Origin: an uncultured Bacteroidia bacterium
Lineage (GTDB): Bacteria > Bacteroidota > Bacteroidia > JANWVE01
DNA: 48,499 nt
Direction: 5' to 3'
Assembly (NCBI GenBank): GCA_938028625.1
Contig: CALIZB010000013.1
Coordinates: 1-48,499, forward strand
The notes under the pieces: generated by a model
The model's database searches: none
The model's input: the letters and a program-made list of their open reading frames with translations, nothing else
What the model was told of the DNA's origin: nothing
Program-made: the position numbers and the translations under genes
Part shown: positions 1 through 48,499 of the stretch, one piece after another
Position numbering within the stretch: position 1 is the first letter of the stretch
How the letters are laid out: every line of letters starts with the position of its first letter

Positions 1-735
1 GCTGTTAAGTACAAACCATATATGTTCTTTTTTGTATTCTTGCAATTTTCTCAGAATATAGTCAAAGGTGTAGTACCTGTCTAATACTTTTTTTCTCAAT
101 GTAAAAAACCGCCTTGAAAAAGTAGCAAAATCTTTTTTCCACAAATCCTGAATAAATCCATACAGATTGATAATAAAAGGTTTGTGCAAAAACTCAAAAG
201 GATGGTCTATGTCAAAAGTAACTTTAGAACGATATACAGGAAACTCTGCTTTTATATGATGTCCAAAAAAGGTGTAGGACGCATCTAGTACAAATTGCCA
301 GTAGTCATGCACTATGGCTGTACGGTGTAAGTTATACTTAACTAAAAGATGTTCTTTTGCAGATATGCGCCCATGAATATCTGTATCTTGTGGCAAATAC
401 TCTTCATAGCGAGATACAAGATAAAAAATAGCAGAAAAAATATCATACTGTACATGAAATTTGCCGCAGTCATCTTTACTCCTGAATATGATATTATTTT
501 CTATGTACCAATCCTGTGGTACAATATTATCTTGCCATAATAATCCGTCAGCGTATAAACAAAGTGTATCCTCAAACCACTGTCCATAACTCCATTTTAT
601 GCCCGAAACAGTTTTGAAGTATTCAGCATTATCTGTCAGTTCTGTGGTAATATGACTTATATGTTTTGTACAAATCAATACTGTATATTCCAGACGCGGC
701 GTAACACGAGGGCTAAAAATAACTAGTTTATCCAC
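1..735 (-). CDS. Polysaccharide deacetylase family protein, N-terminal part (DUF7033-like), cut by window edge
   Basis: A minus-strand frame of 245 codons without a stop runs off the left edge, so only the N-terminal part is present. I chose a GTG start at 735: it gives the family-like beginning VDKLVIFSPRVTPRLEYT, an in-frame TAA lies 14 codons upstream, and a near-match TAATATTG box sits just before it. The DIFSAIFYLVSRYEEYLP stretch (about residues 95-112) is characteristic of the N-terminal domain (DUF7033) of Bacteroidota polysaccharide deacetylases. VTFDIDHP (about residue 180) marks the start of the deacetylase fold. These enzymes are presumed to deacetylate cell-envelope glycans; the substrate here is unknown. 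The C-terminal catalytic part lies outside the window. Confidence 0.82.
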   Translation of the reverse strand, partial: MDKLVIFSPRVTPRLEYTVLICTKHISHITTELTDNAEYFKTVSGIKWSYGQWFEDTLCLYADGLLWQDNIVPQDWYIENNIIFRSKDDCGKFHVQYDIFSAIFYLVSRYEEYLPQDTDIHGRISAKEHLLVKYNLHRTAIVHDYWQFVLDASYTFFGHHIKAEFPVYRSKVTFDIDHPFEFLHKPFIINLYGFIQDLWKKDFATFSRRFFTLRKKVLDRYYTFDYILRKLQEYKKEHIWFVLNS

Positions 736-798
736 AAGTGCAATATTAGCAAATATGGCAAAGCGCTGTTAAAGAATATGTGTAAAGTGAATTATCTT

Positions 799-1191
799 TT
801 ACCACTCCATATTATACACTAGTTGCCTTGGCATAACCAAAGGGGAAAGTTCTTTTTTTCTTTTGCCGTCCTCAAAAATAATAGTGTATTTGCCTTCTGA
901 AAAATTGCAGAATGCGTAATTGCCTCCCAAATCCGTGTATGTATGAATATCTAATTCTAAAACCGTAACCTTGATATTTGCCACAGGATTTTGGTTTTTA
1001 TCCACTACTTTACCTCGTAGAGAACTTTTATACGGAACAGGGTTATTGTAACATGTACAACTGTATACACTCAAAGGGTTACATATCGTATAAACACTTT
1101 GAGAAAAACCAGCAGTATAAGGCAATACGCTTATCACTGCTATCAGCCAAAGCCTGAAACTTTGCATTTTAGATAACAAAACTGCATACAT
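799..1191 (-). CDS. Small secreted protein with a carboxypeptidase-regulatory-like fold
   Basis: A 130-residue protein. An N-terminal hydrophobic stretch (about residues 12-30, ending AGFSQS) looks like a signal peptide. Residues 58-120 read LRGKVVDKNQNPVANIKV and continue into LGGNYAFCNFSEGKYTI, the pattern of CarboxypepD_reg-like beta-sandwich domains common in exported Bacteroidota proteins. The domain is usually a modular part of larger surface proteins; here it stands alone, so the function is unknown. Met9 (position 1167) is an alternative start and would give a more compact signal peptide. It lies 63 bases upstream of the deacetylase gene on the same strand, so the two may be co-transcribed. 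Confidence 0.7.
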   Translation of the reverse strand: MYAVLLSKMQSFRLWLIAVISVLPYTAGFSQSVYTICNPLSVYSCTCYNNPVPYKSSLRGKVVDKNQNPVANIKVTVLELDIHTYTDLGGNYAFCNFSEGKYTIIFEDGKRKKELSPLVMPRQLVYNMEW

Positions 1192-1316
1192 TTTTTATGA
1201 AAAAATTCAAGGTCAGAATTAACTTAATTTTACGCAAATGTTAATAAAATGTTAATAAAAAAAGTACAAAAAATAAAGTATCAGAGGTAATTACTTAAAA
1301 ATAAGCATGTTATTTT

Positions 1317-2039
1317 TTATTCAGGATGCATCATCAAACCGTATTTCATAACGTAATAATGAAAATTCATCATTATCCAAGGAATGCCCCGCAAAATGGT
1401 AATAATGCCCAAAATCAAAAGAATAAAGGCAGAAATATAATTGAGTCTGCTTCGTGTGCGTTGTTTCAGTTTTGTAGTTAAAAAACCTAACAGTAAGAGA
1501 GGTAAAATTGTACTAAGTACAAAAATAAACATTACTAAAACTGATTGAAGTACATCAGGTTTTGAAGCTGAATAAGCAACAAACCCCCACAACAACGCAC
1601 AAGGTAAAAAACCTGTCAATAATCCAAGATAAAACCCCGAGAAATAGCTTTTATCCTGAATAAAACTCTGAAATATTCTGATAAGAAACGTATTTTGGAT
1701 AAGTCTATTAGAAATTATTCCTTTTGGCAATATATTCAAATTCTGTAAGGCTATAATAATGATGATACTACCTGCTATTATACTAATAGTGTTTTGTACA
1801 GTACTGTTTTCTCCATACTGTAATAGAATTTTACTAATTATTCCACTTGCTAAACCCCAAAATGTATAAATAAATACACGCCCTATGTGGTAAAAAATTT
1901 GCTTTTTCCAAGCATTGTTCTGAATAGAAAGGTGCATCACAAAGCCTCCACACATGCCTACACAATGCGCTAATGAAGAAAATAATCCTGCTGTAAAGAT
2001 GGCTATCCAATCCAAAACTGTGCAAAAATAACTAAACAT
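1317..2039 (-). CDS. Sulfite exporter TauE/SafE family (DsbD_2-type) membrane protein
   Basis: A 240-residue polytopic membrane protein with about six hydrophobic helices. The N-terminal motif SLAHCVGMCGG (about residues 22-32) is diagnostic of the TauE/SafE-like, DsbD_2-type family (PF13386). A second motif, GLLTGFLPCALLWG (about residues 139-152), is the expected repeat partner. Members are often found near cbb3 oxidase or copper-handling genes and are thought to move metal ions, thiol-redox equivalents or sulfur compounds across the inner membrane. No oxidase genes lie next to it in this window, so the substrate cannot be inferred. It is transcribed divergently from the pterin genes at 2100. 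Confidence 0.82.
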   Translation of the reverse strand: MFSYFCTVLDWIAIFTAGLFSSLAHCVGMCGGFVMHLSIQNNAWKKQIFYHIGRVFIYTFWGLASGIISKILLQYGENSTVQNTISIIAGSIIIIIALQNLNILPKGIISNRLIQNTFLIRIFQSFIQDKSYFSGFYLGLLTGFLPCALLWGFVAYSASKPDVLQSVLVMFIFVLSTILPLLLLGFLTTKLKQRTRSRLNYISAFILLILGIITILRGIPWIMMNFHYYVMKYGLMMHPE

Positions 2040-2099
2040 TTATACAACAAAGGAACTTTATAAAAGGTTTTTGCTTTTATTAAGGTGAAGTTGCTCATC

Positions 2100-2528
2100 A
2101 TGATATACATTACCCGAAAATTGCATTTTAGTGCTACACACAAGATGTGGAACAATAACTGGACACCCGAAGAAAATAAAGCCTACTACGGCTTATGCGC
2201 TAATGAAAATTGGCACGGCCATAATTATGTGTTAGAAATTACCCTTGCAGGCACAATTAACCCTGATACAGGCTACGTAATAGATTTGAAAGAACTCAAA
2301 AACATAGCAGAAACACATGTTATCAGTAAGTTAGACCACAAAAACCTCACTCTTGATGTAGATTTCATGCAGGGAGTTATCCCAAGCACAGAAAACTTAA
2401 CACGAAAAATATGGGATATACTCTACCCTTTACTCCACTTTTCCAACGCAAAACTGTATGAAATTAAACTCTATGAAACTGAACGCAATTGGGTAACTTA
2501 TCGTGGAGAGCAACGTACAAGTCTTTGA
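2100..2528 (+). CDS. queD: 6-carboxytetrahydropterin / 6-pyruvoyltetrahydropterin synthase family (QueD/PTPS)
   Basis: A 142-residue zinc enzyme of the PTPS/QueD family, acting on 7,8-dihydroneopterin triphosphate, the product of the FolE encoded next door. Zinc ligands His14 (SATHKM) and His39/His41 (WHGHNY), the catalytic-type Cys33 (GLCANEN), Asp79-His80 (KLDHKNL) and Glu127 (YETE) are all present. I start at ATG 2100; an in-frame GTG at 2085 would add five unsupported residues. Length and motif layout (one Cys shortly before HGHNY, a TGYVIDL stretch, STENLTRKIWD) resemble eukaryotic PTPS as much as bacterial QueD. The product could therefore serve queuosine synthesis or a tetrahydropterin cofactor. 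The queD symbol is provisional. Confidence 0.88.
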   Translation: MIYITRKLHFSATHKMWNNNWTPEENKAYYGLCANENWHGHNYVLEITLAGTINPDTGYVIDLKELKNIAETHVISKLDHKNLTLDVDFMQGVIPSTENLTRKIWDILYPLLHFSNAKLYEIKLYETERNWVTYRGEQRTSL

Positions 2529-2608
2529 TATAGTAATGCACACTTAATCTGTTCTTGGCATTACATATTTAAGCAAAAATTTAAGTTAAACAGATAATTT
2601 TATTCCAA

Positions 2609-3307
2609 ATGACAAAATTACTTAACGGAAAATCCCATCTTTCTGAAGCAGAAATTGAACTAATTGGTGAAAACCACATTGCAACAAATACGGATACTCC
2701 TCTAAAACCTGATGCTTTTTTGCTCTCTGATGAGACAAAAATAGAACTTATTGAGGAAAAATTCCGTGAAATTATGGACATTCTGGGTTTAGACCTTACT
2801 GATGACAGTCTTTCAGGTACACCGCACAGAGTAGCCAAAATGTATGTAAAAGAGATATTCTCAGGGCTAAATCCTAAAAATATGCCTAAAATCTCTCTTT
2901 TTGAAAACAAATACCAATATAATCAGATGCTCGTAGAGAAAAATATTACTTTGTTTTCTCACTGTGAACATCATTTTGTACCTATTCTAGGCAGAGCGCA
3001 TGTGGGTTATATTTCATCAGGCAAAGTGATAGGTTTATCTAAACTGAATAGAATTGTAGAATACTTTGCTAAACGCCCACAAGTTCAAGAACGTCTGACC
3101 TGCCAAATAGCTAATTGCCTTAGTGAAGTATTAGAAACAGAAGATATAGCCGTCGTTATTGATGCTAAACACCTGTGCGTATCCACACGCGGAATAAAAG
3201 ACACAACCAGCAGTACGGTTACTTCTGTATTTAGAGGAAAATTTGAACAAGAGAGTACTAAAAAAGAATTCTTGCAGTATTTAGACTTAAAAACCGAAGT
3301 GTTTTAG
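2609..3307 (+). CDS. folE: GTP cyclohydrolase I
   Basis: A 232-residue FolE, which converts GTP to 7,8-dihydroneopterin triphosphate, the entry step to folate, queuosine and biopterin-type cofactors. Zinc-site residues are visible: Cys119 and His122 in SHCEHHFVP, and Cys190 in AKHLCVSTRG. TPHRVAKMYV (residues 71-80) and the QVQERLT stretch (residues 158-164) are typical of the family. The length is normal, including the roughly 40-residue N-terminal extension. It lies 80 bases after the PTPS gene on the same strand. A near-match -7 element (TAATTTTA) ends 6 bases before the ATG, so it may have its own promoter. Confidence 0.96.
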   Translation: MTKLLNGKSHLSEAEIELIGENHIATNTDTPLKPDAFLLSDETKIELIEEKFREIMDILGLDLTDDSLSGTPHRVAKMYVKEIFSGLNPKNMPKISLFENKYQYNQMLVEKNITLFSHCEHHFVPILGRAHVGYISSGKVIGLSKLNRIVEYFAKRPQVQERLTCQIANCLSEVLETEDIAVVIDAKHLCVSTRGIKDTTSSTVTSVFRGKFEQESTKKEFLQYLDLKTEVF

Positions 3308-3343
3308 TGTCTTATTTACTACTATAAAAAACTTAAAAAAGTG

Positions 3344-3363
3344 GGGATTACAAAAATAATCCC
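3344..3363 (+). terminator. Inverted repeat: folE terminator or operator abutting the next promoter
   Basis: A perfect 7-bp inverted repeat GGGATTA/TAATCCC (3344-3350 and 3357-3363) with loop CAAAAA is followed at once by TATTTTTG. The T-run could terminate folE transcription. The same bases form the TAnnTTTG -7 box of the next gene, so the repeat could also be an operator. Confidence 0.55.
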
Positions 3364-3371
3364 TATTTTTG
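3364..3371 (+). promoter_or_regulatory. -7 promoter element TATTTTTG
   Basis: Matches the Bacteroidota TAnnTTTG consensus and ends 6 bases before the ATG at 3378. It implies a leaderless or nearly leaderless transcript. Confidence 0.6.
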
Positions 3372-3377
3372 CACCGT

Positions 3378-4229
3378 ATGAAAAAGTGTTTTCTTGTTCT
3401 CTCAGCGATATTCCTTTTTGTGAATGCTTATACCAAGGATATCACAAAAATCCTTTTTGATAAACGCTATGACGCCGATTCTGTACAGTTTATCAGTTTT
3501 AATACAATATCGGGAAAATATGTGATTAAACCCTCTACAGATAGCAATGCTTACCTAAAAATTACGCTGATTATTAGCAACGAAAAAAAACTCGCAGAAT
3601 TTAACGAAAAATCTAAGTTAAGACTTGATAAACACGAAGGTAAAGTAACTTTTACTCAAGATATGGGCGGCGCATCAGGAGAATTATTGTACGAACTGTA
3701 TCTGCCTAAAAATAAAATCCACATAGACATAACTACACAAAATTCTATTATTGAGATACAAGGTCTAACAGGTAATAATGTTACTGTGCATCATAAACAG
3801 TCAAACATTGTAATAGAAAATGTAGTAAGCGGCTTATATTCTCTTACTACACAATCAGGCAAAATAGAACTTAAAAACGTCAAAGCAGACTTCAAAATAA
3901 ATACTACTTCCAGTGATGTAGAGATTATGCAAACAGGTGGTAGTTTAGAAGTTACATCTGAAAAAGGTAATATACGCTTTAATGGACAAAGTGAATTTGA
4001 TGTGAATCTCATTACAAAATCAGGAGATATTGAAATTTATATTGGACAAAATGCAAAATTTAATGTCAATTTAGTGGCTAATGAAACTATAAAATACGGA
4101 TTGAATAATGTACAATTTCAAGGAAATATCGGCGAGAAAACATTAGTGGGTGTTCTTAATTCAGGTAAAGTTAATCTCAAAGCCAGTGCAAGCAAAGGAA
4201 AAATTACCGTTTACAATAGTAAAGGATAG
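3378..4229 (+). CDS. Secreted DUF4097-like beta-helical protein
   Basis: A 283-residue protein beginning with a clear signal peptide (MKKCFLVLSAIFLFVNAYT). The body consists of repeating short beta-strand units such as NSIIEIQGLTGNNVTVHH and KSGDIEIYIGQNAKFNVNL, the pattern of DUF4097-type repeat domains often annotated as putative adhesins. No catalytic motif is visible. The reading frame extends upstream to a TTG at 3369, but that TTG lies inside the -7 box, so ATG 3378 is the better start. The sigma-54-type regulator begins 68 bases downstream on the same strand. Many proteins of this group are envelope-associated and of unknown function. Confidence 0.75.
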   Translation: MKKCFLVLSAIFLFVNAYTKDITKILFDKRYDADSVQFISFNTISGKYVIKPSTDSNAYLKITLIISNEKKLAEFNEKSKLRLDKHEGKVTFTQDMGGASGELLYELYLPKNKIHIDITTQNSIIEIQGLTGNNVTVHHKQSNIVIENVVSGLYSLTTQSGKIELKNVKADFKINTTSSDVEIMQTGGSLEVTSEKGNIRFNGQSEFDVNLITKSGDIEIYIGQNAKFNVNLVANETIKYGLNNVQFQGNIGEKTLVGVLNSGKVNLKASASKGKITVYNSKG

Positions 4230-4297
4230 CTTTTTCTGTACGAGTTTGTTTTTGGTATCAAAGTTTTACCGTAAATTGCACCTAAAAACAAGTAATT

Positions 4298-5659
4298 ATG
4301 GCAGTAAACATATTAGTTATTGATGATGAAAGAAGCATCCGCAATACCTTAAAAGATATTTTACAGTACGAAAATTATGTAGTAGAAGAAGCCGAAAACG
4401 GTGAGATTGGCTTGGATAAAATCAAGAAAAAAGACTATAACATCGTTTTATGCGACATAAAAATGCCTAAAAAAGATGGAATTGAAGTACTGGAAGAAGC
4501 CTTAACCCTCAAACCAGACCTTCAATTTATCATGATTTCAGGACACGCCGATATGGATACTGCCGTAGAAGCTACCAAAAAAGGAGCTTACGATTTTATC
4601 CAAAAACCCCTTGATTTGAATAGATTATTAGTTTCTATCCGTAATGCATTAGATAAAACCGTATTAGTTACTGAAACTAAAACACTCAAACGTAAAGTAA
4701 GCAAAGTAACCCCTATCATAGGAGAGAGTGAAGGAATTAAAAAAGTATTAGAAATGATAGATAAAGTAGCCCCTACGAATGCTCGCGTCATGATAACTGG
4801 TAGTAATGGTACAGGTAAAGAATTAGTTGCTCGCTGGATACACGAAAAATCTCAACGAAATAAAGCCCCTATTGTAGAAGTAAATTGTGCCGCAATACCC
4901 TCAGAACTCATAGAAAGTGAGCTTTTTGGGCATGAAAAAGGTTCTTTTACCTCCGCTATCAAACAACGTATAGGAAAATTTGAACAAGCAAACGGTGGTA
5001 CTTTGTTTTTAGATGAAATTGGTGATATGAGTTTATCCGCACAGGCAAAAGTACTTCGTGCCTTACAGGAAAACAAAATTACCCGCGTAGGTGGAGAAAA
5101 AGAAATTAGCGTAGATGTTCGCGTAATTGCCGCTACCAATAAAGACTTACGTAAAGAAATTGAAAAAGGTAATTTTAGAGAAGACTTATTTTTTAGGTTA
5201 AATGCCATTGAAATTCATGTACCTGCTCTCAAAGATAGACTAGACGATATTCCACTTTTGGTTAAAAGTTTTCTTAAAGATACTTGTGAAGAATATGGAA
5301 TGCCCCTCAAAACCATTACTGATGAAGCCTTAAAAGAACTCCAAAAACTCCCATGGCGAGGTAATATACGCGAACTGAAAAATGTAGTAGAACGCTTAGT
5401 TATCTTATGCAATAAAAAAATTACTGAATTGGATATTGCTATGTATGTACCCCAAAGTCAAGCTACAAATACTAATGAGCTTCTATCGCTTTGCGAACGT
5501 TTTGACCGCTTACAAGACTTCATAAACTATACAGAAAGAGTATTTTTAACGCATAAGCTTAAACAAAACCAGTGGGATAAAACGATTACAGCAGAACAAA
5601 CGGGAATTACACAAGCAAGTCTGGAAAGTAAAATCCAGTCTTTGGGAATTGAACCGTAA
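4298..5659 (+). CDS. Sigma-54-dependent response regulator (NtrC family)
   Basis: A 453-residue two-component regulator. The receiver domain (residues 1-120) has Asp10/Asp11, the phospho-acceptor Asp53 (LCDIKMPKKDG), Ser81 and Lys103 (QKP). The AAA+ domain has Walker A GSNGTGKE (168-175), Walker B GGTLFLDEIGD (233-243) and the RVIAATNKDL and LPWRGNIREL motifs. The sigma-54 contact loop, usually GAFTGA, reads GSFTSA (215-220). The C-terminal 60 residues are a weak Fis-like helix-turn-helix region. It should activate RpoN promoters after phosphorylation, but no partner histidine kinase is adjacent. The start is the first ATG giving a complete receiver domain. rpe follows after 21 bases but has its own -7 box. 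Confidence 0.92.
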   Translation: MAVNILVIDDERSIRNTLKDILQYENYVVEEAENGEIGLDKIKKKDYNIVLCDIKMPKKDGIEVLEEALTLKPDLQFIMISGHADMDTAVEATKKGAYDFIQKPLDLNRLLVSIRNALDKTVLVTETKTLKRKVSKVTPIIGESEGIKKVLEMIDKVAPTNARVMITGSNGTGKELVARWIHEKSQRNKAPIVEVNCAAIPSELIESELFGHEKGSFTSAIKQRIGKFEQANGGTLFLDEIGDMSLSAQAKVLRALQENKITRVGGEKEISVDVRVIAATNKDLRKEIEKGNFREDLFFRLNAIEIHVPALKDRLDDIPLLVKSFLKDTCEEYGMPLKTITDEALKELQKLPWRGNIRELKNVVERLVILCNKKITELDIAMYVPQSQATNTNELLSLCERFDRLQDFINYTERVFLTHKLKQNQWDKTITAEQTGITQASLESKIQSLGIEP

Positions 5660-5668
5660 AAACAATAC

Positions 5669-5676
5669 TAATTTTG
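5669..5676 (+). promoter_or_regulatory. -7 promoter element TAATTTTG of rpe
   Basis: TAnnTTTG match in the 21-base gap between the regulator gene and rpe, ending 4 bases before the ATG. rpe probably has its own leaderless start. Confidence 0.6.
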
Positions 5677-5680
5677 TATC

Positions 5681-6325
5681 ATGATAATTGCCCCTTCTAT
5701 TCTCTCTGCAGATTTTGCTAATTTAAGGCAAGATATAGCCATGCTAAATAATTCTGTTTGCGATTGGATACACTGTGATGTTATGGACGGTGTGTTTGTA
5801 CCTAATATTTCTTTCGGAATACCTGTTTTGCAGGCTATAAAAAAACATTCCCAAAAACCTCTTGATGTGCATTTAATGATAGTACAGCCTGAAAGATACC
5901 TTACCACATTCAGAGATGCAGGTGCAGATATTCTTACTGTACACCTTGAAGCAAGTACGCATTTACATAGAACCCTTTCTGAAATCAAAAATCTGGGTAT
6001 GAAGGCAGGAATTGCGCTTAATCCACATACAAGCGTAGAACAGTTGTATGATGTGCTTTATCTGACTGATGTAGTGTGCATGATGTCGGTTAACCCTGGA
6101 TTTGGCGGACAGAAATTCATTGAACATACCTACATGAAAGTCAGTAAACTGAAAGAAAAAATTATGCAGGAAAATACGTCTACGCTCATTGAAATTGACG
6201 GCGGAGTAAATTTACAAAATGCCTCTATCCTAAAAAATGCAGGTGCAGATGTACTTGTAGCAGGTAATTTTGTATTTACTGCACCTAATCCTATACAAAT
6301 TATTCAACAATTAAAAGAAGTATAA
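5681..6325 (+). CDS. rpe: Ribulose-phosphate 3-epimerase
   Basis: A 214-residue TIM-barrel enzyme interconverting ribulose 5-phosphate and xylulose 5-phosphate in the pentose phosphate pathway. Family signatures are complete: the start APSILSADF, DVMDGVFVPN (catalytic and metal-binding Asp), DVHLMI, MSVNPGFGGQKF (phosphate binding) and EIDGGV with the second catalytic Asp. The length is normal. A terminator-like hairpin follows at once and the next gene is convergent, so this ends a plus-strand run. Confidence 0.96.
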   Translation: MIIAPSILSADFANLRQDIAMLNNSVCDWIHCDVMDGVFVPNISFGIPVLQAIKKHSQKPLDVHLMIVQPERYLTTFRDAGADILTVHLEASTHLHRTLSEIKNLGMKAGIALNPHTSVEQLYDVLYLTDVVCMMSVNPGFGGQKFIEHTYMKVSKLKEKIMQENTSTLIEIDGGVNLQNASILKNAGADVLVAGNFVFTAPNPIQIIQQLKEV

Positions 6326-6327
6326 AA

Positions 6328-6360
6328 AAACAGCCCTATATTCTAACAGGACTGTTTTTG
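6328..6360. terminator. Terminator hairpin between convergent rpe and the small coiled-coil gene
   Basis: Arms AAAAACAGCCCT and AGGACTGTTTTT form a 12-bp stem with one mismatch and about a 10-base loop, ending in a T-run on the plus strand and also, by symmetry, on the minus strand. It is placed to end both genes. Confidence 0.7.
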
Positions 6361-6382
6361 CACTTTCTTAATTTATGCGAAG

Positions 6383-6649
6383 TTATATACCCACGTTCTG
6401 AAAACCTTCATCAAAGGCTTCTTTAAGTTTGTCCAATAATTTTCTTGCTTTTGAACGGTGTTCTTCATGGTTTTCTTCGTTCATATCTGCATGAACACTA
6501 ACAAGCTGTTTTTTGAGGTCTGACAACTCTGCTATTTTATTTACATAGTTCTGTTTGGCTACATAGAGTTGGTGTTCTAATTCAGCAATTTGTTTTTCGC
6601 ACTCTTTGATAGAATTTTTGATTTCGGCTTCTAATTTTGCTTTTTCCAT
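6383..6649 (-). CDS. Small coiled-coil protein of unknown function
   Basis: An 88-residue, highly charged protein. Residues 1-55 show a heptad-like pattern of Leu, Ile and Val (IAELEHQLYVAKQNY, KIAELSDLKKQLV) and should form a coiled coil. The C-terminal third (SKARKLLDKLKEAFDEGF) looks like a second amphipathic helix. There is no signal peptide or catalytic motif. The frame is compact, starts with ATG, and is followed by a terminator, which supports a real gene. I do not recognise a named family. Confidence 0.7.
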   Translation of the reverse strand: MEKAKLEAEIKNSIKECEKQIAELEHQLYVAKQNYVNKIAELSDLKKQLVSVHADMNEENHEEHRSKARKLLDKLKEAFDEGFQNVGI

Positions 6650-6830
6650 AGTTATATTTGAATTTGATTATTTAAACGACAGATTAAAGCAAAAGGTTAC
6701 ATATAAATTATTAAAAATCAGCAACTTGTATTAAAATTCTATTTTCATAATAAATATACAACATGCTGTTTAGTGTTTTGAAATTTTATACAGAATGACA
6801 AAATATGATAGAGATGTTTTTACAAATTCA

Positions 6831-6838
6831 TAACTTTG
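6831..6838 (+). promoter_or_regulatory. -7 promoter element TAACTTTG
   Basis: TAnnTTTG match ending 4 bases before the ATG of the subtilase gene at 6843. Confidence 0.6.
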
Positions 6839-6842
6839 CCAA

Positions 6843-8444
6843 ATGAAAAAAGTTATAGGAATCATATTAACATTCACATTGTTTTATTCTGTAAGCATTG
6901 CACAAGAAAAAAAATCACCTGAAAACTGGCTTCACATGGACTATGAAACAGATAAAATCATGGGCATGAGTGTAGATAAGGCTTATACCTTGTTAAAAGG
7001 TAGAACATCAAAAACCGTAGTGGTAGCCGTATTGGACAGTGGTATAGACATCAATCATGAAGATTTGAAGGATATTATCTGGAAAAACCCCAAAGAAATA
7101 CCTAACAATAACATTGATGACGATAAAAACGGCTATGTTGATGATGTTTACGGTTGGAACTTTATTGGAGGAAAAGATGGAAGCCATGTATCACAAGATA
7201 CAAAAGAATCTACCCGAGAATACAAAAGATTATCCGCTAAATTTGAGGGAAAATCTGAAGATGAACTTAAAAAGCTACCTAAAAATGAAAAGGTAGAATA
7301 TGAAAAGTACAAAAAAGTAAAAAATAAATTCATCACTGAACGCGCGCAGATGGAACAGACCCTCAAAATTTATGAAATTCTTAAAAAAGGCATGGAAGGA
7401 ATTATTAAAGATTTTGAAGGTAAAGAACTTAATGCCAATACATTAGAAAGCTATGATGTAGGACAAGACCCGCTTAAAATCATGGGAAAACAAACACTGT
7501 TAGAAGGTATTAAAGAAGGTTCAAATGCAGAAGCTATAATGAAAGAAATTGATAAAGGTTATGACTATTTAGATAAAATGATAAAGTACAAGCTCAACCC
7601 TGATTTTGACCCTCGTAACATTGTAGGCGACAACTATGCTGACCAATTGCAAAAAAATTATGGAAATAATGATGTTATTGGTCCTGATGCTTCACATGGC
7701 ACACATGTAGCCGGGATTATTGCCGCAGTAAGAAATAATAACATTGGGATAAATGGAGTATGCGACAATGTGCGCATTATGGTAGTACGCGTAGTACCTG
7801 ACGGCGATGAAAGAGATAAAGATGTTGCCAATGCTATCCGTTATGCTGTAGATAATGGTGCGAGTATTATTAACATGAGCTTTGGAAAAGATGTATCTTT
7901 TAATAAAAAAATAGTTGACGATGCCGTAAAATATGCCATGTCCAAAGACGTGCTTCTAGTACACGCCGCAGGAAATTCTTCATTAGATTTAGATAAAGAG
8001 GATAACTTTCCTAACAAACGCTATGAAGCAGGCAAAAAAGCCGAAGCATGGTTAGAAGTAGGTGCATCTTCATGGGAAGGCGGAAAAAATAAAGTAGGTT
8101 CTTTCTCTAATTATGGACAAAAAAATGTAGATGTTTTTGCACCTGGAGTAGGTATTTATTCTACTATACCTGGTTCTAAATATGAACGTTTTGATGGTAC
8201 AAGTATGGCTTCTCCTTCCACAGCAGGGGCTGCGGCATTATTGCGTGCTTATTTTCCCGAACTTACTGCTATTCAGGTAAAAGAAATTATTATGAAAACG
8301 GTAACACCTATCAAAGAGACTACCATAAAACCAGGTACTAAAAACGAAGAAGTTCCTTTCAGTAAACTTTGCATTTCAGGTGGTGTAGTTAATGTATACA
8401 AAGCCGTGGAACTTGCCCTTAAAACCAAAGGAAAGAAAAAATAA
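6843..8444 (+). CDS. Secreted S8-family (subtilisin-like) serine protease
   Basis: A 533-residue exported protease with a signal peptide (residues 1-20, ending VSIA). The catalytic triad is Asp65 (VAVLDSGIDINHEDL), His285 (SHGTHVAG) and Ser454 (DGTSMASPSTAG); the oxyanion Asn378 is in HAAGNS. About 220 residues separate Asp and His, against about 30 in subtilisin. The extra block (about 110-275) is lysine/glutamate-rich and helical and contains a DDDKNGYVDD segment (92-101) that may bind calcium. There is no C-terminal sorting domain: it ends KTKGKKK. It probably works in the periplasm or outside the cell; I cannot tell degradation from processing. A terminator follows. Confidence 0.93.
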   Translation: MKKVIGIILTFTLFYSVSIAQEKKSPENWLHMDYETDKIMGMSVDKAYTLLKGRTSKTVVVAVLDSGIDINHEDLKDIIWKNPKEIPNNNIDDDKNGYVDDVYGWNFIGGKDGSHVSQDTKESTREYKRLSAKFEGKSEDELKKLPKNEKVEYEKYKKVKNKFITERAQMEQTLKIYEILKKGMEGIIKDFEGKELNANTLESYDVGQDPLKIMGKQTLLEGIKEGSNAEAIMKEIDKGYDYLDKMIKYKLNPDFDPRNIVGDNYADQLQKNYGNNDVIGPDASHGTHVAGIIAAVRNNNIGINGVCDNVRIMVVRVVPDGDERDKDVANAIRYAVDNGASIINMSFGKDVSFNKKIVDDAVKYAMSKDVLLVHAAGNSSLDLDKEDNFPNKRYEAGKKAEAWLEVGASSWEGGKNKVGSFSNYGQKNVDVFAPGVGIYSTIPGSKYERFDGTSMASPSTAGAAALLRAYFPELTAIQVKEIIMKTVTPIKETTIKPGTKNEEVPFSKLCISGGVVNVYKAVELALKTKGKKK

Positions 8445-8472
8445 TAGCTTGATTTTCAGAATACTTACTCCC

Positions 8473-8503
8473 AGCGAACTGTCCCGTATAGTTCGCTATT
8501 TTA
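8473..8503 (+). terminator. Rho-independent terminator after the subtilase gene
   Basis: A perfect 8-bp stem AGCGAACT/AGTTCGCT (8473-8480 and 8490-8497) with a 9-base loop is followed by ATTTTATTTT. Confidence 0.75.
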
Positions 8504-8560
8504 TTTTATGGCTGTATGTAAGTTTTTTGAACTGTATCCATAACTTTATATTGTTTTAGC

Positions 8561-8568
8561 TATCTTTG
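8561..8568 (+). promoter_or_regulatory. -7 promoter element TATCTTTG
   Basis: TAnnTTTG match ending 5 bases before the ATG at 8574. Confidence 0.6.
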
Positions 8569-8573
8569 TAGGC

Positions 8574-9548
8574 ATGAATAAAGGAGCAGTTTCTCAATTT
8601 ATTGAAAAAAATTATTTGCATTTTAACGCAGCGGCATTAGTAGACGCCGCCAAAGGTTATGAAAAACACTTATTAGAAGGTGGAAAAATGATGATAACCC
8701 TTGCAGGGGCTATGAGTACAGCAGAACTTGGTATCTCTCTCGCAGAAATGATACGTCAGGATAAAGTACACATTATTTCTTGCACAGGGGCAAATTTAGA
8801 AGAAGACATCATGAACCTTGTAGCTCATAACCACTACAAACGTGTGCCTAATTACCGTGATTTAAGTCCAAAAGATGAATGGGAATTATTAGAAAACGGA
8901 TTTAATCGTGTAACGGATACGTGTATACCTGAAGAGGAAGCTTTTAGACGTATTCAGAAACATATTCACAAACAGTGGAAAAATGCACAGGATAAAGGAG
9001 AACGTTATTTTCCGCATGAGTACATGTATAAAATGTTGCTTTCCGGAGAAATGGAACAATACTATGAAATTGACCCTAAAAACAGTTGGATGTTAGCCGC
9101 CGCACAAAAAAATCTCCCGATTATTGTACCAGGTTGGGAAGACTCTACTATGGGAAATATTTTTGCTTCTTACTGTATTAAAGGAGAACTACAACCTAGC
9201 ATCATGAAGTCAGGAATTGAATATATGGTATGGCTGGCAGACTGGTATATCAAAAATTCACAAGGTAAAGGTGTAGGTTTCTTTCAAATTGGTGGAGGTA
9301 TAGCAGGTGATTTTCCAATTTGCGTTGTACCTATGCTTTATCAGGATTTGGAAATGGAAAATATACCCTTCTGGAGTTATTTCTGTCAAATATCCGATTC
9401 TACTACCAGTTATGGTTCTTATTCAGGAGCTGTACCCAATGAAAAAATTACCTGGGGCAAATTAGGTATAGATACACCGAAGTTTGTCATAGAGTCTGAT
9501 GCTACTATTGTAGCACCTCTCATTTTTGCATGGCTGTTAGGTCTGTGA
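8574..9548 (+). CDS. Deoxyhypusine synthase family protein
   Basis: A 324-residue homologue of deoxyhypusine synthase, the NAD-dependent enzyme that moves the aminobutyl group of spermidine to a lysine of eIF5A in eukaryotes and archaea. The NAD-fold segment CTGANLEEDIMNL (about 75-87) and the C-terminal EKITWGKLGID are visible. Lys296 of WGK aligns with the catalytic lysine of the family, so the enzyme is probably active. Bacteria lack eIF5A, so the acceptor is probably not a protein. Members of this family elsewhere make polyamines (for example homospermidine from spermidine and putrescine in plants), and a polyamine role is my inference. It is flanked by a terminator upstream and convergent ung downstream, so it appears monocistronic. 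Confidence 0.9.
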   Translation: MNKGAVSQFIEKNYLHFNAAALVDAAKGYEKHLLEGGKMMITLAGAMSTAELGISLAEMIRQDKVHIISCTGANLEEDIMNLVAHNHYKRVPNYRDLSPKDEWELLENGFNRVTDTCIPEEEAFRRIQKHIHKQWKNAQDKGERYFPHEYMYKMLLSGEMEQYYEIDPKNSWMLAAAQKNLPIIVPGWEDSTMGNIFASYCIKGELQPSIMKSGIEYMVWLADWYIKNSQGKGVGFFQIGGGIAGDFPICVVPMLYQDLEMENIPFWSYFCQISDSTTSYGSYSGAVPNEKITWGKLGIDTPKFVIESDATIVAPLIFAWLLGL

Positions 9549-9556
9549 TGATTTTT

Positions 9557-10225
9557 CTACCACTCAATAGGGGTTAAACCCTGCTGTACCAAAAATTGAT
9601 TTGTTTTAGAAAAATGCTTGCAACCAAAAAAACCGTTGTTTGCGGACAGTGGTGAGGGGTGCGCTGCTTTAAGAACTAAATGATGGGGATTGGTAATAAA
9701 TTTTTCTTTACTCTGAGCAGGTTTTCCCCACAAGATAAACACCACAGGTTCTTTTTTTTCGTTCAAGGCTTTAATAGTAGCATCTGTAAATTTTTCCCAG
9801 CCCTTGTCTTTGTGGGAAAAAGCTTTGTCTTTTTCTACGGTCAGGCAGGTATTGAGTAAAAAAACCCCTTGTTTTGCCCAACGGGTAAGATTTCCGCTTT
9901 TAGGGGGTTCTATACCTAAATCATCTTGAATTTCTTTGTAAATGTTTTTCAATGAAGGCGGTAGAGCTACTCCGTCATTGACAGAAAAAGCTAATCCATG
10001 TGCCTGCCCTTCTCCATGATAGGGGTCTTGCCCCAGTATAACTACCCTTACATTCGGGTACGGTGTCTGATAATACGCATTGAATATCTCTGAACCTTTG
10101 GGGTAAATAATTTTTTTATTAGCTTTCTCTTGTTTTAGAAACATAGCTAAACCGTCAAAATAAGGCTGACTAAACTCATTTTTCAGTACTTCTTTCCATG
10201 TGTCTTCAATTTTTATGTCTGTCAT
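9557..10225 (-). CDS. ung: Uracil-DNA glycosylase (family 1)
   Basis: A 222-residue enzyme that removes uracil from DNA and starts base-excision repair. The water-activating loop GQDPYHG (65-71, catalytic Asp67) and the minor-groove loop HPSPLSA (189-195, catalytic His189) are intact, and FILWGKPAQ carries the uracil-specificity region. The length is typical. The start codon lies 3 bases after the stop of the DivIVA-domain gene, so the two are co-transcribed. It converges with the deoxyhypusine-synthase homologue across an 8-base gap. Confidence 0.97.
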
Positions 10226-10228
10226 GGT

Positions 10229-10855
10229 TTAGAGCTGATTTAAAATATCGTCCAAATCTGTGGATAATGAGTTTTTATTGATGTTTTCCTTTTTTTCTGT
10301 AATATTTTCCTGTTGCACTTTTAGAGTAGGCATTTCATTTTCAGAGAGTTCAAAAGTATCTAAGCGAATTTTTTCGTTTCTCTCAAAGGCTTTTAATCTC
10401 TCTGTTTGAATAGCTAAAAATGCTCTTAATTGTTCTATAATATCATCTCTTCGCGCAAGGATTTCATTATATTCTCGTTCTACTTCTTTGATTTTATTTC
10501 GTAAATCTGCTTGGATTTTCTTTTCTTCTTCATTGGCGCGAGCAATAATGCGTTCTGCTGTAATTTTAGCTTCTTGAATATGTAAAATTGCCTGTTTTTC
10601 AGCATTTTCCAACGTTTGCTGTGCTGTGTTTTTAGCTTGCATAAGCGTATCCCGTAATGCCTGCTCTACTTCTTTGAGTGTAGAAAGTTCTTGGGTAAGT
10701 TTGGTAATATTTACCTTGTATTGCCTGTTTTCTTCTTGAAGTTTTTCCCATTCAACGGATAAATTATACAAAAATGCCTTAACTTCATCTTTATCATATC
10801 CCCCAAAAGAGGATTTATTGAAGGTTTGCTGTCTTATATCTAACGGACTAATCAT
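10229..10855 (-). CDS. DivIVA-domain coiled-coil protein
   Basis: A 208-residue protein. Its N-terminus, ISPLDIRQQTFNKSSFGGYD followed by KDEVKAFL, matches the DivIVA/GpsB membrane-curvature-binding domain. Residues 30-165 are an almost unbroken coiled coil rich in Glu, Gln and Lys. The last 40 residues are polar and probably disordered. In Gram-positives such proteins mark poles and septa; the role in Bacteroidota is poorly defined. It is the first gene of a two-gene unit with ung (3-base spacing), a pairing with no obvious functional logic. Confidence 0.82.
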   Translation of the reverse strand: MISPLDIRQQTFNKSSFGGYDKDEVKAFLYNLSVEWEKLQEENRQYKVNITKLTQELSTLKEVEQALRDTLMQAKNTAQQTLENAEKQAILHIQEAKITAERIIARANEEEKKIQADLRNKIKEVEREYNEILARRDDIIEQLRAFLAIQTERLKAFERNEKIRLDTFELSENEMPTLKVQQENITEKKENINKNSLSTDLDDILNQL

Positions 10856-10890
10856 TGCTACGGCTAAATTACAAATTTTGGTTGTAAAAA

Positions 10891-10922
10891 TAAAAAAATG
10901 CTGACTATTTAGGTCAGCATTT
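10891..10922 (-). terminator. Rho-independent terminator of the TPR-protein gene
   Basis: A perfect 10-bp stem (10896-10905 with 10913-10922, AAATGCTGAC/GTCAGCATTT) with a 7-base loop. Read on the minus strand it is followed by a run of T, as expected for the gene ending at 10945. Confidence 0.85.
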
Positions 10923-10944
10923 CTGCAAAGTATGGTTTTAGTGA

Positions 10945-11706
10945 CTAGCGTGAATATTTTACAAGTGCGATATTTTTATCAACTTCTTTTGCTTCCGGAC
11001 TTTCAGGGTATTCATTTTTTACTTTCTGATAGCATGCGAGGGCGTCATCATATTTTCTCATTTGTTCATACACTCTACCTGCCTGCATGAGATATGCGGG
11101 AGATAAGGTGCTGAGCGGATATACTTCTGCGGCTTTCTTGTAATATTGTGCGGCTTTTTCTTTATTCAATTTGTCTTCATAAATAACTGCCATAGTGCCA
11201 TAAGTCGTAACTGCCAAAATATTCTTTCCTGGGCTGTATTTCTCTAAGTATTTTAAGGCAAGTTCTTTGTTACCTTTACGATAATATATCATACCTAGTT
11301 CATAATTTGCTAGATTGCCTACTTTGGTATTGCTGTATTCTTTGGCTATGTATTCTAATCCTTTGTTTTGTCCATCTCCTTTAATCGCTTTGTCTAGGGC
11401 AGTGGAATCTTTGGGTGCAGATTCTGCTATGTTCTGTGAGAAATAACTGTTTGCTTTAGCGGCTTTTTCGTTTGCCTCAGCTTCATCTCCACCAAAAAAA
11501 TATAGGTAACCAAGTATTAAACCTGTAATAAATACTACACCTCCTAAACCATACAGAATCTGTTTTTTGTTTTTTAACAAAAATTGTTCGGCAGTAGGGG
11601 CTTTGGATACTAATTCTTCAATTTTTTTATCCTCTGCTGAGATTTTTTCTTTGGTTTTGGTAGTAACTTCTTTCTCGTTTGAGGTAGTTAATTTTTCTTC
11701 TGACAT
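10945..11706 (-). CDS. Membrane-anchored tetratricopeptide-repeat protein
   Basis: A 253-residue protein with a polar N-terminus of about 48 residues, one transmembrane helix (about 50-71, ILYGLGGVVFITGLILGYLY) and a periplasmic TPR array. Repeat units include LANYELGMIYYRKGNKELAL, AVIYEDKLNKEKAAQYYKKA and YLMQAGRVYEQMRKYDDALA. The layout resembles YfgM-type TPR proteins (PF09976-like), which act with periplasmic chaperones and the Sec translocon. The start is ATG 11706 rather than an in-frame TTG three codons upstream. It is monocistronic with its own terminator and divergent from the OmpA-family gene. Confidence 0.8.
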   Translation of the reverse strand: MSEEKLTTSNEKEVTTKTKEKISAEDKKIEELVSKAPTAEQFLLKNKKQILYGLGGVVFITGLILGYLYFFGGDEAEANEKAAKANSYFSQNIAESAPKDSTALDKAIKGDGQNKGLEYIAKEYSNTKVGNLANYELGMIYYRKGNKELALKYLEKYSPGKNILAVTTYGTMAVIYEDKLNKEKAAQYYKKAAEVYPLSTLSPAYLMQAGRVYEQMRKYDDALACYQKVKNEYPESPEAKEVDKNIALVKYSR

Positions 11707-11765
11707 GGGTTTCAAAATTCAGGACTGCAAAACAAATAAATTTTGGATAAAAAAACAAATTCTTG

Positions 11766-11773
11766 TACTTTTG
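11766..11773 (+). promoter_or_regulatory. -7 promoter element TACTTTTG
   Basis: TAnnTTTG match 21 bases before the ATG at 11795. This gene should therefore have a short 5' leader. Confidence 0.55.
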
Positions 11774-11794
11774 TATCACTTATTTCTCTATTTC

Positions 11795-13903
11795 ATGCGA
11801 TATTACATCCTTACAAGTATATTGTTTATTATATCCTTTCAGTTACAGGCACAGAAAATATGGTTTGAAGATGATTTTAATGATTACAGCAAAGGCTGGT
11901 CTTATGGTAATACCTCAGAAACCCAAAAAGAAGTTAAAAACGGAGTATATAGAATTACTGTAAAACAACCTAATGCTTCGGCCTGGGCATTTTGGAATCA
12001 CAGTATTTTTTTGGACAGTGAAAAAGATTTCTCCATAGAAACCACTATCACCCAAATTAGTGGAGTAGATAATTTTAGCTATGGCATAGCTTGGGGTAAA
12101 GATATTGATAATCTGTACTGTTTTGGAGTGTCTTCTAATGGTTATTATGTTTTTTATTCCTACGTTGGCGGTACTTATACCGAAATTCAGGCATGGCAGA
12201 AAAGTTCAGCTATTAACCGAATGGGAAATGCTAATGTGCTCAAAGTAGTTCAGAGAGGTCAGAAATGGGAATTTTTTATTAACGGAGATAAAGTATATTC
12301 TACCAATGTAAGAAGACCCTTTGGTACTTCTGTAGGTTTTGTTACGAATAAGCAAATGATAATTGAAGTAGATAAAATAGTGATAAAACAAGATAATTTT
12401 ATCAATGTAATCCCTAATGCACAGATTGATGTAAAAAAGAAAAATCTTGGAAGCGAGGTTAATACAAAGTATGAAGACGTATCTCCTGTAATTTCTCCCG
12501 ATGGCAAAACATTGTTTTATGGCATTAAACGCAGTCCTGAAAATGTAGGGGGCAAAGATGATGGAGAAGACGCATGGTTTACTACTTCGTCTGATGAGAT
12601 AAATTGGTCAAAAAGGCAGAATTTAGGCAGACCGCTCAATAATTCAAGTGCTAATGTGGTAGTTTCAGTGATGCCAGACAACAATACCATGATAATGATG
12701 CACAAATACAACTCAGATGGTACGTTTAAGGCACAAGGACTTTCCATTACATACAGAACCGAAAACGGCTGGACTGTTCCCGAGGATATTTTTGTTACAG
12801 ATTTTTACAACAATTCTAAATATAACGAGTTCTACATCTCCGCAGACAGAAAAGTACTGCTAATGACAGTTCAGCGTGATGACACTTACGGAAATAAAGA
12901 CATTTATGTTTCTTTTGCTACGGGTGAACGTAGCTACTCCAAACCTATGAATATTGGTAAAACAGTCAATACAGTAGGTGATGAAGTTAGTCCGTTTTTA
13001 GCACCTGACGGGGTAACTTTGTATTATGCCACAGATGGAAAACCGGGATACGGTAGCCATGATATTTTTGTTACCCGCAGATTAGATAATACGTGGAAAA
13101 ACTGGTCAGAACCGCAAAATTTAGGTCCTGGTATTAACACTAAAAAGTGGGACGCTTATTATACAGTACCTGCATCTGGTAAATACGCCTACATGGTAAG
13201 TTCTGAAGGGGGTATTGAGGGTTCAGGAGATATTGTACAGGTAGAAGTTCCTCAGGAAGCTAAACCCAAGCCTGTTTTAATTGTCTATGGCAAAGTACTT
13301 AATGCCAAAACCAATGAACCTATCTCTACTAATGTAACCTACCGCGATTTAGGTACAGATGAAGAATTGGGTTTAGCACGTTCTAATCCCAAAGACGGAG
13401 GGTATAAAATTATTCTGCCGCAAGGTAAACGGTATGGTTTTTTTGCTACGAAACAAGGGTTCTTATCTACCAGTGAAAATTTAGATACCAAAGACCTCAA
13501 AGAATTTAAAGAAATTGAAATAAATCTTTACCTTACTCCCATAGAAGTAGGGCAATCAGTACGCTTAAACAATATCTTCTTTGAACCCAACAGCGCTACT
13601 CTTAAAACTGAGTCCTATCCTGAATTGAAAAGAGTAGCAGATTTTCTCAAAGCTAATCCCAATATCATCATTGAAATAGGCGGTCATACTGATAACGGCG
13701 CTACAGGTACAAGCCCCAGCTATCTTATTCAACTCTCTCAGTCCCGTGCTAAATCCGTAGTGGATTATATTCTTAAATGTGGGGTAGAAATGGGGCAGAT
13801 TAACTACAAAGGATACGGAAACACAAAACCTATTGCAGACAACAACTCTGCGGAGGGTAGAGCAAAAAACCGAAGAGTAGAATTTACAGTACTAAAAAAA
13901 TAA
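11795..13903 (+). CDS. OmpA-family outer-membrane lipoprotein-like protein with PD40 repeats
   Basis: A 702-residue exported protein starting at ATG 11795 with signal peptide MRYYILTSILFIISFQLQAQ; frame upstream of this overlaps the divergent TPR gene and is not coding. Domain order: a jelly-roll/LamG-like region (about 20-200, with FEDDFNDYSKGWSYG), PD40/WD40-like propeller repeats (about 205-480; VSPVISPDGKTLFYG, VSPFLAPDGVTLYYATDG), a carboxypeptidase-regulatory-like module (about 490-580) and a C-terminal OmpA peptidoglycan-binding domain (about 590-702; GGHTDNGATG, NRRVEF). The last domain should tether the protein to the cell wall. This architecture is common in Bacteroidota; the ligand is unknown. 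The PAP2 gene follows 6 bases later, so the two form an operon. Confidence 0.9.
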   Translation: MRYYILTSILFIISFQLQAQKIWFEDDFNDYSKGWSYGNTSETQKEVKNGVYRITVKQPNASAWAFWNHSIFLDSEKDFSIETTITQISGVDNFSYGIAWGKDIDNLYCFGVSSNGYYVFYSYVGGTYTEIQAWQKSSAINRMGNANVLKVVQRGQKWEFFINGDKVYSTNVRRPFGTSVGFVTNKQMIIEVDKIVIKQDNFINVIPNAQIDVKKKNLGSEVNTKYEDVSPVISPDGKTLFYGIKRSPENVGGKDDGEDAWFTTSSDEINWSKRQNLGRPLNNSSANVVVSVMPDNNTMIMMHKYNSDGTFKAQGLSITYRTENGWTVPEDIFVTDFYNNSKYNEFYISADRKVLLMTVQRDDTYGNKDIYVSFATGERSYSKPMNIGKTVNTVGDEVSPFLAPDGVTLYYATDGKPGYGSHDIFVTRRLDNTWKNWSEPQNLGPGINTKKWDAYYTVPASGKYAYMVSSEGGIEGSGDIVQVEVPQEAKPKPVLIVYGKVLNAKTNEPISTNVTYRDLGTDEELGLARSNPKDGGYKIILPQGKRYGFFATKQGFLSTSENLDTKDLKEFKEIEINLYLTPIEVGQSVRLNNIFFEPNSATLKTESYPELKRVADFLKANPNIIIEIGGHTDNGATGTSPSYLIQLSQSRAKSVVDYILKCGVEMGQINYKGYGNTKPIADNNSAEGRAKNRRVEFTVLKK

Positions 13904-13909
13904 AGTAAA

Positions 13910-14485
13910 ATGCTGGATTTTTTTTTGAATATAGACCTTTACTTATTCCGCAAAATAAATAATACTTACTCGCCATTTTGGGATACAGTAATGTATTGGG
14001 TAAGCGACAGCTATATATGGGTACCTTTGTATGTATTCTGGTTAGTGTATATCATCAGTGAATATGGCAAAAAAGGTATATGGATATGTGTTTTTGTTGT
14101 TTTACTGATATTCATGACAGACAGCGGAAGCACTTTGCTCTTTAAAGAAAACTTTAAACGCCTGCGACCCTGCCACGCGCTTGCTAATGTACACCTCGTA
14201 TTTGGCAAATGCGGAGGCAAGTATGGTTTTGTATCTTCTCATGCCGCTAATGTATTCGGCTTGGCAACCTACTTGTTCTTATGGTTACGAAAAGATATAC
14301 CTCACTTTTGGAAATTTGCTTTAATATGGGCAAGTTTGATAGCCTACTCACGTATATATCTCGGTGTACATTATCCATCAGATGTGTTTTGTGGAGGGCT
14401 ATTAGGTATTGGTTTAGGTTGGTTGAATTATAAATTTGTACAAACGAATATCATTCAACGCATAGAACCTGAAAAAAATACTTAA
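13910..14485 (+). CDS. PAP2-family membrane phosphatase
   Basis: A 191-residue membrane protein with about five hydrophobic helices and the three PAP2 motifs: KENFKRLRP (motif 1), SSHAAN (motif 2, with the catalytic His) and SRIYLGVHYPSDV (motif 3, nucleophile His and Asp). Relatives dephosphorylate undecaprenyl pyrophosphate or phosphatidic-acid-type lipids at the outer face of the inner membrane. Substrate specificity cannot be read from the sequence. The start lies 6 bases after the OmpA-family gene. Its stop codon overlaps that of the convergent gene at 14482 by four bases. Confidence 0.88.
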   Translation: MLDFFLNIDLYLFRKINNTYSPFWDTVMYWVSDSYIWVPLYVFWLVYIISEYGKKGIWICVFVVLLIFMTDSGSTLLFKENFKRLRPCHALANVHLVFGKCGGKYGFVSSHAANVFGLATYLFLWLRKDIPHFWKFALIWASLIAYSRIYLGVHYPSDVFCGGLLGIGLGWLNYKFVQTNIIQRIEPEKNT

Positions 14486-15684
14486 TTAGCTTCAATATCT
14501 ATAAACTGAATGTTTTTTTTGTCTATGTAACTGAATTGGTGTGCTTTCCATGAAGTACTTTCCCCCGTAGTGCTTAAAATAGCATTGTAGTACAGCATCT
14601 CATTAGATTCTTTGGAAGGTTTTCCAAAACCTAATAAGACATTCGTTCCGTTCTTATAAGGAATTACTGTAAACTGTGAAAGAAACGTAGTAGTGTTTGC
14701 ATTTCCTTCTTTGAATGTAAATGAAGAGGTTAAAGCAGGCAACCCTTTTGCGTCTAGTATAAAAAACTGCAATGAAGCATTTTTATCTATGCCCATTAAA
14801 AAGTTATAAGTGTCATTGACTAAAAGATTATGAAGTTTAACAGAGTGTTTGCCGATTTCGGTGAGCGTATTATTTGCCCAGCTGATACAATGCACTGTAC
14901 TTGGGGTGTTTTCATCTTCACAATAGTAAAATGTTTTAGAACTATGTGACCAGGATATATTATGATGATTTGCTTTAAAGTCTATTTTTCCTAATTCGTT
15001 TCCAATGTAAAATTGAGGGTTAAGTTCTAAAAGAATGAGCTGACTGCTTTTTTTAGACTCCGTTTTTTTTTCTACAATAATTTTAGTATCATTGTCTAAA
15101 ACTTTTAATACAGTATATATTTCACTTGCGGTACCATACGTTTTGCTTTGTTTTAATCTTTGGTAGGTACTATCAGGGATATTGCCATAATTGTTTTTAG
15201 CGCGCATAGCAAACAAGGAACTGATAGGATACTTACTTTGTACAAATTCATCGTCTATGCTGTATATCAAGCCATTTTCACGGATAATATATTCTTTAAG
15301 CACAATATGTCCGAGAAGGTTTACGTTACGTTTTTTGAATACTTTTATCACATAACCGTCTTCATAACGATACATGGTAGTTACGTCTACATAAGTATAA
15401 ATAGTCTGTCCTCCACTGAACGTACCTTCTTTATCTTGATGAAGTACATAAAAAGACTTTTTATCAGGCAAAACCTGTATTTTTTTTATGTCTTCTTCAT
15501 GGGTAACGGAAATAACAGTGTCTAATTCTCCTTGTGAACCTACTTCCAGCAAAGTGATTTTATTTCCCTGATATGATAGTACAATTCTGTGTTTATTGTC
15601 CTGCAGTTCCAGCGCATCAGCATAAAGTCTGTCTGAGATACAGACAAATAACAATAACAACAAAATAAAAGCGCTCTTTTGCAT
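14482..15684 (-). CDS. Secreted protein of unknown function, possible beta-propeller
   Basis: A 400-residue protein with a signal peptide (MQKSAFILLLLLFVCISDRL, cleavage probably after YA). The rest alternates short beta-strands with turns, including ILLELNPQFYIGNELGKIDF and HNISWSHSSKTFYYCEDENT, suggesting a propeller-like or beta-rich fold; I recognise no named domain. I start at ATG 15684, where a TATATTTG box lies 6 bases upstream. The in-frame TTG at 15693 lies inside that box. It converges with the PAP2 gene, sharing four bases at the stops. Confidence 0.7.
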   Translation of the reverse strand: MQKSAFILLLLLFVCISDRLYADALELQDNKHRIVLSYQGNKITLLEVGSQGELDTVISVTHEEDIKKIQVLPDKKSFYVLHQDKEGTFSGGQTIYTYVDVTTMYRYEDGYVIKVFKKRNVNLLGHIVLKEYIIRENGLIYSIDDEFVQSKYPISSLFAMRAKNNYGNIPDSTYQRLKQSKTYGTASEIYTVLKVLDNDTKIIVEKKTESKKSSQLILLELNPQFYIGNELGKIDFKANHHNISWSHSSKTFYYCEDENTPSTVHCISWANNTLTEIGKHSVKLHNLLVNDTYNFLMGIDKNASLQFFILDAKGLPALTSSFTFKEGNANTTTFLSQFTVIPYKNGTNVLLGFGKPSKESNEMLYYNAILSTTGESTSWKAHQFSYIDKKNIQFIDIEAN

Positions 15685-15690
15685 AGCGGG

Positions 15691-15698
15691 CAAATATA
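15691..15698 (-). promoter_or_regulatory. -7 promoter element TATATTTG (minus strand)
   Basis: Ends 6 bases before the ATG at 15684 on the minus strand. Confidence 0.6.
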
Positions 15699-15793
15699 TT
15701 CACAGAATTTACTACATACAAAAATAATCATTTTTTTACAAAAATACAATATTAGTAACATATTTTGTAAGTACTTTACGGACAGGCTTGCTA

Positions 15794-17227
15794 TTATTCT
15801 ACTTCTGATATTTTAAGCATGTTGGTTCGTTTTCGGGCAAGCATAGGCATACTGGCTGTATTGATGACTATATCGCCTTTTTCTATAAGTTTTTTTTCCT
15901 GTAAAATTTGTTTTATGTCGTGCATGGTTTCATCTGTACCTACAAAGCCATCATAATGAAAAGCCTGAACCCCCCATATCAGATTAAGGGTATTAAGGAG
16001 AGGAATATTGTCTGTAAAAATAAAAATATAGGCTTTAGGTCTGTGCCGAGAGAGCTGATAAGCGGTATATCCTGTACGGGTAAGACCTGTAATGGCTTTA
16101 GCACCTACTTTTTCAGCGAGAATACAAGATGCATAACAAATTGCATCGGAGTGAAAGGTTTCAGAACTAGGGTCTAAGGGTACATTTTTGTTATATAATA
16201 CTTCTTCTCTCTCTACCGAAGCAATGATACGCTGCATACTTTCAATAACCTGTACAGGATACCTGCCCATAGCAGTTTCTCCGCTGAGCATTACGGCATC
16301 TGCACCGTCTAATACGGCATTAGCTACATCATTGGTTTCTGCGCGAGTAGGTCTAGGGTTATTCATCATAGATTCCATCATCTGGGTAGCTATAATGACA
16401 GGTTTTGCGGCTTCATTGCATTTACGTACAATGGTTTTTTGTATCATAGGAACATCTTCCATAGGAATTTCTACCCCTAAATCACCTCGAGCTACCATGA
16501 TACCATCAGCAACCTCAATAATGGCGTCTAGTTCATTTAAAGCCTCTGGTTTTTCAATTTTGGCAATAACTTTGCTGTCTTTTCCTTTTTGCTGAATGTA
16601 TTTTTTAAGCAGCACTACATCAGTGGCACTACGTACAAAAGAAAGTCCAATCCATTCTATATTATGGGAAAGCGCAAAATCCAAATCAATATAGTCTTTT
16701 GGAGTTAGAGAAGGGATAGAAAGTTTAGCGTTAGGAAGGTTCAAGCCTTTTTTAGAACCGAGTTTTCCGCCTACTAAAATTTTTGCTGTAATTACTGTAT
16801 TCCCGTCTGTACTCAATGCCTGCAATTGTAATTTACCATCATCCATTAAAATCAAATCACCAGGCTGTACTTCTTTGGCAAAAAGTGCATAATTAACAGA
16901 TACACGCCGCGGCGTACCAATAACTTTTTCTGTGCTGATTTCAATAGTATTACCTGTTTGAATCTCTATTTCATTATTTTCTACTTCATCAATACGAATT
17001 TTAGGGCCTTGCAAATCATATAACAAACAAATATGCGAACCTAAATCCATGTTAATGCTTCTTACATTGTTAATAATTTGCTCATGAAAGCCATGGTTGC
17101 CGTGAGAAGCGTTTATTCTGCACACATCTAAACCTAATTCAATAAGTTGTTTTAGTATAGCTCTGTCTGCACTAGCAGGGCCTATCGTACCTACAATTTT
17201 AGTGCGGTTAAATATTAGTTTTTTCAT
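15794..17227 (-). CDS. pyk: Pyruvate kinase
   Basis: A 477-residue glycolytic enzyme converting phosphoenolpyruvate and ADP to pyruvate and ATP. Recognisable elements, in order: KIVGTIGPAS near the N-terminus, the Arg and Asn of CRINASHG, the B-domain (about 70-165), AKIEKPEAL with the catalytic Lys, MVARGDLGVEIP (metal-binding Glu/Asp region), IIATQMMESM, and RAETNDVANAVLDGADAVML. The C-terminal effector domain (about 345-477) is of normal length. Upstream on the minus strand TATCTTTA is a one-base-off -7 box about 16 bases before the ATG. Confidence 0.97.
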   Translation of the reverse strand: MKKLIFNRTKIVGTIGPASADRAILKQLIELGLDVCRINASHGNHGFHEQIINNVRSINMDLGSHICLLYDLQGPKIRIDEVENNEIEIQTGNTIEISTEKVIGTPRRVSVNYALFAKEVQPGDLILMDDGKLQLQALSTDGNTVITAKILVGGKLGSKKGLNLPNAKLSIPSLTPKDYIDLDFALSHNIEWIGLSFVRSATDVVLLKKYIQQKGKDSKVIAKIEKPEALNELDAIIEVADGIMVARGDLGVEIPMEDVPMIQKTIVRKCNEAAKPVIIATQMMESMMNNPRPTRAETNDVANAVLDGADAVMLSGETAMGRYPVQVIESMQRIIASVEREEVLYNKNVPLDPSSETFHSDAICYASCILAEKVGAKAITGLTRTGYTAYQLSRHRPKAYIFIFTDNIPLLNTLNLIWGVQAFHYDGFVGTDETMHDIKQILQEKKLIEKGDIVINTASMPMLARKRTNMLKISEVE

Positions 17228-17300
17228 ATTTGTTATTAGCTTGTAAAGATATAAAACTCTTGGAATTTAACATTACTTGGTTCATAAAAACTGTTTTTAC

Positions 17301-17783
17301 TTAAGGTGTATTCACATCAAAAACTTTTCCTGTTTCTAAAAATTCAATTCTTAACACAGAATTTGTATAGTATGTTGCCCATATTTTAGCTTTTTGGGGC
17401 AGTTGGTCTTGCATTTGCCATTTTGAAGGTATTCCAATACTCAATTCTTTGTTACAATAATTATACTTTAATGATTTAGTATTCTTGCTATATGTTATTT
17501 TGATAGCTTCTACGATTATCATTTTGACTTTCATTTGGAACATATCTATTATGGATAAAATAAAAAAAACAATCAATCCTATACATACTATACCCAAAAA
17601 CCCAGCTATAATAGAAATTAGTAAAACATCTTTATTTTTTTCAATGGAATCATATATTCCAAAAGACAATATACCGATATTGCCTGCCGCTACCACTAAT
17701 AAAAAAATTGGCATACCCAAATATCTTAATGACCTTAAATACTTTTTGTACTCTGCGGTACGGTAAATAACTTCTTGTTCCAT
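17301..17783 (-). CDS. Two-helix membrane protein of unknown function
   Basis: A 160-residue protein with two strong transmembrane helices (about 22-44, LGMPIFLLVVAAGNIGILSF, and 53-77, VLLISIIAGFLGIVCIGLIV) and a C-terminal soluble domain of about 80 residues. The soluble part has alternating hydrophobic residues and may be a small beta-domain. No family is recognised. It lies 73 bases upstream of pyk on the same strand. A TATATTTA near-match to the -7 box ends 5 bases before its ATG. Confidence 0.68.
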   Translation of the reverse strand: MEQEVIYRTAEYKKYLRSLRYLGMPIFLLVVAAGNIGILSFGIYDSIEKNKDVLLISIIAGFLGIVCIGLIVFFILSIIDMFQMKVKMIIVEAIKITYSKNTKSLKYNYCNKELSIGIPSKWQMQDQLPQKAKIWATYYTNSVLRIEFLETGKVFDVNTP

Positions 17784-17899
17784 GCTATAAATATAGCTAA
17801 ATTTGGTAATGTAAATAGTGTTCTTTTGGGCGAGTATCTAGAAAAACAAAGTAAAGTGAGATATAATAAAATACCTAATTTTCATCATCAATAAGACAT

Positions 17900-17907
17900 T
17901 ATTTTTG
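17900..17907 (+). promoter_or_regulatory. -7 promoter element TATTTTTG
   Basis: Ends only 3 bases before the ATG at 17911, one of the tightest spacings in the window. Confidence 0.6.
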
Positions 17908-17910
17908 TAC

Positions 17911-19200
17911 ATGCAAAACAGGTTTGCTTATCTAACTACAAGATTAGAAACATATACTCCTGCTTTACCTTTTCAGATATTTCGTGTATGTTGGGCTATA
18001 CTTATGATAATCAGTTCAGTGCGTTTTATGTATCTTGGCTGGATAGAAGACCATTATGTAAGTCCTGTATTTCACTTTAAATACTGGGGCTTTGAATGGA
18101 TAGAACCGCTTGGCAGAACAGAGTTGTATGTCGTTCATTTTTTAATGATTGTAAGTGCAGTGGGAATTGTCATCTGTACAAAAATACTTTATCGTATCTC
18201 TGCTGTATTGCTGTTCCTTTCTTTTACATATACCGAACTGATTGACTTAACGTATTATCTTAATCACTATTATTTTGTAAGTTTGATTTGTTTTTTACTG
18301 TGTATTATTCCTTCTCCGCCTGCTATACGGGATAAAAATGCAGTTATGCCTGCCTGGGTAATTTTTCTGTTTAAGTTTCAGATAAGTATAGTGTATATTT
18401 ACGCAGGATTAGCTAAAATCAATTATGATTGGCTGTTTAATGCTTTACCTCTTAAAATATGGCTTCCTGCCCATTATGATTTACCCGTAATAGGTGTGCT
18501 TTTCACCTATAAAATAACACCATATATTTTCTCATGGGCAGGTATGTTGTATGACTGTACTATTCCCTTTTGGCTAATGTGGAAAAAATCACGCCCTTAT
18601 GCGTATATTGCGGTTATTGTATTTCATACCATAGTGGGATTATTATTTCAAATTGGTGTTTTTCCTTTGGTAATGATGGCTTCCACCTTGATATTCTTTG
18701 ATTTTCAAAAACAAAAATCTAATCCTGTACTTTTACCTGATAAAAAACATGTTATTCCTATATTTTTACGGTATTTTTTAATGTTTTACATTGTTTTTCA
18801 GATACTATACCCATGGCGTTATTTGCTTTACAAGGGTAATTTATTTTGGACAGAAGAAGGCTATCGTTTTTCGTGGCGTGTAATGTTAATGGAAAAAGCA
18901 GGAACAGCCACTTTTTATGTAAAAGATAGCCGTACAGGTAGAGAAGGTATAGTCAACAACCGAGAGTTTCTCAATGACCATCAAGAAAAACAAATGGCTA
19001 TGCAACCCGATATGATTTTACAGTTTGCCCATTTTCTTGGAAAGTATTATGAGAAAAAAGGTGTCTATAAGCCCCAGGTACGTGCAGAAGTGTATGTAAC
19101 GCTTAATGGCAAGCCCAGCCAACTACTCATTGACCCAAATGTAGATTTAATGAAAGAAAAAGACACTTTTATGTCAAAGAAGTGGATATTAGCACACTAA
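17911..19200 (+). CDS. HTTM-domain protein (vitamin K-dependent gamma-carboxylase homologue)
   Basis: A 429-residue membrane protein with about eight hydrophobic segments in residues 20-310. It begins LPFQIFRVCWAILMIISSVR and contains YIYAGLAKINYDWLFNALPL (about 165-185), hallmarks of the HTTM domain shared with vitamin K-dependent gamma-glutamyl carboxylase. The soluble tail after about residue 310 (RFSWRVMLMEKAGTATFYV) matches the start of the lumenal part of that enzyme but is much shorter than the animal protein. Animal enzymes carboxylate protein glutamates using reduced vitamin K; bacterial homologues are mostly uncharacterised. Menaquinone could be the electron donor here, which is inference. 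The start is set by the -7 box. Confidence 0.85.
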   Translation: MQNRFAYLTTRLETYTPALPFQIFRVCWAILMIISSVRFMYLGWIEDHYVSPVFHFKYWGFEWIEPLGRTELYVVHFLMIVSAVGIVICTKILYRISAVLLFLSFTYTELIDLTYYLNHYYFVSLICFLLCIIPSPPAIRDKNAVMPAWVIFLFKFQISIVYIYAGLAKINYDWLFNALPLKIWLPAHYDLPVIGVLFTYKITPYIFSWAGMLYDCTIPFWLMWKKSRPYAYIAVIVFHTIVGLLFQIGVFPLVMMASTLIFFDFQKQKSNPVLLPDKKHVIPIFLRYFLMFYIVFQILYPWRYLLYKGNLFWTEEGYRFSWRVMLMEKAGTATFYVKDSRTGREGIVNNREFLNDHQEKQMAMQPDMILQFAHFLGKYYEKKGVYKPQVRAEVYVTLNGKPSQLLIDPNVDLMKEKDTFMSKKWILAH

Positions 19201-19241
19201 ACAGTTATGTATTTTATTCATTTTGTACTTCTAATTAAATT

Positions 19242-19249
19242 TAACTTTG
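19242..19249 (+). promoter_or_regulatory. Possible -7 element TAACTTTG before a 25-codon frame
   Basis: TAnnTTTG match in the 19201-19410 gap, 3 bases before an ATG at 19253 that opens a 25-codon frame ending at 19330. The rest of this gap is AT-rich without other recognised content. Confidence 0.3.
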
Positions 19250-19345
19250 CTTATGTTTTATATGATTATATCCACATTGTTTGAAAATTTCACATTATCT
19301 AATAACACTCAAAATACTCCCAAAAATTAAATTAGCATTAAATCA

Positions 19346-19353
19346 TAATTTTG
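19346..19353 (+). promoter_or_regulatory. -7 promoter element TAATTTTG
   Basis: TAnnTTTG match 57 bases before the ATG at 19411, implying a leader of about 50 bases for the PepSY-like gene. Confidence 0.5.
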
Positions 19354-19410
19354 TACAGTACTTTATCAAACTTTTGTATATTGGCACACAAAATTAAATC
19401 ATAAATCATT

Positions 19411-19815
19411 ATGTCAAAGAAAAAGAAAGCCTTAGTGCCTCCCAGTGAGATTTTAAGAGAGTTTAAATCTTACTACCCTGAGGTGGACCTTACACAGGTA
19501 ATATGGTCTTGGGAAGTTCCGTTCAAAATTTATGAAGCAGAATTTGTGCTAGAAGGTAAAGAATATGAAGTAGAATTTACTGTAACTGGACATTGGTTGC
19601 TTACCGAAGAAGAAATAAAGATTTCCGAAGTCCCCGACCATATTATAGAAATTGCCAAAAGCCGCTATAATAAAGCAAAATTAGAAGAAGCTAGTAAGGT
19701 AATATACAGTAATGGAGACATCTGCTATGAACTAGGTTTCAGCGGAAAAGATAGCACTTTTGAAGTGCTTTTCCGTGAAGATGGTTTATTTATTGGCAGA
19801 GGAAAAGACCTATAA
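19411..19815 (+). CDS. PepSY-like (DUF2874-type) protein
   Basis: A 134-residue protein without a signal peptide; it begins MSKKKKALVPPSEILREF. Two tandem units of about 60 residues are visible: ILREFKSYYPEVDLTQVIWS with a VEFTVTGHWLLTEEEI strand pair, then IIEIAKSRYNKAKLEEASKV with a VLFREDGLFI strand pair. This helix-strand duplication is typical of PepSY-like DUF2874 proteins. Most relatives are exported, so the missing signal peptide is notable. Function unknown. The tonB gene follows 54 bases downstream with its own -7 element. Confidence 0.7.
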   Translation: MSKKKKALVPPSEILREFKSYYPEVDLTQVIWSWEVPFKIYEAEFVLEGKEYEVEFTVTGHWLLTEEEIKISEVPDHIIEIAKSRYNKAKLEEASKVIYSNGDICYELGFSGKDSTFEVLFREDGLFIGRGKDL

Positions 19816-19839
19816 TTTTGATATTTAGAAATTATTATT

Positions 19840-19847
19840 TAATTTTG
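19840..19847 (+). promoter_or_regulatory. -7 promoter element TAATTTTG of tonB
   Basis: TAnnTTTG match 22 bases before the ATG at 19870. Confidence 0.55.
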
Positions 19848-19869
19848 CATAGTTATACATCTCTAACTT

Positions 19870-20733
19870 ATGGCAGGCACAGATAAAAATAAAACCAATA
19901 CTGCTTCAAGCACCCCAAGTCTAGGAAAAGTAGATATCTTCGCAGAAAGTTGGGTGGATATTGTATTTACAGGTAGAAACCAAGAATATGGTGCATATGA
20001 TTTAAGAAAAAACTATAACCGTAGCCTTACCTTAGGGCTAATTTTTGCCCTTTTTATTTTTGTAATTGGTTTTCTCAGTCCTAAAATCTTGGCTTTAATC
20101 AAAAACGCTTTGCCTGAAAAAAAACAGGTAGCTATTACAGAAGTAAATTTGGAAGCACCTCCCCCACTCAATGAAGAACTCCCTCCGCCCCCTCCGCCCG
20201 TAGAACCTCCTCCTCCTGTAAAAAATACTATCAAATTCACTATTCCTGAAATTAAAAAGGAAGAAGTTAATGACCCACCTCCAGCCATAGAAGAGATTGA
20301 AAAAGACGTAGAAGCAGGTAAAAAAACTCAGGTCGGTGATAACAACAACATAGTTGATGAGGTAAAAGAAGAACCCAAACAGGAAACCAAACAGGTTATT
20401 CAGGAAGAAGTAGATAATACGGTTTATACTATCATTCAAAAAATGCCATCTTTCCCTGGTGGAGAAGCCGCTATGATGAAGTTTATTTCAGACAATATCA
20501 AGTACCCTCCTATGGCAAAAGAAGCAGGTATAAAAGGTACGGTATTCGTTACATTTGTAGTAGATAGAGAAGGTAATGTTACTGACCCCAAAGTTATGAA
20601 AGGTATCGGCGGCGGTTGTGATGAAGAGGCTCTCCGTGTAATTAAAATGATGCCTAAATGGAGTGCAGGCGAGCAAAATGGTAAAAAAGTATTAGTAAAA
20701 ATTAACGTACCTATACGTTTTGTACTCCGATAG
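19870..20733 (+). CDS. tonB: Energy transducer TonB
   Basis: A 287-residue TonB that couples the proton-motive force of the inner membrane to outer-membrane transporters. Order: cytoplasmic N-terminus with the Bacteroidota-typical FTGRNQEYGAYDLRKNYNRS (about 35-54), one transmembrane helix (about 56-75), a proline-rich spacer (about 95-125, many PP repeats then Glu/Lys-rich), and a C-terminal TonB domain (about 185-287; PSFPGGEAAMMKFISDNIKY, GTVFVTFVVDREGNV). The C-terminus PIRFVLR is normal. No exbB/exbD lies nearby, so energising partners must be encoded elsewhere. A terminator follows. Confidence 0.94.
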   Translation: MAGTDKNKTNTASSTPSLGKVDIFAESWVDIVFTGRNQEYGAYDLRKNYNRSLTLGLIFALFIFVIGFLSPKILALIKNALPEKKQVAITEVNLEAPPPLNEELPPPPPPVEPPPPVKNTIKFTIPEIKKEEVNDPPPAIEEIEKDVEAGKKTQVGDNNNIVDEVKEEPKQETKQVIQEEVDNTVYTIIQKMPSFPGGEAAMMKFISDNIKYPPMAKEAGIKGTVFVTFVVDREGNVTDPKVMKGIGGGCDEEALRVIKMMPKWSAGEQNGKKVLVKINVPIRFVLR

Positions 20734-20755
20734 TTTATATTTTATCTCATTTTTG

Positions 20756-20786
20756 AATGCAGTGCTGTATGGTACTGCATTTTTTG
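20756..20786 (+). terminator. Rho-independent terminator after tonB
   Basis: A 10-bp stem (20756-20765 with 20772-20781, including one G-T pair) with a 6-base loop, followed by TTTT. Confidence 0.8.
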
Positions 20787-20812
20787 TTATCTGTTACTTA
20801 AAATAAAAATAA

Positions 20813-20820
20813 TACCTTTG
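20813..20820 (+). promoter_or_regulatory. -7 promoter element TACCTTTG of truA
   Basis: Ends 4 bases before the truA ATG. Confidence 0.6.
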
Positions 20821-20824
20821 CACT

Positions 20825-21586
20825 ATGGCAAGATATGCTATACAGTTATCTTATATAGGTACACGTTATGCAGGTTGGCAAAGTCAAAAAAATGCGGTTT
20901 CAGTACAAAATAAAATAGACCATGCATTAAGCACGATACTCAAACAATCCATAGAAACCACAGGTTCAAGCAGAACGGATACAGGGGTACATGCGGTACA
21001 GCAGTTCTGCCATTTTGATTATAACTACCCTTTGCCTGACAATATCATAAGACAATTGAACGGTATTTTACCTAATGACATAGCCATACAGGGTATTTAC
21101 AAAGTTCCTGATACTTTTCACTCCCGCTTTGATGCCCTGTATAGAAGCTATGAATATCATGTAGTACAGGAAAAAAATCCTTTTCTGTATCAAAAATCTT
21201 ATTTAATGACCCGCAAAATAAATCTTGAACTTATGAATGAAGGGGCAGATATACTGTTGCAAAGCACTGATTTTAAGTCGTTTTGTAAAACTAAATCTGA
21301 AACCAAAGGATATAAATGCAAATTGCGTTACGCATATTGGAAAGAAATAAAACCAAAACATATTGTGTTTTATATTTCGTCCAACCGCTTTTTGTATGGT
21401 ATGGTGCGTACTATTGTGGGAACATTACTGGAGCTTGGGGAAAACAAAATCAATCTTGAACAGTTGCAAGAAATTATAAATGTAGGTGACAGAAAGCAAG
21501 CACGATATTCTGCCCCCGCAGAAGGTTTGTTTCTTACAGAAGTAGCGTATTCACACAACTGGCAGGAATTACCACACTGGAAATAA
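20825..21586 (+). CDS. truA: tRNA pseudouridine(38-40) synthase TruA
   Basis: A 253-residue enzyme that isomerises uridines 38-40 in the tRNA anticodon arm. Catalytic Asp52 lies in GSSRTDTGVHA (47-57). Other family elements are YIGTRYAGWQSQ near the N-terminus, FHSRFDAL, and SNRFLYGMVRTIVGTLLELG towards the C-terminus. The length is normal. It is isolated by an upstream terminator and its own -7 box, and is convergent with the 74-residue gene at 21595 across 8 bases. Confidence 0.96.
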   Translation: MARYAIQLSYIGTRYAGWQSQKNAVSVQNKIDHALSTILKQSIETTGSSRTDTGVHAVQQFCHFDYNYPLPDNIIRQLNGILPNDIAIQGIYKVPDTFHSRFDALYRSYEYHVVQEKNPFLYQKSYLMTRKINLELMNEGADILLQSTDFKSFCKTKSETKGYKCKLRYAYWKEIKPKHIVFYISSNRFLYGMVRTIVGTLLELGENKINLEQLQEIINVGDRKQARYSAPAEGLFLTEVAYSHNWQELPHWK

Positions 21587-21594
21587 AAAACAGT

Positions 21595-21819
21595 TTATTC
21601 TACTTTCTCTATACGCAGTATGTGTATCATTCTACCCCACTGAAAAGCACTTGACATTGTAGAAGGCTCAAATACTATATTTACCATAAGTCCATTTTGT
21701 TGAAATATAATAGGTAATTCTTCGTCAGGTAGGTACTTTTTTTTTGTATCCATGTCAATAATTCCCCAAAATCCCCCTTCTAAATCTATTCTTTCTACTT
21801 TTGCAGTTATTTGATGCAT
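21595..21819 (-). CDS. Small protein of unknown function (74 aa)
   Basis: A 74-residue protein with no signal peptide or membrane helix. The sequence is rich in beta-forming residues (ITAKVERIDLEGGFWGIIDM, GLMVNIVFEPSTMS) and could fold as a small OB-like or SH3-like barrel, but I recognise no family. The start lies 3 bases after the stop of the LRR gene, so it belongs to the same transcript and may work with it. Confidence 0.65.
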   Translation of the reverse strand: MHQITAKVERIDLEGGFWGIIDMDTKKKYLPDEELPIIFQQNGLMVNIVFEPSTMSSAFQWGRMIHILRIEKVE

Positions 21820-21822
21820 ATT

Positions 21823-22938
21823 CTATATAATTTGAACTTCACAAGTTGGAACTTTCTGTTTGAATTTGTTTAACCATTTTATATCTATACGCTTATCTAC
21901 TTTTAATAAAGCAAGTTGCGTGTTTTTCATAATAACTTCTATATTTTCAATAGGCGTATTTACAATTTCCAGACATTTTAAGTCTTTGGCATGAATAATA
22001 GGACTGATGTCTTTTACGCCTGTGTTGGAAAGGTCTAAATACTCCAAATAAGGTAAAGAAGCAAGGTGTTCGATACTTTTAATATCAGGATTGTGTCCAA
22101 TATAGACATGTGTAAGAGATTTACAGTTTTCTATGCCTTCTATACTTTTTATGTCAGTGTGCTGTAAGTTAAGATATTTTAATTTTTTCAGATTAACCAA
22201 AGGACGAATATGCTGTAAAGGTGTGCCTTCCAGAATAAGTGTTTCTAATTCATTGAGAGGATATAACGGTGAGATGTCCACGGCATGTTCTGTACCTTGA
22301 TATACAACCTCTAAATGCTTCAGTTTTCTCAATTTGCTGATAGAATTGAAATTATGTATATTGAGATATTTAAGTACAAGTTTTTCTAATCCTGTCACAT
22401 ACTCAATAGCATTGATATTTTTAATACTTGTAAAACCACTTCTAAGATATGAAAGACTGAAAAATTTAAGTTGTATCATGTCATAAATCGGGTCAAGAGA
22501 AACAGGTTTTACAATATCTACATCTAAACCTGTAATAATAGGTAGTTCTTTTACAGGTTTGAGGTCATCTATTTCGGTATCTGATTTTATATTGATAGTT
22601 TCTAATTTTTTGTAGGCATATTTAAGTTCTGTATCTGATAAATAAGGAGAGAGTCCATGACGAGTAAATATTTCCTGCCATACAGGAGAAAGGCTTTGTA
22701 ACCATTGTTTAATAGTAAGTTGTTTTTCGGTAAGGCGTATAGGTTTTTCTGCTTCTAAAAGTGCATTAAAATCTGTTTCAGAAACACGTAGCATTTGCTT
22801 TAATTCCAATAGCTCTTGATACTCTTCATTAGTCAATACGTCATCTGCCACAGCGTCTTTTATGGCTTTCATAAGCATTTCTTTACTTTCTTTCTCGTCC
22901 CAGTTAAAATAATGAAATATTTTTTTGAATAAACTCAT
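21823..22938 (-). CDS. Leucine-rich-repeat protein with a TerB/EF-hand-like N-terminus
   Basis: A 371-residue cytoplasmic-looking protein (no signal peptide). The N-terminal 60 residues are helical (AIKDAVADDVLTNEEYQELL) and resemble the acidic-loop segments of TerB-like domains. From about residue 150 there are leucine-rich repeats of about 22 residues: LEKLVLKYLNIHNFNSISKL, LKYLNLQHTDIKSIEGIENC, LEYLDLSNTGVKDISPIIHA. Repeats of this type are protein-binding scaffolds. It sits 8 bases after the membrane-protein gene and 3 bases before the 74-residue gene, so the three form an operon. The partner is unknown. Confidence 0.82.
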   Translation of the reverse strand: MSLFKKIFHYFNWDEKESKEMLMKAIKDAVADDVLTNEEYQELLELKQMLRVSETDFNALLEAEKPIRLTEKQLTIKQWLQSLSPVWQEIFTRHGLSPYLSDTELKYAYKKLETINIKSDTEIDDLKPVKELPIITGLDVDIVKPVSLDPIYDMIQLKFFSLSYLRSGFTSIKNINAIEYVTGLEKLVLKYLNIHNFNSISKLRKLKHLEVVYQGTEHAVDISPLYPLNELETLILEGTPLQHIRPLVNLKKLKYLNLQHTDIKSIEGIENCKSLTHVYIGHNPDIKSIEHLASLPYLEYLDLSNTGVKDISPIIHAKDLKCLEIVNTPIENIEVIMKNTQLALLKVDKRIDIKWLNKFKQKVPTCEVQII

Positions 22939-22946
22939 GTTAAAAG

Positions 22947-23425
22947 TTATTTAAGTTGTGTAATTTCTTCTTGTGATAAGTTGAGCGTTTCTATTATTTT
23001 TTCTATCACGGGCGGTCTTATAATAAACATCACAACTATAATGAAACCAGGTGCAATGTACAAAAATAGTTCATGGCTTGTAATAACAAAAAATGTGATA
23101 GGAATAAAAGAACACATATCCATAGGAGCTAATCTAACTATAAAAAAGTTCTATAAAGTGCTATTTTCTGCATAAGGGGCATAGTAGTTTTTAACTTGGA
23201 GTTAAAAACTTTGGGTAAAATTAAAATAGAGGTAATGAGTACAGATAAAAAGATTATGACCGCAATACTTACTAAAATCAAAACTATTTCTTCATCTTCA
23301 CTACTCTTTGCTTCTTGACTGAATGCCATGTAAAAAGAGATTATAGCTAATATAGGGGCAGATATCAATGTAAAATACATAATCTTAAGTTGTTTTACAT
23401 ACATCTCAATATCAAAATTTTCCAT
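22947..23425 (-). pseudogene. Four-helix Bacteroidota membrane protein, interrupted by a -1 frameshift
   Basis: From ATG 23425 the frame runs 95 codons to a TAG at 23138-23140. The protein plainly continues in the -1 frame to TAA 22947-22949, giving about 159 residues and four membrane helices. The reconstructed junction YRTF(L/F)IVRLAPMD and the tail FIIRPPVIEKIIETLNLSQE match a widespread Bacteroidota membrane family of unknown function, so the full-length form is ancestral. The break lies at TTTTTTA directly before TAG (minus strand; 23141-23147), the classical U UUU UUA slippery heptamer. It may be a one-base deletion in a T-run, a sequencing error, or programmed -1 frameshifting. The -7 box ends 4 bases before the ATG. 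Confidence 0.72.
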
Positions 23426-23429
23426 ATCA

Positions 23430-23437
23430 CAAAGATA
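23430..23437 (-). promoter_or_regulatory. -7 promoter element TATCTTTG (minus strand)
   Basis: Ends 4 bases before the ATG at 23425. The 15 bases TATCTTTGTGATATG are identical to those before the gene at 47746. Confidence 0.6.
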
Positions 23438-23470
23438 TAAAAATACTGCTGAAAAACGATAAAAAAACAA

Positions 23471-23600
23471 CTGTGAGAAAACGATTTCTTCCAGTCCGTC
23501 CAAATCAATGACAACAATGGGAGTACTGTAAGCAAACAGGTACATGTGTAAGTTCGGGGTAGTCTTTGGCAAACGGTTGTAAATCTCCAAGTTTTGTAAT
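23471..23600 (-). pseudogene. Decayed fragment of an Rhs-type C-terminal core
   Basis: Directly after the bioF stop, one minus-strand frame reads GDLQPFAKDYPELT and, after a one-base shift near 23543-23546, another reads YLFAYSTPIVVIDLDGLEEI. Joined, they match the hallmark that closes the Rhs repeat-associated core in Bacteroidota (typically DPLAK-YPELTPYQFASN-PI-IDLDGLE). No start codon, upstream Rhs repeats or toxin tip remain. The fragment overlaps no functional frame and runs into the promoter of the following membrane-protein gene. I infer a relic of a polymorphic-toxin locus left by deletion. Confidence 0.6.
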
Positions 23601-23602
23601 GG

Positions 23603-24718
23603 CTATGACTTTAATATTTCTGACAAATCCCGTATGTCGGTTTCCGAATTATAGGAATGCACAATAATCCGAAGGCGTTCTTGTCCTTTGGGTACAGTAG
23701 GAGAGCGTATCATGCCCACATCAAAACCTGCTTGCTGTATTTTTGTGAATAATTCTATGAGTTTTTCATTATTACCGATTACTATTGGAATAATAGGAGT
23801 TTGAATATTAAGATCAGGTAAAAATTGTTGAAAGAGTTGTATATTTTCATGTAAATCTTCTTTCCACTGGGGGTTGTAGCGAATTAGGTCTGCAGATGTA
23901 CGCATAGTCTCTACCTGAAATGGTGATAAAGCTGTGGTATAAATAACTGCTCTTGCCATATTGAGCAGATATTCTTTGATGATAGTATCTTGTACCGCAA
24001 TCACTGCACCATACGTACCTGCCGCCTTACCAAAACCAAATATACGTACCGCTACTTCTTGATGTAATTGTTGAGATTGTAACAAACCTTCACCTTGTTC
24101 ACCAAATACTCCAAAAGCATGTACTTCATCAGCAATTAGAACGAGTTCATATTTTCTTGCAATTTGAGCGAGTTCCTTTAAATTTGGAATATCACCGTCC
24201 ATGCTGTAAACTGTTTCAAATACATAAAAAATAACCGATTTGGGATATATTTGTCTGTATTTTTTTATCTTGTTTTCTAAATCATTCCAATCATTATGTT
24301 TTACGCTGTATCTTTTTGCAAATGATAAACGCATACCTTCTTTGATACTAGCATGTACTTTTTCATCATAGAGAATAATATCGTTTCTTTGAGGAAGTGT
24401 ACTTAAAACGGCTAAATTAGCATCATATCCCGAATTTGCAATTAACGTATTTGCACAATTAAAATACTGAGTAAAATAGTCCTCTGCTTGTTCATGAACT
24501 TTGGAATTTCCTGTCAATAGTCTTGAACCTGTGCTACCTAATGAAAGACTATTCATTAACGGTTCTACCATGAACTCTTCTATAGCACCTTCATGAGCTA
24601 TTCCTAGATAGTCATTAGAGATAAAATCTTTTCTCTTATAGCGTTTAAGCTGCCTGTATTGCTGTTCAGACTTTAATTTTTCAATAGAATTGTGTATAAT
24701 ATTTAGCCAATGTTGCAT
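23603..24718 (-). CDS. bioF: 8-amino-7-oxononanoate synthase (alpha-oxoamine synthase family)
   Basis: A 371-residue PLP enzyme condensing pimeloyl thioester with alanine in biotin synthesis. Family features: SNDYLGIA near the N-terminus, GSTGSRLLTGNS (glycine loop), DEKVHASIKEGMRLS, VYSMDGDIPNL, ADEVHAFGVFGEQGEGL (PLP ring-binding Asp and His) and IFGFGKAAGTYGA with the Schiff-base Lys. The match to Bacteroidota BioF is better than to serine palmitoyltransferase, though both belong to one family. I start at ATG 24718, next to a TAAATTTG box. The open frame upstream overlaps the glycosyltransferase gene. No other biotin genes lie nearby. Confidence 0.87.
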   Translation of the reverse strand: MQHWLNIIHNSIEKLKSEQQYRQLKRYKRKDFISNDYLGIAHEGAIEEFMVEPLMNSLSLGSTGSRLLTGNSKVHEQAEDYFTQYFNCANTLIANSGYDANLAVLSTLPQRNDIILYDEKVHASIKEGMRLSFAKRYSVKHNDWNDLENKIKKYRQIYPKSVIFYVFETVYSMDGDIPNLKELAQIARKYELVLIADEVHAFGVFGEQGEGLLQSQQLHQEVAVRIFGFGKAAGTYGAVIAVQDTIIKEYLLNMARAVIYTTALSPFQVETMRTSADLIRYNPQWKEDLHENIQLFQQFLPDLNIQTPIIPIVIGNNEKLIELFTKIQQAGFDVGMIRSPTVPKGQERLRIIVHSYNSETDIRDLSEILKS

Positions 24719-24723
24719 TATGT

Positions 24724-24731
24724 CAAATTTA
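24724..24731 (-). promoter_or_regulatory. -7 promoter element TAAATTTG of bioF (minus strand)
   Basis: Ends 5 bases before the ATG at 24718. Further TATATTTG and TATCTTTG matches lie just upstream in the same gap. Confidence 0.55.
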
Positions 24732-24797
24732 CTATTGCAAATATAATCTTGACAAAGATAGAAACATAAAAAATTGGTTTTATCGTTAATTTCCTTT

Positions 24798-25667
24798 TTA
24801 GAGTATAATATAATTGCGGTATTCAAATAATCTTGTACCTGTTAATTTTTCCACATAGTCTAATAATTTAACCCTCCATTTTCTTTGGTCTTTGGATATG
24901 TCGTGTTCAAAATTCCAATTTTTTTGTTCAATTCTATTCCACATAACTCTGGGATGTGTGCCGCGAAATAGTTCTAATTTATCAATGTTAGAATAATCAA
25001 AATGCGCACTTGGAATATTTTGTTTTATCCAATCATCTTGGTGCCAGTATTTATTAAAGTTTAGTTGCTTTTGAAGTTGTTTATCAGGGCTTTTTACCCA
25101 GCCATAATGGTGTATAGCCGTATTTGAAACTTTTACTTTTATTTTACTTCCATCTTTCCAACGAAAACCTTGCGCATCTTTCCATGAGGTAATGTCTTTA
25201 TTATTTCTAACAACCCGAACTTCTCTCCTATACCAATTCCGAGAAGTAGCTATATAATCATAACTACCATAGTGATGATAATAGTTCATTAGAAAACCTT
25301 CTACAATATCATTTTTTAGTTCTTTTTTCATAGCTTGATAAATTATATCTAAACCATTTTCATGAAAAACTTCATCTCCCTGTATGTAAAAACACCAATC
25401 ATAGTCTAATGGAATAGATTGAAATGCTTTATTTGTTTCTATGGATAGTACTGTTCCGTTTTGTCTTAAATTATCGTCCCATATAGTAGGTATGATGTGT
25501 ATTTTATGTTTATCTATTTGTTGTACAAGTTCAAAGGTGCTATCTTCTGAATTTCCCACAGCAACAAAAATAGCATCGCAAATGGGTAGAATAGATTGTA
25601 AGGCTTCTACAATAGGATAATCGTATTTTACAGCATTACGAATAAATGAAAAACCTGCTATTTTCAT
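24798..25667 (-). CDS. Glycosyltransferase, family 2-like
   Basis: A 289-residue cytoplasmic protein beginning MKIAGFSFIRNAVKYDYPIV with a nucleotide-sugar-binding beta-strand pattern. WCFYIQGDEVFHENG (about 92-106) carries the acidic DxD-equivalent position expected of a GT-A fold. No membrane helices are seen. The downstream half is rich in Trp, Tyr and His (YYHHYGSYDY, IHHYGWVKSP), typical of carbohydrate-handling proteins. Donor and acceptor are unknown and no polysaccharide cluster surrounds it. It lies 4 bases after the ABC ATPase gene and is probably co-transcribed with it. Confidence 0.8.
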   Translation of the reverse strand: MKIAGFSFIRNAVKYDYPIVEALQSILPICDAIFVAVGNSEDSTFELVQQIDKHKIHIIPTIWDDNLRQNGTVLSIETNKAFQSIPLDYDWCFYIQGDEVFHENGLDIIYQAMKKELKNDIVEGFLMNYYHHYGSYDYIATSRNWYRREVRVVRNNKDITSWKDAQGFRWKDGSKIKVKVSNTAIHHYGWVKSPDKQLQKQLNFNKYWHQDDWIKQNIPSAHFDYSNIDKLELFRGTHPRVMWNRIEQKNWNFEHDISKDQRKWRVKLLDYVEKLTGTRLFEYRNYIIL

Positions 25668-25671
25668 ACAT

Positions 25672-26580
25672 TTAACTTTGTGATTTGTGCTTTTCTACTA
25701 CTTCAATAAAAATATCATTTAAAGGCGTTTCTTGGGGAGAAAAATAAGTTAAACTCGTTCTCTGGGCAAGATATTGTAAAATTTCTTTATCATTTTTATT
25801 GAGATGTGATTTTATCAAAATATAATTTGGATATTTCTGAATAATTTCTATACCTTGTATACTTTGCAGTATGCTGTCCTCTTCTTCTATACGAATTTGA
25901 TACAAAGATTTTCTGAACTGTTTTTTTATTTCTTTTAATGTTCCATCTAGAACAACCTTACCCTGATGAATTAAGCAAATGCTATCGCAGATTTCCTCCA
26001 CCTGTTCCATACGATGAGTAGAAAAAATAATAGTAGCACCTTTTTTGTGCAGTTCAAAAATTTCATCTTTAATCAGATTAGCATTGATAGGGTCTAATCC
26101 TGAGAAAGGTTCATCAAGGATAAGCAGTTCAGGCTGGTGAGCAACAGTGGTAATAAACTGTAATTTTTGTTGTTGTCCTTTGGAAAGTTCATTAGATTTT
26201 TTGTTTAGCCACTCTTTTACTCCGAGTTTATCAATCCATACGGAGAGCATTTTATGGGCATCATTTTTGGAATACCCACGTAACTGCACAAAATACAAAA
26301 GTTGGTCATATACTTTCATTTTTTTGTACAGTCCACGTTCTTCGGGCATGTACCCAATACGATTAAGATGTTTGTGTGACAAAGGTTCTTCCCGATAAAA
26401 AATTTCTCCTGAGTCTGGTAAAGTAATTTGTGTAATCATGCGCAAAGTAGATGTTTTACCTGCACCGTTAGGTCCCAGCATACCATACACGCTGCCTTGC
26501 GGTATACTGAGGGATATATTGTTAACAGCTAAAAAATCGCCGTACTGTTTGGTAACATTTTTTAAAGATAGTATATTCAT
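25672..26580 (-). CDS. ABC transporter ATP-binding protein
   Basis: A 302-residue ATPase with Walker A GPNGAGKTST (about 38-47), Q-loop region, signature LSKGQQQKLQF (about 133-143), Walker B LLILDEPFSGLD and the switch His in STHRMEQ. The extra C-terminal domain of about 80 residues resembles the DUF4162 tail of NatA/drug-export ATPases. No permease gene adjoins it, so its membrane partner must be elsewhere. It heads a unit with the glycosyltransferase (4-base gap). Confidence 0.93.
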   Translation of the reverse strand: MNILSLKNVTKQYGDFLAVNNISLSIPQGSVYGMLGPNGAGKTSTLRMITQITLPDSGEIFYREEPLSHKHLNRIGYMPEERGLYKKMKVYDQLLYFVQLRGYSKNDAHKMLSVWIDKLGVKEWLNKKSNELSKGQQQKLQFITTVAHQPELLILDEPFSGLDPINANLIKDEIFELHKKGATIIFSTHRMEQVEEICDSICLIHQGKVVLDGTLKEIKKQFRKSLYQIRIEEEDSILQSIQGIEIIQKYPNYILIKSHLNKNDKEILQYLAQRTSLTYFSPQETPLNDIFIEVVEKHKSQS

Positions 26581-26588
26581 TAATGATG

Positions 26589-26596
26589 CAAATATA
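26589..26596 (-). promoter_or_regulatory. -7 promoter element TATATTTG of the ABC ATPase gene (minus strand)
   Basis: Ends 8 bases before the ATG at 26580. Confidence 0.55.
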
Positions 26597-26679
26597 ACCG
26601 TTCATAGGCAATTTCTGACAGTATGTGCAGATATTTTGACAGTTCAGGTAAAATTCTAACAAAACACTTGCACATATAC

Positions 26680-26687
26680 TAATTTTG
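26680..26687 (+). promoter_or_regulatory. -7 promoter element TAATTTTG of a small transcription unit
   Basis: A perfect TAnnTTTG match in the 26581-26848 gap, 4 bases before an ATG at 26692 and about 70 bases before a strong terminator. Confidence 0.5.
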
Positions 26688-26691
26688 TAGC

Positions 26692-26781
26692 ATGAAACTA
26701 CCGAATAATTGTTCCAAAGTTTCAGAACTCTCACCCAATCATTGTTCTAGTACCCAACTCTATGATAAAATACTTTCATAG
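26692..26781 (+). other. Possible 29-aa leaderless small protein or small RNA
   Basis: Between the divergent ABC ATPase and large outer-membrane gene there is a self-contained unit: a -7 box, then 4 bases, then an ATG opening a 29-codon frame (MKLPNNCSKVSELSPNHCSS, then nine residues) whose TAG lies inside the terminator stem. The peptide has two Cys and is hydrophilic. The DNA also contains two imperfect copies of AATNATTGTTC (26704-26714 and 26727-26737). The transcript would be about 100 bases. It may be a small RNA in which the open frame is incidental; I cannot decide without comparison to relatives. Confidence 0.4.
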
Positions 26782-26792
26782 AGTTTTTTTGT
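26756..26792 (+). terminator. Rho-independent terminator of the small unit
   Basis: Arms AACTCTATGA (26756-26765) and TCATAGAGTT (26776-26785) form a perfect 10-bp stem with a 10-base loop, followed by a long T-rich tract. It lies upstream of the next gene's promoter, so it ends an independent transcript. Confidence 0.82.
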
Positions 26793-26812
26793 TTTTTTAA
26801 TCTTTTCTATGC

Positions 26813-26820
26813 TATATTTG
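26813..26820 (+). promoter_or_regulatory. -7 promoter element TATATTTG
   Basis: TAnnTTTG match 28 bases before the ATG at 26849. Confidence 0.55.
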
Positions 26821-26848
26821 TTGAATTTAGAAACAGTTTTACTGAATT

Positions 26849-29800
26849 ATGCGGTGCATACAAGGTTATTTTAGTGTATTTACAGTACTTTTTTTGTTAC
26901 TTAGTAAGGTTGCCATAACTCAAATTAATTTTTCTTACTCTAAAAATGCCGTTCAGCATCAGGAATTTGTATGGAAATATCTTAAAACCGATAATTTTTA
27001 TGTATATTTCACTCAAAAAAATGACAGTTTAGCACAGTTTGCTGCACTCGAAGCCGAAAAACATTATGGGTATCTGTACAAAATGATGGACTATTATCCT
27101 GAAACCAAAATTGCGCTTGTTATTTATGCTTCTGTTACAGATTTTCAGCAAAGCAATATACAGCCCCCGAATATCAAAAATCCCGAAGGCGGAATAACAG
27201 AAATGGTTTCTGCCAAATGTATAACCTATTTTGAAGGGAGTTATGTAAAATTTGCACAGCAAATCCGAAAAAATCTCTGCCTGACCTTTCTTAATGACAT
27301 GATGTACGGCGGTTCTCTTCCCAATACCATACAAAGTTCACTTTTTCTGAACATTCCCGCATGGTTTAATGAAGGGCTTGCAGAGTATTTAGCTGATGGC
27401 TGGAATGATGTATTTGCATATTATACTCGTGATGCTATAAGTACCCAAAAACTTCGTTCTTTTATGGATATACAAGGACAATACGCAGGTAAAATTGGAA
27501 GTAGTATATGGCATTTTATTGTACAGAAATACTCTCCTGACCGTATTGCAGATATTCTTTACATGGTGCGCAGTTCAAGAAATGTACTACATGGCATAGA
27601 ATACACACTCGGTACAGATATATCTGTTTTATTCAGTGAATACATTGCTTTTTATCAGAAAAAAAATGAAGACCATGCAAGAATTTTTGAGGACCCACAA
27701 AACTATACTTTCTTACAGGTTACAAATAACTTTGCCATATCTCCTGATGGTACACACCTTGCTTATACTACCAATCACAAAGGAATTATCAAGGTATGGA
27801 TAAAAAATCTGCAAACGCAAAAAAAACATTTAGTGGTGCAAAGCGGTATGCGTACTGATATAAATGAACTTAGCTTTTGGAATATTCCCTTAGCTTGGTC
27901 AAAAGATGGTAATAAATTAGCCATAGCCTATTCAGACAAAGGAAAAACCCGTTTAATGCTGTATGACAAAAATTCGCACACTTCAAAAACCATAAAAACA
28001 GGTGGTTTAAAGCAGATTTTAAGCATAGATTGGTCTTTGGACAATACTCTTTTGGCTTTGGCTGCTGTAAAAAATGCACAATCAGATATTTTTATATTAC
28101 CTGTTGGAGGCTCGCTTCGTCAGATAACGAATACAAAATATGATGATATAAATGTTTGTTTTGGTACAGATAATAATGAACTCTGGATATGCTCTAATAT
28201 GCCTGATATACAGGACGAGGAACGTCTGTATATGGGACTTACCGCACAGGAAAGCAATCCTAATTTTAATCTCTGGCAATATAACATTACCGAAGAGGGC
28301 AAAATAAAAAATGTTGCACCGCTTAACCGTATCATTAACCGTAGATATGACCAGGAACTGAACCCGAAAGTCTTGGACAACAAACTCTTTTTTACAACCA
28401 ATAAAAACGGTATTCAGAATGTACTATACATTCCTTTACGAGACCTAAATAATTCAAATGATACTTTGCAAATCAAACCAAAATACCTCACCAATCTGCC
28501 CTGTGATGTATTAAACTATGCTGTTACAAAAGATTTTACAAAACTGTATCTTGTTACATTGCAGGAAAACACTGCACGCTTAATGAGCAAAGAAATCAAT
28601 GAAAGCATGCAGCTTAACAGCCAGATACGCCCTACAGAAGAGAAAATACAGTATATCACTCAGACCCGTACTGAAATACAAAAAAACAAAGATCTTACAA
28701 GAGCTAGTACACCTGAAAAAATTTCAGATACTACTCAGAAGAAAAAACCTACTGTAAACTACAACCACTATGTTTTTGATTATCAAAAACAGGAATTTGT
28801 GCTTTCCAATAAACCTAAAAAACAGGATAAAAAAACACAGCAGACTGTTAAAATTATTGCTGAACAGAACCACAAAACGGTAAATATCTCACAAAGTCAG
28901 ATGTATATTGTTAGTATGAGTCCTGATGTAATAGGTACAGGTTTATGCACAGACCCTGTAAAAGGTATAGGTTTTCAATTGGTAGGGGGTATGACAGATA
29001 TTTTTAACAACTATAAAATTACCGCCGCCGCCCGTATGTATTTTGATTTCAGAAGCACAGATTATATAATTAAGTACTTGTATCAGCCTAAAAAATGGGA
29101 TTATCTTCTTGAATTTAACCGCAGAACAAGAGATTTCAGGGATAGAAATGACCTTAATGACCCATTTGTGCTTAAATACAAAACATATTCTATAAAGGCA
29201 ACAGCTATACGCCCATACAGTAGATTTCTAAAATGGGAAAATAGAGCAGAATATACATATATTAACCGTCAGAGTCTGGTAGAAATCCCAAAACCTGATG
29301 AAAGATGTAATATGTTAGGTGCAAACAGTAGTGTTATTTATGACAATACCAAAGTAAAAGGACTAAATATATTACAAGGTACACGTGCAGGAGCAGGTAT
29401 TAGTGCTTTTCATAGTATTTTTGATAAAGCATATAGTCTTGTAACTCTATCGGCTGAATTTAAGCAATATACTGTAATTTCAGGTGAATTTATATGGGCA
29501 ACTCGCGCGGCTACTCAATGGAGTATGGGCAATAATCCGCAGTTGTTTTATCTTGGGGGAGTGGATAATTATCTTAACAACCGCATTCAGAACCATGAAG
29601 GATTACGATACAGAAGTACAAACGTTCCTGATTTTTATTTTACAGATTTTGCTACCCCCGTACGCGGATTTATACGCGGCGCACGTACAGGTAAACGTTA
29701 TGTAGTATGGAACAATGAGTTAAGAACCCCATTACTTAAATATGTAAAGCGTAACACTATTCCTTCTGCGGTATGGTATAATTTACAATTAGCTATTTTT

Positions 29801-30055
29801 ACAGATATAGGTACAGCATGGAATAAAGGATTTCCTAATCGTAACAATGCAGAACTGAATACTTCATACTATGAACTAGGCAATGTATCTGCACAGGTAT
29901 TTAATCAGCGAAGTCCTTGGGTAATGGGATATGGTGCAGGGATAAGAACGGTTATTTTAGGGTACTTCTTAAAAATAGATGTAGCCTGGAGCATAGAAGA
30001 CGGATATTATGCACCAAAACCAATATGGGCATTCTCCATAGGAACGGACTTTTAA
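26849..30055 (+). CDS. Outer-membrane fusion protein: degenerate peptidase-MA domain, beta-propeller and Omp85-like barrel
   Basis: A 1068-residue exported protein (signal peptide about 1-24). Residues 45-250 match a peptidase-MA-like metalloprotease fold, with WFNEGLAEY (172-180) well conserved, but the HExxH position reads RKNLCLTF (140-147), so zinc ligands are missing. Residues about 285-600 hold propeller repeats (FAISPDGTHLAYTTNHKGII, IPLAWSKDGNKLAIAYSDKG). After a polar linker (about 600-690), the last 370 residues are beta-barrel-like: TPVRGFIRGARTG recalls the VRGY/F motif of Omp85 proteins, and GYGAGIRTVILGYFLKIDVA and the terminal Phe fit an outer-membrane barrel. Function is unknown; a scaffold or assembly role is inference. 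Confidence 0.78.
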   Translation: MRCIQGYFSVFTVLFLLLSKVAITQINFSYSKNAVQHQEFVWKYLKTDNFYVYFTQKNDSLAQFAALEAEKHYGYLYKMMDYYPETKIALVIYASVTDFQQSNIQPPNIKNPEGGITEMVSAKCITYFEGSYVKFAQQIRKNLCLTFLNDMMYGGSLPNTIQSSLFLNIPAWFNEGLAEYLADGWNDVFAYYTRDAISTQKLRSFMDIQGQYAGKIGSSIWHFIVQKYSPDRIADILYMVRSSRNVLHGIEYTLGTDISVLFSEYIAFYQKKNEDHARIFEDPQNYTFLQVTNNFAISPDGTHLAYTTNHKGIIKVWIKNLQTQKKHLVVQSGMRTDINELSFWNIPLAWSKDGNKLAIAYSDKGKTRLMLYDKNSHTSKTIKTGGLKQILSIDWSLDNTLLALAAVKNAQSDIFILPVGGSLRQITNTKYDDINVCFGTDNNELWICSNMPDIQDEERLYMGLTAQESNPNFNLWQYNITEEGKIKNVAPLNRIINRRYDQELNPKVLDNKLFFTTNKNGIQNVLYIPLRDLNNSNDTLQIKPKYLTNLPCDVLNYAVTKDFTKLYLVTLQENTARLMSKEINESMQLNSQIRPTEEKIQYITQTRTEIQKNKDLTRASTPEKISDTTQKKKPTVNYNHYVFDYQKQEFVLSNKPKKQDKKTQQTVKIIAEQNHKTVNISQSQMYIVSMSPDVIGTGLCTDPVKGIGFQLVGGMTDIFNNYKITAAARMYFDFRSTDYIIKYLYQPKKWDYLLEFNRRTRDFRDRNDLNDPFVLKYKTYSIKATAIRPYSRFLKWENRAEYTYINRQSLVEIPKPDERCNMLGANSSVIYDNTKVKGLNILQGTRAGAGISAFHSIFDKAYSLVTLSAEFKQYTVISGEFIWATRAATQWSMGNNPQLFYLGGVDNYLNNRIQNHEGLRYRSTNVPDFYFTDFATPVRGFIRGARTGKRYVVWNNELRTPLLKYVKRNTIPSAVWYNLQLAIFTDIGTAWNKGFPNRNNAELNTSYYELGNVSAQVFNQRSPWVMGYGAGIRTVILGYFLKIDVAWSIEDGYYAPKPIWAFSIGTDF

Positions 30056-30084
30056 TAATTTATTTTTGTTTACAAGTAAGATTA

Positions 30085-32010
30085 TCACGTAATTACAATG
30101 CCTAATTCTTGTACAATATTACTCCGAATAAGTGTAAGATTTCTATGAATTTGCATATATGCCTCAATTTTTTTTATATCTTTATCAGGAGTGTTTTTAA
30201 GATTTTGCATATTTTGCTTAATGAGCATGTCTATGTTTTTCTTACGCAAGTACAGAATAGCATATTGCAAACTTTTGGGTAAATCACGGTCTATACTAAA
30301 ATCTAATCCTTCCCGTTCTAACCATTTTTCGCTATACTCGTCCTTGTATTTTTCTGCCAGGATTTCAAGAACTGTGTGAGCTATATTTTTATCTTCATGG
30401 TGTATCAGGGACTGAGGGTCTGCGGAATGATGCAGTTCATACTGTTTCATAAGATTTGTGTATATATAACGAAAAACGGGGTTTTTTATTTCCTCCTCAG
30501 CGTCTGTAATTTCTTCTGCCAGAATCTGAAAAACATATACGCCGAGTGTATCAATAAAAACATTTCCGTAGAGTACCAATAGCCGTAAAATTTCACGCTC
30601 CTGAATGTCTGAATGCGTATCAAAAACAGGGGTCTGCTGGTTTTGGATTTGACTACCCTGATTTTGTGTTCCTGCACTAGTATTTTTGTTTTGTTTCTGG
30701 ATTTCCCGTCTTTTTTCATTTATCAGCAACTGAAATTGCTGAAATAAACTGTCTTCTGAAATATTAGTTTTTTGGGCTATACGATATACATATTCCTGCT
30801 GTGTAATAGGATTGGGAATAAGAGCAATGCTATTGAGCATAGCTTCTTGAACTTGGCTTCTTTGATTAGGGTCATTACCTGCTTGTTGATATAAATAATC
30901 TAATTTGTGTAATATGGCATCTTCCTTATTGGATTGAATAAATTGCCCAACTTCTTCGGGTGTGTGCGCATGGACAAAAGAATCAGGGTCTTCGGTATCT
31001 GGTAGAGCAATAGTTTTTACTACCGCACTATATGGCAATAAAATATCTAATGTTTTGAGAAACGCATTTTTTCCTGCACTATCGCCGTCATAAAAAAGAG
31101 TTATGTTTTTGGTCTGTCGGACTAATAATTGTGCTTGTTCTTCGGTAAAAGCTGTACCACTACTGGCTATGACATTTTGCATTCCTGCTTGATGTAAAGA
31201 AATAACATCTAAATAGCCTTCGGTAAGAATAACTTCATCAGCTTTACGAATAGGTATACGCGCAAAATATAATCCGTAGAATATACTTCCTTTATGATAA
31301 ATTGCACTTTCGTTAGAATTGATGTATTTAGGTACATTTTTATCATTAGAGAGGGTTCTACCGCCAAAACCTGCTATCTTGCCACTCGGAGTATGAATGG
31401 GAAATATAATTCTACCTTTGAATGCGTCATAATACTGTTGGGTAGTTTCATTTTGTTTAACTAAACCTGTTTCTAAAAGATATTTGAGTTCATATTGTTT
31501 TTTAAGTGCTTGTTGTAAGAGTGTATTACCTTGTTCAGGTGCGTAGCCTAACTGAAATTTTTGTATAGTTTCAGTACTTAAACCTCTTTTGTACAAGTAT
31601 TCTAATGCTTTTTTACCCTCTTCGGTTTCCCACAGTTGTTGTGTAAAAAATTGTTGTGCAAACTGATTGATAATGTAAAGGCTTTCTGTTTCTGAATTAT
31701 CTTGAATATCTTCTTTTTCCCATGTAAAAGGAATATTGTATTTTTCCGCAAGAAATTTAAGGGCTTCCGTATAAGAAAATTTTTCATGTTCCATTAAAAA
31801 ATGAATAGCATCACCGCCTGCACCACAGCCAAAACACTTGTAAATTCCCATAGCGGGGTTTACATGAAAAGACGGTGTTCTTTCATTATGAAAGGGACAT
31901 AATCCTGTATATGTTCTACCGCGTTTTTTTAAGTGTACATACGAACCTACTATTTCTACTATATCTGCACTGTCTTTAATTTGTTGTATAATATTGTCAG
32001 GAATTCTCAT
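30085..32010 (-). CDS. dnaG: DNA primase
   Basis: A 641-residue primase that makes RNA primers at the replication fork. The N-terminal zinc-binding domain has CPFHNERTPSFHV and YKCFGCGAGGD (CHC2 type). The TOPRIM core has VILTEGYLDVISLHQAG (metal-binding Glu) and TLFYDGDSAGKNAFL (Asp pair). The C-terminal third is less conserved, includes a Gln/Asn-rich linker (about 440-470), and should bind the helicase. The length is normal. The -7 box ends 4 bases before the ATG. It follows parE on the same strand. Confidence 0.96.
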   Translation of the reverse strand: MRIPDNIIQQIKDSADIVEIVGSYVHLKKRGRTYTGLCPFHNERTPSFHVNPAMGIYKCFGCGAGGDAIHFLMEHEKFSYTEALKFLAEKYNIPFTWEKEDIQDNSETESLYIINQFAQQFFTQQLWETEEGKKALEYLYKRGLSTETIQKFQLGYAPEQGNTLLQQALKKQYELKYLLETGLVKQNETTQQYYDAFKGRIIFPIHTPSGKIAGFGGRTLSNDKNVPKYINSNESAIYHKGSIFYGLYFARIPIRKADEVILTEGYLDVISLHQAGMQNVIASSGTAFTEEQAQLLVRQTKNITLFYDGDSAGKNAFLKTLDILLPYSAVVKTIALPDTEDPDSFVHAHTPEEVGQFIQSNKEDAILHKLDYLYQQAGNDPNQRSQVQEAMLNSIALIPNPITQQEYVYRIAQKTNISEDSLFQQFQLLINEKRREIQKQNKNTSAGTQNQGSQIQNQQTPVFDTHSDIQEREILRLLVLYGNVFIDTLGVYVFQILAEEITDAEEEIKNPVFRYIYTNLMKQYELHHSADPQSLIHHEDKNIAHTVLEILAEKYKDEYSEKWLEREGLDFSIDRDLPKSLQYAILYLRKKNIDMLIKQNMQNLKNTPDKDIKKIEAYMQIHRNLTLIRSNIVQELGIVIT

Positions 32011-32014
32011 AATA

Positions 32015-32022
32015 CAAAGATA
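32015..32022 (-). promoter_or_regulatory. -7 promoter element TATCTTTG of dnaG (minus strand)
   Basis: Ends 4 bases before the dnaG ATG at 32010. Confidence 0.6.
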
Positions 32023-32043
32023 AGGAATAACAAACGTTTTGAG

Positions 32044-33903
32044 TTATTCAGTGGCAGGAATAAAGAAGTCATTTTTTTCTATTTTGAGATTTTGAATAAT
32101 AAACTCCTGTCTTTGTGGGGTATTTTTACCCATGTAGTATTCTAGTACTTTCTGAATAGGTACTTCGGGAGTGATGAGTACAGGAGAAAGTCGCATATCT
32201 TGACCTATAAATGCGCTAAACTCATCAGGCGAGATTTCACCTAATCCTTTGAAACGAGTAATTTCAGGTTTGCCACCAAGTTTTTGTATAGCTTTTTCTT
32301 TTTCGTTTTCTGAATAGCAATAGAATGTTTTTTTCTTATCTCTTACCCTGAAAAGTGGAGTTTCCAGAATGTAAAGATGCCCATTTTTAACCAAATCAGG
32401 GAAGAACTGTAAAAAGAAAGTAAGTATAAGCAAACGTATGTGCATGCCGTCAATATCGGCATCAGTAGCGATAACAATACGGTTGTATCGTAAATTTTCT
32501 AGTCCTTCTTCAATATCTAAAGCATGCTGAATAAGGTTAAACTCTTCATTTTCATAAACTACTTTTTTCTTCATTCCATAGCAATTAAGGGGTTTACCTC
32601 TTAAACTGAATACCGCTTGTGTTTCTACATCTCTGGCTTGGGTAAGCGAACCACTAGCAGAGTCGCCTTCTGTGATGAATAAAGTAGTTTCTAGTCTGCG
32701 TTCAGCTTTGGTATCGGTAAGGTGAATACGGCAGTCGCGGAGTTTTTTGTTATGTAGATTAGCACGTTTGGCACGCTGTTGAGCTAATTTTTTAATACCT
32801 GCCATATCTTTACGTTCTCTTTCAGATTGTAAGATTTTTTTTAGTAAAGCATCAGCGGTTTCGGGGTGTTTGTGTAAATAGTCATCTAATTCTTTTTTGA
32901 TAAAATTTTGCATCCATGAGCGGATAGTTTGTGCATTTTCATCAGGAGCAATATTTTGAGAACCTAATTTAGTTTTTGTTTGAGATTCAAATACAGGTTC
33001 TTGAATGCGTACACTGATAGCGGCAACAATAGAAGCGCGTATATCCGTAGCTTCAAAATCTTTTTTGTAAAATTCGCGTATAGTTTTGACGTATGCTTCC
33101 TTGAAGGCTTGCAGATGCGTTCCGCCCTGTGTAGTATTCTGCCCATTAACAAAAGAGTAGTACTCTTCACCATATTCGTTGTTGTGGGAAACCGCTATTT
33201 CTATATCTTCATTTTTAAGGTGAATGATGGGGTAGCATATTGTTTCTGAACTTGTTTTTTGGGTTAAAAGGTCTGCTAATCCTTTTTGAGAAACATAAGT
33301 ATTTTGGTTATATTCTAATACTAATCCTGCATTGAGATAGGCATAGTTCCAAATCATAGCAGTAACATACTCGGGCATATATGCAAAATTTTTGAATATA
33401 GTTTCATCAGGTATAAAATGAATATATGTGCCGTTAGGTTCATCTGTGGGAGCTATTTCATGTTCTTTGATAAGTTTTCCTCGTGAAAATTCTACGGTTT
33501 TTTGTTGTTTATCACGTATAGCGGTTACTTTGAAGTATTGAGAAAGAGCATTTACGGCTTTTGCACCTACTCCGTTTAATCCTACGGCTTTTTTGAAGGC
33601 TTCCGAGTCATATTTTGCCCCTGTATTGATTTTAGAAACACAATCTACAACTTTACCCAGTGGAATACCTCTACCAAAATCGCGCACTTTTACTTCATTT
33701 TCGGTTACGATAATCTGTATTTTTTTACCAAATCCCATAGTATATTCATCTATGGCGTTATCTATAATTTCTTTGAGTAAAATATAAATACCATCATCTT
33801 GGGAAGTGCCATCTCCAAGCTTGCCTATGTACATACCTGGACGTAGGCGTATATGTTCTACCCAATCTAATGATTTAATGTTATCTTCTGTATATTTTGC
33901 CAT
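32044..33903 (-). CDS. parE: DNA topoisomerase IV subunit B (type IIA topoisomerase ATPase subunit)
   Basis: A 619-residue subunit. The GHKL ATPase domain shows [25 protein letters not shown] and [14 protein letters not shown]. The TOPRIM domain has [27 protein letters not shown] and [15 protein letters not shown]. Its length and RGKPLNCYG segment favour ParE-type topoisomerase IV over GyrB. I start at ATG 33903 (MAKYTED), 4 bases after a perfect -7 box; five upstream codons overlap that promoter and are excluded. No parC is adjacent in the window. Confidence 0.92.
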
Positions 33904-33907
33904 GTTA

Positions 33908-33915
33908 CAAAGGTA
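33908..33915 (-). promoter_or_regulatory. -7 promoter element TACCTTTG of parE (minus strand)
   Basis: Ends 4 bases before the parE ATG at 33903. Confidence 0.6.
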
Positions 33916-33978
33916 CAAATTTTCTATAAATCATCAAAAAATGATAAATAAAGTAGCATACAAACAAGGTTAAAAAAT

Positions 33979-34950
33979 TTACTTATTTCTTTCTATGGTA
34001 TAATGTACAAGGTCAATGAGCTTTTGTTTAATTTCAGATTGGGGGAATATTTCTAATTCATTCAAAGCCTTTTGCATATACATTTTCATCATTTCTTGGG
34101 AATATCCTATTCCGTTGTATCCTTTTACAAAGCGTATTACTTCATTAACTTTATCTTTATCTTCGTTATGATTACGAATGATATTAACAATTCTATGCCT
34201 TTCTGTTCTTCCTGCTTGATTAAGTGCGTGAATAAGCGGCAGGGTCATTTTACGCTCTTTAATATCTATTCCCAAAGGTTTGCCAATATCTTCTGTGCCA
34301 TAGTCTAATAAATCATCTTTTATTTGAAATGCCATACCTACATACTCACCAAATTGTCGCATTTTTTCTATAATTTGGGTATCCTGTGTAGTACTTGCGG
34401 CACCACAGGCACAACAAGCGGCAATCAAAGAAGCCGTTTTTTGACGAATAATTTCAAAGTAAATAGGTTCATCTATATTGAGTTTACGGGCTTTCTGCAT
34501 TTGCAGGAGTTCTCCTTCACTCATTTCTTTAACGGCATGAGAAACAATTTTTAACAAAGTAAAATCATCAAATTCTAAAGACATGAGTAAGCCTCGTGAG
34601 AGTAAAAAGTCCCCCACGAGTACAGCGGCTTTATTTTTCCACAAAGCACTGATGCTGAAAAAACCTCTTCTTTCATCAGCGTCATCTACCACGTCATCAT
34701 GGACTAAGGTTGCTGTATGCAATAACTCTACTAGCGCTGCACCTCTGTATGTAGCAGGAGTAATTCCTCCACATAGTTTAGCAGAGAGCAATACAAATAA
34801 AGGGCGTATCTGTTTGCCTTTTCTTTTAATGATATTTTGCGTAATAATGTCTAATAGCAGCACTTTACTTTTCATTGCTTCGCGAAAATGCTTGTCAAAG
34901 GCTTTGAGTTCTTCTTGAATAGGTGCTTGTATGTCCTGTATAGATACCAT
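33979..34950 (-). CDS. Polyprenyl diphosphate synthase (trans-isoprenyl, IspB/IspA family)
   Basis: A 323-residue all-helical prenyltransferase building the isoprenoid chain of menaquinone or related lipids from isopentenyl diphosphate. The first aspartate-rich motif is HDDVVDDADERRG and the second is QIKDDLLDYG; GKQIRPLFVLLSA near the N-terminus binds the diphosphate. The residues before the first motif suggest a long-chain (C30-C40) product, but chain length is not certain. I start at ATG 34950; a TTG five codons upstream lies inside the -7 box. It should supply the side chain for the quinone pathway to which mqnD belongs. Confidence 0.92.
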   Translation of the reverse strand: MVSIQDIQAPIQEELKAFDKHFREAMKSKVLLLDIITQNIIKRKGKQIRPLFVLLSAKLCGGITPATYRGAALVELLHTATLVHDDVVDDADERRGFFSISALWKNKAAVLVGDFLLSRGLLMSLEFDDFTLLKIVSHAVKEMSEGELLQMQKARKLNIDEPIYFEIIRQKTASLIAACCACGAASTTQDTQIIEKMRQFGEYVGMAFQIKDDLLDYGTEDIGKPLGIDIKERKMTLPLIHALNQAGRTERHRIVNIIRNHNEDKDKVNEVIRFVKGYNGIGYSQEMMKMYMQKALNELEIFPQSEIKQKLIDLVHYTIERNK

Positions 34951-34962
34951 GGTGTATGCGTT

Positions 34963-34970
34963 CAAAAATA
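34963..34970 (-). promoter_or_regulatory. -7 promoter element TATTTTTG (minus strand)
   Basis: Ends 12 bases before the polyprenyl synthase ATG at 34950. Confidence 0.55.
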
Positions 34971-35027
34971 CGGATTTGTTGTATAAAACAACAATTCAAC
35001 AAAAATAAAATGCAAAAATATGAGTTC

Positions 35028-36740
35028 TTATAGTTCTAGTCCAATCCATAGCCAGTCGTCTGTTTGGGGATAGGCACTTTGCCACTGTTCTAAACTGAAC
35101 AAAAGTTCTTTTTTTATGTTGTCCAAAGTATTTTCCTGATTAGATGCAATAATGCTTTTTAATCTGGATAAGCCAAAACGTTTATTTTCAGGACCTCCAA
35201 ACTGGTCATGCATGCCATCGCTGGCGAGAAATACTCTTTTTAGTTGATTTCTTGGTATTTGAAGGTAATCAATAGAGTCGTTGGACTTCAAAGGGTGATG
35301 TCCGATATAGTTATTAAATTTGATGACATCAATAGCGCCGTTGTACTTTTGTATGAGTATAGGCTGTGCTTGTGTAGTAAAAAGGGTTATTGTATCTGTG
35401 CTATCAATGAGAATACTCATCTCAAAAGAGTCACTGATGCTGTGTACCTGCTGCAGTTTTTCTATGGCTTTGTTAAGTGCCTGAATTTTTATTTCCAAAG
35501 GTTCATCAATATACCTTACGGTAAGTGTGTTAAGAAAATGTTCAAAATACATAGCTAACAAAGCACCTGGAATGCCGTGCCCTGTGGAATCCGCTACCAC
35601 GAGGTAATTTGTTCCTTTATTTTGTTCAAACCAATAAAAATCTCCGCCTACAGCTTCTTTGGGCTTAGACAGAATTGCAATGTCTTTGTAAACCGTTTTT
35701 AGGGTATTTATATCAGGTGAGAGGGCTTGCTGAATGTGCTGTGCATAACGTAAACTCTCTTCAATATCAGTGCTTCTTTCTAATAGTAGTTGTTCTCTCT
35801 GTTTACGTTCTGTGATGTCCATTTCTATGGCAATAAATTTTTCTATCTCGCCGAGTTCGTTGAGAATAGGTGTTATACTCAAATTTAACCAATATTCACG
35901 TCCATCTTTTGTGTAATTAAGTATTTCTTCTTGGAAAGAAACTTTTAACGGTAGTTTTTCTCTAATCCGAGCCACAGTATTGGGGTCTGTTTTTTCACCT
36001 TGCAAAAAATCACCAGGTTTTTTACCTTTTACCTCCTCTAATGTATAACCAGTAATACGCGTAAATCCAGGGTTGGCCCATTCTATTTTTTTGTCTTTAT
36101 TTGTGATAATAACAGCGTTATCCGTATAGGTAGCTACAAGAGAAAGCATTTTAATTTGTTCTTGGGCATTTTGTAGGGCTTGTAAATTTTCTTCTAGTAT
36201 TTGAGTTTTGTGTCTTAAATTTTCGTTCAATGTATTCACTTCCTCAACAGCAGATTTGAGTTCTTCTTCTGTGGCTAAAAGCTCTTCATTTTTGTTTTTG
36301 AGAGATTGTAAAAGATGCTCTTTTTCTAATTCCTCACGTTTTTCTTTGGTGATGTCTAATTCAAAAGCAATGAAGTAAGTTAGTTCCTGTTTTTCATTGA
36401 ATACAGGGGTAATATTGAGCTGAATCCAATATGGAGTACCATTTTTGTGATAATTGAGAATTTCTTCACGGAAGGATACTTTTTCCAATAGTTTTTTGCG
36501 TATGCGTGCTACGGTATCAGGGTTAGTGTCTTTACCTTGTAGAATGTGTCCAGGTTTTTTGCCTTTCACTTCATCTAATATATAACCGCTGATTTTTGTA
36601 AAACCTTGATTTACCCATAATACATAACCGTTGCTGTCTGTAATAATAATCGCATTATCTGTTTTCTCTGCAATTATAGAGAGGAGTTTAGTTTGTTCTA
36701 CGTCTGTGCCTGCAATAAAATTTTTGATAGCCTGAAACAT
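35028..36740 (-). CDS. PAS-PAS-SpoIIE-type protein phosphatase / signalling protein
   Basis: A 570-residue cytoplasmic sensor. Two closely similar PAS/PAC modules (about 20-135 and 205-315) share the VKGKKPG...LQG, TVARIR and SF-EEILNY segments and are separated by a coiled coil (about 135-205). The C-terminal domain (about 345-570; LRYAQHIQQALSP, AVGGDFYWF, VADSTGHGIPGALLAM) is a SpoIIE/RsbU-type PP2C phosphatase with metal-binding Asp residues. Such enzymes dephosphorylate anti-sigma-factor antagonists. The PAS domains resemble LOV domains around LQG but lack the flavin-reactive cysteine (NCRFLQG in LOV). No partner switch genes lie nearby. Confidence 0.88.
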   Translation of the reverse strand: MFQAIKNFIAGTDVEQTKLLSIIAEKTDNAIIITDSNGYVLWVNQGFTKISGYILDEVKGKKPGHILQGKDTNPDTVARIRKKLLEKVSFREEILNYHKNGTPYWIQLNITPVFNEKQELTYFIAFELDITKEKREELEKEHLLQSLKNKNEELLATEEELKSAVEEVNTLNENLRHKTQILEENLQALQNAQEQIKMLSLVATYTDNAVIITNKDKKIEWANPGFTRITGYTLEEVKGKKPGDFLQGEKTDPNTVARIREKLPLKVSFQEEILNYTKDGREYWLNLSITPILNELGEIEKFIAIEMDITERKQREQLLLERSTDIEESLRYAQHIQQALSPDINTLKTVYKDIAILSKPKEAVGGDFYWFEQNKGTNYLVVADSTGHGIPGALLAMYFEHFLNTLTVRYIDEPLEIKIQALNKAIEKLQQVHSISDSFEMSILIDSTDTITLFTTQAQPILIQKYNGAIDVIKFNNYIGHHPLKSNDSIDYLQIPRNQLKRVFLASDGMHDQFGGPENKRFGLSRLKSIIASNQENTLDNIKKELLFSLEQWQSAYPQTDDWLWIGLEL

Positions 36741-36854
36741 GCCATATACAATTAGAAAAGTGTTAAATAAGTTTCTTTTATAGATTACTATTTTTTGAAC
36801 AGTGTTTTTTTTAGATGAACTGCGGATATTGATTTGAATAAAGCCGTAGTTTTT

Positions 36855-37916
36855 TTAGAGTGAAATGTTATTTATATCAAATTTGAGTGTTTTTCGTGAG
36901 AGGGTAAATTGTTCAGGAATGGGGGTTTGACAGAGAATACTTTGAGCAAGATATTCTGCGAGCAGTGGTGCATAAAATACACCTTTACTGCCTAATCCAT
37001 TGAAAAACCATACATTTTGATAATGGGGGTGTTGTCCTATCAAGGGTATCCTATCCGAAGTAGCAGGGCGTATGCCTGCCCAGTGTCCTGTGAGTTTATA
37101 CGGTACTTTGAGAAAAGCATTGAGTTTTTCAATAAGTTCATTTTTACCATGTTCTGTGGGATTTGCATCAGTATCATCAGGATTATATGTAGCTCCTACA
37201 AAATAACGGTTGTGTGTTTTGGGAACAATATAAATGCCCGTAGAGAACATAAAATGTCTGCATATTGGTTCTTTAACTTCAATTTCTAATATCTCACCTT
37301 TGGTAGGAATAATCGGCAACCATGAGAGATATGGATTGTATCTTACCTGATTACCTTCACAAAATACAACATGCTTAAAGCTAATATTTTCTTTTTTCCA
37401 CACTATTTGATGTTTTTCTATGCTTATCTCAGAATAGTTTATTTTGGCATTTATGCAATGAGTTTGTTTTTTTGCTTCTTGTAAGAAGTTGTTCACATGC
37501 ATGTAGCCTGCGTTATGAATTTCAATACCTCCTAAATCTGTGTGAATATATTCAGGTTCAGGATTAGTATAGTGTACAGTTACAGGCATATTTGTACTTC
37601 GGGCTGTCCATGCGTTAACATCGTCAATGGTTTTGAAAGGTCTAAATGCATTTTTTTGAACAAAATAGCGTGCAAAAAGTGGGTCTTTATCTTGCCATTC
37701 TTTACGTTTTTGAATAAGTATATCAGCATCGGGAATGAGGGTTGCTCTTTTACCTGTAACAGGATTAGTGATACCTGCGGCTAGAATAGAGGAAGATAAA
37801 AAATGATCGTTATCTATCCAATATACCGAAGCATTGTGCTGTAAAACGAGTTCTCTTTGAAGAAATGTACCTGCAATTCCTGCACCTACAAGGAGAATAT
37901 CTTTGATTATTTGCAT
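36855..37916 (-). CDS. FAD-dependent oxidoreductase (DAO family)
   Basis: A 353-residue flavoprotein beginning with a dinucleotide-binding fold, ILLVGAGIAGTFLQREL (about 6-22), and ending with the DAO-family C-terminal motif WAGIRPATSDRIPLIGQHP followed by GLGSKGVFYAPLLAEYLA. The SILAAGITNPVTGKRAT stretch (about 44-60) resembles the FAD-binding half of MnmC-like and glycine-oxidase-like enzymes. The substrate is presumably a small amine or amino acid, but that cannot be read from the sequence. It is divergent from tsaE, with 23 bases between the starts. Confidence 0.85.
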   Translation of the reverse strand: MQIIKDILLVGAGIAGTFLQRELVLQHNASVYWIDNDHFLSSSILAAGITNPVTGKRATLIPDADILIQKRKEWQDKDPLFARYFVQKNAFRPFKTIDDVNAWTARSTNMPVTVHYTNPEPEYIHTDLGGIEIHNAGYMHVNNFLQEAKKQTHCINAKINYSEISIEKHQIVWKKENISFKHVVFCEGNQVRYNPYLSWLPIIPTKGEILEIEVKEPICRHFMFSTGIYIVPKTHNRYFVGATYNPDDTDANPTEHGKNELIEKLNAFLKVPYKLTGHWAGIRPATSDRIPLIGQHPHYQNVWFFNGLGSKGVFYAPLLAEYLAQSILCQTPIPEQFTLSRKTLKFDINNISL

Positions 37917-37924
37917 AAGGGTTG

Positions 37925-37932
37925 TATATTTG
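37925..37932 (+). promoter_or_regulatory. -7 promoter element TATATTTG of tsaE
   Basis: Ends 7 bases before the ATG at 37940, inside the short divergent gap with the FAD oxidoreductase gene. Confidence 0.6.
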
Positions 37933-37939
37933 TTACAAG

Positions 37940-38383
37940 ATGAAGCGAGAATTTATAGTTTCAAAGATAGAAGATTTAGAGCAGGTTGCCCAAGCGATAA
38001 CCGAATATTTTGGTGAGTTTGAAGTATATGCTTTGCATGGAGAGATGGGAAGCGGCAAAACTACTTTTATGCGTGCTTTAGGTAAATTACTAAAAGTAAA
38101 CGAAGAGGTAAGTAGTCCTACGTATAGTTTAGTCAATGAATACAGTATAAACAATTCTATTATGCGTATTTTTCATTTTGATTTGTTTCGTCTCAAAAGT
38201 ATTGAAGAACTGACGGACATAGGTTTTGAGGAATATCTTTATGCCCCTGACGTATACGTATTTATAGAATGGTGGGAAATGGCAAAAGAGTTAATTGAAA
38301 AGACAGACCACATACTTGTCCGTTTTGAAAAAACAGATGAGAACACAAGAAAAATCATTTTGGAAGAAAAACGGATACCTTAA
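37940..38383 (+). CDS. tsaE: tRNA threonylcarbamoyladenosine biosynthesis ATPase TsaE
   Basis: A 147-residue P-loop ATPase that works with TsaB and TsaD to install t6A at position 37 of ANN-decoding tRNAs. Walker A is HGEMGSGKTTFMRAL (about 33-47). SSPTYSLVNEY (about 58-68) and FHFDLFRL are family-specific, and VFIEWWEMA is the Walker B-like region. ATG 37940 is chosen because the longer frame begins inside the promoter box. It converges with rnc across 25 bases. Confidence 0.95.
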   Translation: MKREFIVSKIEDLEQVAQAITEYFGEFEVYALHGEMGSGKTTFMRALGKLLKVNEEVSSPTYSLVNEYSINNSIMRIFHFDLFRLKSIEELTDIGFEEYLYAPDVYVFIEWWEMAKELIEKTDHILVRFEKTDENTRKIILEEKRIP

Positions 38384-38408
38384 AAGTCAGGATTAAGCAT
38401 TACAGGTT

Positions 38409-39146
38409 TTATTTGTTTTTGTCAATCAGCATGAGTACCTGTTCTGCGGCTAATTGTTCGGCTTTCTTTTTTACGGCATCTGTTCCTGTTGCTGACATAC
38501 CATTAAAGTTTACTTTAACTACGTATAATTTATTGTTTCCATTTTTTCTTTCCTCAATGAGTTCAAAAACGGGTAGGGGGACTTTGTTTTCCTGAGCGTA
38601 TTCTATGAGTTTGCTTTTAAAGTTGGTATCTGTAACAGAAAGTTTTTCTATATCTATCCAGTAGCCTAGCAGGCGGAATACAATAAAGTTTTTGGTAGTT
38701 TCGTATCCGGCATCAAGGTAAAGTGCGCCAATAAATGCTTCAAAACAATTTCCGTAGAGATTTTTTATATTCGGTACTCTGTCCTTACGGTATTGTATGA
38801 AAGCGTCAAAATGAAGTTTTAGAGCAAGGGAATCCAGAGAGTCTCTGTTTACAATTTTGGCACGAAGTTCTGTGAGAAATCCTTCGGACTTTAAGGGATA
38901 TTTACGATAGAGAACTTCGGCAATAATGGAGGATAAAACAGCATCTCCAAGAAACTCTAAACGTTCATTGGAAAGCTCGGCAACCTGCTGTTTGGTATTT
39001 GCTTTTATCGCTGAAACATGGGTAAAAGCTAATTTATATATGTGGATATTTTTGGGTATGTGTCCGGTAAGCCTGTAAATAAAATTGGACAGATCGGATT
39101 TTTTAGCGAAATAACGTAGATAAAGCCGTTGTATCAGGCGTATCAT
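38409..39146 (-). CDS. rnc: Ribonuclease III
   Basis: A 245-residue double-strand-specific endoribonuclease that processes rRNA and mRNA. The catalytic signature NERLEFLGDAVLSSII (about 60-75) and the second acidic site NCFEAFIGALYLDAGY are intact. A double-stranded-RNA-binding domain fills about 175-243 (FKSKLIEYAQENKVPLPVF, GTDAVKKKAEQLAAEQVL). Its start overlaps the fabF stop by four bases (39143-39146), indicating translational coupling in an acpP-fabF-rnc operon. Confidence 0.96.
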   Translation of the reverse strand: MIRLIQRLYLRYFAKKSDLSNFIYRLTGHIPKNIHIYKLAFTHVSAIKANTKQQVAELSNERLEFLGDAVLSSIIAEVLYRKYPLKSEGFLTELRAKIVNRDSLDSLALKLHFDAFIQYRKDRVPNIKNLYGNCFEAFIGALYLDAGYETTKNFIVFRLLGYWIDIEKLSVTDTNFKSKLIEYAQENKVPLPVFELIEERKNGNNKLYVVKVNFNGMSATGTDAVKKKAEQLAAEQVLMLIDKNK

Positions 39147-40390
39147 TCGTATTTTTTAACGATAATGGAAGTATTATGTCCGCCGAAGCCAAAAGTATTA
39201 CTTAATGCGGCACGTATTGTTCTGTGTTTTGCCACATTAAAGGTATAATCCAAGTCAGGGCATTCCTCATCTTTGGTAGTATGATTGATAGTAGGAGGAA
39301 TAATACCATGTTTTATAGCCAGAATACACGCGATAGTTTCTATAGCCCCTGCCGCACCGAGTAGGTGTCCTGTCATGGATTTGGTAGAACTGATACTGAT
39401 ATTTTTTGCTTGTTCGCCAAATACATCTACTATAGCTTTAGCCTCAGCTACATCACCCAATGGGGTAGAAGTACCGTGTGTATTGATATAATCAATATCT
39501 GTGACGTTCATACCTGCATCTTCAAGAGCATTACGCATTACTAAACGCACTCCTTTTCCTTCGGGGTCGGGGGCTGTCATGTGGTACGCATCAGCAGACA
39601 TACCGCAGCCTGCAATTTCTGCATATATTTTTGCACCCCTGTTAAGTGCATGTTCAAGCTCTTCTAAAATCAGGATGCCTGATCCTTCACCAAGCACAAA
39701 GCCATCTCTTTCTTTGTCATAGGGTCTGCTAGCTGTAAGGTAGTCTTCATTTCTTTCAGAAAGTGCCTTCATGGCATTAAAACCGCCTACACCTGTGGGA
39801 GTTACAGCCGCTTCTGCACCTCCAGTTACAATGATATTGGCTTTTCCGAGGCGAATAAGATTAAAGGCGTCAATAATATTATTGCTGGAAGTAGCACAAG
39901 CTGAAACCGCAGAATAGTTAGGACCTCTGAAACCATACCGCATGGAGATATGCCCGGGTGCAAGGTCAATAATCATTTTAGGAATAAAGAAAGGATTAAA
40001 ACGTGGTGTTCCGTCCCCTTTTACAAAACTTTGTACTTCCTGAAAAAACGTATGGATACCTCCAATTCCTGAACCTACAATGACGCCAACTTTATCCAAG
40101 TTAAGTTTTTCGGGGTTAAGTTCTGCATCTTTAATTGCCTGTTCTGCTGCAGCAATGGCATAATGGCAGAACCAGTCCATTCTTTGGGCTTCCTTACGGT
40201 CTAAATATTGCAACGGGTCGAAGTTTTTGAGTTCGCAGGCAAACTGTGTTTTGAACTTGCTTGCGTCAAACTTGGTGATAAGATTAGCGCCACTGGTACC
40301 TGATTTCAGCCCTTCCCAGTAGGAGGCTATGTCCAAACCTATGGGCGTGAGCGCCCCCATTCCTGTAACAACGACCCGTTTTAACTGCAT
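39143..40390 (-). CDS. fabF: 3-oxoacyl-[acyl-carrier-protein] synthase II
   Basis: A 415-residue condensing enzyme that elongates acyl-ACP in fatty-acid synthesis. The Cys-His-His triad is visible in SACATSSNN, NTHGTSTPLGD and TGHLLGAAGA. The N-terminus RRVVVTGMG-like LKRVVVTGMGALTPIG and the C-terminal NTFGFGGHNTSI are typical. It is the middle gene of acpP-fabF-rnc, 43 bases after acpP. Confidence 0.97.
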   Translation of the reverse strand: MQLKRVVVTGMGALTPIGLDIASYWEGLKSGTSGANLITKFDASKFKTQFACELKNFDPLQYLDRKEAQRMDWFCHYAIAAAEQAIKDAELNPEKLNLDKVGVIVGSGIGGIHTFFQEVQSFVKGDGTPRFNPFFIPKMIIDLAPGHISMRYGFRGPNYSAVSACATSSNNIIDAFNLIRLGKANIIVTGGAEAAVTPTGVGGFNAMKALSERNEDYLTASRPYDKERDGFVLGEGSGILILEELEHALNRGAKIYAEIAGCGMSADAYHMTAPDPEGKGVRLVMRNALEDAGMNVTDIDYINTHGTSTPLGDVAEAKAIVDVFGEQAKNISISSTKSMTGHLLGAAGAIETIACILAIKHGIIPPTINHTTKDEECPDLDYTFNVAKHRTIRAALSNTFGFGGHNTSIIVKKYE

Positions 40391-40433
40391 ATTTTTTTAA
40401 TAAAAATGAATAAAAAAGTGATTTTTTGTACTC

Positions 40434-40679
40434 TTACTTAGCAGATGCTTTTTCAAGGTATGCTATCGCCTGACCTACTGTACTGATTTTTTCAGCAGCA
40501 TCATCAGGAATACTGATATTGAATTCTTTTTCAAATTCCATGACCAACTCCACGATATCTAATGAGTCTGCACCTAAGTCATTAGTGAAACTTGCTTCGG
40601 GAGTTAATTCTGCTGCATCTACACCAAGTTTTTCTACAATGATGTTTTTTACTCTTTGTGCTACGTTTGAATCTGCCAT
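40434..40679 (-). CDS. acpP: Acyl carrier protein
   Basis: An 81-residue acidic four-helix carrier. [15 protein letters not shown] holds the serine that receives 4'-phosphopantetheine. Starting at ATG 40679 gives [20 protein letters not shown], the normal N-terminus; upstream codons overlap the promoter region. Fatty-acid intermediates are carried on it for FabF, encoded next. Confidence 0.97.
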
Positions 40680-40694
40680 AATTGGAAATAAATA

Positions 40695-40702
40695 CAAATT
40701 TA
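40695..40702 (-). promoter_or_regulatory. -7 promoter element TAAATTTG of the acpP operon (minus strand)
   Basis: Ends 15 bases before the acpP ATG. A second match, TACTTTTG, lies at 40708-40715. Confidence 0.5.
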
Positions 40703-40799
40703 GTTCGCAAAAGTACAAATGAGTTTCAAATTTGCAAATAATTCACTCAAATTTTTACAGAATTTTCTGCTTTAAGCAATTATTTTGTACCTTTCGTAT

Positions 40800-41195
40800 A
40801 TGAATGATGTATGGAAAATTATAGACGAGTTTAATTATGAAACAGAAGCACAGCCGCTTAAAGATATGCTAAAAGAGAAAAATATTCCTTATCAGACCCG
40901 ATACACTGAAAAAACTTTTAATCCGAGTTTTTTATCCAATCCGTTGCTGGAAAAAATTATAGTCAGTGTACCGCAAGAATATTATACAATGGCATGCGAA
41001 CTTTGGCAAAAAATGCTGTCAGAAGGTGAGTGGTATGATGTTTATCCTCATTATCTTGATGAATTTTCTGAAGAAGAGCTGAAAAAAATACTTGAAAATC
41101 CTCAAGAATGGAGCAGTTTTGATGTCAATTATGCAAAAAACCTGCTAGAAAAAATACAGTTGCAAAAAAACAAAGAAAACAGTAGTAAAGATTAA
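40800..41195 (+). CDS. Small cytoplasmic protein, DUF2007-like
   Basis: A 131-residue acidic protein without signal peptide. Residues 1-75 (NDVWKIIDEFNYETEAQPLK, LKEKNIPYQTRYTEKT, KIIVSVPQEYYTMACELWQK) have the strand-helix-strand pattern of DUF2007-type putative signal-transducing domains, which often sense or bind another protein. The Glu/Lys-rich tail is likely helical or disordered. ATG 40800 is preferred over a TTG five codons upstream. It is divergent from acpP and closed by a strong bidirectional terminator. Confidence 0.68.
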   Translation: MNDVWKIIDEFNYETEAQPLKDMLKEKNIPYQTRYTEKTFNPSFLSNPLLEKIIVSVPQEYYTMACELWQKMLSEGEWYDVYPHYLDEFSEEELKKILENPQEWSSFDVNYAKNLLEKIQLQKNKENSSKD

Positions 41196-41213
41196 AACAA
41201 TGACAAACAGCAC

Positions 41214-41245
41214 AAAAGCAGGATTTTTTTGAAAATCCTGCTTTT
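41214..41245. terminator. Bidirectional rho-independent terminator
   Basis: A perfect 14-bp stem (41214-41227 with 41232-41245) with loop TTTG; the A-run and T-run flanks allow function on both strands. It separates the convergent small-protein and HtrA genes. Confidence 0.88.
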
Positions 41246-41270
41246 AATTACAGAAAAACAACCGTTACAT

Positions 41271-42779
41271 TTAGTTTGCGGGTATTGCTCTATATGCTTT
41301 TTTTCCAAACGGAGTAATAACCGCCATTAAAATAGCCCCGCTTTTCTTTTTGTTAAAGGCTTCCACAAGGTCATCAACCGTTTTTACAGGTTTTTCGTCA
41401 ACAGCGATAATAATATATCCGTTACTGATGCCTTCCTGAGCTAGTTTACCCTGATTTTCTACATTATACACTTCTAATCCGTTGTCTATATCAAATCTTG
41501 CTTTAAGATTGTCATTTATGGGTCTGAATGAAGCGCCGAGCTTGTTACGGATTGAGTTTGCATCTAATTTTTCTTGTTTTACGATATTGGTATTTCCGTC
41601 TTTATTGCGAAGTACTACATCTATATTCATTTCTTTTTCACCGCGCATCAGTTTTATTTTTACTTTATCGCCGGGTTTTCTTCTACCTATCTGCTCCTGC
41701 AATTCTGCTACTGAGGTTGTTTTTACATTATCCACACTTATAATTACGTCTCCTTCTATGATGCCTGCATTTTTTGCGGCGCCGTTTTCAGCAAGCCCAT
41801 TGATATAAACCCCCTGACTTATAGATAGTCCTTTCTTTTTGGCTAATTCACCGTCTACGTCCTGAATATTCACCCCAAGTAATGCCCTTTGTACCGCACC
41901 ATAATTGATAATATCTTCTGCTATTTTACGGGCAAGATTGATGGGTACAGCAAAAGAATATCCCTGATATGCACCTGTGTTGGTAGCAATAGCTGTATTG
42001 ATACCTATAAGTTCACTGCTGAGATTAACCAAAGCACCTCCTGAATTACCTGGATTTACCGCCGCATCTGTCTGGATAAAGGCTTCAATAGGAAAACGGT
42101 TTTTGTCATCACGGTCTATGATGTTGATATTTCTTGCTTTGGCAGAAACTATCCCAGCTGTCACCGTAGAAGTAAGATTAAAAGGGTTGCCTACCGCAAG
42201 TACCCACTCTCCGACCTGAACTTTGTCAGAATCTCCATATTTGATGTAAGGTAGGCCTTTGCCATCAATTTTTACCACAGCAATATCTGTATTGGGGTCA
42301 GTACCTACAATTTCTCCATCAAATTCACGTTTGTCATTGAGAATAACTTTTATTTCGTTAGCATCACCTACTACGTGGTTATTAGTGATAATGTATCCAT
42401 TTTCACTGATAATAACCCCAGAACCAGAACCAGATTGATATTGAGGAGTGTTCGGTGAACCAAAAAAAGGATTAAAAAAGTCATACATGGTATTACGGGT
42501 AGCCGCACTTTTTGTTTTGATGTGTACCACACATGGCGTAGTATTTTTAGAAGCCTCTATAAAAGCGGTCTGCTGTTGGTCTAACAGTTTTTTGTAGTCC
42601 GTAAGCTCAAAGTTTTTTTGTCCTTGAGATCGATAATACCTTTCAATATCCGCTCTTTTAGAAGAGAAAAAAATGTGTTCTTTAAATATCGCTGTTACAA
42701 TAGCGGCACCAATGAGTACCCCTAAGGCACTTGCGCCTACAATAGTCATAAATTTAGATTTCCATAGTGTGTTTTTCAT
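41271..42779 (-). CDS. degQ: HtrA/DegQ-type periplasmic serine protease
   Basis: A 502-residue protease and quality-control factor. An N-terminal hydrophobic segment (about 11-31) is a signal peptide or anchor. The catalytic triad is His135 (ITNNHVVGD), Asp165 (NTDIAVVKI) and Ser246 (NPGNSGGAL). Two PDZ domains follow (about 280-385, with LLGVNIQDV and GDVIISVDNV; and about 405-500, with NGYIIIAVDEKPV). The transcript should have a leader of about 50 bases, unlike many neighbours. Whether it is DegP-, DegQ- or DegS-like cannot be settled; two PDZ domains exclude a simple DegS. Confidence 0.94.
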   Translation of the reverse strand: MKNTLWKSKFMTIVGASALGVLIGAAIVTAIFKEHIFFSSKRADIERYYRSQGQKNFELTDYKKLLDQQQTAFIEASKNTTPCVVHIKTKSAATRNTMYDFFNPFFGSPNTPQYQSGSGSGVIISENGYIITNNHVVGDANEIKVILNDKREFDGEIVGTDPNTDIAVVKIDGKGLPYIKYGDSDKVQVGEWVLAVGNPFNLTSTVTAGIVSAKARNINIIDRDDKNRFPIEAFIQTDAAVNPGNSGGALVNLSSELIGINTAIATNTGAYQGYSFAVPINLARKIAEDIINYGAVQRALLGVNIQDVDGELAKKKGLSISQGVYINGLAENGAAKNAGIIEGDVIISVDNVKTTSVAELQEQIGRRKPGDKVKIKLMRGEKEMNIDVVLRNKDGNTNIVKQEKLDANSIRNKLGASFRPINDNLKARFDIDNGLEVYNVENQGKLAQEGISNGYIIIAVDEKPVKTVDDLVEAFNKKKSGAILMAVITPFGKKAYRAIPAN

Positions 42780-42834
42780 AGTACTTACGTTTTATATTTC
42801 CTTTTACTGTTATTTTTTATTTTTAGTTGCAAAA

Positions 42835-42842
42835 CAAATATA
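42835..42842 (-). promoter_or_regulatory. -7 promoter element TATATTTG of the HtrA-type gene (minus strand)
   Basis: Ends 55 bases before the ATG at 42779 and implies a 5' leader of about 50 bases. Confidence 0.5.
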
Positions 42843-42908
42843 CAAAAATTACGAAATGCGGATATAAATTTCTCTATGCAGATCAAAGCATAATATTTTA
42901 TTCCGTTT

Positions 42909-43769
42909 TCACTCAATATCTGAGACAAAATGTATCTCTGCCTTGTCTGTGATATTCTGTGTTTTCTCAGCTATTTCAAGCATGTACTTTACGGCTTTTT
43001 TACCTTGTTCTCCCAAATCTGCACTGTATTGATTAACATACAAATCTATGTGCTGTTGTACAACGGTTTTTTCCATTTCCTGTGCGTGTGCCTGCACATA
43101 GTTTGCGCTACTTTCAGGGTGAGCAAAAGCATATTCTGTGCTTCTCCGTAAAACTCTGTTCAGGGTTTTGAGAACATCTTTGTGCAAAGTTCTTTTAGCC
43201 ACAATACCTCCCAAAGGAATAGGATAACCTGTATTCTCTTCCCAAAAATCTCCCAAATCTATAATTTTATGCAGATTATAGTTCATGTAAGTAAAACGGT
43301 TTTCATGAATAATTACGCCTGCGTCTGTTTTACCTTTTTGTACAGCAGGCATAATGTCTGAAAATACCATAGCAATATGCCTTCCTGTCTGCGGTTTGTA
43401 ATGCGGTAAAGTTTGCAGATAATAATTGAGCAAAAAATTGGCAGTGGTGTATTTACCTGGAATAGCTATAATTTTTGTGGCAAGTTGTTGCGGGTCAAAA
43501 GGTTCTGATGCAATCACTAAAGGACCACACTTATTGCCCAAAGCACTACCACTATCTAAAAGAATATATTGTTGCTGAACAAAAGCGTAAGTATAGTAAG
43601 AAAGTTTAGTAATATCCAATTCTGTATTGAATGCTTTTCGGTTCAGTGTCTCAACGTCTAATAAAATAGGTTCAAATATTAGCCCTTCGGTATCTATTTT
43701 ATGATGTACGAGTGCATCAAAAATAAAGGTATCATTAGGACAGGGTGAAAATCCAAGGGTAAGTTTCAT
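42909..43769 (-). CDS. mqnD: 1,4-dihydroxy-6-naphthoate synthase (menaquinone futalosine pathway)
   Basis: A 286-residue periplasmic-binding-protein-fold enzyme converting cyclic dehypoxanthine futalosine to 1,4-dihydroxy-6-naphthoate. The opening LTLGFSPCPNDTFIFDAL is diagnostic of MqnD; IIHENRFTY (catalytic-type His), the LLDSGSALGNKCGPL segment and GDFWEENTGYPIPLGGI also fit. There is no signal peptide, as expected for this cytoplasmic enzyme. It starts 8 bases after the lon stop and is therefore probably co-transcribed with lon, an unusual pairing. Confidence 0.94.
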   Translation of the reverse strand: MKLTLGFSPCPNDTFIFDALVHHKIDTEGLIFEPILLDVETLNRKAFNTELDITKLSYYTYAFVQQQYILLDSGSALGNKCGPLVIASEPFDPQQLATKIIAIPGKYTTANFLLNYYLQTLPHYKPQTGRHIAMVFSDIMPAVQKGKTDAGVIIHENRFTYMNYNLHKIIDLGDFWEENTGYPIPLGGIVAKRTLHKDVLKTLNRVLRRSTEYAFAHPESSANYVQAHAQEMEKTVVQQHIDLYVNQYSADLGEQGKKAVKYMLEIAEKTQNITDKAEIHFVSDIE

Positions 43770-43777
43770 AATTATAT

Positions 43778-46219
43778 TTATATGTTTTTGTGTTTTTTAG
43801 TGTCTGTGGGAACAACAATTTTACTCAATGCAAGGTCAAGAACTTCCATCATAGTTTCTACATAATGAAAAGTCAAGCCTTCAAGGTAATGCGGTGCAAT
43901 TTCTTCAATATCTCGTTTATTTTTATGGCAAAGAATAATTTCTTTAATACCTGCACGTTTTGCGGCAAGAATTTTTTCTTTAATGCCGCCTACGGGCAGT
44001 ACTTTACCTCTTAATGTAATTTCACCTGTCATAGCTAGATATGGGCGAGCTTTGCGTTTAGTAAAAGCAGAGACTAATGCGCTTAACATTGTAATTCCTG
44101 CTGAAGGTCCGTCTTTGGGTACAGCACCTTCGGGAACGTGTATGTGAACATCATAATTAGTAAAATCCTCATAAGGAATTTTGAGGGTTTCTGCATGGGT
44201 GCGAATATATGCTAATGCTACATTAGCTGATTCTTTCATTACTTCTCCAAGTTGTCCCGTGATAGAGAGTTTTCCTGTGCCTTTACTCAAAGAAACCTCA
44301 ATAAATAGAATATCCCCGCCTACGGGTGTCCAAGCTAAACCTACCATAACTCCCGGAATATCCACTTCATAATATAAATCATTCTCAAAACGAGGCTTAC
44401 CTAAGGCTTTGACAATATCTTCGTTAGTCAGTTTAGGATTTATTTCCTCACCGCCTGCCACGTGCTTGGCTACATATCTGCAAATTGCACCAAGTAAGCG
44501 GTTCAAATTTCTTACTCCAGATTCTTTGGTATGATGTTCTATGATATATGCAATCAGTTCATCAGAAAGTTTGACCTGAGCTTTTTTCAGTCCGTTTTCC
44601 TTAATCTGACGGGGTAAAAGATGTTGTTGTGCAATTTGCACCTTTTCTTCCAAAGTATAGCCATTAATTTCAATAATTTCCATTCTATCGCGTAGAGCAG
44701 GTTGTATGCTATCTAATGAATTAGCTGTAGCAATAAAAAGCACTTTGGAGAGGTCATAGTCTAATTCTACATAGTTATCGTTAAAGCTATGATTTTGTTC
44801 AGGGTCTAATACTTCCAGCAAAGCAGAGGAAGGGTCTCCACGAAAAGAATTATTTATTTTATCTACTTCATCAAGAATAAAGACAGGATTGCTACTCTGT
44901 GCTTTTTTGATATTCTGTAAGATGCGCCCTGGCATAGCGCCTATGTAGGTTCTGCGGTGTCCGCGGATTTCAGCTTCATCATGTAGTCCTCCCAAAGACA
45001 TACGTACAAACTTTCTGCCGAGCGCCTTGGCAATAGAAGCCCCGAGTGAAGTTTTTCCTACTCCTGGAGGACCGTATAAGCATAAAATAGGTGCTTTCAT
45101 ATCTGCTTTGAGTTTAAGCACAGCAAGATATTCCAAGATACGTTCTTTTACTTTTTCTAGTCCAAAATGGTCTTTATCTAATATCTGACGGGCTTGCTTA
45201 AGGTTAAATTTGTCTTTGGTATATTCTTCCCATGGCAGCTCTAATAAGGTTTCAATATAGTTTTGGGCTACATGATAGTCTGGTGAGGCAGGATTCATGC
45301 GGGAGAGTTTATTGAGTTCTTTTTCAAATACTTCCTGCACCTTGGCAGACCATTTTTTGTTTTTGCCGCGTTCCCGCAGTTTTTCTATTTCTTCTTCAGT
45401 AAAATTATCACCGAGTTCTTCCTGAATAGTTTTAAGCTGCTGGCGTAAGTAAAAATCCCGCTGATGTTGTTCTATATCATCTTGTACTTTGGTCTGAATT
45501 TCATTAGCTACTTTGAGTACTTCCAATTCTTTTTTCAAAAAAACAAGCAGAATTTTACTGCGTTCTGCCAAATCATTGGTTTCCAGCATCTTCTGTTTGT
45601 CTTCCACAGGGATAGAAAGTACATTGGCAATAATATGCGTAAGTACAGACAAATGCTGAATCTGACTGATAAATTTCTCAGCTTCTCGGGATATATTCGG
45701 AGAAAGTTCAATAATCTGATAAGCCGTATCTCTGATATTTATCATTAAAGCAGCAGCTTCTTTTTCATCTACGGGATTATCTTTAAGCAGACTGCATTTT
45801 GCTTTGAAATAAGGTTCATCAGCCGTAAATTCTTCAATCTTAAAACGGTGTATTCCTTTGAGAATAATGGTCGTATTGCCATTGGGCAGGCGCAGCACAC
45901 GTACAATTTTGGAAAGTACACCTATGATATTGAGATGTTCATATCCAGGATTTTCTATGTCTACTTTTTGTGAAACCACCCCTATCCAGTTTTTGTTTTT
46001 TTCTGCATCTTTTACCAAACGTAGAGATTTTTCTCTGCCCACAGTAATCGGTAGAGTAACATTGGGCATAAGTACCGTGTTTCGCAAAGGAAGTATAGGA
46101 ATTTCGTCAGGTATTGCTGACATTTTTTCGGGTTCATCTTCATGAAAAAGAGTTTCCGGAAAGAGAGAGTCTAACACATCTTGTTCATTTACAAGCTCTA
46201 AAAAGGGGAATATATCCAT
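43778..46219 (-). CDS. lon: ATP-dependent protease Lon
   Basis: An 813-residue AAA+ serine protease degrading misfolded and regulatory proteins. The N-terminal substrate-recognition domain (about 38-240; [19 protein letters not shown]) is followed by the ATPase domain with Walker [12 protein letters not shown], Walker [12 protein letters not shown] and sensor motifs, and by the protease domain with the Ser706/Lys747 dyad (KDGPSAG and GGIKEKIL). A divergent start region faces the symporter gene. The -7 box lies 49 bases upstream of the ATG, so the leader is about 45 bases; mqnD follows. Confidence 0.97.
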
Positions 46220-46268
46220 AATGATAGTCTTACAATAACTTTGTGTAAAGTAAAGTTCAAAAACAGTG

Positions 46269-46276
46269 CAAAAGTA
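46269..46276 (-). promoter_or_regulatory. -7 promoter element TACTTTTG of lon (minus strand)
   Basis: Ends 49 bases before the lon ATG at 46219. Confidence 0.5.
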
Positions 46277-46368
46277 AAAAATTGTAATTATTCAGGGAAA
46301 GATGGAGAATTGATAATGAAGAATTCCTAAATCAAAAATCCTGATCCCTAAATTTGAAAATAATCTCT

Positions 46369-46376
46369 TACTTTTG
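46369..46376 (+). promoter_or_regulatory. -7 promoter element TACTTTTG of the symporter gene
   Basis: Ends 5 bases before the ATG at 46382. Confidence 0.6.
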
Positions 46377-46381
46377 CTCAA

Positions 46382-47602
46382 ATGAAAAAACCAAAACTCA
46401 CCACACAGATATTTGTTGGTATGATACTGGGTATTTTGGTCGGATACATATACCGCGAATTTTATCCTCAGAAAGAACAGTATCAGCAGTTTGCAGACAA
46501 CATTAAAATACTCAGTGATATATTTTTACGCCTGATAAAAATGATTATTGCACCACTTGTATTTTCTACCTTGGTAGTTGGTATTGCTAAACTCGGAGAT
46601 TTCAAATCCGTAGGACGTATTGGATTAAAAACCATCATTTATTTTCAGATTGCTACTATTTTAGCTTTAACCTTAGGTTTGGTGCTGGTGAATATTGCCC
46701 AGCCCGGATATATGATGCACATAGACCTTCCGCCGCAGGGTGCTGAAACGGGCATTACCGCTAAAAAAACAACTCTTGCTTCTTTTATTACCCATGTTTT
46801 TCCTAAAAGTGTCATAGAAGCTATGGCAAATAATGATATTCTGCCCATAGTGGTTTTTTCTGTTTTTTTTGGTATAGCCACAGCCGCTATAGGAGAGCAG
46901 GGACAGATTGTAGTAAAATTTATGGACGCAGTAGCGCATATTATGTTCAAAGTTACTAATTATGTAATGGGATTTGCTCCTCTTGGAGTGTTCGGGGCTA
47001 TCAGTGCAGTAGTATGTACGCAAGGGCTTGGAGTTCTCAAAGGATATTTGTACCTTATTCTCTGTTTTTTTGCAGGACTGGTCATTTTTGTTTTTATTAT
47101 TTTGCAGGCTATATGCTGGATACTTAAAATTCCGTTCTGGAAACTGATAAATCATGTAAAAGAACCGCTTTTGCTCGCTTTTAGTACAGCAAGTTCAGAA
47201 GCCGCATTCCCTAAAACCGTGGAAGGATTGGAAAAATTTGGTTGTAGTAATCGTATAGTAACTTTTGTGTTGCCCTTGGGTTATTCTTTCAATTTAGATG
47301 GTTCTATTATGTACATGACTTTCGCAAGCGTATTTATTGCTCAGGCATATAATATACAACTTACCATTGCCCAGCAAATTACTATGATGCTTACTTTATT
47401 AGTTACGAGCAAAGGTATGGCAGGTGTTCCCCGTGCTTCTTTGGTAGTTATAGCAGGCACATGTGCTATGTTTGGTATTCCTGTGGAGGGTTTGCTTATT
47501 TTACTTGGTATAGACCAACTACTGGACATGGGCAGAAGTGCTACCAATGTAATAGGCAATGCTGTGGCAACTGCCGTAGTTTCCAAATGGGAAAAAGAAT
47601 AA
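46382..47602 (+). CDS. Dicarboxylate/amino acid:cation symporter (DAACS family)
   Basis: A 406-residue inner-membrane transporter of the GltP/GltT/DctA type, with about eight membrane helices plus two re-entrant hairpins. AFSTASSEAAFPKTVEGLEK contains the serine-rich hairpin (HP1), YSFNLDGSIMYMTFA the NMDGT-like cation-binding motif (here NLDGS), SKGMAGVPRASLVVIAG the second hairpin and DMGRSATNVIGNAVAT the conserved substrate-binding helix. It should import glutamate, aspartate or C4-dicarboxylates with H+ or Na+. It appears monocistronic. Confidence 0.93.
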   Translation: MKKPKLTTQIFVGMILGILVGYIYREFYPQKEQYQQFADNIKILSDIFLRLIKMIIAPLVFSTLVVGIAKLGDFKSVGRIGLKTIIYFQIATILALTLGLVLVNIAQPGYMMHIDLPPQGAETGITAKKTTLASFITHVFPKSVIEAMANNDILPIVVFSVFFGIATAAIGEQGQIVVKFMDAVAHIMFKVTNYVMGFAPLGVFGAISAVVCTQGLGVLKGYLYLILCFFAGLVIFVFIILQAICWILKIPFWKLINHVKEPLLLAFSTASSEAAFPKTVEGLEKFGCSNRIVTFVLPLGYSFNLDGSIMYMTFASVFIAQAYNIQLTIAQQITMMLTLLVTSKGMAGVPRASLVVIAGTCAMFGIPVEGLLILLGIDQLLDMGRSATNVIGNAVATAVVSKWEKE

Positions 47603-47733
47603 AAATAATTTACACATCAGGAATATGAGGATAATCAAATCTTTAAACTGCTTAAATAGTTGTAAGAATTTGTTGTCAACATTACTTTTCAGGTGTAAGT
47701 AAGGTCGGAATGCTTTTTACAAAACATTTTTAA

Positions 47734-47741
47734 TATCTTTG
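47734..47741 (+). promoter_or_regulatory. -7 promoter element TATCTTTG
   Basis: Ends 4 bases before the ATG at 47746. Confidence 0.6.
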
Positions 47742-47745
47742 TGAT

Positions 47746-48499
47746 ATGATTTACATTGCCAATCCCATTTATGACCCTGTTTTTAAGTACATGATGGAAG
47801 ACGAAGAAGTAGCTAAACGCTTTATCGGAATTATTATTGGCAAGAAAATAAAAACCATAAAACTCAAACCGCAGGAAAAAGTCTATCAAAAAGAGGATAT
47901 AACAAGCATATTTATTCAGAGATTAGATTTTATTGCAGAGATAATAGACGAGAACAAGAAAAAAACAAAAGTCTTGATAGAAGTGCAAAAATCTAATAAA
48001 AGCTATCATGCAGATATACTACGTTTTAGGGGTTATCTCGCCCAACAGTACCAAAATGATGATTTACCCATTATTACCATATACATACTTGGTTTTGAAC
48101 TCAAAGACTTACCTTCACCTGCGGTACATATAAACCCTGAATGTAAAGATTTGTATTACGAAAAACCTATCCCTACAACTCCCGAATTTGTAGAAAAACT
48201 CACGCACCAAAGTTATGTGATACAAGTTCCAAGGTTAAAACCTTTGCTTAAAAACAAACTTACAGAATTATTAGATATATTCAATCAAGAATACAGGTTA
48301 AGTGGCAGTGAAGGAAATAAAGTACTGAATGTTCCATACATACCCAAAGACAAAGATATAAGTATTATTATCAAGCGTTTAGAAAAAGCAAATGCAGACC
48401 AAGACTTACGAGAAAAAATTAAAGATGCCGAATTTACAGATATAGCTTATGAGGAGATGTTTGGTAAGTTAGACAAAAAAATAGCCCGATTAGAAAAAA
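47746..48499 (+). CDS. Rpn-family / PD-(D/E)XK nuclease-like protein, cut by window edge
   Basis: A frame of 251 codons is open to the right edge. It begins MIYIANPIYDPVFKYMMEDE, the typical start of Rpn/PD-(D/E)XK 'putative transposase' proteins of Bacteroidota. Asp61 (QRLDFIAEI) and Glu79-x-Gln81 (VLIEVQKSN) occupy the nuclease active-site positions, with the usual Lys replaced by Gln. The remainder (YHADILRFRGYLAQQYQNDD, VLNVPYIPKDKDISIIIK) fits the family. Known relatives (RpnA-E) promote recA-independent recombination; whether this one does is unknown. The C-terminus is outside the window. Confidence 0.82.
   Translation, partial: MIYIANPIYDPVFKYMMEDEEVAKRFIGIIIGKKIKTIKLKPQEKVYQKEDITSIFIQRLDFIAEIIDENKKKTKVLIEVQKSNKSYHADILRFRGYLAQQYQNDDLPIITIYILGFELKDLPSPAVHINPECKDLYYEKPIPTTPEFVEKLTHQSYVIQVPRLKPLLKNKLTELLDIFNQEYRLSGSEGNKVLNVPYIPKDKDISIIIKRLEKANADQDLREKIKDAEFTDIAYEEMFGKLDKKIARLEK

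What the first reader, a model, noticed from the sequence alone, without database searches (positions are those of the whole stretch)
22947..23425. Conserved membrane protein interrupted exactly at a U UUU UUA slippery heptamer followed by UAG
The zero frame reads ...AGA ACT TTT TTA TAG on the minus strand; the -1 frame continues for 64 codons and restores the conserved second half of a Bacteroidota four-helix family. The heptamer in phase (U UUU UUA) is the textbook simultaneous-slippage site, and the stop follows immediately. A -1 slip gives YRTFLIVRLAP, the expected length and sequence for the family. Alternatives are loss of one T from a T7 run (pseudogene or phase-variable tract) or a base-calling error in a homopolymer. 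If programmed, the gene makes a 95-residue two-helix form and a 159-residue four-helix form.
Basis: partly seen in the sequence, partly recalled or inferred. Interest (0 to 1): 0.6.

Follow-up and report, generated by a model that had tools for sequence, protein, structure and literature searches.

The report
Frameshifted membrane-protein gene, not recoding
A small bacterial membrane-protein gene is broken by a one-base frame change at a run of six Ts; its context looks like an ordinary indel mutation or an assembly error rather than a programmed ribosomal frameshift.

Summary
On the minus strand the gene reads AGA ACT TTT TTA TAG, with T6 at 23147-23142. The -1 frame stays open for 64 codons and restores a widespread four-helix Bacteroidia family. 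A -1-frame TAG just upstream confines the change of frame to about 12 nt.

The programmed reading is not supported. In-phase T_TTT_TTA is commonplace in this genome: 159 in 465 long ORFs, against 107 after codon shuffling. There is no SD-like stimulator and no downstream hairpin (z = +0.86). In E. coli the efficient U-rich heptamers end in Y, and U_UUU_UUA is not among those reported as efficient (PMC4066793). A stop codon right after this heptamer lowers slippage (PMC4373837).

Over 40 class-level homologues match, nearly all with open frames. At the homologous site none of 27 readable ones carries TTTTTTA. The two congeners lack the gene. Other interrupted genes occur in the same assembly. 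The copy also diverges at family-conserved positions, including the near-invariant Glu.

The best explanation is a one-base contraction of a T tract, as a real recent mutation or an assembly error. No close orthologue or read data was available, so incidental low-level slippage cannot be excluded.

The parts
23138..23425 (-). Zero-frame segment: 95 codons (two predicted membrane helices) ending ACT TTT TTA TAG; an alternative start ATG at 23404-23402 fits the G015 homologue better
23141..23147 (-). T_TTT_TTA heptamer (T6 tract 23147-23142) in phase, immediately before the stop
23138..23140 (-). Zero-frame TAG stop immediately after the heptamer
23151..23153 (-). -1-frame TAG upstream that limits the region where the frame change can lie
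   Evidence: read directly sequence
22947..23141 (-). -1-frame continuation: 64 codons (second half of the four-helix family) plus TAA
23121..23123 (-). ATG in the -1 frame 17 nt after the start of the zero-frame stop; possible reinitiation site
   Evidence: read directly sequence
21823..22938 (-). Leucine-rich-repeat protein gene starting 8 nt downstream of the -1-frame stop; conserved in both congeners, which lack the membrane gene

Best explanation
This is a normal four-helix membrane-protein gene of unknown function that carries a one-base frame change at a short T tract. The likely origin is contraction of a T tract by replication slippage (a recent mutation making a frameshifted gene) or, less likely, a homopolymer error in the draft assembly. 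As written, translation ends at TAG after 95 (or 88) residues and gives a two-helix fragment; the second half is made only at background slippage levels or not at all. Shown: the interruption, its confinement to about 12 nt, coding quality on both sides, intact homologues without the heptamer, and absence of stimulators. Inferred: the direction of the indel and whether it exists in the living cell.
For: Homologues are widespread (42 of 395 class genomes match) and almost all have uninterrupted frames. At the homologous codons none of 27 readable homologues has TTTTTTA. L028 naturally encodes Phe-Phe there (AGT TTT TTC ATC), so a T-rich codon stretch fits ordinary family sequence. T tracts of 7 or more are common in coding sequence of this genome (187 in 445 long ORFs), and in-phase T_TTT_TTA is more frequent than codon-shuffle expectation (159 against 107), so the motif is not treated as hazardous. 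No SD-like motif lies in the 30 nt upstream, no qualifying hairpin lies downstream, and the fold z-score is +0.86. Other interrupted genes were seen in about 0.78 Mb of the same assembly: an SBBP-repeat protein (L085), a sorting-signal protein (L093) and a CMP-sialate-synthetase-like gene (L096). The window copy keeps only 16 of 39 majority-conserved family positions (the lowest fraction of those compared) and replaces a 93%-conserved Glu by Asp. Both congeners lack the gene while keeping the neighbouring LRR gene, so the gene looks dispensable. PMC3711429 classes singleton frame interruptions as likely indel mutation or sequencing error.
Against: Both segments still look well coding and free of further stops, so any decay is very recent or a low level of product is useful. 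Of 187 T tracts of 7 or more in long ORFs, a one-base loss produces this exact heptamer-plus-immediate-stop geometry in only 1, although an in-phase heptamer arises in 28 and a stop within 3 nt in 27. No close orthologue exists in the held collections to show the ancestral tract length.
Confidence: 0.85

Rival explanations
1. Programmed -1 ribosomal frameshifting at T_TTT_TTA yields a two-helix and a four-helix product.
Against: No upstream SD-like element and no downstream structure; heptamer over-represented, not avoided, in the same genome; U_UUU_UUA is not in the list of efficient E. coli motifs, whose U-type heptamers end in Y, and the U_UUA tetramer stays within 3.6-fold of background even with a pseudoknot (PMC4066793); a stop as next codon cut frameshifting at this heptamer by about 70% in mammalian cells and reduced it in bacteria (PMC4373837); no homologue shares the site.
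Confidence: 0.06
2. Gene fission: the second half is translated separately by termination-reinitiation at ATG 23123, giving two two-helix proteins.
For: A -1-frame ATG lies 17 nt after the zero-frame stop begins; both halves score as coding.
Against: The separate second half would lack IVRLAP, part of the best-conserved motif of the family; no homologue is split there.
Confidence: 0.06
3. Phase-variable T tract that switches the gene on and off.
For: The frame change is at a homopolymer.
Against: T6 or T7 is short and ordinary here: 447 T6, 152 T7 and 41 T8 tracts in long ORFs; no homologue keeps a tract there apart from one T6 in an open frame, L028.
Confidence: 0.03

Closest known systems
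Singleton frameshifted genes and pseudogenes of prokaryotic genomes (PMC3711429)
   Same: Interrupted gene with intact homologues elsewhere, no conserved site, no shared motif, poly-T at the break.
   Different: Decay is not advanced: a single frame change and no other lesion.
HIV-1 type U_UUU_UUA -1 frameshift site
   Same: Same heptamer in the same phase.
   Different: No downstream stem-loop; next codon is a stop, which lowers slippage (PMC4373837); bacterial host.
Bacterial IS/dnaX type -1 frameshifting (PMC4066793)
   Same: A heptamer of the X_XXZ_ZZN type.
   Different: Known cases mostly use A-rich or U_UUU_UUC-type motifs with SD-like or hairpin stimulators and conserved sites; none of these is found here.

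Membership tests
Programmed -1 ribosomal frameshift site | In-phase X_XXZ_ZZN heptamer at the frame transition | tested here: met
   T_TTT_TTA at 23147-23141; but 159 such motifs occur in ordinary long ORFs
Programmed -1 ribosomal frameshift site | Stimulator: SD-like upstream element or downstream hairpin/pseudoknot | tested here: not met
   No SD-like motif, no qualifying hairpin, fold z +0.86; pseudoknots not modelled
Programmed -1 ribosomal frameshift site | Frameshift site conserved among orthologues | tested here: not met
   27 readable distant homologues lack TTTTTTA there; no close orthologue was available
Programmed -1 ribosomal frameshift site | Both products made in vivo | not testable with these tools
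   needs a reporter or proteomics
Recent frameshift mutation / pseudogene | Intact homologues elsewhere, interruption unique to this copy | tested here: met
Recent frameshift mutation / pseudogene | Relaxed constraint | tested here: inconclusive
   Lowest fraction of conserved positions (16/39) and loss of the near-invariant Glu, but codon bias still coding-like
Assembly or sequencing error | Reads show another tract length | not testable with these tools
   no reads held; draft genome of 170 contigs

The most novel reading that the evidence does not exclude
A stimulator-free U_UUU_UUA UAG site in a Bacteroidota bacterium is used at low efficiency to set a ratio of two-helix to four-helix membrane protein.
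Probability: 0.05. Interest if true: 0.5.

Novelty: already known. Interest (0 to 1): 0.1.

Why it matters
Mostly a caution: in AT-rich genomes a slippery-looking heptamer at a frame break is weak evidence for recoding, because the motif is common in ordinary genes and T tracts are where indels fall. If recoding were shown it would be a rare non-mobile bacterial example at a motif not known to be efficient in bacteria.

Tried and rejected
Close orthologues: two genome-contig scans, a viral contigs pattern allowing variable tract length, plasmids, and the genus, the order and the orders of G171 and G071. None gave a close orthologue. Rfam: nothing in the window. Pfam and NCBIfam: no named family for the membrane protein. 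Downstream hairpin or SD stimulator: none. My codon-bias frame-break scan also lists many ordinary adjacent genes, and the target itself did not pass the filters of that scan, so its counts are not a rate of broken genes. Two homologue loci (L027, L040) were mis-framed by my script and excluded. Structure prediction of the fused protein was not attempted, since the fused sequence is not in the DNA letter for letter.

Full report
Observation. The minus strand reads AGA ACT TTT TTA TAG, with the T6 tract at 23147-23142 and TAG at 23140-23138. The -1 frame runs 64 codons from 23141 to TAA at 22947. A TAG in the -1 frame at 23153-23151 confines the frame change to roughly 12 nt, in which the T tract is the only repeat. 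Codon-bias scores are coding-like in the zero frame upstream and in the -1 frame downstream, 0.20 and 0.16 bits per codon; 64-codon windows of long ORFs average 0.29 +/- 0.11 and no wrong-frame window reached 0.16. The interruption is therefore a real property of the sequence held.

Family. The joined 159-residue protein matches open frames in other Bacteroidia: G015 over residues 3-158 (E=1.9e-6) and G171 over 8-155 (31% identity, E=2e-11). A three-sequence profile finds matches in 42 of 395 class genomes, nearly all without internal stops. Pfam and NCBIfam have no named family for it. The first-stage description as a Bacteroidota four-helix family is fair. The start may be ATG 23404 rather than 23425.

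Context. The next gene, an LRR protein, starts 8 nt downstream of the -1-frame stop. Both congeners hold the LRR gene at about 70% DNA identity but not the membrane gene. There is no second copy in the window's own genome. The gene thus looks like an accessory, dispensable gene in this genus.

Is it programmed? (i) In-phase T_TTT_TTA occurs 159 times in 465 ORFs of at least 200 codons in about 0.78 Mb of the same genome, more than the 107 expected after shuffling codons. The motif is ordinary here and not avoided. (ii) There is no SD-like element in the 30 nt upstream, no hairpin meeting a simplified form of published rules downstream, and the 101 nt downstream fold no better than shuffles (z +0.86). 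(iii) In the E. coli survey of all 64 heptamers, the efficient U-type motifs end in U or C; U_UUU_UUA is absent from the list chosen for efficiency above 0.10% together with under-representation, and U_UUA tetramers stay within 3.6-fold of background even with a strong pseudoknot (PMC4066793). (iv) For the same heptamer, a stop as the next codon lowered frameshifting in bacteria and by about 70% in mammalian cells (PMC4373837). (v) None of 27 readable homologues has TTTTTTA at the homologous codons; L028 has TTT TTC there in an open frame, which shows that T-rich Phe codons arise at this place for ordinary coding reasons.

Base rate of broken genes. A codon-bias scan with manual reading of ten candidates showed other interrupted genes in the same assembly: an SBBP-repeat protein at L085 (DUF7948 upstream, SBBP downstream), a Por-secretion-tail protein at L093 and a cytidylyltransferase fragment at L096. 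Indels or errors therefore occur elsewhere in this assembly. L085 lies close to a contig end, so it may be an assembly problem.

Constraint. The window copy keeps 16 of 39 positions that are majority-conserved in the family, the lowest fraction among the 28 sequences, and has Asp at a 93%-conserved Glu. This fits a divergent or relaxed copy but does not prove decay.

Evidence on the other side. If one base is removed from each T tract of 7 or more in long ORFs, only 1 of 187 gives exactly this geometry; 28 give an in-phase heptamer and 27 a stop within 3 nt. The coincidence is notable but was picked after the fact, and an immediate stop is not a feature expected to help -1 slippage.

Conclusion. 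An ordinary one-base frame change at a T tract (mutation or, less likely, assembly error) is favoured at 0.85. Programmed frameshifting (0.06), gene fission with reinitiation (0.06) and phase variation (0.03) remain open, because no close orthologue, read data or protein data were available.

Noticed in passing
L008:695-907, 1151-1460, 2881-3115; L069:6467-6614; L078:17-151; L072:11433-11577 and others: A dispersed repeat of about 70-250 bp (GGCGTGTCCTTGCCCACGTCTCGCTACGCTCGTGTAGGCAAGGTCGGCGTGC...), visibly richer in G+C than its AT-rich surroundings, occurs at more than a dozen places in the window's genome and in congener G001, but not in the window itself.
   Followed up: partly
L085, minus strand, near position 326: A DUF7948/SBBP-repeat protein is interrupted by a frame change at a site without a long homopolymer, close to a contig end.
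   Followed up: partly
L096:974-1319: A CMP-sialate-synthetase-like gene downstream of a NeuB-like gene appears truncated or frameshifted.
   Followed up: partly
window 17905-19200: A bacterial HTTM plus vitamin-K-dependent gamma-carboxylase lumenal-domain protein (Pfam E 2.9e-61 and 1.3e-58).
   Followed up: no
L009:2641-3885: Congener G002 has a DUF2357 protein gene in the place upstream of the LRR gene where the window has the membrane gene.
   Followed up: no

Follow-up and report, generated by a model that had tools for sequence, protein, structure and literature searches.

What does a promoter followed within about 100 nt by a terminator encode when the two stand alone between genes: a small protein, an RNA, or nothing? 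The question arises at one site in a window of 48,499 nt, on contig C13 of a draft genome (2.9 Mb) from an uncultured Bacteroidia bacterium (G000). The short unit (hereafter the micro-unit) occupies the + strand of a 268-bp gap between two divergent genes. An earlier note had described there a -7 box, a 4-nt gap, an ATG, 29 codons and a TAG set in a perfect 10-bp stem with a T tract, and each of these elements is present in the sequence as described. The features of the locus are as follows.

25672–26580, minus strand: upstream divergent gene for a DrrA-like ABC transporter ATPase
26589–26596, minus strand: -7 box TATATTTG of the ABC ATPase gene, identical in all three genomes of the genus compared
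26680–26687, plus strand: -7 box TAATTTTG of the micro-unit, sigma-A type TAHHTTTG, aligned with TATTTTTG in sister genome G002
26692–26781, plus strand: 29-codon frame, from ATG (26692–26694) to TAG (26779–26781), probably not a protein gene
26692–26792, plus strand: predicted small RNA of about 100 nt, proposed from the promoter and terminator and the fold (z = -4.24)
26728–26740, plus strand: conserved block CTCTCACCCAATC preceding the terminator, a candidate seed, mostly unpaired in the predicted fold
26756–26785, plus strand: terminator hairpin, 10 bp with a loop of 10, orthologous to hairpins in sister genomes G002 and G001
26784–26798, plus strand: terminator T tract, with the first two T paired in the stem
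26813–26820, plus strand: -7 box TATATTTG of the outer-membrane gene, identical in all three genomes
26849–30055, plus strand: downstream outer-membrane gene encoding WD40/PD40-like propeller, Peptidase_MA_2-like and Omp85 domains

If the -7 box spans positions -12 to -5, as reported for Flavobacterium johnsoniae (PMC6847099) and F. psychrophilum (PMC9723704), the predicted +1 of the micro-unit is 26692, the A of the ATG. The terminator stem is Watson-Crick throughout (26756–26765 with 26776–26785), is followed by T5 G T7, and contains the TAG in its 3′ arm. Two imperfect copies of AATNATTGTTC (26704–26714 and 26737–26747), to which the earlier note had drawn attention, do exist; G002 lacks them, and they may have arisen by chance. 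The promoter-start stretch 26680–26700 (ATACTAATTTTGTAGCATGA) is almost identical to that of a 214-aa gene at 5681 (5669–5690, ATACTAATTTTGTATCATGA).

The micro-unit is more than a chance arrangement. The window has four stems of at least 10 bp with a T tract on its + strand and two on its - strand, whereas 10 Markov shuffles averaged 0.2 per strand; a simple hairpin scan with a loop limit of 8 omits the micro-unit hairpin, whose loop is 10. The RNA 26691–26800 (110 nt) has a predicted folding energy of -21.2 kcal/mol (z = -4.24), a value equalled by none of 200 shuffles.

The start of the frame invites its reading as a small leaderless protein (29 aa, MKLPNNCSKV...). The gap between box and ATG is exactly 4 nt, and the claim that this is the spacing of real genes here holds: among the 10 sites of the form TANNTTTG-N4-ATG in the window, seven begin gene-sized frames (95–641 aa), two fall within genes, and the tenth belongs to the micro-unit. 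Genome-wide the motif is 4.7-fold enriched (356 sites vs 75 in a backwards control). Against a protein, the G002 sequence at +1 reads ACA rather than ATG, and a 26-nt stretch of the frame is missing there. In codon log-likelihood the frame scores -5.5 bits, close to the medians of random open frames (-5.8) and wrong-frame segments (-5.7) and far from that of real 28-codon segments (+5.9), of which 1.7% of 410 score as low. Its codon use thus falls in the noncoding range, unlike that of the genes of the same genome, and its length is expected by chance in 15% of cases, given an ATG. We rejected a small protein gene on the loss of frame and start in G002 together with the noncoding codon score, and consider this reading very improbable. 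Of the two products that the earlier note had proposed, a small protein or an RNA of about 100 bases, the protein falls on the missing ATG and frame in G002 and a codon score below 98% of real 28-codon segments; the RNA, with its own promoter and terminator, is the option supported. The micro-unit is probably an RNA gene rather than a protein gene.

We searched 40 genomes, including G000 itself, for relatives of the locus; only G001 and G002 belong to the same genus. The gene order of G002 is that of G000, and the flanking proteins of the two are 71–76% identical. In G002 (box TATTTTTG) as in G000, exactly 100 bp separate the box from the start codon of the ABC gene. Measured in 20-base steps, identity between the two genomes rises from 3–8/20 just before the box to 14/20 over it. 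Boxes at offsets equal within 2 bp occurred in both sister spacers in 0.045% of 20,000 Markov-simulated pairs, in a test devised after the match had been seen. Downstream, 11 of 13 aligned bases are the same in the block region (26721–26740), and the block itself is recognisable in all three genomes; 18 of 20 positions agree in the T-tract region (26781–26800).

The terminator hairpin has orthologues in G002 (L026:376–397) and G001 (L027:984–1008), with arms CTCTATGA/TCATAGAG in G000, CTCTACAAG/CTTGTAGAG in G002 and CTCTACGAAA/TTTCGTAGAG in G001. Five outer pairs are invariant. Two further pairs, present in all three genomes, have changed on both sides and still pair (T-A/C-G and G-C/A-T). A ninth pair is G-C in G002, A-T in G001 and absent from G000. 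For this comparison of pairs the register was chosen by hand, since automatic alignment shifted the G001 5′ arm by one base. These compensatory changes among three sequences support the hairpin without proving it. The predicted G002 transcript of ~77 nt (L026:336–412) folds with z = -2.30, and the G001 stretch L027:930–1022 with z = -3.65. With respect to the conservation in sister species on which the earlier note had staked its proposal, the promoter is thus retained in G002 and the hairpin in all three genomes, with compensatory changes, while the frame is lost in G002.

The same comparison bears on whether the micro-unit could be the scar of a lost gene, its promoter and terminator left behind when the frame between them was deleted. 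We infer that the layout matches an ordinary gene that has lost its middle, as such a scar would. Both ends, however, have been retained by two species whose flanking proteins have diverged to the extent given above, and the apparently neutral DNA next to the promoter shows near-random identity, which makes a scar distinctly improbable.

A more serious alternative, and the main rival to a small RNA, is that the hairpin is an insulator terminator that shields the outer-membrane gene's promoter from stray upstream transcription, with the short RNA as a functionless by-product. Conservation is higher in hairpin and T tract than in the body, and both persist in G001 without the native promoter. 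The hairpin also lies 28 nt ahead of the next -7 box, like an ordinary tandem boundary elsewhere in the window (hairpin 20756–20781, box 20813). An insulator leaves unexplained why G000 and G002 have retained a promoter at one and the same position, as well as the conserved block ahead of the stem, and neither genome has an upstream sense gene that would need termination. We regard the insulator as unlikely, but a rival to be taken seriously.

G001 is the exception in the genus. It carries the same outer-membrane gene, but repeat DNA has taken the place of the promoter and of all else upstream of the hairpin region. On the ABC side a multi-copy element starts ~18 bp past the start codon (copies begin at query base 15–21 of L028:1044–2000); on the side of the outer-membrane gene, repeat copies reach L027:949 in one case and ~L027:850 in many, just short of the conserved block. 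Judged from these boundaries, the native promoter is gone or moved in G001, whereas hairpin, block and next promoter stay. A -7 box beside the G001 ABC gene (L028:1111) was considered as the displaced promoter and rejected, as it lies within an element with many G001 copies. Because repeat DNA removed the promoter, the putative RNA, if it exists, is probably dispensable in G001. It counts against a small RNA that promoter and terminator occur together in only two of the three genomes (G000 and G002), and that the body is poorly conserved, differing in length by 26 nt between them.

The repeats are features in their own right. One of ~170–210 bp ending in GGGACACGCCC (L028:1801–1975, L027:640–850) has dozens of copies in G001 and in G002 and shorter, more diverged ones in G000, and it borders the rearrangement in G001. 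The multi-copy element L028:1062–1706, directly behind the G001 ABC promoter, has a transposase-like frame (by eye) and a TACTTTTG box of its own. Upstream of the outer-membrane gene, G001 differs from G000 and G002 in encoding a protein whose N-terminal part is kinase-like and which carries WD40 repeats (L034:1293–3647, family assigned by eye).

Beyond the genus, seven loci with distant orthologues of the outer-membrane gene (L009–L015, 25–31% identity) showed no hairpin-plus-box unit in the 660 bases around and before the match start, a result of little weight as the neighbourhoods differ. Within G000 the micro-unit matches only itself. The G002 unit returned only its orthologues and one 30-base T-rich, terminator-like stretch (G002:C18). 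The micro-unit query also matched G017:C26 (L002); a match in G001:C329 (L003) was rejected as a paralogue for its low-complexity look and for having no matching hairpin by eye.

Could the micro-unit promoter (P1, 26680) instead serve the outer-membrane gene? The earlier note had concluded that the micro-unit is not the leader of that gene, which has its own -7 box beyond the terminator, at 26813–26820. The box is there, 28 nt from its ATG, and this second promoter (P2) is conserved in all three genomes, in favour of that conclusion; set against it is the rival in which P1 drives the gene through a leaky or regulated terminator. G000 and G002 share strand and order (P1, terminator, P2, gene), in favour of read-through. 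The predicted folds that we inspected, short of a systematic search, contain no alternative antiterminator pairing, and P2 is kept in all three genomes while P1 is absent from G001. Read-through from P1 seems quite unlikely. A variant confined to G000, in a genus with many leaderless-type starts, would have a small RNA whose first base has become that of a leaderless AUG: ribosomes reaching the stop in the 3′ arm of the terminator could open the stem and let polymerase enter the outer-membrane gene, a translation-coupled antiterminator, or the RNA might combine small-RNA function with a micro-peptide. We give either version very little credence.

How box and hairpin are used elsewhere in the genome points towards RNA. 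A scan of G000 for hairpins with a T tract, covering the window and 20 further stretches (448,499 bases), found 64. For 42 of them the 3′ end of a sense gene is at most 150 nt away; another 11 fall within genes, and the remaining 11 belong to neither group. Five of the last 11 have a -7 box no more than 200 nt upstream, the micro-unit among them. Two are the genes for tRNA-Asn (L040:1905–1979) and tRNA-Cys (L044:7360–7431), both on the minus strand; the others look weak by eye, L041 having an 8-bp stem and L054 a box at a distance of 196 nt, where a neighbour starts. The layout can thus mark RNA genes in G000, in a small sample. Since two of the five boxed hairpins are tRNA genes, the micro-unit, as the third clear case, is read as an RNA gene too. 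Like these tRNA genes it consists of a box, a short noncoding body and a hairpin with a T tract, but it is no tRNA: ARAGORN found no cloverleaf and Rfam no match in it.

Weighing these observations, we favour, with some reserve, the view that the micro-unit is a free-standing intergenic gene for an sRNA of ~100 nt (77 nt in G002) whose conservation is narrow. Sigma-A RNA polymerase would start at or next to 26692, directed by the box at 26680, copy ~100 nt and halt near 26790, where hairpin and T tract lie. The product would be loosely folded in its 5′ part, with a C/U-rich stretch (CUCUCACCCAAUC) left unpaired and the terminator stem at its 3′ end, a build resembling that of the usual trans-acting base-pairing sRNA. 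Promoter motif, terminator, their conservation in the sister species and the absence of a coding signal are read directly from the DNA; that the RNA is transcribed, stable and active by base pairing we infer.

The micro-unit has what is expected of an sRNA gene, namely its own TAHHTTTG -7 box, an intrinsic 3′ terminator and a noncoding body. PMC10994844 defines sRNAs by a length of 30–500 nt, no overlap with genes and a normalised folding energy below -0.05; the predicted RNA, ~100 nt long, between genes and folding with -21.2 kcal/mol over 110 nt, falls within these limits. On the other side, Rfam covariance models gave no match at gathering score in the window or the sister loci, and a known RNA family was rejected after a permissive scan returned only eukaryotic snoRNA and miRNA models far below threshold.

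Such RNAs are familiar in the phylum. For Bacteroides thetaiotaomicron, 49 high-confidence intergenic sRNAs were reported in 2020 (PMC7366714) and 135 in 2024, among them the narrowly conserved MasB of roughly 100 nt (PMC10994844); GibS has 145 nt (PMC10994844, PMC7366714). As these sources describe them, B. thetaiotaomicron sRNAs are free-standing, with mostly sigma-A TAnnTTTG promoters, an intrinsic terminator and a loose body with an unpaired stretch, all of which the predicted RNA shares, along with the length and narrow conservation of MasB. Expression and targets of MasB and GibS are established, whereas the micro-unit RNA is predicted from sequence and is likened to them by layout; Rfam families gave no match. 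According to the same reports the GibS seed lies in the 5′ part, while the conserved block of the micro-unit stands just before the terminator. Rfp18, an independent sRNA of F. psychrophilum as described in PMC9723704, comes from the same phylum and has the same -7 box and a free-standing short transcript (predicted in our case); it is conserved widely in its genus and strongly folded, whereas the micro-unit is intact in only two of three genomes.

Sites complementary to the conserved block numbered 7 in G000 (1 self, 6 non-self) against 11 in the backwards control, no excess there, and 21 in G002 (1 self, 20 non-self) against 7. Joining the two sets by tblastn revealed no gene in common. If transcribed, the micro-unit would add a narrowly conserved sRNA in an uncultured Bacteroidia lineage, beside an Omp85-type outer-membrane gene; it would leave the general picture unchanged, as sRNAs of this kind are already well known. 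As a method, looking for a box and a terminator in an otherwise empty gap and checking them in sister genomes can sort RNA-gene candidates from chance frames.

The most interesting observation lies outside the micro-unit, in the abundance of leaderless-type starts. In G002 TANNTTTG-N4-ATG sites number 288 against 89 in the backwards control, beside the 356 against 75 of G000; three other members of the class show a far smaller excess (76/51, 96/54 and 82/36). If the flavobacterial box geometry holds, the genus would have a few hundred such starts, and it may use leaderless mRNAs much more than the Bacteroidota studied so far: 5.5% of mRNAs are given as leaderless for F. psychrophilum (PMC9723704), and those of F. 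johnsoniae are described as mostly leadered (PMC6847099). With a gap of 12 nt in place of 4, G000 has 145 sites against 90 in the control. Box-N4-ATG sites in the window lie at 5669, 6831, 20813 and 47734 on the plus strand and at 23423–23437, 32008–32022 and 33901–33915 on the minus strand.
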